Assembly (NCBI GenBank): GCA_948567375.1
Contig: OX419759.1
Span: 2,643,303-2,707,302, forward strand
Length of the DNA: 64,000 nt
Source of the DNA: Lunularia cruciata
Lineage: Eukaryota; Streptophyta; Marchantiopsida; Lunulariales; Lunulariaceae
Direction of reading: 5' to 3'
Below are positions 1 to 64,000 of the stretch, one piece after another. Within the stretch, counting starts at the first letter, position 1. Each line of letters opens with the position of its first letter. The position numbers and the translations under genes were made by a program. The notes below the pieces were generated by a model. It was not told the DNA's origin and ran no database searches. It worked only from the letters and a program-made list of their open reading frames with translations.

Positions 1-3000
1 AGTTCAGCAAATTGGTCACTGCAAAGATGTACGGTGCAGGGCCAATCTGACCTAACACGCATTGCGGATTTGACAGTAGGCAGTTCTCTAGAGGGTATAC
101 AGGAGCTTTGATAGTCAGTTCAAAGTGTTACTTTGGTGGTCATTGGATCCTGTATGTATGACATATATCGAATCTAGTGTTATTCATTTTACTCAAGCTT
201 TTCTCCTGTGAGATGTCCTTGAGGAATGTAAGTAAAGCGGAATTTCATTGATCTGTCATGAAGTATTATCAGAAACGAGTCACAGTTGTTCACAGTAGAA
301 CCCTGAATGTTTTGCGTATGCAGTTTATCATCTAATGAAGCAAATTGAAACTTTTGTGCGTTTTAGGTAACAAGTGTGTTTCTTTACCTCGTACAGGGAC
401 AGAAGAGATACTTGCAACAACAGATACAACAGAGGTACTTGAAAGTGTGTACACAACATGTATCAATCTCATCATATGATATGTATTGCTTACTTGATAT
501 GCGTTGCGTTGAATTGGACTAAAGATGATAACACTTTTACCAAATCGCTCTCTTGATTATATTAATCATTTTATAAGAAGTGTTTAGTTGAACAGGTTGT
601 GCGACTTAGAATGTTACGAAATAGTATTTTAGTTGATGGTGTAGATTGCCATATGTATGATACGTAATGCAGAATATAAATTAATTGAGATGTAACTTAT
701 TGTTTTACTCCATAGAAGCTAAAGTGTTATGTATGTTCTTCATTCTTCAATATTACTCTTCACTTCTTCGTTTTGTGTTTATATTACTCTAGTTACTCTA
801 GATTATAAATTGCATACTTCAGTTCATAGTTTTGTGTTTATATTGTTCTAATCATTTATAAGTTGCGTAGAAGTTTGTCTCAAGCAATATCATACTGATT
901 GTAGTGGATTGGACTCTGAATAAGAAGAAGTTCCTCTTTTCAAGTGGTAAAATATTCGTTCAACCTATATAGTTAATCAAAGAATATAATTGAGAATATA
1001 TTTTTGTCAAATGCTAACAATGCTACTTATGTGTTTGATATGAATATTAAGGTAGTTCCTACCACAATTTTCTACATATTATATACCTACATTTCCCTAT
1101 TGAATCAGAATTGCAATAAGAATATTTTTGGTTTTGATAAGAAAAAACTTTTAGATTGGTATAAGATCACCAAGAATGATACAAGAGATATGAAAACCAC
1201 TCAAATCGTCAACTTTCCAAGTTTTGATTTGATTTATAAGATGATAATAATCAGAATTATGCTTCTAAAAATTAAATTTAATTGCATATGGAAGAAGGAC
1301 AAGAAATAACGAGCTCCAATAAGTCAGATATAAACTAGAATCAATCCATTAAATATTATTTTGAAAAATAAAAAATTTGTAATTATCATCAAGATAGATT
1401 ATAGTCTACCACATACTATAGTAGCTTGGGTTAATGTGAGTTTTGAGAAAAATCATTACGCAAAATGAAATATTGCTTGAGGAAGAAACCTTAAACAAGT
1501 CGTAAATGATAAAGTATGAAACAGTAGAGAATAGGCTTTCTTAACGGCTTTGACAAGAAAAAGTAAAGCAAGACCGTGAGCAAGAAGAACATCTTGAACT
1601 ACACCAACATTGCATATAGAAGAAAAAAAGATAGTTATAGTAATTTTGGATACAAACTGCTTCGATTAAGAGAGTGTACGGCGAGTTGACTTTTGTAAAA
1701 AAAAAGCCTAATATCCAAGTGATAACAAACAATGTAACGGAGAGTATTGCATATGTTGTTTATTTTGGTATTATCACAGATTTTGGTGGATTTTTAGATA
1801 AAGATTTTTGAAATAGCTTTTGTTGAAATACTTTGAGCATATGACTAACAGAAAGAAGTGTTGTTAGAATTTTAAGGAAAATAGAAAAGTTATTGGTCAA
1901 TATATTGTTGAAAATGAAGAAAATAATATTTTTGGAGTAGGGCCCTACATTGGTACAAGAATTGAGAAATAATAATGCAGTGTAGTCTCCTACGACTAGA
2001 AGAAAACCTTTGTAGTTTTGGTTAATCAGCTTACCAAGACATCAAAACCACCTATATCAAAATGTTATTACAAACAGGAAGAGGGGGAAACGGTGGTTAT
2101 TGGTATACAAGATTCATTAATAAAATTTAATTAAATTGGTTAACTATTCTCAATCTAAATTTATTTGAACAAGCATTGCTAAGAGTAAACAATAAGGGAA
2201 GAAAAAAATCTACAATAGACACTATATTTTTGAACCATATACTTGGTTATTTATATCTTGATAAGATCAAGAAGATAGAGAGAGATTAATTAATAGAGGG
2301 TCCAATTTAAAATGAAGAGAGACTATAATCAAGAATGTGTTCTATGGTGATTCAATATGTGTTAGGCAAGCAAAGCATAAGCCTTTAGAAAGTAGATGTA
2401 CATAAACATAAAGATACTTATTAATGTGAACTTGAAATTCTCTTTTCCTTTTTTTAGAATAAAAATAGCAATTTTAGGAAAAATAGTTAAAATTATTCAA
2501 AAATTATTTCTCATTTTAACCAAATTTATGCAAATATATGCAGAATGAAAATTAATTAATTTAAACAAGTGAAGAAAATAATATATCAATAAGTATTTTT
2601 TTCTCCTTTGCATAGTATGTGTTTATCCCTGAGTAGTATATCTTGCAATCCAAAGAATACAGTTCCAAAAGAATTAGCTTTCACCTGGAGAGTATATATA
2701 TACATGGAACATCATCTTATACTATTGTAAGTACTGAAATGATTTTTATTATATTAAAAAATATATAAAATTAGTGCATAAATTATAAATGATATTAATT
2801 TTAAGTTTAATCAGTGCAGTGTTTTCTACTCACTTTCATTCAAATTATTATGGTTTTCTCATTGAAATGAATACAGAAAATTATAATTGGTAAATTGAAA
2901 GTAATTTTACTGGTACAATGTGGAATTTAAACATCAGTTTTTTATCATTTTCATTTCAAAGATTATTGAATAAATGCACATGCACATTTAATAAATGCAA

Positions 3001-3640
3001 AGCATATTATGTGAGCATTTTGACATACTATTGATGTCTAATCATACATGCATATTGACATTGTACATAATATGAAAACATATATATTTGGTATATTTTT
3101 AAAAGTAAAGTGACCATGCATGTTAAAATCTAATAAAAATATTTTTTATTAATAAAAATTTAAAAGGTATATATATTAGATTCTCATCTTATGGGTATAA
3201 TATAATATTCAAGTATTTAAAATGATGTGTTGTTTGCATGTCTTGATGTATGTTCCAATATGGTCAATTATATTGTACACACTAACCTTCCTCTTGAGAA
3301 CTTATCCAATAAACATTTCATCAAACCATGAAATACTAGGTCTTATATATAGTCTTCTCTCTAATACTTGATATTCTATAACAAGATCATCTCTAATATT
3401 TGATAGATTTACGTGAACTGACTCTCTAGAATTGATGATATATGATCATCTCTAATATTTTATATTTTATGAGAAACTTGCCACATTTTTTATTAGGAAT
3501 TTATTGTAATACATGCTACCTCACAATAAAGTTTCTAAATATCATTTTTAAAGATAAAGAATTTACTCTAATACATGCTACTTGACAACAAAATATCTAA
3601 ATATAGATTATTGAATATAGGAAAATTTTACTTTTTATGA
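1..3640. other. AT-rich non-coding stretch
   Basis: No reading frame resembles a known protein, and the short ORFs are low-complexity and AT-driven. The first ~200 bases are less AT-rich and could be the tail of a gene outside the window, but nothing in them proves it. I see no complete mobile element here. Confidence 0.5.
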
Positions 3641-4484
3641 AAATCTTGTATATTAGTTTGGTTAAGTGAATTATAATATTCAAGGCTTGTTTGTGGATTG
3701 TCTTTCCCTTAAATTGGTGTGCCGTATGAAAGAAATTTGATTTGAGTCTTCTTCTAGTTTTTGTATGACAGATTGCAAAGCAGAAAGAAATTCCCTCTGT
3801 ATTGCATCAAGCTCCCCTTCTTCATCAACATTAGTATTCATCGCATCATTGTCACAGTCATTTGCCATTGCAAGAAGGATCTCATCTAAGAATTCTTCCT
3901 CTCCAATATTTTCATCAAGTGGGTTGATCAGATTTTCAATAGACACATTTTGGATGCAAACCAAGGCAAGGCAATATATTCTTTAGGCACTCGTTCAATG
4001 TTGGATTCTTGATCTACCAATTATGTGAGGTTTTAATCATCCACATCTTCCATCATCAATTAAGTGATTGGAAAGCTATTAACCCATGTTTGTTGAGGAC
4101 TTGGCAGTGTTGTCAACAATTTTGAATTGTCTCTCCACTCCACTTATTGTGTTCCATGTTGCGATTGACCCATGCATTGCCTATAACTCATAGACTTTGT
4201 AAATATTTACTTCTTTTGCCTTGTCTTGCTCAAGTGCATGTTGAAGGTAAAATGCTTAATAATTGAACTTGAATGTTGCAATGATGCAAGCATCCATTGG
4301 CTGAGTCTTTTAGATCATATTTGGTGGCAAGAAGTAAATCTCAATACTCTTCACATTGAGGTTTGAAACAATATGAGACGGTGCATAGTCTATCGACAAT
4401 AGAATTTTTCATTATCTTTGTGCATTTCAATATCTAGCTTATTGATCCATTCATGCAAAAGAAATTGACTGTAGTGTTAGGATT

Positions 4485-5282
4485 TTCTAGCATTGTAAAG
4501 TATTTCCAATATTGTGTCTTGAATATTTCATTGAACAAAACATAACTATAGCATTGGACATGTCTCATTAGGTTTTATATCCAATAAGGAAAGCTACAAC
4601 AACTCTATAATAAAGCACCATAAGGAAGATCACTTATTGCAAGTAATGTGTAAACATTTATTATCATGACAATAATCAAAGTTCACTCAAGCAATGTGTA
4701 AGTAACTCTAACATGACAATTAATCATTAAATTGACTCCTCTAAGATTGAAAATTTCACTCAACCTTTTGAGTAATCAACCCCGTTCACCTGCCAAGGTG
4801 TATGAACTCAACTAGTTAGTAACGAACTAAAGGGAAATCATCTATAATACTTGCATTGCATCACTATTGTGAATAATTGTGATTTCAATCTTAACCCAAT
4901 TGCAATATAGTAGTTAGTAGTAATAGCATGAGTCTTGAGTAGGTTTTTGAAATTCAACTTATAGTATCTAATTTCAAAAACCTACTCAAGACTTCATTGC
5001 AATCTCAACCCCTAGATATTGCATGTTAGTTGTACTTGTCCCAAACGTATCAATGTTCTATGAACCTATTTGATAGAAATCTTGGCCTAACTAAGAATGA
5101 AGTTCCTTAATTGAAAAATTATTGGAGGTTCTATTTCATTATCTAGCTTTTTATGCTCATGATTATTGAGCTCATGATTATTGAGCTCAAGAAAATTCCA
5201 CAAGGAAAGGCAAACATTGCACAAAGTAAGTGATAAAGCATTTGATTATTAATGACATGCATTTCCTAAACATAAATTAAAA
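4485..5282. other. Insertion splitting the transposase DDE domain
   Basis: The transposase reading is continuous up to the AWMT block (about 5,285) and resumes with the FLHEWINKLD block (about 4,480). The ~800 bases between have no counterpart in the family. They contain a perfect 24-bp inverted repeat and no coding signal. The most likely origin is a small non-autonomous element inserted after the transposase died, but no target duplication was found. Confidence 0.45.
4931..4993. repeat. Perfect 24-bp inverted repeat (hairpin)
   Basis: Arms 4,931-4,954 and 4,970-4,993 are exact reverse complements separated by 15 bases. The hairpin lies near the middle of the insertion in the pogo-like remnant. 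It could be the core of a small foldback element or the product of local inverted duplication. Confidence 0.9.
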
Positions 5283-6832
5283 ACTCATATTTGGAAAAGA
5301 AGAGCAGTCATCCATGCCTTTTTATTGTTCCAATAATAAAAACCACAATCTTGGCTAGATTTCTTTTGAAAGCACCTCAACTTTGCAGTTGTGCCAAGAA
5401 AAAGTGTGGGAAGTTTATGGGTGCCATCTACCTTTGAGGTAAATGCAATAGTAATATACATATTTTCCTTTTTCTTCCCTATCATCTGTTGTTGAAGAAT
5501 TATCATATTGTGTGCATTGTTCTAAAATAGCCATGTTTTGTCCATGTTGTAAATCTTTGCCAAAATGTATTTATCTATAGCTTTGCTCAAAGTTAAGAGT
5601 GCAGCTTTGATTGTTGCATTATCAACAGACCCACTTTCACCATGTGACCAAAAGCAGCAAAGGTTATGAGCCTAGACTTATGAAGCCATCCATGTGAGAA
5701 TCGACGCATCTTTGCTCCATCAATATCAAGAAATTTTGCCAAATGACAAGCTTTTTCTTGAATAAATGGCCTCTAAGAGATGCAGTATTTGTATTATTCT
5801 AAAGTACCCAATTTGCCAAAGCCATCTCAAGTTGTGGGTGAATTGAAGCAATCCATCATTTTTTTCTCAACCTTTGCATTGACAAGCTCTTTCTAGTCAT
5901 TTGCCTTCCCAAGAATCTTTGAAATAGTAGATTGTGCAAGAGCTTTTGCAAGATTGAACATAGCTTTTGCGTATTGAAGGAGTTGAAAATGCATCAACTT
6001 CAAATGCTTTGCTTTATATTCACATAAATGTCTCTTTTGCCCAATTGTCAATGTTTAGTTCACTACACAATTTTTTACTTTGGAGATAATTGTCAAAATG
6101 ATACCTTGGGTAATGCTTATGTCAAAGCTTCTTTGGAACCAAGCAATGAGTTCTCTTTGGGTTTTCCTTGTATCCACTTGATGTTTTGTGCTCCACTAAT
6201 GCTTGGCAACTTTAAGTACTGAGTTTTGATGTGCTTTGTGAGTTTGGCATGTCATTCTCTTCATCACAACTATCAGCAACATACAACCACCCGCATTTGA
6301 CTTTATGGTGATGATATTTGGTTGTGTCTATGACGCTAAGAGAGGTTCTTAAGTAATAGCTCTTTTTTCATCCTCCATTTTTCTTATAGAACATATCAGT
6401 GGTTGTGCTCATCAAAGAGTCTTCTTTGCAAGCCTTCCTGCCAAAAAGATGTACATGTGGCACTTACAACTTGGTACTTTGAGGAAATAAAAACCATGTT
6501 GCGCTTGATTTACTTGATGACATGGCTGCATCTTTTAGTTGTAAATAACATAAAGAGTTATATATATATATTAATTTTTTTACCTATATTGTGATTGTGA
6601 TGTGGCAGCATATCTTCATTGGAAACCACACAAGGCACTAGACCCAAGGAAATCAATGACATACAAGTAAACATGGAGTAAGACTATCTAGAGTGGTGTG
6701 AAAGTTGTTATATGGTGGTGATCTTTTATGTTGTGTTATTCTTTTGATTTTTGGTATATATTATACATGATCAATAACATGATATGCTCTAATATCCTAT
6801 AGGATTCTCATCCACCAAATGTATCGGATATT

Positions 6833-7572
6833 TGTAATACCAAGAGCTAGCCATATGATCTAGATGTGAAATTTGGTTTGGTAACATCTAGAATGATATT
6901 ATACATGATGGTCAAAATAGATAAGATAGAAATATCACCAAAAGAGTACTTCTACTAATAGGGTAGAAACCAAAATAGACTTGAGAACCTTAGAACCAAT
7001 AGCTAGACATATGATTTAAAGGCGAGAATTGGTTTGGTAACATTTGGAAGGATGTTACACATGATGGACTAAACAGATCAGAAAGAGGTATCACCAAAAG
7101 GGGACTTCTACTAATAGAGTAGGAACCGAAATATGCCTGAAATCTTTGAAGGCAATTTCGGAGGCCTAAACGGATGAATTAGGCCTCAAAAATGTGCAAT
7201 TCCCCCCCCCCCCCCCAATAGAGGATAGGCCGGCCTTCCCTCCCCCCTGCTTTGTCTCATCAAGAGCTTTCCAACGGTACCTTATGTGATTCTGAGATTC
7301 CTATAGGAAGATTCCCTAAAAGATTTCCTCCGGTCAAAGCTTGTTTGACCAACCAGATAGGACCTAGACCAGACATGTCACCCATCCAAGTAAGTAATCC
7401 AAGGGTGGAGCTTGCTGACATGTCACCTATCTATGTCCTCAATCCTATGGTGGAGCTTCCTTGGAGGAGATCCTCTTTGTCTTTATAATAAAGAGAAGGT
7501 GCTCCTTTGGTGCATCGAATGTTTGAGTGTGCAATTTGTGTTTCTCTCTTCTCTTGTCCTTGGAGTATTACA
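6833..7572 (+). repeat. 5' LTR of chromovirus 1
   Basis: Near-identical to 12,700-13,432. An AT-rich TATA-like segment (TTTATAATAAAG, about 7,484-7,495) lies ~80 bp before the LTR end, where a promoter would be expected. The LTR contains two internal duplications (about 155 bp and 45 bp) and a run of 15 C residues at 7,202-7,216. Confidence 0.95.
6840..7150 (+). repeat. Tandem duplication inside LTR 1 (~155 bp x 2)
   Basis: The segment starting at about 6,840 (CCAAGAGCTAGCCATATGAT) is repeated with divergence from about 6,994 (CCAATAGCTAGACATATGAT). Both copies carry the same run of sub-motifs, such as GGTTTGGTAACAT, CATGATGG and ACTTCTACTAATAG. The same arrangement is in the 3' LTR, so the duplication predates insertion. 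Repeated blocks in the U3 part of an LTR often act as enhancer repeats; that role is inferred. Confidence 0.8.
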
Positions 7573-7573
7573 A

Positions 7574-7585
7574 TGGTATCAGAGC
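7574..7585 (+). other. Primer-binding site (initiator tRNA-Met)
   Basis: TGGTATCAGAGC, one base after the 5' LTR, is the standard complement to the 3' end of plant initiator tRNA-Met used by many Ty3/gypsy elements. Confidence 0.93.
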
Positions 7586-8175
7586 AAGTGTTTTAGTCCA
7601 AGAGAGTGGATCACCCCTCTTGGAATAGCACGAACTATTGAAACTGAGTAATTTGAGGTGGAGAACATAGAGTAATTGCTAGACTTAGGAAGGACTTTAG
7701 AGAGCGGATGGGATGGATGCACCGGGAGGACAATTTCCCGTACCTAGCTTTCCATTCTCAAACCCATTCCACATCAAGGTTATGTACATCCAGCGTGAGC
7801 AGATGAGGGTATCCCTAGTTTATCACTTTGGTGTAGAGTTCATGGACAGAGTGATGAACTCATCAAACTCGGTGATTCTACCTGTGGTGATATATGACAG
7901 AGAGTGGGATTTGGCAATCTACATTCTATTATGATAATATGGATATGAATGTTTCAAATCCTCTCCCTTTCAACACTCAAGTAGAAATCCGTTATGTCAT
8001 GAGACCAAAAGTGATGTTTAGAGATTATGTGGTTAGGAATTTTGGTGAGGAGTATTATCAGCGAGTGATAGCTTCTGAGGTCCCAATGGTAGTCCTGATA
8101 GTTCGTGCGCCTTCTAGAGTGATTATATTGACTTTGTATTGAAGTAGACATTAGCAATTGAGTGTTGCAGGAACC

Positions 8176-9275
8176 ATGGATCCGCAATTGCAAGAGCTGG
8201 TGCAAGGAATGCAAGGGATGTTGAATGAATTTCAAGAGATGAAGATGACCATGGAGACATTACAAAGTCAAGTGTAGATCCTCAGGAACGATCAAGCCAT
8301 GCAAGAAGAAGAGTTGTCCCAAAACCCAGTACCTGCAACTGAAGTACTTAGAGAGGCACCCGTGCCTATGAACCCTATCAACAATGAAGCCACATTGCTA
8401 CTCCGGATGAAGAAGACCTGCAACATCAAGCCTTACAAGGGGCAGCGTATGATGGGAGTAGTGGAAAATTGGATCTTGAGAATGAATCGATATTTCCAAT
8501 TGTTCTCAACAGAGATCACAGAGCATGTTGCATGCGTGTTTGCATGTGTGTTTGCATGTGGGTACTTGACTGATAAAGCCCTCACATGGTATGATGCTTG
8601 GGAACGATCCATGTTGGCAGAGAGAAGGGAGGTCACATGGACAGTAATGCAAGAAGGACTGCTGAAGAATTTCCAATTGATGGATTCTATGCAAATGGTT
8701 CGAACCCGACTATGGGGATTGAGACAGAAGAATAGCGTACAAGAGTATGTGGAGGCATTCCTGGATCTACAAGTTGCAATTACCGACATGAGTCCAGCAA
8801 AGGCTCTCGACAATTTCAAACGAGGGTTGAAAGAGCGGATTTGCCAAGAAGTCATGGTGCAAAATCCTTGCACAGTATTTGAAGCCATTGCGTGTGCGCA
8901 GAGAATAGCAGGAGCATTAGGTGGAGGTGAAGGAGTAGTTCCACCTCAACATTATCAAGCAGAAATGCCACACATGGGCGGACCAATATCGATGGAATTG
9001 GGCAACCTTTGATTCCGGGATCGAGGAGCACAACTGCTTCAAGGGGAGCGAGGACGGGTAGAAGAACAAAGAGATGGAGTCCCACGAGGAGAAGGGACTC
9101 AAGGAGAACAACACCGTTGTTACAATTGTGGCCGTATTGGGCACATATCTACCAACTGTCGCACTCGTTTCCCTAGAGGCCCTCGGCCTTTGTACATGCA
9201 ATCTTTGAACAACATGGAGAGGCACATTGAAGAGGAGGAGGTGGAAATCACTTCGGAAAACAAAGATTGCCAATA
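8176..9275 (+). pseudogene. Gag of chromovirus 1
   Basis: Frame 1 from the ATG at 8,176 encodes a Gag polyprotein: a glutamine-rich N-terminus, a capsid-like helical region (with WILRMNRYF and ALTWYDAWE) and a CCHC zinc knuckle near 9,115-9,155 (CYNCGRIGHISTNC). In-frame stops at 8,275 (TAG), 9,010 (TGA) and about 9,273 (TAA) interrupt it. Each sits where a glutamine or arginine codon would fit. The longest open part is 8,299-9,012. The zinc knuckle would bind packaged RNA in an intact element. Confidence 0.88.
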
Positions 9276-9785
9276 AATGTACCTTGCGGCCTTACTGGCT
9301 CAATAAGGAAGCCGAGAAGCAAAGGAAGGAAGAAGAATAATGTGCAAAGATCCCAAAAGGCAACCTCACAATTGATTGTCGTGAATGGAATCCTAGAAGG
9401 TAATCCAGTGAGAGTATTAATAGATCCAGGAGCAACAGTGAATTTCTTGTCTCGCTTTGTTGCAATCAGATTGGGAATGGATCTAGAGAGAGATGGGAGT
9501 GAAGAAGTAGAGTTACCTAATGGGCAAATAGAGAGGATTGAATCATTACCTAGACGGGTAACCTTCTCTGTAGGAGAATATCAGGAAGCAATTGAGTGGC
9601 GAGTGATACAATTAGCTTGTTATGATGCAATTTTAGGCATGCCATGGATGGAGCAATACAACCCTATGGTGGATTGGAGGAAGAAAGTAGTGAGAACCCA
9701 CCAATGGTCAATCATTGGAGTTAAAGAAAAAATCACACAAGCAGAAATTGCCTCTATATGTCATAAGGACAGCAATTGTCTATAA
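9267..9785 (+). pseudogene. Aspartic protease of chromovirus 1
   Basis: Frame 3 encodes a retropepsin-like domain that would cut Gag-Pol. The active-site region reads LIDPGATVNF where the family has D-S/T-G, so the residue after the catalytic Asp is proline. The downstream ILGMPWM block, typical of the C-terminal half of these proteases, is intact. It sits in a different frame from both Gag and reverse transcriptase, so either programmed shifting has been lost or indels have accumulated. Confidence 0.85.
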
Positions 9786-11200
9786 GACCAATAGATGTTT
9801 TATGGGTCTAATAAGAGAATTCCAGAGTGCACAACTCGATGGAAAAATTCTTGAGAAACTGAAGGATGTGATGGATGAGTTTCAAGATATCTTTCTCGAT
9901 GATCTACCCTCAAGATTACCACCAAAAAGGCGAGTAGATCACAAAATTGAGACACTCCCGGGAAAGATACCTCCTTGTAAGGCCTCATATTGCCTATCAC
10001 CTCATGAGTTGGAGGAGTGTAAGACTCAAATTGAGGAGATGTTGCAAAAAGGGTTCATCATATGGGGCCCATGTCTTGTTTGTGAAGAAGAAGGATGGTA
10101 TAATGCGCATGTGCATTGACTATCAAGGTCTCAATCAACAAATACTGAAAAACAAATACCCCTTACCTCGCATGGATGACTTGTTTGATCAACTCCATGG
10201 AGCGAGATACTTCACCAAACTGGACTTGTGGAGCGGTTACAATCAAATCCGAATTGCAGAGGAGGATGTGTCCAAAACTGCCTTTCAAACCAAGTATGGC
10301 CACTTTGAGTATCTCGTGATGCCTTTTGGCCTCACCAATGCACCTGCCACTTTCATGAGTCCAATGAATGACATATTTCGTCCATACTTGGATAAGTCTG
10401 TTATTGTCTTCTTGGATGATATCTTAGTATATAGTAGCACGATGACAGAACACAAACAACATCTACGAGAGGTTCTCTAGATCCTAAGATAGAATCAATT
10501 GTATGCCAAAATCTCAAAGTGTGAGTTTGGCAAGTCTGAAGTAGACTACTTGGGGCATAGAGTAAGTGCAGAGGGCATTCAATTATTGACAAATAAAATA
10601 GAGGTCATTCAAAAATGGAGTGCCCCAGAAGATCAGACTCAATTTAAGAGCTTCTTGGGGTTGACAAGATTCTATTGTAGATTTTTCAAGGACTTTGCCA
10701 AGGTTGCATAGCCTTTAACGGCACTACTTGGCAAGGGGAAGAAGTGGACATGGGGAACTGCACAAGAGTTGGCCTTTCAAGAATTGAAGGCCGCCTTGCT
10801 ACATGCACCAATCTTGAAGTGGTATGACCCAAAACGTCCAATCAAGTTGGCTATAGATGCATCAGGCGTAGCAATAGGAGCAATCCTACAACAAGAGTGG
10901 CATGACGGATGGCATCCAATTGCATATTTCTCTCAAAAGTTGTTACCTGCAGAGCGCAACTACCACACCACAGAATGAGAAGAGTTGGCCATCGTTCTAG
11001 CAACCAAGCATTGGAAGCACTATCTGGGCGAGAAGGCATTTGTAGTAGAGACAGACCACAAACCTCTAGTCTACCTCGAGACGCAAAAGGATCTATCTCG
11101 TCGCCAAATTTGGTGGGCAGAGTGGCGACAACGCTTCAACATGACAATCACCTACATGGAAGGTAAGAAGCAACTTGCAAATGCATTCACCTGCATACCA
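9715..11200 (+). pseudogene. Reverse transcriptase and RNase H of chromovirus 1
   Basis: The segment opens in frame 1 (EFQDIFLDDLPSRLPP) and shifts to frame 2 near 10,080. It continues through RT motifs [33 protein letters not shown] and the catalytic box [10 protein letters not shown] (about 10,405-10,435). Connection and RNase H regions follow, with LAIDASG and FVVETDHKPL. Stops at about 10,478, 10,709 and 10,976 lie at positions normally occupied by Gln or Arg. RT copies the element RNA and RNase H removes the template. All core motifs are recognisable, so decay is recent. Confidence 0.92.
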
Positions 11201-12240
11201 ATGGCAAACAACTTGGTGGTAGAGGTTAAGATTAACCCTAAATTCTGGCCAAAGATTTTGGCTGCTACAAAAACTGATCCACAGATTGTAGAAGCGCAAT
11301 CATCCAAAGGTGTCACTAGCACCCAAGGACTCACCTTTTGGGATGGCAGATTATGGATCCCAAATGTCCCAAAATTACGCACCACCATTCTAGCAGAATG
11401 TCATGATTCAGCCATTGCAGCTCATGTCGGAGTGGACAAGACCTTGGATGCAATCAAGCGCCATTACTATTGGCCCACGATGAGCAATGACGTGATGGAC
11501 TACGTGCGGAGCTGCCTACTTTGTCAACAAAACAAAGCTTCTAATCAAGCTCTTGTAGGGCTCCTTCAACCTCTTCCCACTCCTACCCAACGTTGGGAAC
11601 AAGTGAGTATGGATCTCATCTGTGAATTACCCAAGACCACCTCTAAGTTTGACTCCATCGTGGTCTTTGTGGACCGGCTCAGCAAAATGATTCATGTACG
11701 CCCTACCACCAAGGAGGTGACCGCTCCACAACTAGCTCAATTATACTTAGATGTAGTCTTTGTTCACCATGGCTTGTCTATAGTACTCATCACCGATAGA
11801 GGCACCCAATTCACCAATTTGTTTTGGCAAACACTCTTTGGTTTCTTCAAAACCAAGTTGGCCATGTCCACAGCTTACCACCCACAAACAAATGGCCAAA
11901 CAGAGCGGGCTAATCAAACGATTGAAGACATGTTACGTGGCTTCACCTTAGAAGAGCAAGAGCAGTGGGACACCTTACTCCCGTTGGTGGAATTCACTTA
12001 CAACAATTTAGTGAATACATCCACCCAGGTCACTCTATTCTTCCTCATGTATGGTGAGCATCCCTTCACACCTTCTAGCTTGATGAAGATCCGTCCAGTG
12101 GCTACCAAGGTCGATGCAGTCAACACATTTGTTTCTAGAATCCAACAAGGTGTGGAGACCGCCAAGCACAGATTACAGATTGCACAAAATCGACAAAAGT
12201 AGTATGCTGATGCACACCGTAGGCACATGGAGTTCAATGT
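11200..12240 (+). pseudogene. Integrase core of chromovirus 1
   Basis: The best-preserved piece: frame 2 is open from 10,985 to 12,202. The N-terminal zinc finger shows AAHVGVDK...SCLLCQQNKA. The DDE core shows SMDL (first Asp), ITDRGTQF (second Asp) and NGQTERANQ (Glu), all present. The frame ends with TAG at 12,200, where the family continues QYAD-like into the GPY/F region. That region, with RFIGPF and HLVFHVS-type sequence, continues in another frame to about 12,430. Confidence 0.93.
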
Positions 12241-12486
12241 TGGGGATCAAGTGTGGCTATTGACAACCAACCTCACTTTGTTGGACCTTGTAAGCTCAGA
12301 CCTCGTTTTATTGGGCCTTTCTCGATTCTTCATCGCATCGGTGTTGTGGCCTATCACCTTGAGCTACCACCACACATGAAGATCCATCTAGTGTTCCATG
12401 TCTCCATACTGCACAAATATGCTCACTGATCCGGCCAGGATCATTCCACACAAGACATTCAACCTTGTCCGACACTCATTGATGGC

Positions 12487-12684
12487 ACAGAGGAATATGA
12501 AGTGGAACGGATTCTCCAAAAATGCATGTGTGGTACTTGCCATCCGCGGGTGGACTATCTAGTCCAATGGAAAGGTTACCCCCTCTATGAAGCAACTTGG
12601 GAGCCCGCTGCGAATTTGGCACATGCACCGGTGTTGGTGCATGCCTTTGAGCAACAATTGCACAATGAGGACGTTGCGTCTTAA
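12487..12684 (+). pseudogene. C-terminal chromodomain of chromovirus 1 integrase
   Basis: Reading YEVERIL...YLVQWKGYP...ATWEP is a chromodomain, with the first aromatic, the WKGY core and the final TWEP in place. In chromoviruses this module tethers integrase to modified histone tails and directs insertion to heterochromatin. It is separated from the GPY/F region by a stop and a frameshift. Confidence 0.92.
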
Positions 12685-12695
12685 AAGGAGGGAGG
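12683..12695 (+). other. Polypurine tract of chromovirus 1
   Basis: A purine-only run (AAAAGGAGGGAGG) four bases before the 3' LTR, the expected primer site for plus-strand DNA. Confidence 0.85.
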
Positions 12696-12699
12696 TCTT

Positions 12700-13432
12700 T
12701 GTAATACCAAGAGCTAGCCATATGATCTAGATGTGAAATTTGGTTTGGTAACATCTAGAATGATGTTATACATGATGGTCAAAATAGATAAGATAGAAAT
12801 ATCACCAAAAGAGTACTTCTACTAATAGGGTAGAAACCAAAATAGACTTGAGAACCTTAGAACCAATAGCTAGGCATATGATTTAAAGGCGAGAATTGGT
12901 TTGGTAACATTTGGAAGGATGTTACACATGATGGACTAAACAGATCAGAAAGAGGTATCACCAAAAGGGGACTTCTACTAATAGAGTAGGAACCAAAATA
13001 TGCCTGAAATCTTTGAAGGCAATTTCGGAGGCCTAAACGGATGAATTAGGCCTCAAAAACGTGCAAATTCCCCCCCAATAAAGGATAGGCCGGCCTTCCC
13101 TCCCCTCCACTTTGTCTCATCAAGAGCTTTCCAATGGTACCTTACGTGATTCTAAGATTCCTATAGGAAGATTCCCTAAAAGATTCCCTTCGGTCAAAGC
13201 TTGTTTGACCAACCAGATAGGACCTAGACCAGACATGTCACCCATCCAAGTAAGTAATCAAAGGGTGGAGCTTGCTGACATGTCACCTATCTATGTCCTC
13301 AATCCTATGGTTGAGCTTCCTTGGAGGAGATCCTCTTTGTCTTTATAATAAAGAGAAGGTGCTCCTTTGGGGCATCAAATGTTTGAGTGTGCAATTTGTG
13401 TTTCTCTCTTCTCTTGTCCTCGAAGTATTACA
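12700..13432 (+). repeat. 3' LTR of chromovirus 1
   Basis: Matches 6,833-7,572 with about 20 substitutions and small indels. The C-run is 7 residues here against 15 in the 5' LTR. It ends GTATTACA and is followed by TATTA. Confidence 0.95.
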
Positions 13433-13436
13433 TATT

Positions 13437-14431
13437 AGCGGGAGGATTGAAACTATTGACCATGAGTTTATATATTAATCTCTTCTCTAGTTTCTTGAAT
13501 TGTAGTAGTCAGAAATGGTCTATTTGGATAAAAGAATATGATATTTTAGATAAGTCCATTACTACCATAGGAATCACAAATTTGAGGTTCTTTGTAATCT
13601 GATATCTAGTTCTCCATATTAATAACTTCTTTCAACACATCATACACAAACATTACATTAAATGATTAGTTCTAAATTTCTTTCAAATATTTTTCATCAT
13701 ATCCTCTTATTTTATATATATATTTTATATATATATATATACATGAAAATTTTAATGAAATAAAACTCAAAAAAAATTCATTTAAATCAACTTATTGCAA
13801 TAAGGTAATTTAGTAATCTATAAATAAATATGAATGAAAGCTATATGAGTAGCTTGCTTCTTCTCTCATTATTCATTTTATTGTAATTAAATGTCTTTTA
13901 ATTTATGAAATATACTCCCAAAAATACAATTTTCTCACCTTGCATCACAACATAACAAAATTGAATCACACATTGATGAAGTTATTATAAAAATATTTCT
14001 TCTTATGCTACATATGAACAAAACATAGGCCTATTAATTCAATATTATAATATAACATAATGTAAAACATAATGTAATTAGATATTAAAAAATTAAGAAG
14101 GGAACAAATGAGCTTGACCAAGAGTAAACTATATTTTATCACTTCTAAGGACAAACATTTTATTAGAAGAACTTCCATTAGCAAATAGTTGTATGATTTT
14201 GATTTTGACTTTGGAAAGAAGTGGAAGCACATGATTTAGTGTGAGAATCATAACTCTCCAAAAAAATTAATATTTAATATACCTAGCAAGTAAATTTTCT
14301 ATAATATTCCTCTAATCTCATAATGAGTACATACTATACTTTACACATGTAATTAAATCCCATATAAATGATGATTGACCAGTATTTTGCATCTTTGTAT
14401 ATGAATTGGTTTATGTTCTCCTTTGATATTT
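13437..14431. other. AT-rich non-coding stretch
   Basis: Contains TA-repeat microsatellite tracts near 13,710-13,740 and no ORF I can relate to a protein. Confidence 0.5.
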
Positions 14432-14866
14432 ATCATGCCATTTGTAGTCTTGCATCTAGATTGCTCAAAATATGGAGTAGTAGTGTTAGTAGTAGGAGTA
14501 TTTTGGTAATTATTCATAGACTACTTGCTGAAAATCAGATTTTGTGTTTGGAGTATTGATTACATGGTGGGGCTCATCGTCACTCGCACCATTTGCAAAG
14601 TCGGGTGTGCCATCAGCAAGACCATTATGGTTGGAGACTATGAGGTATACTTTTGAACTGCAGCTCCAAAGAGCTCTTTGATGTTGAGCCATCAAGTTCT
14701 TGGCTATGGTGGACAAAAGGCCAATGAACGTCATTTGGATTCTCTTAGCTAGAGTGGATGTGGCTTGATTTTAATCAACGCTCAATTTTTGGCAGATTAT
14801 TGAGTGACATATCAAGTACTTATCCAATTGAGTGTGATTAGAGTTGTGTGAACAAATTGATTACAT
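14432..14866. repeat. Unrecognised dispersed repeat, copy R1
   Basis: About 435 bp, similar over its whole length to 15,331-15,768. Shared blocks include GTTTGGAGTATTGATTACAT and TTGGCAGATTATTGAGTGA. There are no long ORFs. It may be an LTR or a unit of a degraded tandem array. Confidence 0.8.
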
Positions 14867-15221
14867 CAAAGAAGTGAAGTCATGGGGAAATGGGGTGCAA
14901 TGATTGAGGGTGTTGGTGGTATCTCCAAGCCTTGCTTATCATTGGTAGCTCGATCAAGGTTCAGATTTTCCTTGGGAGTGATCGCATGCAAAATGTATTC
15001 AAGTTGATGTAGATGTGGCAATGAGGCAGATGGTGTGCAAAAGTGTTGGCCAAAATTTTGCTTTAATCCTTTATATGGTATAGATTGCAGACATGCAACT
15101 AACAATAGGGCTTGATAGCACCCGGCCTTTTGATCTTTTGCCCACCATAGGGTATACCATATACTTGGAGTAGATGGCTATTTGGAGTTAGAGGGACCTA
15201 ACCACCAGCTAGGGAGGCAAT

Positions 15222-15880
15222 TGTGGCACTTTAGAGTCCATGTATGACTTATGTGTGAGTTGTGCTTCTAAAGTGTGCGATGTTGACAATGATGTATGTT
15301 GTATAGCAATGCATATATGCATGATGGCTGTCATGCCAACTGTAGCATTGCACCTAGATTGCTCGGACTCTAGAGTAGTAGTGTTGGTAGTAAGGAGTAT
15401 TTTGGTAGTTACTCATAGGCTACTTGTTGACGGTTAGATTTTGTGTTTGGAGTATTGATTACATGGTGAGGCCCACCGTCACTTGCACCATTTGCACCAT
15501 CAAGTGTGCCATCAGCGGACCATTAAGGTTGGAGACCAAGGGGTACACTTTCAAAGTGCAGCACCAAAGAGCTCATTTCTTTGATGTTGAGCCTTCGGGT
15601 TCTTTGGTCATGGTGGACATAGATCGACGAGCATCAACTAGATTCTCTTAGCTAGAGTGGGTGTGGCTTGACTGTAATCAATGTCTAGTTGTTGGCAGAT
15701 TATTGAGTGATAGATCAAGTACTGATCTGATTAAGTATGATTTGAGTTGTGTGAAAAAATTGATTTATATGGCACTTTAGAGTCCATATATGACTTATGT
15801 GTGAGTTGTGCTTCTATAGAGTGTGATGTTGACAGTGATGTATATTGTGTAATGATGTATATATGCACAATATATTAGCA
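15222..15880. repeat. Unrecognised repeat: S1-R2-S2 arrangement
   Basis: R2 (15,331-15,768) is the second copy of the R1 repeat. It is flanked on both sides by copies of another ~105-bp segment, S1 (15,222-15,330) and S2 (15,769-15,880), both starting TGGCACTTTAGAGTCCAT. The last part of S also precedes R1 in degraded form. The pattern suggests a head-to-tail array of a ~547-bp S+R unit, partly deleted, rather than a simple LTR pair. Confidence 0.75.
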
Positions 15881-16413
15881 TTAATGCACATGTTCCAATC
15901 ACTTTAATTCCTCATATAATATTATTCCTCATCATTTTTATCTTTCTTCTACTCAATTCATTTGAATACTTCTTACAATCAATCTCTTTTTTGAGAGCAA
16001 ATAATTCACCAATTTGCTTCTTATTATCTTTAAGTTGATTATCTTATCAATAATCCATCAAAATTTGAAAGATTGTAATAATCCACATGACTTCCTTGGA
16101 GAAAAATTCATTTTTTCTATTATTTTAATCATTTCAATAAGTAGTAAGGGAGAAGGTTGTTGTAAAAGACCAAAACCAAGGAGCAAAATAGGAGAATGGA
16201 AACTCACATTGGGACGCTTGAATATGGGAAAACTCCAAATGTCTAGCATGAGCTTCAACTTTGGTATTTATAGGTAGCATACAAGGCCCTTGAGAAGCTT
16301 CTCAAGAAGTTTCCTTGAGTCACTTTCTTAAAATGCAAGCCAAGTTAACTAGGAAGCTTCTCAAGAAGCTTCTTTTTAGAAGTTGTCTACTTGGCGTGCA
16401 AGCTAAGCTAGTT

Positions 16414-16428
16414 AGAAGCTTCTAGAAG
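16414..16428. promoter_or_regulatory. Heat-shock element in 3' LTR (proximal)
   Basis: Identical 15-mer to the one at 21,607-21,621, retained in the other LTR. Confidence 0.8.
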
Positions 16429-16475
16429 TTACTTGCTTGGGGCATAAGTTAACTAGTCATGAAGCTTCCTAGATG

Positions 16476-16490
16476 CTTCTAGAATATTCT
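16476..16490. promoter_or_regulatory. Heat-shock element in 3' LTR (distal)
   Basis: Identical 15-mer to the one at 21,670-21,684, retained in the other LTR. Confidence 0.8.
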
Positions 16491-16614
16491 AGGCTAATTT
16501 GGCTTATTCTCTACTTTGTTAGCCTTACTAAACTACATCACTAAACTCCATATTGTTACATACTCCTCCATTGCTAGTTGGTGATGTCCTCGTCGCCATT
16601 GAAGCTTCAAACTC

Positions 16615-16896
16615 CTAGATGGCAGTATGTGCATTTTGGAGGTGAGAAAGAGGTTCCCATGTGGCATCACAAAGGAGATGCCCTTTCAAAAGGACCTTGT
16701 ACTCTGTATGTTGTCGGTATCCTTGGTAGATGTGGCAACGTGCAAGGATACAATCAACTTTGTACTCCTCATGATCATTGATAGGGATATGGAGAGGAAG
16801 AGGTTGGACTTGAGAGGAAAAATAAGAGGGGTTAGGAACAAAGGGCTTCAACTTGGAAACATGAAAGATAGGATGGATGCACATATGAAAAGGCAA
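16615..16896 (-). pseudogene. GPY/F end and chromodomain of chromovirus 2
   Basis: The ORF begins after FHVSKLKPF (end of the GPY/F module) and continues to a chromodomain: EEYKVDCIL...EYKVLLKGHLLCDATWEPLSHL. The normally invariant Trp of the W-K-G-Y core is Leu here (LLKGH), so methyl-lysine binding is doubtful. The terminal TWEP is kept. Confidence 0.88.
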
Positions 16897-17079
16897 GGCA
16901 AGTCGATAAGCAACAAGAGAGACAATTTAGGTGACATCAAAAGGTCATACCCAATTAGGGGCAAGTTTACAAACTTGGGTATCAAGTGGGAGGGGTAGAT
17001 TAATAGAGGATAGCATAACTTTATCACCAACTTCAAAGGTGAGATCACGACGATGGTGGTCCACATATTGTTTTCATAA

Positions 17080-17850
17080 ATTTTGAGCAACAAGGAGGTG
17101 AGATTTGGCTTGTTGGAGAGATTCGGAGATGGTGGTCAAGAAGGTTGAAGTTGAGGGACCTAAGATGGAGGAAGAGCAAGAAGAGAATCTGAGACAAGTG
17201 GATCTTGGCCAAAATTGAGAAAGAAAGGAGAGAATCCATTGCTTGCCTATTTAGAATTGTTGTATGCAAACTCCGTAGCTGCAAGACATTCATCCCAATT
17301 AGTATGATGAATGTTGACAAAGGCACAAAGCATATCTTCCAAGGTGTGATTTGCACGTTCAGTTTATCCATCAGTTTGAGAATGATAGGTTGTGGACAAA
17401 GCAAGCTTGGTGCCAAGTATCTGGAAGAGTGCTTGCCAAAACTTTCCGGTGACGCAAAGATCACTGTTGGAGATGAGTACATGTGGCATCCCATGATGTT
17501 TGAATACATTATTGAAGTAGAGTTGCGCCAAGGTTGGAGCATCCACAGTATCAACCGTTGGTGCCAAATGGATTTGCTTACTAAGCTTATCCACAAATAC
17601 CACAATTGTTGTGTGACCTTGTTGTGTCTTGGGCAATGAGGTGATGTCTAAGCTCACATGTTCCCAGTGAGTAGTTGGAATTGGAAGAGCTAAAGGAGTC
17701 CACTCGGCTTCTGGTTATTGGCCTTGTTGCATTGACAACTCTCATACAATTGGACAAACTCTTGAACATCTCATGTCAAGTTGGGCCACCACCATTGGCA
17801 TTGGAGTGTACCCAAGGTCTTGTCCACTCCCATGTGACCAACTATTTGTA
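17080..17850 (-). pseudogene. Integrase of chromovirus 2
   Basis: The zinc-binding part reads GHMGVDKTLG...SCQCNKANN (17,700-17,850). The core has the first Asp in SLDITSLPKT. The second block is LISNSDLCVTGKFW where the family has a D-R-D/G type loop. The AYHPQTDG-like block appears as TYHSQTDG. The core is recognisable but changed at conserved positions and interrupted. Confidence 0.87.
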
Positions 17851-18106
17851 AATGATGGGTTTCTTGAAGGTGCACAAGTCAGAGATCACCTTTGGTTGGA
17901 ACATAGATTCGGTCTGCATAGAATAGAAGGCCTTCCTTGAAGAAGAAGGTGTTGTACTCCTTATTGCTTGTTGTCAGACAACCATGTACCATTTGGAAGA
18001 AGGGATCTTATTGTAGAGCTAACCAAAACTTGTTATGGACCTTGGGGTCAATTGACATCGTTGTAATTGTCACCATGATGAGAGGAAGAGACTTCAAATC
18101 AGGTCA

Positions 18107-19436
18107 TCATGATAGAGCATTAGGGATGACATGGAACCAACCTGGTTTGTACTCAAGTTTGATGTCAAAAAATTGGAGTTGCTCTTCCCATCGATGATGT
18201 TGACTCTTCATGTGTTCCAAGTGTAAGATCTGCAACAATGGTTTGTGATCAATTTGCATGATCACTTGTTTCCCCAAGAGATAATGCCTCCATACCTTGG
18301 TGGCATATACCATTGCAAGTTGTTCCGGATCTTGAGTAGAGTAATTTCTTTCAGCTATATTTAGTCTACAAGACACAAAGGCAATGGGATGTAGTCCACA
18401 TGGGAATTCCTATTGCAACACGACTCCAATTGCAAAGTTAGAAGCATCAAAATCAACCACACAAGGTAGTTGAGGATCATATGGTTGAAGAATGGATCTT
18501 GAAGACACCATATGCTTTAACTTCTGGAATGCTTCTTCATTCTTGGTGGTCCACTTGAAGCTCAATTTCTTTCCCAAGAGGTCAGTCAATGGTGCAGCTA
18601 CATGTGCATAATATCTGATGAACCATTGGTAAAAACTTGCCAATCCATTGAATGCCCGTACTTCTTTAGCATCCTTTGGGTAGGCCAATCAATAATGGCT
18701 TTGATTTCTCTTCTTCCATCTTGATCCCCTCTCATGAGATCTTATGACCCAAGAAGGTAACCTCCTTCTGCCAAAAGGCACACTTCAACTTCTTGCAATA
18801 AAATTTCCATTGTCGTAGTCGTCTTAGGACTTCTTGTACATGATTCATGTGTTCTGCCTCTATCTTGCTATAGATTAAGATATCATCCACGAACACCACC
18901 ACGGACCAATCCAATAGTCCATCCAACATCCAATACATCTAATCCATGAAAAATCTTGGAGCACTAATGAGTCCAAAAGGTAGAAATCTCCACTCAAAAT
19001 GCCCATACCTTATGCAAAAGGCAATCTTCTGCACATCCTCTCTATCAATAGGGATTTGCCAATAGCCATTTTGAAGATCCAACTTGGAAAATTATTGTGC
19101 TCTACTTTGTTGATCAAGCAAGTCATCAATCCGAGGCAAGGGATATGCATTCTTCACAGTTTGCTTATTGAGCCCATGGTAATCAATATAGAAACTAAGT
19201 CTTCCATTCTTCTTTGGAACAAATAGTATCGGTGCTTCCCAAGGAGAGGTACTATGCCGTATGAAGTCCTTCTCCAACAACTCTATAAGTGTTGTTTGCA
19301 ACTCCTCCAACTCCTTTAGTGAGAGCCGATAGATTGGTCTACTCACTAGAGTACTCCCTAGCAATAACTCAATCTTGAAATGCATACCTCGATCGGAGTG
19401 TAATCCCTTTGGCAGATCATCCAAAAACATGTCCAC
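18107..19436 (-). pseudogene. Reverse transcriptase and RNase H of chromovirus 2
   Basis: Pieces in successive frames give the RT entry region ([22 protein letters not shown]), the catalytic box VVFVDDILIYS (about 18,870-18,905), the thumb/connection (FLGHKIS; FNGLASFYQWFI) and RNase H (VDFDASNFAIG; IMQIDHKPLLQ). Three ORFs of 114, 68 and 92 codons plus the RNase H ORF (18,107-18,376) cover most of it, separated by stops and frameshifts. Confidence 0.9.
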
Positions 19437-19673
19437 AAACTCCTAAACTATCCAATCAAAAATTTCTTGATGAGGCTCTTGGCTCTCCTTAGATTGTTCT
19501 TGTGCAATTGGCTTGATCCACACGGCAAATACATACGTATCTTCCTCCAAAGCTTGCTCTATGACTGCTTCACTAACAAAATTCCCTTCCACGGACTCAT
19601 CTCTCTTCCAAGCTTGCTCCATGGTTGCCTTCTTGGAAAACTTCCCATCTTGGGACTCATCTCCCTTCAAGGC

Positions 19674-20066
19674 TCACTCTATGGCTACATTCTCAACAAA
19701 CTTCCTATTTTGGGATTGACTATTCTTAGGTGTCTTACTCAGAGGTGCCAGACAACCTAATTTGAAATTCCTACCTTGGTGTTGTATTTGAATTTGTTGT
19801 TGGGTCCAATCAAATTGAACCTTATGACATTCAAGCCAAGGTAGACCCAAAATGATATCATAGTGTAGAGGTGTCACTACAAACCTCATACACTCCAAAT
19901 ACTCCTTTCCAATCTTGAAGGTCACAAGATGCAAGGTGTGGAATGCAAAATTCTTTCTACCATCCGCCATCATCAATCTACTTCCAATTATTGGCTTGAT
20001 ATGAATACCCAATTCCTTTGCTACTTGTATAGACATGCAATTCTCTAAATTTCCAAAATCAACCAA
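19674..20066 (-). pseudogene. Aspartic protease of chromovirus 2
   Basis: Retropepsin-like fold with the C-terminal block IILGLPWLE intact. The active-site segment reads VDFGNLENCMS where the family has D-S/T-G-S/A-T, so the catalytic loop is altered. The ORF is open for 130 codons. Confidence 0.82.
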
Positions 20067-20099
20067 AATCCTACAACCTCAATTAGATATCATACCTTG

Positions 20100-21083
20100 C
20101 AAGTGAACCAACTTGCATAGGTCAAGCCTTCAATCCCATTGGAACTAATCAAGCTCCCAATAGGCGGCTCAAAATCTCCTATTGGGATTCCTCATTTCTC
20201 TGATCATTCCGCTCCACAAACTCCACCTAGGCAACTTGTTGAGGTTACACATTCTTGAGTGATCATTCAGCAATGCGATGCCCCAATTGGTGACAATAAA
20301 AACATCCACCATTTTGTAGTATTTTCTCTCTATCTGCACTACCAAGTGGTTTTTGTTGAATGGCATCAATCTCCATTGGTCTTGGCTCCTCCACTCGTGT
20401 GTAGTGTATTGTTAGGCTTTGTGGAGGTTAAGGTCAAGACCAAGTTGTTGCCGCCAAGGAATCAAAATGTTTGGCAAACCGCATGGCTTCCTCCAAGTGT
20501 TGTTGCTCTTGCATGGTTACCTCTAATTTGGTTCTTGCCTTCAAGCCCCTCACAAATTGATCCAGAGCTTCACCTTCCAATATATCTAGAATTTGCATGA
20601 TGTTGTTTTGGAACTACGTGATGTAACTTCTTACAGAGCCAATTTGTTTCAACTTTGCCAACTTATCCCATGCAACTTGTGTGTCATTTATAGCTTGGAA
20701 TCTACTAATTATTTCACTCTTGAATTCTGCCCATGTCAAGATTAGTGCAATAATTTCTCATTCAGTTCACTCCACTTGGAATCTCTACCATAGCTTTGCT
20801 ACTCCATCCAATTGGCTAGAAGCCAAGAGAATCTGTTTTTGCTTGTCTTGCAGATTGGAGCTTTAAAATAACATTCACAGTCAAACACAAAATTCTCTAT
20901 TGCACTCGGGAGATTCTTGCCTTCAAATGCCTTGGGTTTAGGGAATCGGATCCAATCTTCTCCTTCTCAAATTGGTACTCTCTTTACATCCTCTTGTCGT
21001 CAAAGATCTTGTTCATCCAACAATCGAGTAAGATGCTCAATTTGTTGTTGCATAGCAAGGATAACATCGGGTATTTCTGCCAT
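20100..21083 (-). pseudogene. Gag of chromovirus 2
   Basis: Starts at the ATG on the minus strand at 21,083 (MAEIPDVILAMQQQIEHLTRLL), followed by a capsid-like region with several stops. A zinc knuckle near 20,260-20,310 reads CFYCHQLGHRIAE and then a stop (TGA) where the last Cys should be, so the CCHC motif is broken. An in-frame TGA after LLDEQDL fits an Arg codon changed by one transition. Confidence 0.8.
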
Positions 21084-21340
21084 GGTTGTTATTCTATCAC
21101 ACCACCTCTAATCTATCTAATTTATTAACAATAGAAATAGCACGTCCACCGTTCTCCATAAGTGACAACCGGAAGCATCAAGGGTTCCTCAGATATGGTG
21201 ATCATATATAGAAAATCTTGTCCAAAGTGTGAGGTGATGAATTGTGTGAAACAATGCTTGGGTAGTACTTGGATGCAAAAATCCCAATGGTTTGTTGGAA
21301 GTGGATTTGGTGGTCCATAAATTCCATCCATCCCATTCTT

Positions 21341-21352
21341 GCTTTGATACCA
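21341..21352 (-). other. Primer-binding site of chromovirus 2
   Basis: TGGTATCAAAGC on the minus strand, one base inside the 5' LTR. It differs at one base from the initiator tRNA-Met complement used by chromovirus 1. Confidence 0.88.
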
Positions 21353-21457
21353 ATGTAAAAGACCAAAACCAAGGAGACAAATAGGAGAATGGAAACTCAC
21401 ATTGGGACGCTTGAATATGGGAAAACTCCAAATGCCTAGCATGAGCTTTGGCTTTGG

Positions 21458-21466
21458 TATTTATAG
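21458..21466 (-). promoter_or_regulatory. TATA box of chromovirus 2 LTR
   Basis: CTATAAATA on the minus strand, about 105 bp from the LTR end, so transcription would start inside the LTR as expected for the U3/R boundary. Confidence 0.75.
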
Positions 21467-21606
21467 GTAGCATACAAGGCCCTTGAGAAGCTTCTCAAGA
21501 AGCTTCCTTGAGTTGCTTTCTTAGAGTGCAAGCCAAGTTAACCAAGAAGCTTCTCAAGAAGCTTCCTTCTAGAAGCTGCCTACTTGGCCTGCAAGCTAAG
21601 CTAATT

Positions 21607-21621
21607 AGAAGCTTCTAGAAG
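21607..21621. promoter_or_regulatory. Perfect heat-shock element in 5' LTR (proximal)
   Basis: Fits nGAAnnTTCnnGAAn without mismatch (AGAAGCTTCTAGAAG), the trimeric binding site of heat-shock factors. It is about 140 bp upstream of the LTR TATA box in the minus-strand direction of transcription. Confidence 0.8.
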
Positions 21622-21669
21622 CTATCTGCTTGGGAGGCAAGTTAACTAGTCAAGAAGCTTCCAAAGATA

Positions 21670-21684
21670 CTTCTAGAATATTCT
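21670..21684. promoter_or_regulatory. Perfect heat-shock element in 5' LTR (distal)
   Basis: Fits nTTCnnGAAnnTTCn without mismatch (CTTCTAGAATATTCT). About 205 bp upstream of the TATA box. Confidence 0.8.
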
Positions 21685-22431
21685 AGGCTAATTTGGCTTA
21701 TTCTCTACTTTGTTAGCCTTACCAACTATGTTGCTAAACTCCATATTGTTACAGTTGTGAACAAAGCCAAAAAATAGCACTCATTAATAGATTAGCATCT
21801 CACAAAGTGTGAATTTCCTCATATGGCAATTGCAACCTAGTTCCATGGCCCATTCCAATGTTTGCATTATAATAGGTTCTTTATAGTGGATATTGTTCTT
21901 ACAAAGATCACCACTACGACCAACGCTAAGAATACAAAGAATCATTTTTTTGTGAAGATCTATCATCCCATGTTGTTACAAAGCTCTATTTGCATGAGGT
22001 CAATTCATTACAAAGATTAGTGGAAACAAAGTTTTATCAATGCAAACTTCCACCATGAGAAGAAACACAACAAAATTCTATGCTAATAGATATTCATGCA
22101 TCTTGCATGAATGCACTGCCAAGGACATACTATTGACTGTTTAGAGCCAAACAACAAGTATGTGGAGCATGATCACAACCTTTCATCAACCTCTATTACA
22201 TATGAAGGATAGACCTATCTTGAATAAGATTATAAAATAAGGATCACAAGGAGAACCTTTTACTTTTCATTCTTTTCCACAATCAAAATTTTATTGTGCT
22301 ATACACAAATTCATTGCCACTATTAACAAGAATCATTTTTTTCACAACAAAGTGTGAAAATTTGAGAGATGATGTAAGCAAGTGTTGGTGATAGAGTGGA
22401 TTTATGAATCTAAATAATTAAGCAGTGCTAT

Positions 22432-22707
22432 GATGAATTGCAAAGGAATGAAGATAAGAGAAATCTTTAGAAATCATAAGCAAGCCTTTAGAGATTTCCA
22501 AGTGGTGATTTTACTACAAGTTGGATGAATTGCAAAGGAGGGAAGATAGGAGAAATCTGCAGAAATCATAAGCAAGACTTTAGAGATTTCCAATTGGTTT
22601 TTTTACTACAAGTTGGATGAATTGCAAAGGAGGGAAGAAAGGAGAAATCCATAGAAATCATAAGCAAGCCTTTAGAGATTTCCATGTGGTGTTTATACTA
22701 CAAGTTG
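22432..22707. repeat. Tandem repeat, 3 x 92 bp
   Basis: Three consecutive units (22,432-22,523, 22,524-22,615, 22,616-22,707), each starting GATGAATTGCAAAGGA and each 92 bp by my count. Copies differ at a handful of bases. Not coding. Confidence 0.9.
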
Positions 22708-24109
22708 GATTACCGCAAGAGTTAGAAGTGGGAGTTCTTGCTTTGGGATTAAAGTTTGTTGAAAGTCTCTCTACTAGAGGAGATTCATAATAACCTTGAA
22801 GTGAGTGGTAAGACATTGAGTGCAAGTCTACCAATGTGGAGGAGGACCATTGGCAATGAGTTCTAGGAGAAGAGTGCTCTCCATTTGGCCAAATCCACAT
22901 GGAAAATTTCCATGGCCATCCCAGTAAAGACTTGAAGAATAGGATTGATGACTCATTTTTGGGTAGGAAGTTGAAAAATGGGTTCAAGATAGAGGATCTG
23001 TTTGACAAGTCATCACCAAAACCATTATGAAGTTATTCAGGTCAAAAAGAATGGCCAATGTGAACCTTAACAAGCAATTTTCTTCTAGCTCATGCACAAA
23101 AAACAACTTGTAATTGGGCAAGGATGTTCTAAGAATGGGTCATCAAAGTGCTAAAGGATATGGTTGAAGACACACCCATGATCATAGCTCTCTTCATCTT
23201 GCATTTCTAGATGGGAATGAACCTCCTAAACAAGGAGGAGCTAACCCAACCTAAGCCCAAGCTCCTTCTACCATCTAGCATACTTCAATGAACATTCTAA
23301 CCTGCCTAAAGAAATCACAAATATCACAAGGTGGACAAGGATTTTTCTTGCAAGAAGAAGTTTATGCATGTCACCAAAACCTACAATACAATAAGCATCC
23401 AAAAGAAGGTGAACAAGGTAAGGACCTAGGTTCAAGCTTCCAAGGACACAAAAAAGTGGTTCAAAAAATTGACCATCATCTAGTGAAAGCATAATCAAAG
23501 AAGCTCTAGGGAAAAAAAGGAGACCTTGAAGTAAGGGGAGAGGTTGAACAATCCACCTCATACATGATTAGGAGCACAATCTTATTAGAAAACATGGAAG
23601 CTAGAAGTGATGACTCCTTCACTTGGATCTTATCACATGTACAAAATGACAAGGTGCATATGGGAGACCATAACTATGAAGCACAGTTATTACCGTTGGC
23701 AAATAACAATATGACTACAAGGATATTTCATTCAAAGAGAAAGAACTGGATGAGGGAGACAACTGGATCTCTATCTCCAAATTGAGGAGAACTCTATCAA
23801 GAACATTAGCTTTTGTCAAATTTGTCTTAAGGATGCCAAAAAGAAAGGCAAGGTTGTTTTGAATGAAAAACAATGACAAAATGAGGTAAATAGAGCAAGA
23901 ACAAACCTAGAATGTCATCCAAGTAAGAACACACTTCCAAGAGATGATCTAGCATCCTAGTGGAAGAAGAGTCTATGAGTGGACAACAACAAGCAAACTA
24001 GACAACAAAGAAGACTACTAATAAAGATCCAACCAATGAGGGAAGAAAGGAGGATGAACCAAATCAACCCATACAGGCTTGGGCAAACAGTAAAGAACAA
24101 CCCACAAAT

Positions 24110-25094
24110 ATGAGCACAACCAAGGCCCCACATGAGAATCACATGAAATGCAAAAATAACTTGCTCTCATGGCTGATGGTTGTCTATATTGTGAACATTG
24201 TTAAGCCCACAATGGAAGCCTTGGAGGAGTTCTTGCCATTATATAAAAAAATCAAATCCATGGTTGATGACCCAAAACACTTGCATAAGCTGGCACAATC
24301 AACAACCAACACTTGTATAAGCTGGCAAAATCAATGACCAAGGAGAAGACCTTTTACATTCAAAATTGATTGAGGTCAAGCAGCAACTTAAGGAGAAGGA
24401 CAAAAGTGAGGGAAAATTCTAGAAGGATGAGCTTCTCCAACAAGAAAAATATGATGAAATCATTTTAAAGCTAAAGGTAGAAGTAGAAAATTATTGCATT
24501 CCAACAACAAGAGTAGTATGAAGATGAATTATAGACCCAAGACAACGAATTGCAGACTCTATGAGCTAAATTAGAAGAGGCCAAAACCAAGACAATGATA
24601 GCCTAAACACAGTATGACAATCCAAAGAAGACAATCAGTTTCTATATCTTGGACCTCAATACAAGTCTTCAATGGTAGTGGAAGAAGGAATAACAACAAT
24701 GCATGAAGATACATGACAATTTGTTGATGAAAGTCTAGAGTGAAAGAACCAACCTTGAGAATGACTAGACGGGGCTCATTGCCCTATCCGAGCATACAAC
24801 CACTCAACTCTTGAACTAGTTAGAACACATTGCTGGCAAGAACCCCAACATATGAAGCTGAGAGACTTGAGAACTCATATCTACATACTAGAGTGGAGGG
24901 CCTATACACATGAACAACTCAAGGTGTTGTTTGTTAAACTATATGAGCATACCAACTCCAAGTTCAAGGACACCCAAACAAGCTTAATACAAATTTTTGA
25001 TGGTTATAGGAAGGAGCTTGTAGAACTAATCCAGATACATAAAGCAACAAGTAGGTCATCACAATTGTTGCCAATTCATATTGATGACAAATAA
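24110..25094 (+). pseudogene. Unrecognised coiled-coil repeat family, copy A
   Basis: Broken reading frames encode charged, glutamine- and lysine-rich helical segments. One conserved block (MEALEEFLPLYKK near 24,210) is matched on the opposite strand at about 28,865 (MEALEELMPMYNK). The last piece is an 80-codon ORF ending at 25,094. The family has no domain I recognise. It could be the gag-like part of a retroelement or a non-autonomous element. Its copies are repetitive and decayed, so a host gene is unlikely. Confidence 0.5.
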
Positions 25095-25470
25095 CAACCA
25101 CAACAACTTCATACAAAATGAGTGGCAGCAAATTTTGTCTAAATGACTAAGTGTCATCTTGTAGATAGGATATGGTATTTTTGTAGTCATAGTTCATCAC
25201 AAGTGTTGCCAAATCATACTGATGACAAGTAATGACAACAACAACTTCATACAAAATGAGTGGCAGCCAATTTTGTCCAAATGACTAAGTGTCATGTTGT
25301 AGATAGGATAGGGTAGTTTTTTTAGTCATAGTTCATCACAAGTGTTGCCAATTCATATTGATGACAAGTAATGACCACAACAACTTCATAAAAAATGAGT
25401 GGCAACTAATTTTGTCCAAATGACTAAGTGTCATCTTGTAGATAGGATAGGGTAGTTTTTATAGTCATAG
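25056..25470. repeat. Tandem repeat, 3 x ~138 bp
   Basis: Units start at 25,056, 25,194 and 25,333 with TCATCACAA and share AAATGAGTGGCA and AAATGACTAAGTGTCAT. The array begins within the end of copy A of the coiled-coil family. Confidence 0.9.
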
Positions 25471-28130
25471 CCAAGATATTTTGTATTTGTATATGCTCCA
25501 TACATGTTAGGAATGAGATGAAGATCTTGTGCCCCATTGTGCACCTAATATACTAGCTATAGACAACAAGTTAAGAGGCCAAGGCAACCATACCACATGG
25601 CCCAAACCTACTCAAAATTAGGCTAAGATACAACAAGTAGATAAGATATGATTAGTAATAAGTGCCTTAGATATAATTAGGAGATTTCCTATTCATTGTA
25701 ATTGTTGGATTCCAAAAGTAGGAAGCATGTAAAAGGCTTAACCCTGATGTTTACCATGTCCATTTGGTGGATCCTTCTTTTGCAAAAAAAAAAAATTTTA
25801 CCATCAAGACTCTTGAGTCTGCATATGTATGTTAGTCCACACTTTATATTAGTGACTACATGCTTAATTGAGTGGGAGTGAGGAATTTGGATGTATGAGC
25901 ATAAGCACTTGAGTGAGGAGGATCATTTTTGTGGAACTAGAGTGTTCATCTATAGGGGCTCTATATTTATTTATTTATAGGTCAAAAACAATATAGAGGT
26001 GGGTTGCCAAAGATTTGGAGTATTTTGAAGTTACACTACCTTCCAGATCCAACATCATAGTCATTCAAGACTCTTGTGATGTTGTGTCATCTAGGAAGGG
26101 TGGAACTCAATGTCATAATCATAGTGATTAGGGTGATTGGACCCTTGGGAGATTTTCCTTCCTCATAGTTCATACATTCTAGTATAATATACATAAGGCA
26201 CCTTAGTACTACCTATCTCATATGACATAAACTTCATGATGTGAGTGCAGATTGTGGTACTATGCTTGTCTTGATGATAGGAGTAAGGAATTTTGTTGGG
26301 TAACACAAAAGGGACATAAATCTTGAGGCAAGTGAACTTCATTAAGAATGAACCACCACCTTCAAGAATTCTGGAGAATAAATCTAAAGTGAATGAGATT
26401 TATTTTTGTTTATTTTTTTGTAGTGTACCTAAAGTGGTTACTTTATCATCTTTTGGGAATGACCAAGAGGTTAAACACAAAACAATATATTATCATGATA
26501 AGTGACTCTTTTATCTTGTTTTTAGCCATATTCAACTTGTATACTCATGGGACCAGTCTATTCTTACAACACTATTACAAAATGGGATGACATAATATCA
26601 TTACAAAGACTAGCTCTTAAAACTAAAGATTTAGTTGAAATAAATTGATTATAAACCTCTCATAAGTCCAAGTAATAAGTATTTGTTCCCTTGTTGAAAA
26701 TGAGAATTCAACCATTGCAATACTATCTTATGAATTAAATCCTCTAAAAGTCACTTGTCATAATTTCTGATTTTTTAAGTAAACTTTGATTGTGAATGTG
26801 GATGCAATTTAATAAAATAATACACACCAAAATCCTTTAAAGAAAAAAATTTGGTAGAGATCCCAAATTCATAAATAAAAATCAACTTAGATGGTATTTG
26901 TAGCAACCCAATGTTGTCACACTATTACTATAATTGGTAAGAACAAGTTGTTCACTCAAAGATACAATTTGGAAATGACTTAAAATGAGAGGTCACTATG
27001 ATAATAGTATATTATTTTTTGTTTTACATATTGAGCAATATCATTCCTAGAAAAGTGTAATGCCCTTGGCCTAGAGACACTACTAGGATTTTATTAATCT
27101 TTTTGTCTACTCACTAATGGCTAGATCTAGAATATCCCTATAATGAAGACAGTTCATCCGTAATGAACATCACTTTGCTGTGGAATCTCACACTCTTCTC
27201 ATCATCAAATTTGAGCTCCTAATAAACACCACCCACCTAATTGTTGTATTACCCGTCCCTTTAGTGCCTTAGTCTCATGAGGTCTACAAAATGGGTTGCA
27301 ACATGATCTTTTATGGATAGCATAATTTGGCTTTGCAAAAGAAATGAGTTGGTGGGCTTCCACAACTCCCATCACATTGAAGACTACTAGCATGACATAT
27401 TTTACTATCCTTCCCATAAGGCATAAAGTCATAGGAGTTTGGAATACTTACAAGATTTGTTCCCATGTATAAGCATTACTTAACAAAACACTCATCATCA
27501 AATATCAATTTCCATCTTGTCCTTGATTTCCATGGAGATTTCCTAGCACATAGAGCATCATATTCTAGTTCCACATCAATGTCTCTTATCACTCAAGTGC
27601 TTTGGCTCATACCACAAGATTCTTTACTTCTACTAGACTAAACATGTAATCATTCCCCAAAATGCAAACTAACATACATACACCAACTCAAAAGTCTAGA
27701 TGGTATAACTTCATTTATTGCAAAAGAAGGATGCATCAAAAACACCTAATGATCATCAAACTTAAGCCTTTTATACAATTCCTCTTTAGTCGTAAGGAGA
27801 TCCAACGGCTACAAAGGATGGGAATCTCCTAATTACATCTTAAGTCACTTGATATTAATCTCATCTTATCCACAAACCCTAATCCTGATGCTAAGTAGCT
27901 ATGGCCTATAGCTAGTTAGCCACCTATGAGTTACCTAACTTAGGTTAATACAACCTATTGAGTTGTGCATAAGGTCTATGTACAATTGCAAATCCCCAAC
28001 TCAACAAAAAATGAAATCTTCCCAAGTTCACATAAAAAGGTGTTTCTTGTAAGGGGATGAAAATGATAATGGTGCTCTTTGGTGGAAGAAAATATGGTCA
28101 TGGCTCTAGGGTGGAAGGGCTGTTGGCACC
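25471..28130. other. Non-coding repeat-rich stretch
   Basis: No ORF here resembles a protein and no element ends were found. There is a poly-A tract near 25,784. Confidence 0.45.
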
Positions 28131-29080
28131 TACAACAAACCATTGGTTTTTTCTAAAGCTTAAATTCCATGAGTTCTCTTTTGTACTTGTACAAAACTAG
28201 ATTGTGTCTCCTCAAACTTGGTTTTGGTTTGTCCTTGCAACTTGTAGACAATGCCTTGACTTTTTTGCTCAAGTAGGTCTTGCATTCTAATGCATCAAGC
28301 TGGGTCCATAGATCTTTCATATTTGTATGCTAGGTCATATTGTTTGCCATTCGTTCCAACTAACTAAGCAATTGCATCATTGTGTGCCCCAATGTCACAA
28401 GAAATCTTGTTTGTGCATTTTGAAGTTTTTCCATCTCCTTACAGATTGTTGCAGCTTGCTCCACTTTCCTCTCCTATTTTTATTTTAGGCTTGTAGACAA
28501 ATTTGTGATACGATGATCAATCAATTGCTTGACATTATCATATATGGTTTCCATGGCTTGTGTTTCAACATTGGCCTTCTTGAGGTCACTTTGTAACCTT
28601 AATAGCTCATCATCCTTGGTTTGGATCTTGTTGTCATATTTGTTCCTCAAGTGGAAGACCTACTAACTGAAGTTGTCAACTTTGGCTTTCAATTTCTAGA
28701 TGGTTGCTTTGTACTCCTCCCAATATTTAAGTTTGTTCCTCTTGTATCTTTGTAGATGTTGATCATTTTTATTGGCCTTCTTGTTCAATTGCTCCTATGC
28801 AAGTTGGTGTAGCAAATGGATGAGTATGACTGATTCTTTTATCTTGGGGTTTTGTTTGTTGTACATTGGCATAAGCTCCTCCAAGGCTTCCATTATGGGT
28901 GTCACAGTGTTGATTGTGTATGTTACCAACAACCAAGATAGGGATTTGTAGTGGATCATTCTTTGAGCATCTCCATTTTTTTTGGTGGTGGATGCCTCAT
29001 CTTGGATTGACCTTCTCCATTTGACTTGAGTACAGGTCATCTCCTTTGCCACCCTAAGGGTCTTGTGATGTCCACCCAAT
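28130..29080 (-). pseudogene. Unrecognised coiled-coil repeat family, copy B
   Basis: Minus-strand counterpart of the repeat at 24.1-25.1 kb. A 94-codon ORF (28,795-29,079) carries SWLLVTYTINTVTPIMEALE, close to SWLMVVYIVNIVKPTMEALE in copy A. Downstream, broken frames give long charged helices (for example DDELLRLQSDLKKANVETQA) typical of coiled coils. Function unknown; orientation is opposite to copy A. Confidence 0.5.
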
Positions 29081-29389
29081 TCCTTCCCTACAACATTTCA
29101 TTCTTCCCAATTCATTCTTCTAGGATGGGGACTTATGTGGTTGACTTCCTAGCTTTGTGAGGCTTTTCCAAGGTGTGTATGCCTCTAAATCATTCATTCC
29201 CTTCATGAAGTTAGTCATCAGGTTAGTTTGTGTTGAATGTCATTTGGTTCCTATAACTAGTGTAGGTGATGGTTCCTCAAGAGTCTCTTCTTCTATGATT
29301 GGCATATTTCTCTTCCCTAATGGCACTTCTCTTGTCACTTCCAAAGTAGGTGACTACTGGACTTTGTTGTTTGTAGGGAATTTTTGTCA

Positions 29390-30522
29390 TCATTTCCCAC
29401 AAGGGACAAAATGCACATGAAAAAATTATTGCTCCCCAACTTTGTATTGGGCTCAACCATCATCTCCTTCTTGTCTACCACATTGAGTGATTTTTGTGGG
29501 ATTAATTGATGAGCCAGCTGATTTGCTTTGGCCCTACTCTAGTTTTCTTTAGACAAGGATTCTATCTTCGTGGGTCATTTGATGACTTGATACTTTGGTA
29601 CTTGTACTTTTGGTTGAGCAATAAGCAGGCATCTTTCTACAAATTATGATGGAGTTGTATGTCTCTTCCACCTATACCTACTTCTTTGTTCCCATGTACT
29701 CCTGATCAGCATTATGGTACTTGGTAATCTCTTTAGGAGCTCTAGATCTCCGGTGAAGTATGTTGGGTGGTGAAAGTGCTTGAAAATTTCTCCTTTTCCT
29801 TGTTTGTCAACAGGTCCATACTTATGTAAAAGTGAACAATGAAGGGAGCTACAATGGAAGCATTACCTTTGGTCATGTCTTCAAGTAGTTACGTGACTCA
29901 TTCACGGAATATCCTTGCCCAACTACTACCTTTTGTAAGACTCATTAAATGAGGATACAAGGAAACAAGGATATTAGGCTGGTCCTTGTGAGTTGTGCAA
30001 GGATGTTTCATGAATGAATCACATAACTACTTGAAGATATGACCAAAGGTAATGCTACCATTGTAGCTCCCTTCATTGTCCACTTTTACATGGGCATGGA
30101 CCTATTGACAAACAAGGAAAAGGAGAAATTCCCAAGGCAATTTCACCACCCATCATATTTCACCAAAGATCTAGAGCTCCCTAAAGAGATCACAAAGTAC
30201 CAAAATATTGATCAGGAGTAGACGGGAACAAAGAACTTGGTATAGGTGGAAGAGAAATACAACTTCATCATGATTTTTGAAATCACACCTGCCTATTGCT
30301 TGGCCAAAATTTAAAGCGTCAATCAAACAAAATTGACCCAAGAAGATAGAATCCTTGTTTGAAGAAAGCAAGAGTAGGGCCAAAGCAAAGCGATCGGCTC
30401 ATAGATCAAGTCTGCATAAATCACTCAATGTGATAGACAAGAAGGAGATGATGGTCAAGCCAAGTATAAAGTTGGGGTGCAATAATTTTTCACATGCATT
30501 TTGTCCCTTGTGAAAAGCAATG
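29390..30522. repeat. 1.1-kb imperfect palindrome
   Basis: The left arm (about 29,390-29,924) and right arm (about 29,990-30,522) are inverted copies with scattered differences and a ~65-bp spacer. Matching ends include ACAAGGGACAAAATGCA against TGCATTTTGTCCCTTGT. The right arm holds a 60-codon ORF (30,039-30,221). The palindrome adjoins copy B of the coiled-coil family and may be an inverted duplication of part of that element. Confidence 0.85.
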
Positions 30523-33180
30523 AATGTCCACACTATCCACCGTGAAAATAAAATAAATACTAAAAATCAAAAAAAGACAAAAAGAAAACAAGATGACACC
30601 AAAGAAGTGGACATGACATTAAGCTGAGCAGATATTTCATTGTGCACTCTTATGAAAGGATCAATTTAAACAAAAATAATAAGACAATCAAGGTTAATTC
30701 CAAATCCAATTCATAAGACACTCAAAGCATTATCTTTCTCATTTACATTAACTTAATTAAAGAAGCACAAGAAGGCTTGCTTGATGTTAGCAACTCAGTT
30801 AATTTCTCATTCTATTCTCATATTATTATTAAGTCACTAAATATATAAACAAAATCTAAATATGATCCATTAGTTCTTTTAACACCACTTTACCTTAAGC
30901 AAATCACTCTTTATAGAAGTTAAAATTTACTATAATTGTAGCATTTAATAAAAATCATAAAATTTAGTTTTAAAAAAAATTATAAAATTTAATAATAATG
31001 GATTAATAAAATTATTGGGATTTAGTTGATAAAAACTTATAATTCATGAATTATTAATATTTTGGTGGAATGTAGGCTTTAATAGATATATATATATATA
31101 TATGAGATTTTAAAATGTGTATCTTTTAGACCATTTTTGGTCATGATTAAATGTCCATGTATCTTTTATTTTGGACATCTTAATGTAAATTTTATTTAAT
31201 CCAGAAATGGGACAATGTTTGATATAAAATTAGGATGATTTGAATTGAGGTTGATTTCAATTTATTTTATTTTAAGTAAACTTAGGACAAATTATGTGCT
31301 GATCAAGAAGATGCATAAAGTTTGAATATTTGTCCTTCCTTGTATTTAAATTGATTATTTAGTGCCACAATCATTCACTAATAATTTCAAATATTACTGA
31401 CTTTATTTTGATATATCTTTTAAGATATTTCATTCTCTTAACTTAATATTGGTAGTCCTAACTCATGAATTATGAAACATAACTTAATATAAACCCATCC
31501 TTCTCTTGTTCTATGAGGTCCGCATTCTCCCTACTTAAAAAAATCTTTTTAGTTCATATAGGATAAGCATACACAAAATTATATGTCTGGAACTTATCTT
31601 TTATTTTCATGATTATTTTATATATCTAATTTTGTATTGAGTGAAATTTTTATTTATTAATATTTCAGAAAAAGGTAACTGTATATTACGGTTTTTAGAT
31701 GTTAGTTTTTTGAATATCTGTTGTTATTACTCTTCTTTATTAAGAATAAAAATAAGAAAAAAGGGAGTTCCCATATCAAGTCAAAAAAATTGGCAAGATA
31801 TAACGTAACATTGACCACATATTTACACGCATTCTTGACTAGAAAGTAGTAGTTTGTGCATGTGCAAAGAAAATGGAGGGGCTTTGACAGGACCGAAATT
31901 AAACGATGGAGCCGAGTATGAGAAACATGTGCATGCAGGTACTTCCAAATTGACACCTTTAGTGATAAAAATCAAACTTGAATTATCATCTGGTCCAAGT
32001 TGTAGACATATTGGAGATCGAAGATACATCCTGGGCGACTTTTGCTTAGTGACTTCAGCACTCAACTACATCAGGTTGTAATCCGTGGATGATGACCAAA
32101 TTTTATTCTAGTATTTTGTCAACATGATTTCTCGCATGTTGCACTGATAATTTGTGCGCAGGAAAAGAACTGATGGAAAAGTCAAACCAAAGAAATGAGT
32201 TAATATTCTGCACAGCAGATGTTGTCAGTGACAAGGTCATCTTTAACCACAGTATACAGACCACAATTTGGTGCAATTAAGAAGGCTCAGGCAAGTGAAG
32301 ACGGCCAGTAAGTTAACAGTAGCATAAGGTATCTTATCTGACGGGGAGTTTGAAGCTCAGGGAGGTCGAAATTTGACCTTCAAAGAGTAAATCGTTTAAT
32401 TTTGCTAGACAGCGGAGAGTGCAGTATGGCAACGTAAAAGGTCCAACTGGGAACTTCTCTAACATGTTCGGGCGTTTTGCGACAAAGAGATTATTATGTT
32501 CGCCACAATGTATTTACAATCGATTGTCTTTTTAAGTGACATCTGTACTGATTTCATAATCACAGCACAAGGATTGTAGATTATTTAATTCAAATCTATC
32601 TTTCATCCATCCACTCAAAAGAAACTGCATATATATGCACTATGAACAACTTTTCTCCGGAGGAGTAACTTTCAATTAAGAACACGTGCAAGATTTTCTC
32701 AGACTTAAAATTCCAAGATAATTTATTTATAAGTATCCTGCACTTGAAAATGAAATTAATACCCAGTAGAATAGACTGATTATTTTGGCATGACTAGGTC
32801 TTTCCATGTGGCGAAACAGCGCTGAGGGTTATCCGCTCTCGTCATCCAACAAAGAAACTAACATGATGCTAAAACCTCCCTGGTGCTTCTACACACACCC
32901 GAGCTATTCTTTAAAATCACATGGGAAGCTGCATCAACCACGTGAACTAACTGAATGACACACAGAAGAGGGGGCTATTGTGATCAGACCAATCACAGGA
33001 CGTTTTCAGTGCATCGTCTGCCCAATGGTTTACGCAAAATAAAATGAACAAACATCAACTATGAAAACACTCATTCCTTCACCAAAATCGGCACTGTACA
33101 TTGTGGTGTTCAAACCCTTCAATTTCTAGAAGCCCGCTGTACGCCCGACCCTCTGCTATCGAAGTCACACTTGACCATTT
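30523..33180. other. Non-coding stretch
   Basis: AT-rich to about 31,850, including a TA microsatellite near 31,085-31,104, then nearer balanced base composition approaching the H4 gene. I recognise no coding region. Confidence 0.45.
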
Positions 33181-33202
33181 CTCAATCAAACAAGGTTTAG
33201 GT

Positions 33203-33300
33203 GATACCACCGAAAGCACACCAAGGAGGAAAGGCTTGGGTAATACCACCGAAAGCTATAACAAGGTTTAGTTGATACCACCGAAAGCTATAAAAGCACA
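33203..33300. repeat. Short tandem-like repeats downstream of H4
   Basis: The motif ATACCACCGAAAGC occurs three times (about 33,205, 33,243, 33,276) with spacing of 33-38 bp and mixed flanking sub-repeats. It lies 150-230 bp past the H4 stop codon and may be within its 3' untranslated region. Confidence 0.8.
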
Positions 33301-33439
33301 CCAATGAGGAAATGAGACCCACGAGCGCTGAGCTATGATACAAAATGGGTTTCTAAGAGGTGTAGAAACCGCCAATGAAATTCTATCTTGGCAACGATTG
33401 GTGTCGAGAGAACACCAAGAACGATGTAAACTGAACCAC

Positions 33440-33760
<321 letters not shown>

Positions 33761-33887
33761 TCAAAAGTCGAGAAGCTCTAAGCAGCTATAGTTCAAAGAC
33801 CAGATTGTCGAATGCAAGTCTCCGCTACTCCAGAAATCTGTAGAGATGCTACTGTATGAAGATTGAAGGTCACAACCTACAGGCTCA

Positions 33888-33896
33888 TTATATATT
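33888..33896 (-). promoter_or_regulatory. TATA box of histone H4
   Basis: An ATATATAAT-type sequence on the minus strand about 137 bp upstream of the H4 start codon. Confidence 0.65.
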
Positions 33897-34083
33897 CCCG
33901 GAGAACGTCAATTCTGTCAAGGAAGGTAATGCATTCATCTGGGACAAATCCAACGGCTGAAATACATGAGCCTCAATTCGCATAATCCTCCCAGTGCAAA
34001 GTAGCTCGAGGACTTGATACACTCTTTCAACGGTATCTATTGCTCTGTACTGAAACCGGGAGATCTGAGCCTTCCACCGCCAC

Positions 34084-34091
34084 GATCCGCG
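34084..34091 (-). promoter_or_regulatory. Plant histone octamer motif upstream of H4
   Basis: CGCGGATC on the minus strand, 333 bp upstream of the H4 start. This exact octamer is the known S-phase element of plant histone promoters, and it is preceded by CA in the sequence as read. Confidence 0.7.
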
Positions 34092-34299
34092 TGAGACAGG
34101 CAAGGCAGCAATCAGACAAACAACAAACAAACTCTGCTGGCTGAAAAGTGCGGAAAAAGTACACAAGCACAAATGGAAAGGAATCTGACACATTTAGTTT
34201 TCAAAATATTGCTGGAGCGGGAAGTTCAAAGAAGAGAAGCGCGAGTGAATGCTGTGGACACTTGAAAAAGAAGAGGCGACCGCGACATCTTAAGAGAAG

Positions 34300-37200
34300 G
34301 AGATGTCCATTTATATTTCATTATATATTTATTTGTTTATTCTTTTTAAGTCTTTTTGGTGACATTCATGTAGACTATCTTTCATGGTAGGAAAATTGGT
34401 TTGTGAATGATGATATTATTTTTGTCCATGTTTGTTCTATTATTTTTAATTATTCTATCTTTTATATCATATGCCCTTAAAGTTGTCTTTTAGCTCGGCA
34501 AATCTTATATAATATTTTAATTATATCATCTAAATTTCATCAAGTAACATACGTATCATTTGGATGAACGTTTTGCCTAATAATAGAAAAATCATAAGAA
34601 TATTTAAGTTGATCATATATATGTACTTTAGCACTCATAGAAAGATTAATGTCCTCTTATTGATTTTATATTTTATTTTAACATCTTTTATTCTAATACT
34701 ATTTAATTCTATGAGAAATAATGTACTTTTTCTACATGTCTACATAATTTAACACTATACATATAGTAAATAAACCAACTTAATATTCAATAGGATTATA
34801 AATTCATCATAAGTTATAGTTTGATTTTGAATATAATGATCTAGCATAATGATCAATATTAATTTGGCATTCTTTCTCTTTTTCAAATAGTTTAGATGAA
34901 GTAAATTTTATATCTCTAAGGAAATTTGTAAGTTTGTCTAGTTAGTTTCATAGTCTTGTTTTTATATGATGTTTATCTTGGGTTCAAATCAAAATTAATA
35001 AAAAATATAACAATTCATATAATATTGGAAGTTAAATAAAAAATATAATAATTCATTGAAGGTTCAAACTTTGGTTAAATTTGTAGCTACCATTACATGT
35101 TTATTCTAAAGGCAATTAACTATAAGTAACTCATAGCACATAGGCATTTTGACCCAAGACCATGGATACTTCTTTCAATAATCGCAGTAATGTGGTGAAG
35201 AAGCATAAGGTTGGGACAAAATAATTTGGTGACCATGAAAGCTAGCTATCTATTATATCTTTTGGCTTATTGCAAGTGCAAGATTAATGTTACTCAAAAA
35301 ATTACCATTAAAAATTTGAAAATCTAACTATATGGACTTTCTCAAGGAAACACATAATTCTTGTGCAAAGAAACAAATTATATTTCTATAAGAGGAGCTG
35401 CATTATAAATACATGCTTCACAATTCTTTTTGTAGCAAAATATCACATAAAGATATTGAGAAGAATGATCCCCAACATATGGACAAAATTTTATCCTAAA
35501 ATGAGGAAATTCTAGAACAGTTGAAAGTAATTGATGGACATGCAAGGTGCAACATGATTAAATTGAAAAATGAGTTGACTGCTAGCACTTTGACTCCATC
35601 AAAGTCAACAATTGTTGTAACCCAAACCAAGGTCAAATTTTCTACACCAAATGCAACCAAGTTCAAAAAAAATCACCAAAGAGAAAAGGACGCAACTACA
35701 AGCCAAAAAAGCTCAAACTTTCACAAGAAGATATAAAAAATGAATGCTATTAGAGAAGCCACTGTCAAAGTCTTCCAATTTCAATTAGGCATACCTAAAC
35801 AAAAGTTATGAGTGTTGAAAGATAAACTTAAATTTAGCAAAGCAAAGTCCAAACACAAAGATGAACAACAAAAACTTGAATCGTAAAGAGTAGCTTGCTT
35901 CCTTTTGTGACAATGGTGTGCTTATAGGTTTTCATGGAAAGCCAAGAACTTGGCTGATTTTAAATACAATTAACATTTATCATTCATCTAAACTTTGTAC
36001 TTTATGTGTTTGCATTGGATCTATGAATGATTTTTTTTCTCATGTTGCATTGTGCATTTATTTTATTGTGGTTGACTTTTGATCAAACTTCATGGTTAAT
36101 TTGCTTGATTTAGATGATCATCAGTTTAATGCTATCATATACTACAAGAAGATTCCAAACACTCACAACACAAAAGAGCATCGATAGTCTTTAACTCTAC
36201 AAGTGGTCTCAACTCACTATACAATGAATGAACAAAATATCTTGTTTATTGTTCCAAGTTACAAAGTTGATAAAAAAATTGGTTGCAACACACATGATTA
36301 AATTGTGTGAAATTATTACATTGGCATTTTATATATTCAATTCAATGCACCATGAAGCATAGTAAATGAACATATCCTTTGATAATCAACAAACATCACA
36401 ATAATATCTTTAGAAATAACTAACAATTTGCAAAATAAGATCTAATATGGATGTAAACAAGCATTTAACTATTATAAAAGTTTGTTAATTTGTTATGAAA
36501 GCAAGAAAAGATTCCTTGATTTCTTGTTTGTCTAGATACCAAAGTTTATACTAATCAAACATTAACTTATAATGAGAGCCATCAATGCAATTGTTATGAT
36601 ACCAAGAACTACGGAGACCATCTTGAGTCTTCAAGCTAGTGTGGCTCCATTCATGTCAGTCATTGCTGTAGCAAAAATAGGGGTGATAAAAATTTTAGTA
36701 TGGAAAATAGAGTTCCAATTATTGCGTTGCATTGTAAGAATGGTGAGCATTTCAATTCTATCAAAGGCTTCTATAGAGACTGCCTCAAATTTACTCATAA
36801 GTTGTACTACCACCGTCTAAGTGCATTTTTCCACCCCTTATAAAATTTTGATCCATTGCTCCTAGTGAGTTAGTCAGCTTCACCTTCCTCAACCCTTCGC
36901 ATTTCTTAAGTCAAAATTGCAATAGTAATTTTGACAAAGGATCTCTTGGGTGTAACATTCCATCCTCATTTCCAACTTTGTATATGAAAACACTTGAAAC
37001 AAGGATGTCATCATGATTGCAATGTACAGTCCTCAATTCCTCTTTTGTAAATGAATGTGAAAAAGTTGCAAAATGGAGTTATTAAAGAGACAATGCAAAA
37101 AATCCTCACAAAAGAAATGAAAACATGCAAGTTTTACATATTGTTCTTGTGCTTTGATTTTCATTGACAAATGTTAAGGATCACCATTATCCAAGAAATA

Positions 37201-38140
37201 TGCCATTAGAAAAGATGTGGCTTTAGGTCAATTGGCGAGATCTCTACATGTAGGAGATACTTACTTTAGGATCCTAATGTATATAGAGGTTAAGGAATTC
37301 TCCATCTTATAGGGACAAATTAGATATGAAAGTCATGATCATTTGCAACCAAACTTCATTAAAAGACGGTGTAAATTACCAAAAGTCCAATCTTTCATAA
37401 ATTTGTATTAGTATTTCTTAAAAACTTGTTACATAAAAAGAGTTATTATCTCCCTCAATCTAGAGCTTCTTGCCATTGGTTACAAAATTTCATAATGGAT
37501 CAAAGAATGCAATTGAAGTGTTGTTCACTTGCAACATCATTCCACCTTCTTTCAAATGATTGAGATTATTAGTATCGAGTGCCTTTGGATGTTCCTCTTC
37601 TTGTACTTTAGTTTACAACTTATGCTATTGTATAATTAACATCAAGTTTACAATTTGATTAAGGATTGTTTTCTCTTCATAGTTTGTGATCAAGATAAGT
37701 GGACCAAATATTTCTCTCATAGGTGTTGTTATTTCATCAAAAACTAACATATGAAAATTAGCAATTGATACATGAATTGTACTTTGCATTTGGATGCACA
37801 CCATAAAAATTTGACAAAATGCAAAAAGAAATGTAGAACATATAGCATAGCACACAAGAAGATAGAATGCACACAAGCTAGAAAAGAAGCAGAGTACAAA
37901 CAAAAGAGGGAGGGAAGGAGCGGCAAAAGCAAACACTACAAATGAACTTCTATATGTCAAAAGCCCAATCATTGACAAACCCTTTGGTAGTAAGATCTTT
38001 CTCTAAAATGTCTCCAAAATCAACAATAAAAAAACCCAAATAAGACCAACAAATCTTGTTTTCATTCTATTACAAGATTCAAATATTTGAGGAAAAATAT
38101 GACATTGATTAAGGCATAAACTATCATCTAAAATATATTT
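34300..38140. other. AT-rich non-coding stretch
   Basis: Scattered short ORFs (for example 35,521-35,736, lysine- and threonine-rich) have no recognisable domain. No element ends found. Confidence 0.45.
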
Positions 38141-38149
38141 TAAATCCAC

Positions 38150-38650
38150 TTATTCCTCAACGTGCCTTGACAAGTTTGTGAGCATGTTGCACATTGAATG
38201 CTTGCAACACTGTATTGTTGCTCGTACATTATCAACTTCTCTTCCATCCATATATCAAAGCACAAAGCATATTCATGCACTCATATAACCTACATCTCCA
38301 TGTAGGTATTCTTGAATGATGTCAAAATTGTCACTTTGAAAGTATTCACACCATTGATTATAAATATGATTGACTAGTAAACACCTAACATAAAAAAAGA
38401 CTTGCATATTTTACACCCATATAATTTATGAGGCTCTTGTGATCAATGATCACAATACCATTAAAGCATTATATCTATTTCCTCTTGTTGTAGTAGCACT
38501 TGTGGAGCTCAATTTTTGGTTGCTTGATATAGCACAATGCGCCATCAATGTGTCCAAGGCAACTAGGAAATTATGATAACACATGGCCAAGTTCTTTGAG
38601 ATTATAATTCAATGGCTTCAAGCTATTGAATTTCATCAAACAAACATGTA
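38150..38650 (-). pseudogene. PIF/Harbinger-like transposase remnant
   Basis: Minus-strand broken frames read FPSCLGHIDGALCYI...CYYNKRK...VIIDHKSLINYMGVKYA, then EYFQS...IIQEYLHGDVGYMSA. In PIF/Harbinger transposases the DDE_4 domain has an IGAIDGTHI block with the first Asp, a YYNRKG-like block, a CDHRGRFTD-like block and a GDSGYPL-like block with the second Asp, in that order. Stops and frameshifts between blocks show it is dead. The call depends on short motifs, so confidence is moderate. Confidence 0.5.
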
Positions 38651-39498
38651 TAGTGGAAGCTACAAATGAGATGTTTGAATTTAACAATTTATGCATGCAA
38701 TTCTAATTTATTGTCTTGTAATAAACACAAATTTTATGTTTAACATATAAAATGTAAGTAAATAGTCGTTCAAAGGGTGGTAAGTTGGTAAGATGTCTTT
38801 CTTTTGACTATAATATTACATATATTGCAAAGATGTTGTGCCAAAATAGAGCAAACCCTATGACATAACCACTCCCATTCACACTATGTGAATTCTATCA
38901 TTATGAAAAAAATAAATGTATGCACCAATGTAAAATTTCCAAGCACTCAACCTTAGGCAATAATCAGTAATCCATATCACCAAATTTGTTGCAATCAGCA
39001 AGAAAGAATATGGATTTCCACTATACAAGCTTGCATAGCCTGACCATGTTGCTCAATGATAATAGTGAGCACTTTGTACATATGATCCATATCAATATCA
39101 CTATCAAAAAAGGGACTCAAACATTTCTAAGCATTGTGCCAGCATATTAGAAAATTTTGTGCATGAGCATCTTATGGAAACACTTGGTAAACTCATGAAA
39201 AGGTAGTTTTGGTCTGTTTGTAAGTTTAGCCATACTTGTAGAATAGCGTATTTGCATGTGCAAATATTCATCCTCTAATACAAGTTTAACATGCGTTTAG
39301 AGTTTTTGTATACAATATTAATACATATCAGCTTTATACTAAAATAACATCCAAATATGCTTTTCTTTCACAATCATCTTTTCTTAAGTTTAGTGACTCT
39401 TTTTGTCATCATAAAACATGACCTCTTTTACTTTATTATCTCATAACTATAAGTTGTCATTTTCATTTACCCATGATTATGACTACTAGATCATGCTT

Positions 39499-39907
39499 AT
39501 AAAAGACCAAGAAGAGAATTAAGAGAATGGAAGATTGGGGTGAAATGTCACATTGGGATTCTTGAACATGGGAAACTATGAATGCCTAATACGAGCTTAG
39601 GCTTGGTATTCATAGGAAAATATACAAGGCTCTTGAGAAGTTTCTCAAGAAGCTTTCTTCCATAAGTTGATTACTTGACGTGCAAGCTAAACTAGCCAAG
39701 AAGCTTCCCAAGAAGTTTATTTCTATAAGCCACCTACTTGGCTTGCAAACTAAGCTAGCCAAGAAGCTTCATCCTTGGTATGCACATTATCCAATACTTG
39801 GAAAGTGCCAAGCAACTTCTTAGATATTTTTGGAATACTCTTAGCTAATTTGGATTGTTTGCTACTCCGTTAGTCTCCACTAACTCATGGGCAAGCTCCA
39901 TATTACA
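39499..39907 (-). repeat. Solo LTR related to chromovirus 2
   Basis: Resembles the 400-bp LTR at 16,161-16,560 from its start (TAAAAGACCAAGAAGAG) to its end (CTCCATATTACA), including the GAAGCTTC palindromes and the TATTCATAGG promoter-like part. No internal region adjoins it, as expected after recombination between two LTRs. It is the most divergent of the three LTRs in the window, and both trimeric heat-shock elements have decayed. No clear target duplication remains. Confidence 0.85.
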
Positions 39908-41830
39908 ATAACAACTTACCTTTGTAGTTAAACCACTTATTATCACTAGAACCAAAAATTACCACTTTGCAACCTACAATTTTAGTAGTAATGCCAAACC
40001 CTAACAATCACTTATTCTAAGGTTATCTTGATACTCCATTAGCTTATATAACATGCTCCCCTAATATTCTATTTTGATCTTATCATAACCAAACAAAATA
40101 CCACTCTACTCAAATTTATACCTTCAATTAGTTTATCTATTTATTGTAATTACAAAATTTTATTATTTATTAATTTATTCTTATAATATTATTATTTCCA
40201 CTATTTAAATCATGTGATATATTTGCAATTCATTTGTAAAGTGAAATATTAATCATTTAAGCAACTGTCTCTAATATTTAGGAATATATACTACACATAA
40301 ACCTAGCATTGAGAATTTTACATATACTCTGAAGTGAAACTTTAATTATTTTATCCATATTTTATATATGATAGTCTAAAACTATTTTTTATGATATTTA
40401 ATTTGAATAAATATAATAATTCAATATCATTCATACAAAATATTGAAGACATTTCTCAAGTTAGAATCCAATAAAAACACATAATATAATCATAATTTCA
40501 TATAAAATTTTCACATTTTGTCTATCTTTCATTTTCAGTTGAAGATTGACTATGTAACATGCAACAATCATAAATAGTTATGATATTGTGGATGAAACTT
40601 CAAACTATAAAACTAGATAAGCATTATTCAAAAAAAGTTGTTTCTTTTCCCCTATTTATAAGGACAATAAACATAACTTTTATGTAAAAGTTATTCTTTT
40701 TCATTAATAAACAAATAAGGGTTACCACACTTAATATAATTTCTTATAATAATCAATATAATTAATTTTGATATCCATGATTTTTATTACAAGATTGCAA
40801 TATTAACTTGCCTTATGTAATATGAACATTATCTTAAAATTATTTTAGAAAAAAACTAGATGATAACTTACAACAAAATTTAAAGAATTAATATTGTATT
40901 AACAAGCAATACTAAGTTCCTCTATGTTTTAATATGGAATCTATTTACAAATTGTATTGCTATCTATATAAAAATAGGTTAGTTTGTAATACTTTCTATT
41001 ATGCATTAATTTCATTGTTTTATTCTTTCTATATATGAAATGAATATATTTTAAGTTATAGTTAATTTTATTGAACCAACACTAATTGTGATTCTTCTAT
41101 CAACACAAGTACAAATAAAAAATAAAAAATCATGTATGATTTAAGTACAAAAACAATTGGATAGATTACACCTGCTTTTATATAACATGTTATATGTTTT
41201 TCAACTTCAATAAGTTTCTTATCTTTTTTGTGAGGTAATTTCTATATATTTATATGTATATTACTATTTTATAAACACTGTATTTCATATGTTTGAAATT
41301 ATAAAAATAATCAATTCAAAATTTACTTTTGTTGATGCTTTCATAGAGAATAGTTTTCTACTCCACTCTATCTATCTATTGGAGATAATAAGTTCATGTT
41401 TTAAATATCAATAGATGGATCTTTTCTTCTCATATTCAAATGGATAATTCTCAATACTCAATGGATAGATTTTTATATAAGACCCTAATTTATATTAATT
41501 TTAATTGGTACTTGAATTATATCACTTTAGATATGATCATACTTTTATTAAAATCTAACATTTCATTTTTATCTATAGTATATAAAATTATAACAAGTTA
41601 TATATGTATTACCTATAGGGTATTGATTATATAAATATAAATATAAATATTTATTTATTTGTTTCTTTATTCTTATATATATTTATATATATAAGAGGAG
41701 AGAAAGAGTAACTAAATTACAAACTTTAAATATAACTCCTTGAGAGATGACATAACTAAACAGATAAAACGATGATACGAAAGCATCATTGGATCTTTAA
41801 CTTGAAGCAACATGAGCTAACCCATTAATG
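39908..41830. other. Very AT-rich non-coding stretch
   Basis: No coding signal and no repeat that I can define. Confidence 0.45.
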
Positions 41831-42019
41831 TAAATATTATCATAAGATCTCCTCCCGATAGGATAATAGAAGTAGGGAATGGGAATGGAGAGATTCTACA
41901 CAAATTATATGTATTATGTACTTGATGTAGATATTATCTTAAGATTTCCTATGTATAATATAATAGAAGTAGAGCAATGGAAAGATTCAACACAAATCAA
42001 GTGTATTATGTACTTAAGT
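41831..42019. repeat. Tandem duplication, 2 x ~95 bp
   Basis: Segments 41,831-41,927 and 41,928-42,019 share ATAATAGAAGTAG and GTATTATGTACTT with divergence between them. Non-coding. Confidence 0.7.
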
Positions 42020-42419
42020 TGGACAAAACATTACATCTCTTACCTTCATATTTATTCCTTATCATATTTCACCATATTTTCATTTTACCTACAATCTACG
42101 TATAACTATTTTAAAGAACAGCAGTAACTGTGTGTCGGAGGGAACATATGAAGCTTTAGCATGCTTTGTTGAGTATTATAAATCCCTTACCCAATCTGCT
42201 TAAAGTTATAACTACTAAATGAATCAACCTAAATTAAATACAAATTTCGAATATAAAAATGGTACTAACCTAATATAAGTAAATAAATTTATACTGTTCC
42301 ATATTTTGGCCAGTTGTAACAAGATTTATATCTTTTTAATATCAATCATCTGACTTACATCAGCCTAATTAAGCACACCGAGTCTAGTTAAACCTCAATT
42401 AATTTGGTTTTGACATTAT

Positions 42420-45400
42420 TTAGAGTAACTTGGAATTAATTAAAACGTAAATTATTAACTATGCTATATTTACAAAACAAGCGTCAAAATACAAAACAGA
42501 CAACACTTAATGGATATATTACTGCTACACTTTCTTCAATGGATCATTTTATGCATACTTTGATATTTAATTGCTCTAGTAATACATTTAATTCCACTTT
42601 TACAATGCTACCTTACTTTTGGAAAAGGAAGTCTAGTAGCTCTTGAGCTATCGAATATACTTATCTTACCTGCATGTCCAACAATTAATTAGAGATTTAT
42701 CTTATGCAACGAATTGCTACTATATATTAAATGAATATAGATTTTTTATAATGTATATTATTTGACAATTAGTTTATGATTTATGACTTCAAAATACCTA
42801 TTAGAATCTTAATTCACAAAGAAATTAATATGTTACATAATCAATATTATGTGACTAGATGGACCTCAATAACACTATATGATGTTTTAATACTATACGT
42901 AATTTGGGAAGGATATAAACAAAAAAGAACCGATCAATAGTTACATTATGAATGTTTAGAAATGATATTTGCTACGTGAAAATAGTAAGGTTTACATGAG
43001 TTTTGCATAGTACTCATCTTGTTTAGAAAAAGGGTTTGGATTGAAGACGTTTAAGTCCTAAATTTTCCAGTATTGGACTGCATGAGCGATGAACCTTGCG
43101 ACATCTTACATGTGATAAAATACTGTATATACGTTCAAATAAACTTATTTAAATCCAGAACATAAAATCAATTCAAGTTTTACAATTTGAAAAATTCCAT
43201 ATTATATTTCTGTATTTATTATTTATATTATAGACAATTTTCATTAACGAATATATGATGGAATCACATTCAAAGCAGATAACATTATCAGAAAAGGTCT
43301 AATGAAACAATATCCGTCCTCTGATTAGATACGACCCGTTCTTTTTTATTACCTTGTATCGGGTGCGTCTAATGAAGGTACAGGGTATATGATAATGCAG
43401 TAATAACTTAGAATTAATTGAAACACATATTATTAACTATGTTATATTGATCAAACAAGCTCCAGAACGAGTGTCAAACTACAAAATATATAATAATTAA
43501 TGGATATATTACTGCTACATTTTCTTCAATAGATTATTTTTATGCATACTACTTATATTCAGTTGCTCTAGTAATACATTTAATTACAATGTTACCTTGC
43601 TTTTGAAAAAGTCAGTTTAGTAGCTCCTAAGCTATCGAATATACTTATAAATTTGATGTTAGCTGCATGTCAATAATTAAATTGAGATTCATCTCATGCA
43701 ATTCTTCGCTGCTATATAAAACATGTCTTATTTGCCGATTAGTTTGGATTTGTCATAATACATGACTTCAAACCACCTATTAGAACCTTCATTCACAAAG
43801 AAATTAATACTTTACATAAATTATTATTATATAACTAGATGGACCATAATAACTGTATATGAATTTTTTAGAATATAAGTAATTTAGAAAGATATTAAAA
43901 AAACCTGTCAATAGTTAACGATTTAAATTATAAATGTTTAGCAATGTTATTTGCTATGTGCAAAGTGTTTAGTTATCAAGGTAAAATCGATGTACAAATA
44001 ATTCGGTGGAAATACTAATATATAGAGCAATAATATATGGAAACGCTCCGACTAGTTTAGGTAAATAACAGTACAAGATAGAAAAAGAGTATATAGAATA
44101 GTTAAACTTCATTAAATGGTCATGAATCATACATCTATATTGATTGTTTAAATTTAGAGAGTAGCCACGCGTATATGATAAGTACGTAGACCCTTAATTA
44201 TTGATTCTGATCCTTGTATTCTCTGAGAAGTGTATTTTTAAGCTATATTTCCCTATATTCCCTTTATTTCATTCAAAATTAACATGTTATGTCAATTTAA
44301 TACATAATTACTTCATTTAGCATTATCTTCATTGAGAGATTGGCATCATTTGTATGTAAATATACGATAAGTTTTATGGAAAAAAAGTACATTAGCCGAT
44401 GAAATATAGACGTTGATAACCGCACAGTATAGTACTCACCTTGCTTAGAAAAAGGGTTTGGATTGAAAACCATAAATCCTAACTTTTCCACTATTGAACT
44501 GCATGAGCGAGGAACCTTGCGATATCTTTTATGTGACAAAATAATGTTTACTTTCAAAGAAACTTATTTAAATCCAAAACATCAAATCAGGACAAGTTTT
44601 ATAATTTGGAAAAATTCCATATTATGTTTATGTATTTATTATTTTATAATATAGATAAAAATCATAAACTAATATATGACGGATAAATTCAAAGCAAATA
44701 ACACTATCAAAATAGGTCTAATGGAACAAGATCAGTCCCCTAATTAGATACAATCCGTTCTTTTATATAACTTTGTATCAGTTGCGTCTAATAAAGATAC
44801 AGAGTATATGATAATGCAGTGATAACTTAGAATTAATTAAAACATATATTATTAATTATGTTATATTTATAAAACAAGCTTCAAAACAAGTGTTAAACTA
44901 CAATACTACAAACTACAAAGATAATAATTAATGGATATATTACTGCTACATTTTCTTCAATGGATATTTTTTAAGTATACTCCTTATTTCAATTGTTCTA
45001 GTAATACATTCAATTACAATGCTATATTATTTCCGCAAAAGTCAGCCTAGCAGCTCTTAAGCTATCAAATATACTTATAAACTTGATGTTAGCTGCATGT
45101 CCAGTAATTGAATTGAGAATGCAAGAATTGCTGCTACATATCAAAATGAATATAAAATGTTTATGAAACAAATTTCTTATCGACGATCAGTTTGAATTTA
45201 TCATAATACATGACTTCAAAGTACCTATTAGAATCTTAATTCACAAAGAATTAATACTTTACATAAATTATTTTTATATAACTAGATGGACCATAATAAC
45301 AGTCTATGCCATTTTAAGAATACAAGTAAGTTGGGAAAGATATAAATAAAAAAGATACGGATCAATAGGTAACGATTTACATTATGAATGTTTAGCAATG

Positions 45401-46240
45401 TTATTTGTTTTGTGCAAAGTGTTTGATTATCGAAGTAAAATTGACGTACAAATAATACGGTAGAAATACTAACATATGGGAGAATGCTATTTGGAAACAC
45501 TCCAATTAGTTTTGGTAAATAACAATACAAGAGGAAGAAAGTAAATGAATAGTTAAACTTCGATCAAATGGTCTTGAATCAAACATCTATATTGTTTGAT
45601 TACATATGATAATTACCTAGACCCTTAATTATTGATACTGATCCTTGTATTCTCTAAGAAATGTGTTTTTAAGCTATATTCCCTTTTGCAAAATTAACAT
45701 GTTGTGTCAGTTCGTTACAGTAATTACTTCATTTAGCATGTTTACTGAGAGATTGGCATCATTCTTATGTAAATATACGATAAGTTTTGTGGGAAAAAGT
45801 ACATTAGCCGATGGAAGTGAACAGACGTTGATAAGCGCACATGAGCATGGTACCCGCCTTGTTTAGAAAAAGGGTTTGGATTGAAAAGCATAAATCTTAA
45901 ATTTTCCACTCCTGGACTGTATGAGCGAGGAACCTTGCGATATCTTTTATGTGACAAAATACTGTTTACGTTTGAAGCAATTTATTCAAATCCAGAACAT
46001 AAAATCAATAAAATTTTTATAATTTGCAACATTCCATATTATATTTATGTATTTTATATTATAGATAAAATTCACAAACTAATATATGACGGAATCACCT
46101 AAATTCAAAGCAAATAAAATGGTCAGAAAATGTCTAATGGAAGAGATCAGTTCTCTAATATAATTAGAATATTTTATATTACTTGGTATCAGTTACGATA
46201 TAATAAAGATACAAAGTATATGACGATGCAGTGATTTATT
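42420..46240. repeat. Tandem array of three ~1.4-kb units
   Basis: Units begin near 42,425, 43,391 and 44,810. Each carries, in the same order, an AATTAATTAAAACATA-type start, GGATATATTACTGCTACA, AAAAAGGGTTTGGATTGAA, GAGCGAGGAACCTTGCGATA and GTATATGATAATGCAGT. Units 2 and 3 are about 1,415 bp. Unit 1 is about 970 bp and lacks a central block of roughly 450 bp. Short ORFs recur at the same place in units (for example 44,463-44,654 and 45,881-46,102) but are not convincing genes. Confidence 0.85.
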
Positions 46241-47140
46241 ATAAGAAGTTAGAATAAGAACGTACAATTATAGATATATTTTCTAATATATTAATTAAAA
46301 TCAATTTTTATCAACATATAAAAATATGTGAGGTGACTCTATTTTATTTTTAATTTATTTCCAACTCTAGTATTCATCCTATCCTTTTGTTTTCTCATCG
46401 GGTGGGTAGATAATATCCAATTTAACAACAATAAACTTAAAATACATAATACCTCTATGAATACAAATCTTATTATTATAAGAGAGCAGAGTGAGTAACT
46501 GAAATCTTACATCATAAGAGGACACAGTGAGTAACTAATACGATTTTGCTATAAGCATTTAATAGGAGTCAATTCTTTGAAGCTTAAATGGTCTTCATAT
46601 ATTAGTTTTTAACACCATACTAACAATGTGTTAATATTGCCAATATTTATTAACAATATTATCATTTGTGTTTTTAGAAAAGGTATTGGATTAGCTTCAC
46701 GGTATAATTTCTGTTAGGTGATATATTTCATAGAATAAAGTAGGTGTTTGTTTTCAAGTAGTTTGTACTATCTCGTTTCCATGATTATGCCACTCATGTT
46801 TCTACAAAAGGCAAGGTGAAGGCAGCCACTTGACTGTTCGAATGGATATCCTTCACTAAGTACTTGGGTAGATTGATCAAAGTTTTGACTTATTGATTAT
46901 CTATTTTGACTAAACCGCTACTTCTGTATTTTGTCAGGACAACTAAACCGTTAATCGGTGTTCCTCATAACTGCGTAATAAATATCAGTTAGAGAGTATC
47001 AGTTAGAGAAAACATGACGTTTATGTTAAGCAACGTTAGAATGTAGCTCAAATCATTCACTTAGTGTAATTACGAAAGACTGACAAAAAGAAGTGTAAAC
47101 ATCTCTGGAAGAGGAGAGTGAAAGTTCTTGTACTTGTGAG
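46241..47140. other. AT-rich non-coding stretch
   Basis: Nothing recognisable; base composition rises in GC towards the H2B promoter. Confidence 0.45.
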
Positions 47141-47443
47141 GGGATTGTTCTTATATCTCAAAGTCAAGTCGCAGAGGAATGTCTTCGGCACAACATGCCA
47201 TGGACGCCTGGGATTCATATCACCCTTACGCGCGCTATTGCACCCGCGATGCAGCGAGATCGCATAGAGCTCAGCCCGCTAAAATGTCACAGACCCTTCA
47301 TCTCGTCGTCCTGAAAGTAGTCTTTCACGGTCCACAGCTGGAAGGGGAGGGGGAGAACTGAAGGGGTCAGATTTGATCTCAGGGCCTTCGATCCGTGTGC
47401 CGGACTGACGAGAGATCCCATTGGTACGCACTCTTGAGGATCC

Positions 47444-47450
47444 TTTATAG
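47444..47450 (+). promoter_or_regulatory. TATA-like motif upstream of histone H2B
   Basis: TTTATAG about 165 bp before the H2B start. An inverted CCAAT (ATTGG) lies ~25 bp further upstream, and GATCCGTG near 47,391 is one base from the plant histone octamer complement GATCCGCG. Weak individually. Confidence 0.35.
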
Positions 47451-47614
47451 TGCTTTAGGTTTTCGGTCCTTCCACAACATCGTCTCATTCATTCTCTGTC
47501 AGCACTCGTTCTCTTCCCTTCAGCACCTTGTAGAGCAAATCCGGCTTGTAGATCGTATTGGCAGTGGTTCGAGCTCGGTTGTTGAAGTACCGAAGGCGCT
47601 AGTTATCTCGAGAG

Positions 47615-48043
47615 ATGGCGCCTAAGACAGCGGTTGATGCTGAGAAGACAGCAGGGAAAGGAAAGGGCGAGAAGAAGCCCCGAGGAAGGCCGAAAGCTGA
47701 GAAGAAGCCAGCCAAGGAGGGAGGTGCCAAGGAAGGAGGAGCGAAGAAGAAGAAGGCCAAGAGAGGAACAGAGACCTACAAGATTTACATCTATAAGGTG
47801 CTCAAGCAGGTTCATCCCGAATTTGGTATCTCGTCAAAGGCCATGGGGATCATGAATTCGTTCATTAACGATATTTTTGAGAAGTTAGCGCAAGAGGCCG
47901 CTAGACTGGCACGGTACAACAAGAAGCCTACCATTGCTTCTCGTGAGATCCAGACTGCTGTTAGGCTAATTCTACCAGGCGAGCTTGCAAAGCACGCCGT
48001 ATCCGAGGGAACCAAGGCGGTGACGAAGTTTACTAGTGCCTGA
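47615..48043 (+). CDS. Histone H2B
   Basis: Intronless 142-codon ORF. The N-terminal tail is long and lysine-rich ([15 protein letters not shown]), as in plant H2Bs. From about residue 50 the histone fold reads [61 protein letters not shown] and ends AVTKFTSA. The C-terminal Lys (residue 138) matches the site of H2B monoubiquitination in the family. H2B pairs with H2A in the nucleosome. The codon use is GC-richer than the flanks. It is transcribed on the opposite strand from H4, 14 kb away, and the two do not share a promoter. Confidence 0.98.
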
Positions 48044-51000
48044 TGCGCAATTGCTGGTCATTGCTCTCTAAAACATTACACCAATTGGTTACCCCTGTAT
48101 CATAGTCTACAAAGGGCATTTAGGATTAGAAGTCACAGATCTTACTAGTTGACGAAATCTTTGGGGCACGAAATTTTACGTCTACGAGCTTATCTCAAGC
48201 CTGGAGGACTCCGTCGTGCCTAAAATATTGGTTTCGTCTGGAGTGTAGCGTCTTTCGGGACACTGTAATTAGGCGTGGTGCACTTGTTTACTGCTCCGAA
48301 ACATTGGCATTACATAAAGAAACTCTTCATCATACATTGAATTTGGTTTACACGACTTATGCTCTTGGTGGGTGTCAAATGAACACATGGAGTTTCCATA
48401 TGCTCTCAGCTGTAAACGGACGTCTAGTATGTAGTGATTATCTGGCCAGCGGGGCCTCTCTTCAATTTGGAGCTCTGTCAAACGCACTAATGTTCGAGGC
48501 TTAAGCTCAATTAATCATCAAGAAATTGCATGGAAGCTCAAAAGTCGGATCTGACCACTAGATCTCAAATTGAGATGTTAAAAACAGTTGAACAATTGGC
48601 CCAGGTCGTGAGATAGAGCTGATCATGTTCAGTGAAGAGTCTGCAATTGAATTTCTACAGAAAATTAAACACTTCAGCTTAATCACTTTGCCGTCCAAGT
48701 AGCTAATCGGATAATAAGTCGCCGAGATAGGCTAGAAGAATTTTAAATGGTCATGTAAGAGAACTGTGGGAACATAATTCTGGTTGACACGGCATTTCGA
48801 GTGTAGTATACTTTAATGTGAAAAAAGTAAACAACCGAGGTTTTAATCGAAATGTAAAACTAAAATCAAATTTAGAGTAGGTTAGTGTTAGCGAATTTGG
48901 GAAGTTATGCATTCTGATTGACCCGCCCTTTGGAGTGTAGTATATATTGCAACATGGGATTAGTGCACTTCGATTACCAAGACTTTTCAGGTCGAAACAG
49001 CTGGCGTATGAGCACCAAGTATGGAAGGGACAGAAACTTATGAGGGACGTGAAGATTTGAAGGGGATAAAATGGTGGAAGTTTTCGACCCCCATTTTAGC
49101 TTCTCCAAAGCTTTGAACGCCCAATTCCAAACTTATGAACAATTGGCTCAGACCATGACAATTCAAGCCGCACATACTCCGTTAATCAATTTCAGACCAT
49201 GAATGCATGGCCCGCTCGCTTTGTCTAATTCAACAACGACGAAGAGACGACGATTGTTGCCGTATGATGAGTAGAATTTACCAACTCGGCCACACAAATT
49301 CACTTTCCAGTCCCCTGATCGCTGTTGATTCCCGCTCAAACAGAGAATCTGGTTACTCTTCAAATCAACTAGAAGGACGAAATTGCTAAATTTCTAAGCC
49401 GCATGGAAGAGAGTAGATGTAGGTAAACACCAATCATAAGCGCAATTTGGGGATGAAGTTGGAGTCAGGAACACGGATGGGGAGAACGAGAACGAAGGGA
49501 AAAAGAGTCGTAAGAGTTCCAGCGTGTGGGGTCCGATCGGTTCATCCTGAGGAGTCTTGGAATCCTTCGGTAGTTGACACCTAGGGAATCACACACAAGC
49601 CCCGTCAGAATGTCCTCTTGTTGGTTTGCTCCAGACGAGCGGCAAGGCGTAGGCTAGAATGAGGTGCCACAATGGCTCATCAGCACTAAACACCGGCACA
49701 TCTGCGCCCGTCGTAAACCACAGAGGCATCACCTCACCAGAAGGCTCCGCAACACCTCAGGGATGCGCCAAAGCTTCTCCCCATACTTCGCCATCCACAA
49801 GCGTTCAGGGCCCTCACGATATGGTATCGCTCTTTGATTTTACCTATATCCTTCACAATTTCGTACAAGTCCTTGATTATGGTTTCAATTCGAACTGTCC
49901 TCGCACCAGCTTCGAGCACTCGAGCGAAATATTTGGAGAACAGAGAACCGACCTGATTATTTTACTTCACTCGCTCCTCCAGATTTGTAGGGCCGTTGAG
50001 CTTTCTCGATTCTGCCCATGAACCTTCCTATCGAGCTTAACTTTGCACGAAATGTCGTGAATCAATTCTGCCGTCCGCAAAATCTGATGTATAAAAAATA
50101 TCCCTTTGATCTTTACTAGAAAAATCATGAGCCGTAATGCCTGCACTAAAGATCCGGGCCTTTGAACTCATTCATAAGCTCTGGAAGAAGACTCTATCCA
50201 GCAGTACTGCTGCTTCTTTGCTAGATCATCTCAATTCACAGGTTCTCTATCACCATTGAGGATCCACTGAAAACCACTTACAATTTGGTGAAGTATGTGA
50301 TAGTCTATCACTAGCTTCGGACGTTTTCTCATGCCGTCGAAACCGAAGGCTAGCTAGCGATTCCTGTTGAAACATTGGAGCTGTACGACAAAGTGCATCT
50401 GCCTGTCACCCCTGGAAATCAGTACAAAAGATCGGGTCTGTCTCAGACATTTAGACGTTGCCGTGTAAACTCGCTCAAATCTCGTTGGAAATTACTGCTA
50501 AACTGACAATGTTCGACAGGCGAAGAAGCGACACAAAGCAACCTCGTTCATACCCAAACTTACCTCTTTCCTAACAATAACAAAACTCGTGCTCACGAAA
50601 ACTATATAAGTCGTGCGGTTAGAGATCTCCCGCAGCACATGACCAGATCGTCAGTACGATCCTGGCCTCCGGAGCGTCTGCATTGACATTCCAATTCCCA
50701 AACCCGGCATGAAACTGAATCCACATATACACCCGAACTCCCGAAAGGCAAGAAGCATCCGGTACGCAGGAATCAGTGAACTTCAAAGCATGAACATGTC
50801 AACTGTAAGTCGACTCGAATCATTCAATCACATGAAACCTGTCTCAGCGTACAGAAGAAGTCTCCCTGCTCCATCATCGTGCAGATTCTCGAAAGGAGAG
50901 TCCAAGGAACAAGTTCATGGTGAAATCATGGGCTAAGGAAGCCGTTATGCTGGGCAATAGCCAAGCCCACAAGCACAGCAGTGTTCCAATCAAATGTGAG

Positions 51001-52939
51001 GGTCTTCCATCAGGTCTAAAGCAAGGTATGAGTCATTTCAGGGTGGATCTCATTGTCTAAATCCTTGAGCTTCATCATTGGTGGATCAACATTGATGACT
51101 AAGCTCTTCAGTACATTTTTCCTGGTAATTTACTGATTTGCTCTATAAGTTGATCTAATGATTCTTTGACTCTTCCTTTGTTGCTATATAAATAACTCAA
51201 TGTACATTCTTCTTAATTTCTTAATTTATATTTTCTTCTTCTTACACACCAACGTCTCAATACGTGAATTGAAGCTTTTGCTTTTGATAGGATTATTCAG
51301 GTCTAGTTTATTCATTTATTTTCTGCTAAAATTTCTGTATTGTTTCTGGTTTACATAATTTGAAATATGCAAGGATCAGTTTTAATCGTATTTTGATATG
51401 ACACCTAACTAATATTAATAATACTAGTTATTAAGGATAGGTGTTGGTTGTTGTCAAGATCAGCTGCACCAGTTCCATTAAATTAGTATCTAGCATTAAA
51501 GTTTACTATCTAATTAGTATCAATCTCACTGTTTATTCATATATAGTTTAACTTTGATCTCTAGCCAAGGGAAGCAAAGCTGAACTCTGAATTAGCTCTT
51601 TTATCTCTATCCGAAAAATTAGTATCTATTCCCGTACTAATGTCACGTTTAAAATGCCTTAGATATCTATAGCTAATAGATGGATGGTTGCTGTTCAGGA
51701 TCTGAAATCTGAATAATTGATTTAAGAATTCTTTGCATTGTTGATATAATTTATCTTCAAGTTAAAACAAGATATATGTAATGAACCTTGCTATAAATCT
51801 TCGTACTTTCAAGATAATTTAGAATCTTTCTTAAACCCTGAACTAAATAATTATTGTTGTTGTTATTGTTTGTTTGTTGATAAAGTAGGCGAGATATGTA
51901 ATGAATTTCTAAAGAGATTCTAAAAGGCTTCATTCCTGTTTGATCTAAAAATGATGATCTCCTTCTTGGAAATATAATAAATATATGCAAATGCAAACAA
52001 ACGGGTGGATCAATCATTTAACACGTCCCAATGATTTATATCAAGATGTTCTAGTTCTAATATTGTCTATGTGATTAAGTTTAGTAAACCTTAGTACAAC
52101 TAATGTAACTGATAAAATTAAATTTAGGAGAACTGGCGCAAACCTGCCCCCAATTGTTAAAAACAATCTCCGCAATGCCGACTCAATTCCTTAACATTCT
52201 TCAACAAATACCACACACATGAGATGATGCATTAACTTTCCATATACCGTTATTAGTGATTTAACCAAATTAATGCAACAAAAATCCCACAATAGCAAAA
52301 TAATTTCCTTTTCTGTTAATCCCCATTTTTCTAATCAAACTGGTCAAAAGTATAAACTAAACGAATTCCGACAATCAGAGATAGTACCATTAGTTTTTCT
52401 CATCTATCACAAGACCCATGCATCATATCAGGAGTAGCACATAATCCGTGGCCAACATCTGTTAACCTTGGAGTCGCTCAATATAAATGAAATGCGGAAT
52501 CAAATCGGGTCTCTATTTGTCTTCCACAACTACATATCACCACTGTCAAGTCTCAAACAATTAAATCTCAAGCCGTCTTAAAAGCCAGTGCAGGTGGTAT
52601 CTGCAGACACGGCTCCGATTTTGTATGTCAATTTGGGTATGGTAACGGATCTAGATGGAAGCGGGACACATTCCTGGACCTGATTGTATACATTCACAAG
52701 TGGAACCTTGCATTTATTTTCTCAGTGCAGATTGCAGACATTGGTGTGAGGACCAAAATTGGTGACCTGAAGTGTAAGCAGAACATTTCTAGTAAGGTAG
52801 TAGTATTCTCATCTGATCTATGTAGCTGTTTGAAAACGGGCTTAGACCTTCCCAAGTGATATCTTCCTTCAGTGTCATGGGAGACTGCAAAACTGCACCT
52901 GTTTCTGATCTCGACCTCTGCATCTAACTTACAAGCATA
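48044..52939. other. Non-coding or unrecognised stretch of the genic island
   Basis: Base composition is higher in GC than the repeat regions as far as about 51,000, then AT-rich to about 52,100. The last few hundred bases are probably the 3' untranslated region of the RtcB-like gene. Two diverged copies of a ~45-bp segment ending GAGTGTAGTATA lie near 48,770 and 48,900. Small ORFs exist, but none could be tied to a family. Confidence 0.4.
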
Positions 52940-55363
52940 TCATGACCTGTTCGGATTGACCTTCATCTTATAAGTAAGAACTGGCCTCATCAAAGCCACA
53001 ACAGTGCAAAGATTAGCTGCAACGAGATCAGCAATAACGCAGGCGACATCTTTGTAAGCTTCAGGCCTTTCCTCAAAGAGCAAACTTTTATCATCACATA
53101 CTACTCGTGAACCTAAAGCTGTAGTTCTCATATCGTTGGCTACTTGACGAGCTGACTTGACATCGGCCGATTGGCGAGGTTTCCCCGATGAACGAGCTAC
53201 AGAGCGTGCAATTGCTCTGCCAGCCCCGTGAGCTAAAGACCAGCCACTGGCTAAAAATTGCACTTGATCTAATGGTTTGACCAGATAGCTGAAAGCGCCT
53301 CGTGAACCAGGAATCAAAACCAAGCCTTTGTCTGTAGGTGCAGCTCCTTTCCTGTGCAACCAGATACTCTTCGCCTCGGAGTCTTTGACCAATCCAGCAA
53401 CCTGAATACATAAAACCTGTCATAAGATGCCCCTCCACTGATCTCTTCGACAAACTCTGCCTGAGGTGTTAGACTTCTCTACAACTCATTACAGAAGGTG
53501 TTGTTCCTTCGGCCCTTCATATGGAACTATGTGTTCACACTTCAGTGATCATATAAGCTACTGTACTCACTCGGTTTAAGCTTCATGTCGGCTGCGACTT
53601 CGAAGAGATAATGCTTACCTGTGAGTTATCGGCAGTCCGAAGTTCAACAACGTTATTGTGCGTGATATCAAGAAGAGTCCCTTTGCAGCTCGCTTGTAGC
53701 TGATTTAGCATTCTTTCACCAATGATCCGCCTATTGACTTGAGCCCATTTGCAGGCCTGCCCGTGTTTTTCGAGGTAGGCTTGGGCTTCAGATGTCTCCT
53801 GTGATTGGATGCTTACAAGTTAGAGGCAGATTATGATGAACTCTCATAATCTAGAGAAATTCCAAAAGATTTTAACAATAAGAGGTGCCATGCACTGACC
53901 ACGGATAAGCCTTCTGAACTGCTTTCCCCTGAATGGGCTTTGAGAACACTCTCCCCGAACCCTCGCGATCCAGAATGCACACAGAGATAAACGTCCTCAG
54001 CACTCAAACCGAGTTGGGCTCCCTGTTCTGCATCTTCAATTCTCTCGATAACCTGTCCAGCAGCAGACTCGTGTCACATAATGAAAACTCAACTGTCCAG
54101 CAGTCAATTAGTTTGAGAAGATTTTAAAGTGGGAATAAGTATCAAACTACCTGCAATTCAGCAAAGTGATTACCCCTCCCTATAGTACCTAGTGAACCTG
54201 CGTCAAAAGAGGTTGCCTGAACCCCAGCATTTGCAAGTGTTCCTGCTTAAACAATATACAGGCAGTGTACATTTCAGTAAACGAACCGTTTCAATTCTAT
54301 TGACGGAAGGATTAAAAACGAATAATTGATATCTTATCTTAGAAACAAACGTGACCTTTTGACTGGAAGCAGAATCTACCTGAGGCATCACCGTCCCAGG
54401 GGTCGTCTATATGTACACTATCTGCCCACCGGTCCAACATGCGAGGTTTGTTGGCAGCTGAAGCTTTTAACGATGTCCTTATCAGCATGATACCACATCC
54501 AATATCGGAGCCAACAAGAGAAGGGTATATGACCCCCTGAGTAGCAATAGCGGCTCCAATAGGGCATAACCCTCCCACATGGAGGTCTGGGAGACCCACC
54601 GCTAACACAACTCCATTTAGAGAAGCAGCCCACTTCAGCTGCTTCTTCGCCTCGGCTTGAACGAAACTCTCGTTTGCGACAATCATTACCTCACCAGGAA
54701 TACTGCGTCTGTTGGCATTTTCATCTTGTCCTGAATAAGAGACACTTACATCACTTAAATTACAGTACTGAAGCAAGTCTGGAAAGGCTTAAGCACCTTA
54801 ATTCCTCGAGCTGAAAAGCACACGTGTTGTAAACTGTCAAGGCATTCCAACGACACCGATCCAAACACAAGCGCTAAATTCCTTACGTCCTTTGGATAAT
54901 TCCTGAAAGTTTTACAGCACCATTTAGTCTATTGTTGAGAAGTCCGCAAGAACAAGTACAAAAGTCTGTCTTTGACATCAGGACTTCAACTCACTGCTAT
55001 AACATTTTCGTATTGCCCATTACTAGACGAGTCCCAGCAAAACTAACCTCTCGTTTTACCCGCGACGCAGGACTCCTCCCCTGAGGAAACGTACAATGTC
55101 CCACCAGTTTTGATCCTGGCCTCCGCAGAAACCTTATCTGAATTATGAAGCTCAATCCCTCGATCGTCGAAGAGCCTCAAATTGGACTTTGAGATACGCC
55201 ATTTGTTTGCAGCCACCTTCTGAACCTCCTCCAGAAGATCCTTCCCACCTGCTGCCCCTCCCACCACCACGGTACGAAAATCATTCTGTTTCACATTTAG
55301 TACCAGCTTCAAGACAATTTTTTCTGCCTTTCCGCGTTCTGGTTTCTCGTTCTGGCTCTCCAT
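52940..55363 (-). CDS. RtcB-like RNA ligase, PrfH-associated type, with N-terminal extension
   Basis: Six exons read on the minus strand: 55363-55048, 54730-54380, 54242-54151, 54052-53900, 53798-53619, 53401-52940. All junctions are GT-AG and in frame, giving 517 residues. Residues ~106-517 match the RtcB subgroup that bacteria encode beside release factor PrfH. Metal and GMP-binding residues are all present: D181 and C184 in GSDIGCG, H248 in RGNHFAE, H279 in VHSGSRG, H351 in DITHNN, H422 in LAHGAGR. RtcB enzymes join RNA 2',3'-cyclic phosphate ends to 5'-OH ends using GTP and manganese. Residues 1-105 are an added region with a beta-grasp look (NLRLFDDRGIEL...GGTLYVSSGEE), like ubiquitin or doublecortin domains. 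No transit peptide is obvious. GGGNH is RGNH-type here (GRGNH). Confidence 0.92.
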
Positions 55364-57132
55364 TTCCTCTTAGACCTTCAAAATCTACTGGTTCCAGCGA
55401 ATCTCCTTATTCAGATCAGCCCTGCAATTTGGACCGAATTCGAAATCGACTTCAATTCCGTGTAATAAGAATTCTCGTGACTCTCGTTATTCTGGTTCGC
55501 CCTGCAGTTGGGACCCAATTCACATGTTACAAGATAATTTTCACCCAGCCCGGGCAAAGACGTAAGCCTTGCTTGTACAGTTCAATGGCGGGAATCCATG
55601 ATGATGGTCACACTTTTAATTCGAGAACATCTGGGAAGCAAGATACAAACCCAATTGAGAACTCCCGGTCGAGCGTTAGCTCCTTCGACAGCAAAAGAGC
55701 TCAGCACTGCTGTGTCTCCACTATCCGTGGAGTACAAATGTACGGATCGCTTTCTCTCTTTAAGATCTTTGCAAAGTCTCTAAGTGTGTGCTTATAAAAC
55801 CGAGAGAAGCATGAAGTGGACTCGACCATAAGTCCTCATACCTGTGTTAAACTTGGCAGTTCATATAATTCGTTTGCTTGCGCAGCACGTTCAAAAGATA
55901 CGCTCTCGGATTGCAATCACGGGTGACTTCGTACTGTAGATTTTTTGCGAGACAGTGGAGTCAGATCCCAACTCGCCAGCTGACAGTACCAGATAGACAA
56001 CACAGTAGAATCCAGAATCTTGACGTCTACGGTACCTCGAGTAAACTGCACAGAACACAGGGATCATGCACTTAGTCTGGCTTGGTTGTCTCCACATGCT
56101 CAGGGAAAGTACATTAAAGTTTCCTGGTTCACTTAATAAGCTTGGTGTACTTGGGTGGTAAGCATAACAGATCTAGTCCAGAAGGGTGTCCTCGAACTCC
56201 CTGGAACTCCCTTCGGAACGATGAGTGAAAGGCACCCTGTGTAAGAGAGGACAGTTTAACGCGTAAGAGCTTGTATTATCCAGTATTCGTCCACCGTCAG
56301 TTTGTGGACATCACCGATGACGACCGTGTCGGAAATGGAAATCAAGTGGCTGTTGAATTACCGGTTGAATTAGCAATTTACCGAGAACTCGATCATATCT
56401 GCGGTCTACGGTCAGATCAAGGACTGTTCCACTCTCTATCCGGGTTCGACGCAGATATTCAGTCAGTGGTAATTTGCACATGATCTCGGGGGACCCTTCC
56501 CAGCACAGAGAGGAAGGACAACAGAAACTAGTCTGGAACACGGGAATCGAACGCGTGTCAGACAGATTTCGTGATCTGAGAAATCTTATCACTAATAAGA
56601 CGCCTACAGGATACATGGGAGACAGTATTGATGTACTACACAAACCTAAGAGAAGTTACAATTCATTGACAGAACACGTCAGGTAAGATCGAGAACGTCT
56701 CATTCAGAACCGGTATCAACTAATCAAAAGACATATAACTGATGCCGCAGTCAATTGCAACCCAAACCTGGTGAATACTCTTTAGCTATTCTCTGAACCT
56801 CCAAATTAAGGATGCGCAGGAAACGCTGCGTTGATTTACAACCGAGACTGGCTTCGAACCCTTAGGGGGCTTAGGGGAGAGGGAAAAAGCGGTGCTCAAT
56901 GGAGACAATCTCCTATCCCCCGAGATTTACATCGTACAACTCTACTTGGACATGAAATCACATGAATTAAGTTCCTAATATACAAGCATCTGGGCAAAGG
57001 GATATCGCTAAGAGAGATGCTGACTTCAATAAGGTATGGCTATCACTAACTAATACTACATACAGGCTCCTCCTCCCCATGACTTCAAGCTCAGGCATGC
57101 CAGGTGATGGACCTTAGTTTGGTCGGTGCATA
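55364..57132. other. Intergenic region between the RtcB-like gene and NOP2
   Basis: It must hold the promoter of the RtcB-like gene and the 3' end of NOP2, both on the minus strand. No conserved ORF. One tRNA-like segment is described separately. Confidence 0.5.
56522..56600 (-). other. tRNA-like segment (Pol III box-like motifs)
   Basis: On the minus strand a D-arm-like hairpin (TCTTAT...ATAAGA around TAGTG) is followed ~35 bases later by GCGTTCGATTCC, one base from the B-box consensus, and a T-stem that pairs at 4 of 5 positions. The acceptor stem pairs poorly and no proper 7-base anticodon loop forms. It may be a tRNA relic or SINE head, not a working tRNA. Confidence 0.25.
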
Positions 57133-60100
57133 TTATTGTTTGTGTTTCCTCTGCTTTTGCTTCATCTGCTTTTTGCTACTCAAGTGCTTTTTCTTCTCGA
57201 CTTCTATTTTCTTCCCGCCATCTCCGTCGGTCCTATTTTGGACTCCATTTTGTTCCCCACTTTGAACTCCGGCCTTCGTTTGCTTTGTCTTGGGACTCTT
57301 TCCATCTGTAACAGCCTCACCAACTTCCTCTTTCTCCTGGATTTTCCTCTTCTTGCCTTTGCCTTTCTTCTTGACAATTTCCTCGGCATCAGCTTCATCG
57401 CCGTTCTCTTCCCGTGCACTTTTTACGGCTGCTGCTGATTCTTCTTCGCCTTCCGCAAGAGCGCCCTCCTCGGTAGCTTTGGCCTCGGCTGTGTCCTCGG
57501 GTTCATCGTCCTCCTTGGGCGCAGTCTTTACCTTGTTGCTCATTTTCTTCAACTGCAATTGGCACAAAAAGGTCAGACACCTTTCCTCCTACAGGACACA
57601 GGAAGGACACAGGAAGCTCGAGGGATGTACGAAGAAAAGGTAGATTATTGCAACTTGCCCAAGCTTACCTTGGCAACAAAAAATCCGTCCATATTGTGAG
57701 CATGTGGGAAGAACCTTCTTGTATTAGCCACGGAGGGATGGAAACGGTGTTCTCTAAATCTCGTGTACCTGAAAACAATTCAAATTATTAGCAAAAGTGG
57801 GAGATGGGAGCGTCTTGACAAGTAGAAGGCCAATTCAACCGATGTCTAGAGAAAGAATCGCATCGTGTCCGAAGTTCCAATACATACCCAGGGCGTCCAA
57901 AATCTAGACCACCAGAGACAACCTTGACGTCCCTCTTTCGCAAAGCGTAGTCTATGACTGCTTCATTCTGCGCAAGCAATGACCAAAACGGTTCCTTACA
58001 GCTTGTGACACTGTTCTCTTACAAGCTAAATCAAAATCCTTGAGAATTGACAACGTTGAACAGCTTTAGGGGAATCAACTGAACGACAATCTCCGGGCAA
58101 CTAAGCAAAGCAGGAAGAAATACCTCTGCCACCATGACGGAGCATGTTGAGTAGACGATATATCCTCCTGTCTTAGAACCTGCGTCTACCATGTCAATCG
58201 CGGCCAAAAGCAGCTCCTTTTGTAAGAAAGCACAACGGACTATATCTTCTCCACTCTTTGTCACCTTCACCGAGGGATCTTTTCCAATGACCTGTAAGCA
58301 TTTCATAAAAGAAGTCAGAACTTTCCTTCCGGGAATAATTCCCAGAACAAGTCCTCGCTATTGGACACTTAACGGAGTAGAACAACTAAACAAAATACAT
58401 CTCCCAAAACTCATCAAATGTCATTACATTCTATTCATCTACAGCAGGCGCTACCATTGGAGAACAGTTGCAGAGATTCACTAACCCCAGTACCACTGCA
58501 GGGGGCATCTAGAAGTACTCGGTCAGCTGTATTCTTTCCAAGAACTGTTGGCAGCTGCACATGTACACAAAAGGTCAGCTCAGGAGCAAATGATGACCTT
58601 GACAGGAGAGAACACAAGCAAACTCATGACGGTGCCTATTTCGTACGTTGAGAGATTCCCAATAACATGTCCATCTACATGCCAAACCACTCAAACAGTT
58701 CAAGTGATACCTGCGCCGGTAGCGGTGCAGGTAATGGGTCATAAGCAGTCACAGCGCCTGACCTTGCGGCCATCATAGTTGCAAATGATGGTGTTTGTTA
58801 CGCCCATCCGCTGAATATTTGCTGATAACGATGGTACTCTCGACTCCTTGAGCTCGTTCGCGAAAATCACCCCTGAAAGTTGTAATGCTCACGTAAGCCA
58901 TACAGAGATCTGTACGCTAAATAAACTCAACAGACCATTCCTGGCCTTCTTTTCAAGGAATCCACTTACGTTAACGATAAAACGTACAAGACTGGAGAGC
59001 ACTAGAAAGCACTATCGAGGTATATTCAGACATGAGAGCAGAAGCTGCTCGAAAAACGGGGGATCCAGAACTCATTACGTGCAAATTGTGTACATGTGAA
59101 ATGTAACATGATGTGTGCAAATCGAGATGAGCAATGAAACCCTAAATAAGGTAAAGCATCTAACAGATTAAATGCGAGGTTAAGCACAAACGAAATATCA
59201 CTATATCCTGATCAATAGTAGAGAACAGATATACATCAGCGCTAAGTAAAGCCTGTAGTGAAATAAACAAGCTGTAACTGAAGACCCACAAGACAAAACT
59301 AAACCATTCAAGAGAACTGAAATTGACAGACTGTACAGAACACATGTAAGGGAACCATGAAGCAAAACAACAAATGTGAGTTGGAACGAAGGGGAAGGGA
59401 GTGGATGGTCTCTAGGCTGAGAAGGAGCGAAGCGTCAAAGGACTGGATAGAGTAGATCACCACAAAAGCTATGGAAGCTAGAGTCCTGAGACACTAAGCA
59501 AACTGAGGGAAGCAGAAGGCGGCCATAGTAAACCTTCACTAAAACACATGCGACTTCATTAGTGCCTCACGCAGTGCCGAAGTAACTGAGGAAGTGTCAG
59601 TACCTCTGGTACCGAGTTTCTGCCGAAAACTCATGAGGGCCATGCCAACTATCGCGGTATATGCGGACGTCAGAGAGAAGTGAGGGCAGAATCACGTATG
59701 TTATGTTACTGCCATGACTAGGTACAGGGCGAGTGTCTGTCAGTGTAACTATGACATATAAGCCTCATCAGGAGACGCACTGGAACAGTGCGCGGTTCCT
59801 TGGCTTTAGTTGGTTCTCATCCACCAGACACTCAAACCCTCGCAAACTCATGTTTGGCAAACGCTAAAACAATTCCCGACAAAACTTGATTCTGAAATAC
59901 TTGAACACGGGTACTTGACACCGACCACATAACTGCCAGATCTTAAAAGGAGCTCAAATAGTCTCTCAGTGTAACTATGACATAAGAAAGCCTCAAAAGA
60001 GGAGGCTGCTTGAACAAGCAAGACCTCCATTGGCCAGATTATTCGTCATCATTGAGCATTTATGATTCCCGCCACTTATGGACATCCTAAGTTTATGCCA

Positions 60101-62939
60101 GTATTTCCTTCCCATGATTAACAATCGTAACCTACGCAGGACAGCAGAGAGTTGAAGGAAGCAATGTGGACAGGCATCAACATCCATCAAGAGGCAACGA
60201 TACTCGGTCTGGAAGGACTAGGAAAACAGAGAGGGAACTAACTATTGCGTCGAATCTTCCGTCAAAGAAACGGCAGAATTCTGCATGTCTGTCAGTGTAA
60301 CTATGACAATTTAAGCCGCATGAAGGGGCCTGCTTGAACAAGCAGGAATCCGATTGGCCAGTTCGCTGTCATCATTCAGTACATTTGCAGCTGGACGTCA
60401 CAGCGCTCTACGCATGCTCAGCATGGAGAATGCTCCAAGAAATTGCAAAATAGAATATATTCGAGAAAAATAGGGCATAATATACAGTTTCAAGTGTACA
60501 AGGGCATTAAGAAAATACCTGTATTTTTCATCAGCGCAGCAATGTAGGTAGTCTTTCCACCTGGCGCAGCACTGAGGAACGGAAGGCAAAACATGTTAGC
60601 TGATTTCCCTCAAGAATGAATTCTAGGTGTCGCAATTACAGCATGAATATTGTTCTGTCGGTAACATGAAGTGACAGTCGCTGCAACACGCTATAACCAC
60701 GTGGCTACACAAAAACTATGGCATATTGAATCACGAAAGCCATTACCAACAAGGGAGGAATTCTTACGCCATATCAATGACACGCTCTTTCTCCTGAGGT
60801 GCCAACGCCATGACTGGTAGAAACGACGACGCACTCTGGAGCTGAAAGGGAAGGAGTAAGGACCCACAACATTCAGATACAAATTTGTCATGAACTGGTA
60901 GTCAGCATCATTACTTAAATGAAGAAACGGAATCACATTCCGAAATGTTGGCTTACGGTAACAAACTAATGGGATGATACGAGTGAGAATCAACTAATAG
61001 GTGAGAAGGAATTTACCATGTAATGTCCAGCCATATATTCTGGAGTGGCACCGACGGGGACTTTGGATTCATAAACTACAAGTCCAACCTTCGACCATTT
61101 TCCTAAAGGGGCCAAGTTTACCCCACGATTTACGAGGACGTCTAGAAGCTCTCGCCTTCGAGCCTGCATCCCGGAGTAGAGCGGAATATGAGATGATAGA
61201 CACAGGGTGACGGCCGACCAGTAACTTGTGAGACACTGTAGAATTTGTTTCATTAAAGTTGGGAATCTCGCAATAGTTAAGGCAAAGTAACTGATGCAGG
61301 ACTGCAGCACAGCGTACCTTCAAAGTGTTTGTTCTCAAACACACTGGACGAGGTGTCTCGTTTGCTTCGAGAAATTCGACGGTCTCCGCAACAGGGAACA
61401 TCTGTATTTCAATAACAGAGTTCAGTCCAAGGCTATTCGAATGATAGATAACCACCGTTAGCGATGGTAAAAATTGCGAGACATAGGCGAATAATAGCGA
61501 TTTGGCCCGGACTACGTCGCCTGTAATCACTGGAGAACACAACGGCACCTCCGCAGCAATGTGAGATACTTTTGGAGGCAAGAGGAAGATGAACAGCGTA
61601 GAAAACGTAGATTCGCTTACCTGCATGAACATGTTCATTAGAAACTCATTGTATCCATAATAGGAAGCGAGATCTGCAGCAAGCTGCTTGGTATAGTCCC
61701 CTCGATCAGATCCCTCGGCTCGAAGTTGTTTGAAATTCGATAAAACTCGAACGACTGTCAGAATATGACCAGTAAAGAAGGTCAGACAGGGGTGGTGCAA
61801 CAAACCCGGTGTAATCACTTGTTCTATACATCACTTAAAATCATCTCATTCTTTGAACGGAAAAAGCTAGGTGAAAATTTACGAAAAATGCATTTGCGAT
61901 TTCTGCGCTTTGAAGGGGTGAGGAATGCGTACTTTCTTTGATCCGCGATTGAATCTTGGTCAAATCTGGTGGTCGTTTGGAGTCTTCCTCGAGCTCCTGA
62001 AAGAATGTAGTGTCACAGAGGTAATAGTGAGGATTGGGGGTTTCATCTGAAATCGCCATGAGAAAGTCCGACGAACTATGGAACATTTTGGGAAAAATAA
62101 TAGCTTAAAAATGCCAATGGCTGCTTAGAGGCTTACTTCAGCAGTAGGTAACCTGAAATCGTCAGATTCACCCTGAATGTTGAGCTGCATCTCAGCTTCT
62201 GCATCCGCCTCATCACGAGCCGTCTGTGCGTCCAGTTTCCGCGACTTCTTCTCGACATCCATTTCCTCATCACTGTCGCTACCATCTGAATTTTGGACGG
62301 GTTCACCTCATATATGAATCCAGGAGTCCTAGAATCAACATTCTCTAAATGTGCTGCACTATTTTGAAAAATGATGGTGATTGTGAATACCAGGTCACAT
62401 TGTAACAAATCTCCCAGAGGGAACCGGCTTCCGCACTGACAGTGACATTTTGGAATTTACAGTTGGGAATATGGTTCTCACATTTAAGGTAAAATCAGTG
62501 ATAAAACGTTTCATATATCATAGGCGGCCAACGTAGGACTCAAATGCATACCGTCTGAAAATGATAGACCTTCCGGATCATCGTTGAGCTCCAATCCGTC
62601 ATCACTGTCACTATCACTGCCAAGTAGGTTTGCCTTCGTGACATCGAGCTCGTCCTCATTCTCCTCATCGTCCTCATCCCCTTCCTCATCACTACTATTA
62701 TCCTTCTGTTTTAACCACTTGCTGTTCTCATCTGTAAAGCCTATCTTCTTCTTCATCTCTGGTTTGTCTCCTTTTCTCTTTCCTGTCCGAGGGAGGGATG
62801 CCATTGGCATCTCTCCCTCGGAAGAGAAATCATCTACATGCTCAGCATTCTCCACTGCCTTCACGGCCTTCTTCGCAGCCGACTTCGTTGGTGTCTTCTT
62901 CCCTCCCTTCTTCTTCCCACCCTTGACAAGGGCAGCCAT
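57133..62939 (-). CDS. NOP2: NOP2/NSUN1 25S rRNA cytosine-5 methyltransferase
   Basis: Fourteen exons on the minus strand: 62939-62552, 62285-62137, 61996-61933, 61754-61621, 61401-61318, 61163-61017, 60841-60768, 60571-60519, 58872-58763, 58554-58486, 58291-58124, 57967-57888, 57768-57669, 57552-57133. All keep frame and give 679 residues. The lysine-rich and acidic N-terminus suits a nucleolar protein. NOP2-specific segments follow ([57 protein letters not shown]). The SAM-binding motif is [11 protein letters not shown] (345-355), then FANELK and NYDGR. Two cysteines of the RNA m5C methylase mechanism are C420 (DAPCSGTG) and C474 (YSTCS). The C-terminus is a charged, lysine-rich tail. The family methylates a 25S cytosine and is needed for 60S ribosome assembly. 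Intron 8 hosts three snoRNAs. Confidence 0.96.
59733..59831 (-). ncRNA. C/D-box snoRNA copy 1 (yeast A2256-type 25S guide)
   Basis: Lies in NOP2 intron 8 on the sense strand of the gene. The ends pair perfectly as GTGTCTG/CAGACAC. Box D is CTGA (59,740-59,743). Immediately upstream is the guide GTCATAGTTAC, complementary to 11 bases of the conserved 25S segment GUAACUAUGAC. The fifth base from box D faces the A before CUAUG, the yeast A2256 equivalent. Box C is irregular (GTGGATGA). An internal hairpin CGCACT/AGTGCG and a C'-like CTGATGA are present. Confidence 0.78.
59962..60058 (-). ncRNA. C/D-box snoRNA copy 2 (yeast A2256-type 25S guide)
   Basis: Canonical box C ATGATGA (60,046-60,052) and box D CTGA (59,966-59,969), with CTC/GAG pairing just outside. 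It carries the same GTCATAGTTAC guide and spacing as copies 1 and 3. The internal hairpin is TGCTT/AAGCA around GTTC. Excision from the NOP2 intron is the usual route for intronic plant snoRNAs. Confidence 0.85.
60284..60384 (-). ncRNA. C/D-box snoRNA copy 3 (yeast A2256-type 25S guide)
   Basis: Box C ATGATGA (60,369-60,375), box D CTGA (60,292-60,295), terminal stem built from TGTACTG and CAGACATG with a bulge, and the same guide. Internal hairpin CCTGCTT/AAGCAGG around GTTC. It is the copy nearest exon 8, about 135 bases from the splice donor. Confidence 0.85.
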
Positions 62940-63069
62940 GGTCTGTGTGACTTCAATTCTGTGCACAGATGGTGGAATTGAGCCAACAAAATTCAATTCA
63001 GAGGGCAAATTGCAATATCAAACCAGATGCATCCCTTCGAAAATCTGTGCATCAACAGACATATCCCAT

Positions 63070-63078
63070 TTAGGGTTT
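63070..63078 (-). promoter_or_regulatory. Telo-box upstream of NOP2 (proximal)
   Basis: AAACCCTAA on the minus strand, 131 bp upstream of the NOP2 start codon. Telo-boxes are common in promoters of plant ribosomal-protein and ribosome-biogenesis genes. Confidence 0.65.
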
Positions 63079-63141
63079 AAGGGGTTCGAACCGAAAACCC
63101 TCTCTCGATCTTCTCACAACTCTAAACCTCTCTTCGTACTG

Positions 63142-63150
63142 AAACCCTAA
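63142..63150 (+). promoter_or_regulatory. Telo-box upstream of NOP2 (distal)
   Basis: A second AAACCCTAA, in the opposite orientation, about 200 bp upstream of the start codon. ACCCTAA also recurs near 63,171. Confidence 0.6.
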
Positions 63151-63179
63151 GTTGAAGCCTTTCCACCTCAACCCTAAGC

Positions 63180-64000
63180 AAAGGGTGGAGGTCCCACCAT
63201 TTCGTCGCGTCGAGACGAACAACCCGTCGCGCGCCTATTGTCCGAGCATTTAGCTACGTACTTATGGAGTTCGTCTTCGTACACCGAATACAAGTTATTA
63301 AACAGCAAAAGTAGGCAAATTATATTTGCACCATCTCTGGACTTCGTATTTCTTCGACGAATCTCGTCGATCAAAGTCGAGATAATTGCCTCATTGGTTG
63401 TCAAAGCGAGGATGCTAGCAGTAAATTCCTGATGATTGTACTTGTTTTTAATTTTTTCATAAACAACTCCTTGGATTCAAATGTTGTATCGAAGGCGTAT
63501 CGCCTGACAATAACCGTGGTACGGTTCTATTCCATGTGCGAGATGAATCAAATTTAAATTAAATCAATCAAATCAAATTTAAGTTTGTCCGAGTGACAGG
63601 TCATGCAGCTATCTGAAAAAGGAGTGTAAATATAATTTCTCCAAATATAAAAGCTTTATATTCTTTCTTATAAACTATTTTAAGCAGGGTGAATTTTATC
63701 ATCCCTGATAGGAATTTTGAGGAAATCGCTTACAAAATAAAGATAAGTCACCCCAAACAATGGAGTGCGTGCATTCATGTCACAAACACATATGTTATGA
63801 AGTATTTGAATTTGCTCTTCGCACCTTTATAAGTTTAGTAATATGTTTAATTTTATTCTCTACCGTTCCTGTGTTAAGTAAAACCTTTTGTAGCAATTCT
63901 CGCCAAGAATTTTCTTTTTAAGACGTTTTACACCCTAGAATGATAGCCTTACACCATCGAAGGTTATAATTCACTCTTACATGTCTACGGGTTTCACTAA
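63180..64000. other. Upstream flank of NOP2, no gene seen
   Basis: Moderately GC-rich to about 63,450, then AT-rich. No coding region recognised. Confidence 0.5.

Follow-up and report, generated by a model that had tools for sequence, protein, structure and literature searches.

The window analysed here, a stretch of 64,000 nucleotides, contains an LTR retrotransposon on the minus strand (16156-21758), a second Ty3 element, a histone H2B gene and an RtcB-type RNA ligase gene. The H2B gene consists of one open frame (47624-48040) whose product matches that of Marchantia polymorpha along its full length at 98% identity, that of Calypogeia fissa over 97% at 96% identity and those of two Riccia species at 91 to 93% identity, among the best 120 of 6072 matches; the rows placed above Marchantia by bit score are longer proteins of 66 to 81% identity, mostly from other plants and animals. 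Judged by this gene the host is a liverwort and not a flowering plant, in agreement with the original prediction, which had placed the element in a plant lineage other than that of Arabidopsis. The genome searched amounts to 565.8 Mb, eight contigs making up 98.6% of this, and the published assembly of Lunularia cruciata, of 580 Mb, has been described as enlarged by Ty3/gypsy bursts (PMC9985172).

The retrotransposon is bounded by a perfect 5-bp TSD (GTTGT on the plus strand, at 16156-16160 and 21754-21758) and by two LTRs in direct repeat, both on the minus strand: a 5' LTR of 400 bp (TGTAAC...TTTACA, with TG..CA ends; 21354-21753) and a 3' LTR (16161-16560), with 34 differences between them over 399 aligned sites (K2P 0.092). 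Directly inside the 5' LTR, at its inner end, lies the PBS TTGGTATCAAAGCA (21340-21353, minus strand), which is presumably complementary to the initiator tRNA-Met, and this combination of LTR pair, PBS and 5-bp TSD is that of a Ty3/gypsy element. The coding pieces, all on the minus strand, are arranged in Ty3 order, with those of integrase and chromodomain scoring below the Pfam cut-off: an aspartic protease piece at 19674-20078 (PF13650 narrowly over cut-off at E=4.4e-5; PF13975 below it at E=1.1e-5), an RNase H domain in two pieces at 18107-18688 (PF17917, E=2.6e-19, and PF17919, E=4.1e-12, both over cut-off), an integrase core piece at 17364-17714 (PF00665, E=0.0013) and, weak in this decayed copy, a chromodomain at 16630-16764 (PF00385, E=8.6e-4, 19.6 bits for a cut-off of 25.1). 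A further minus-strand piece at 19092-19442 was assigned, by position and presumed likeness, to the expected place of the reverse transcriptase; the Pfam search found no reverse transcriptase in the window copy, and this piece had only a sub-threshold Tudor-knot match. Because the coding pieces lie in several frames and are broken by stops, the window's own copy is dead, and it is old.

The class of the element can be read in its sister copies. In four stretches of these, PF00385 exceeded the cut-off in two (E=1.1e-14 and 5.9e-8) but not in a third (1.2e-4), and the remaining one, of integrase, had no Pfam match. A chromodomain at the C-terminal end of the integrase characterises Ty3/gypsy chromoviruses, and the E-value of 1.1e-14 bears out the prediction of a chromodomain Ty3/gypsy element. 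The Ty1/copia coding region that defines the ONSEN family was not found, the chromodomain and a Tf2-type SH3 domain being of the Ty3 type. A search for relatives in viral contigs was without result, and the integrase piece had 26 matches, three of them with a species name and none of these three a liverwort.

The 5' LTR contains two perfect trimeric heat-shock elements (HSEs) at the places originally proposed, 21607-21621 (AGAAGCTTCTAGAAG) and 21670-21684 (CTTCTAGAATATTCT). On the minus strand these are, by motif scan, an inner trimer, TTCTAGAAGCTTC (core 21608-21620), and an outer one, GAATATTCTAGAA (core 21671-21683), both upstream of the minus-strand TATA box CTATAAATA (21459-21467) that we read in the LTR sequence, and both belong to an array in U3 (21487-21683, minus strand) which consists of ten two-unit HSE modules and likewise lies upstream of this box. 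Both trimers are also intact in the 3' LTR, despite the ~9% difference between the LTRs, as had been noticed before. None of 5000 shuffles of the 5' LTR reached its two trimers (shuffle mean 0.0036), and one of 5000 did so for the 3' LTR. Moreover, the 5' LTR has ten GAAnnTTC/TTCnnGAA pairs, whereas its 5000 shuffles average 0.30 and never exceed 4, and among 1240 further 400-bp stretches placed along the window in 50-bp steps none had more than 4 pairs; a single further trimer (24412-24424) occurs in the window outside the LTRs of the element. In four sets of family LTRs the means were 8.95-12.57 HSE pairs and 0.07-0.25 pairs of a reversed-motif control.

For the nearest relatives of the window LTR, 40 of 6123 candidates were scored and gave 42 matches; without two short ones, of 53 bases, there remained 40 LTRs, among them the window's two. 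These LTRs have 7 to 11 HSE pairs each; at least three adjacent nGAAn units, that is, a trimer of any kind, were present in 34 of the 40, the inner trimer was exact in 31, TTCnnGAAnnTTC was found in 33 and six had no trimer. Exact TATAAATA occurs in 35 of them, both window LTRs among these, and all of their 316 modules lie upstream of it. The trimer at 21670-21684, however, is not general in this group, being found in 5 of the 40 LTRs. We also considered whether the survival of both trimers through ~9% LTR divergence reflects constraint, and rejected this reading of the pair: core sites differ by only 4.4% within elements (20 pairs).

A second LTR was sought for 35 of the 38 other LTRs, the remaining three (L016, L026 and L037) having been left out as probable solo LTRs because visual inspection showed the same 5 bp on either side of them. 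A full partner was found for 19 of the 35 (K2P 0.046 to 0.100), one partial match was dropped and for 15 there was none. Divergence between elements was 0.95 to 1.34 times that within elements, a pattern in the window's group as after one burst. At least three units were present in 16 of the 19 partner LTRs, and nine of the 19 were of a longer form (425 to 430 bp), seven of these nine with a four-unit HSE. In fact, in many copies with a site longer by 14 bp the inner trimer becomes the four-unit HSE GAAgcTTCtaGAAgcTTC. This 14-bp stretch can be present in one LTR and absent from the other of the same element (423/409 and 425/411 bp; L096/L129 and several pairs of the first sample), and its loss or gain switches between the four-unit and three-unit HSE in several of these.

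The first 40 LTRs were rejected as a fair sample of the family, and because the 400-bp query favours the short LTRs of the window's old group, a second sample, blind to HSEs, was drawn by means of the LTR/PBS junction. This junction occurs 6028 times in the genome with up to 2 mismatches, and its reversed control not once; from the exact junctions listed, all on contig C1, alternate entries among the first 80 were sampled (n=40), and the requirement of an exact match biases the sample towards young copies. At least three perfect adjacent units were found in 36 of these 40 LTRs and at least four in 23, the outer trimer also in 23, and 39 of them have 6 to 14 HSE pairs, L111 having none. Exact TATAAATA is present in 39, with 406 of 407 modules upstream of it, and 37 of the 40 LTRs show at least six modules upstream of exact TATAAATA, which supports the layout of a heat-responsive promoter proposed from the window copy. 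L103, L110 and L111, which have no clear LTR start, were kept in these counts and left out of the clustering (37 of 40 clustered). One cluster of 17 LTRs is young, two of its members at different places differing by 0.2%; all 17 have a trimer and 14 have the outer one. The expectation that other copies carry the trimers at the same positions was therefore only partly confirmed, with a mixed outcome in the window's old group and a favourable one in the younger copies.

Partners were sought for 20 LTRs, 15 picked from one of the younger clusters and 5 from the other, and found for 14, with K2P of 0.0024 to 0.0485, matching TSDs in 11 of the 14 and a four-unit HSE in 13. The two youngest pairs have 1 difference in 423, matching TSDs and a four-unit HSE in both LTRs, which shows recent insertions of the family. 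Substitution rates of 6.5e-9 to 1.3e-8 changes per site and year, which are not calibrated in liverworts, would give ages of ~0.1 to 0.2 My for the youngest pairs and ~3.5 to 7 My for the window copy. Across the genome, the family thus has many more copies, and more recent ones, than the window alone would suggest.

According to TRF analysis of four single LTRs, the U3 array is part of an imperfect tandem repeat of ~60 bp together with a 10-bp tandem unit, and the repeat units of which U3 is built bear the GAAnnTTC/TTCnnGAA modules. Among 534 modules of 59 LTRs, 334 have the inner bases of GAAGCTTC and 119 those of TTCTAGAA; since most modules share inner bases, part of the HSE enrichment is due to duplication of one module. 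Could the modules then be a mere by-product of tandem duplication of the palindromic GAAGCTTC unit, with no regulatory role? The repeats, the dominance of GAAGCTTC and the variation of the 14-bp stretch at the inner HSE between two LTRs of one element would all fit such an origin. We hold it to be very improbable, however, because GAATATTC and TTCTAGAA modules retain the triplets despite other inner bases, and because between subfamilies the triplet columns have changed less than other U3 columns. This comparison used three subfamily groups (40 first-sample LTRs and 17 and 11 HSE-blind LTRs, with 12 HSE-blind rows outside clusters dropped). Net divergence between them was 0.0069 per column at 61 HSE-core columns versus 0.0689 at 236 other U3 columns (permutation P = 6e-4), and near-fixed differences were found at 0 of the 61 and 16 of the 236. 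The HSE-core columns are also less mutable within groups (0.027 versus 0.071), and of 5000 draws matched for this variability, 73 gave a divergence as low (P ~0.015). The stability is not peculiar to the HSE cores, because R/U5 is likewise stable between subfamilies (0.0131 per column, 112 columns), and within the window's group the core/control divergence ratio of 0.78 (0.58-1.04) was not significant. We regard these data as moderate evidence that the elements that spread have kept their HSEs.

All these data suggest, with a probability that we put at about 0.7, that the LTR is the HSF-driven promoter of a very abundant liverwort chromovirus family, working like that of ONSEN in an unrelated element, and that heat probably switches the family on. 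The four-unit HSE of 23 of the 40 HSE-blind 5' LTRs lies, where measured, ~150 bp upstream of the TATA box, and most LTRs of the youngest cluster have an extra perfect three-unit HSE ~240 bp upstream of it. Heat would activate HSF as trimers, these would bind the U3 array, RNA polymerase II would start at the LTR TATA box to yield genomic RNA, and this RNA would be copied and inserted at new places; in this chain we infer the binding of HSF, the induction by heat and the aid to the spread of the family. Alternatively, the HSE repeats might be a general U3 enhancer, acted upon by another factor or by HSF under other stress or in development, with heat not the main trigger. Plant LTRs often carry tandem enhancer repeats, which counts for such a role. 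So does the response of the moss Ty3 family RLG2 to ABA besides heat (PMC7466625). Nevertheless, it is the GAA/TTC triplets that are stable, and these alternate every 5 bp in the phase of HSF trimers, and this phase is extended to at least four units in more than half of the HSE-blind LTRs, so that we consider a general enhancer unlikely.

The heat-driven promoter that we favour could be woken by heat in the younger copies only, because the window copy is broken and its LTRs have diverged by ~9%. A related account is that the promoter was heat-responsive during the spread of the family and that host silencing now blocks the response. The depletion of CG and CHG in the LTRs (observed/expected ratios of 0.21 and 0.14, with 0.25 and 0.42 in the TE half of the window) fits methylation, and the pairs of the window copy and its nearest relatives, at K2P 0.046 to 0.100, also agree with this account. 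We find it rather unlikely, as the LTR pairs with 1 difference in 423 and matching TSDs indicate recent insertion and the commonest modules (GAAGCTTC, TTCTAGAA and GAATATTC) contain neither CG nor CHG.

On the genome scale, the context of the inner HSE (up to 3 mismatches in 25 bases) occurs at 17,979 places, three-unit forms included, and its reversed control at none. The perfect four-unit HSE occurs 7083 times versus 117 for the reversed pattern, and by this excess the family holds ~98% of the perfect four-unit HSEs; 49 of the first 50 distinct places listed have the family's letters, the exception being C1:366499, and only 5 of the 50 lie within fetched stretches. The HSF DNA-binding domain was found over cut-off at two places, a lower bound from an exon-by-exon search. 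One of them, a putative host locus on a 1.25-Mb contig (G000:C14:50658-51116), contains stops inside the match, perhaps owing to an intron. In Marchantia, HSFB1 has been reported to bind an HSE in EMSA (PMC12445474). Given ~7000 four-unit HSEs for two HSF-domain places, it is possible, although we propose it only tentatively, that the family supplies nearly all strong predicted HSF sites, that heat launches the family, which would also be a sink or new wiring for HSF, and that the host heat response evolved around it.

The original parallel with ONSEN is supported at the sequence level, there being an HSE cluster in the LTR of a different type of element. In ONSEN (ATCOPIA78) of Arabidopsis the LTR cluster likewise couples the element to HSFs: the LTR is a target of HSFA2, which binds it, and without HSFA1 genes there is no activation (PMC3907296). 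Four-unit HSEs have been described as the strongest type, and ONSEN has four-unit and gapped HSEs (PMC5059998). However, ONSEN is a Ty1/copia element of Brassicaceae, although one review table lists it for adzuki bean too (PMC9780303), and the liverwort family is a Ty3 chromovirus with its HSEs in a tandem array, so that it would work like ONSEN but is not ONSEN. The scale also differs, with 55 ONSEN copies in A. lyrata (PMC5059998) and ~18,000 places with the inner-HSE context here. The nearest match in scale is that of the Caenorhabditis Helitrons, which hold most HSEs (61.4%, 11,527/18,766, in C. elegans; PMC6927752); these are nematode DNA transposons with HSF-1 binding data, whereas the liverwort sites are predicted and belong to an LTR retrotransposon.

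MAGGY, a fungal chromovirus, is raised by heat. Heat-raised Ty3 elements are already in print for a moss, a bamboo and a conifer. RLG2 of Physcomitrium patens, likened here by its description, is a bryophyte Ty3/gypsy family with RNA raised by heat and ABA (PMC7466625), and the activity of PHRE1 and PHRE2 of moso bamboo is raised by heat (PMC8656106), as is that of Ty3/gypsy elements of Cryptomeria japonica (reviewed in PMC9780303). The factors described as interacting with the PHRE LTRs are of the TCP, DOF and GATA types, and HSE as a term has no occurrence in that report (PMC8656106). A review contains the terms 'chromovirus', 'heat stress' and 'heat shock factor' (PMC12786077), and another study concerns a fungus whose elements are mobilised by heat (PMC12810828). 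Neither a liverwort LTR nor a chromovirus promoter was described as carrying HSEs in the titles and abstract openings searched, with subscription journals thinly covered. If the family is heat-driven, LTRs of a second superfamily, and in a plant without vascular tissue, would have captured HSF on their own, here to an extent that alters the genome. The family would then offer a direct test of whether stress-driven promoters underlie the Ty3/gypsy bursts that enlarged some liverwort genomes, and of the way in which a plant deals with thousands of HSF sites on transposons when its HSF genes are few.

Finally, the window has other contents. The second Ty3 element (6831-13369, plus strand) has LTR pieces that are 96% and 99% alike in two 300-base stretches, gag, RT and integrase matches at 8278-12202, and one HSE pair per LTR. 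Short tandem arrays of three copies each lie at 22432-22710 and 25040-25455, with units of ~92 and 139 bp. The RtcB-type RNA ligase gene is present in two pieces on the minus strand (52943-53419 and 54342-54788; PF01139, E=2.4e-23 and 7.3e-15); flowering plants use another tRNA ligase, so that an RtcB gene in the nuclear genome of a liverwort could be noteworthy.
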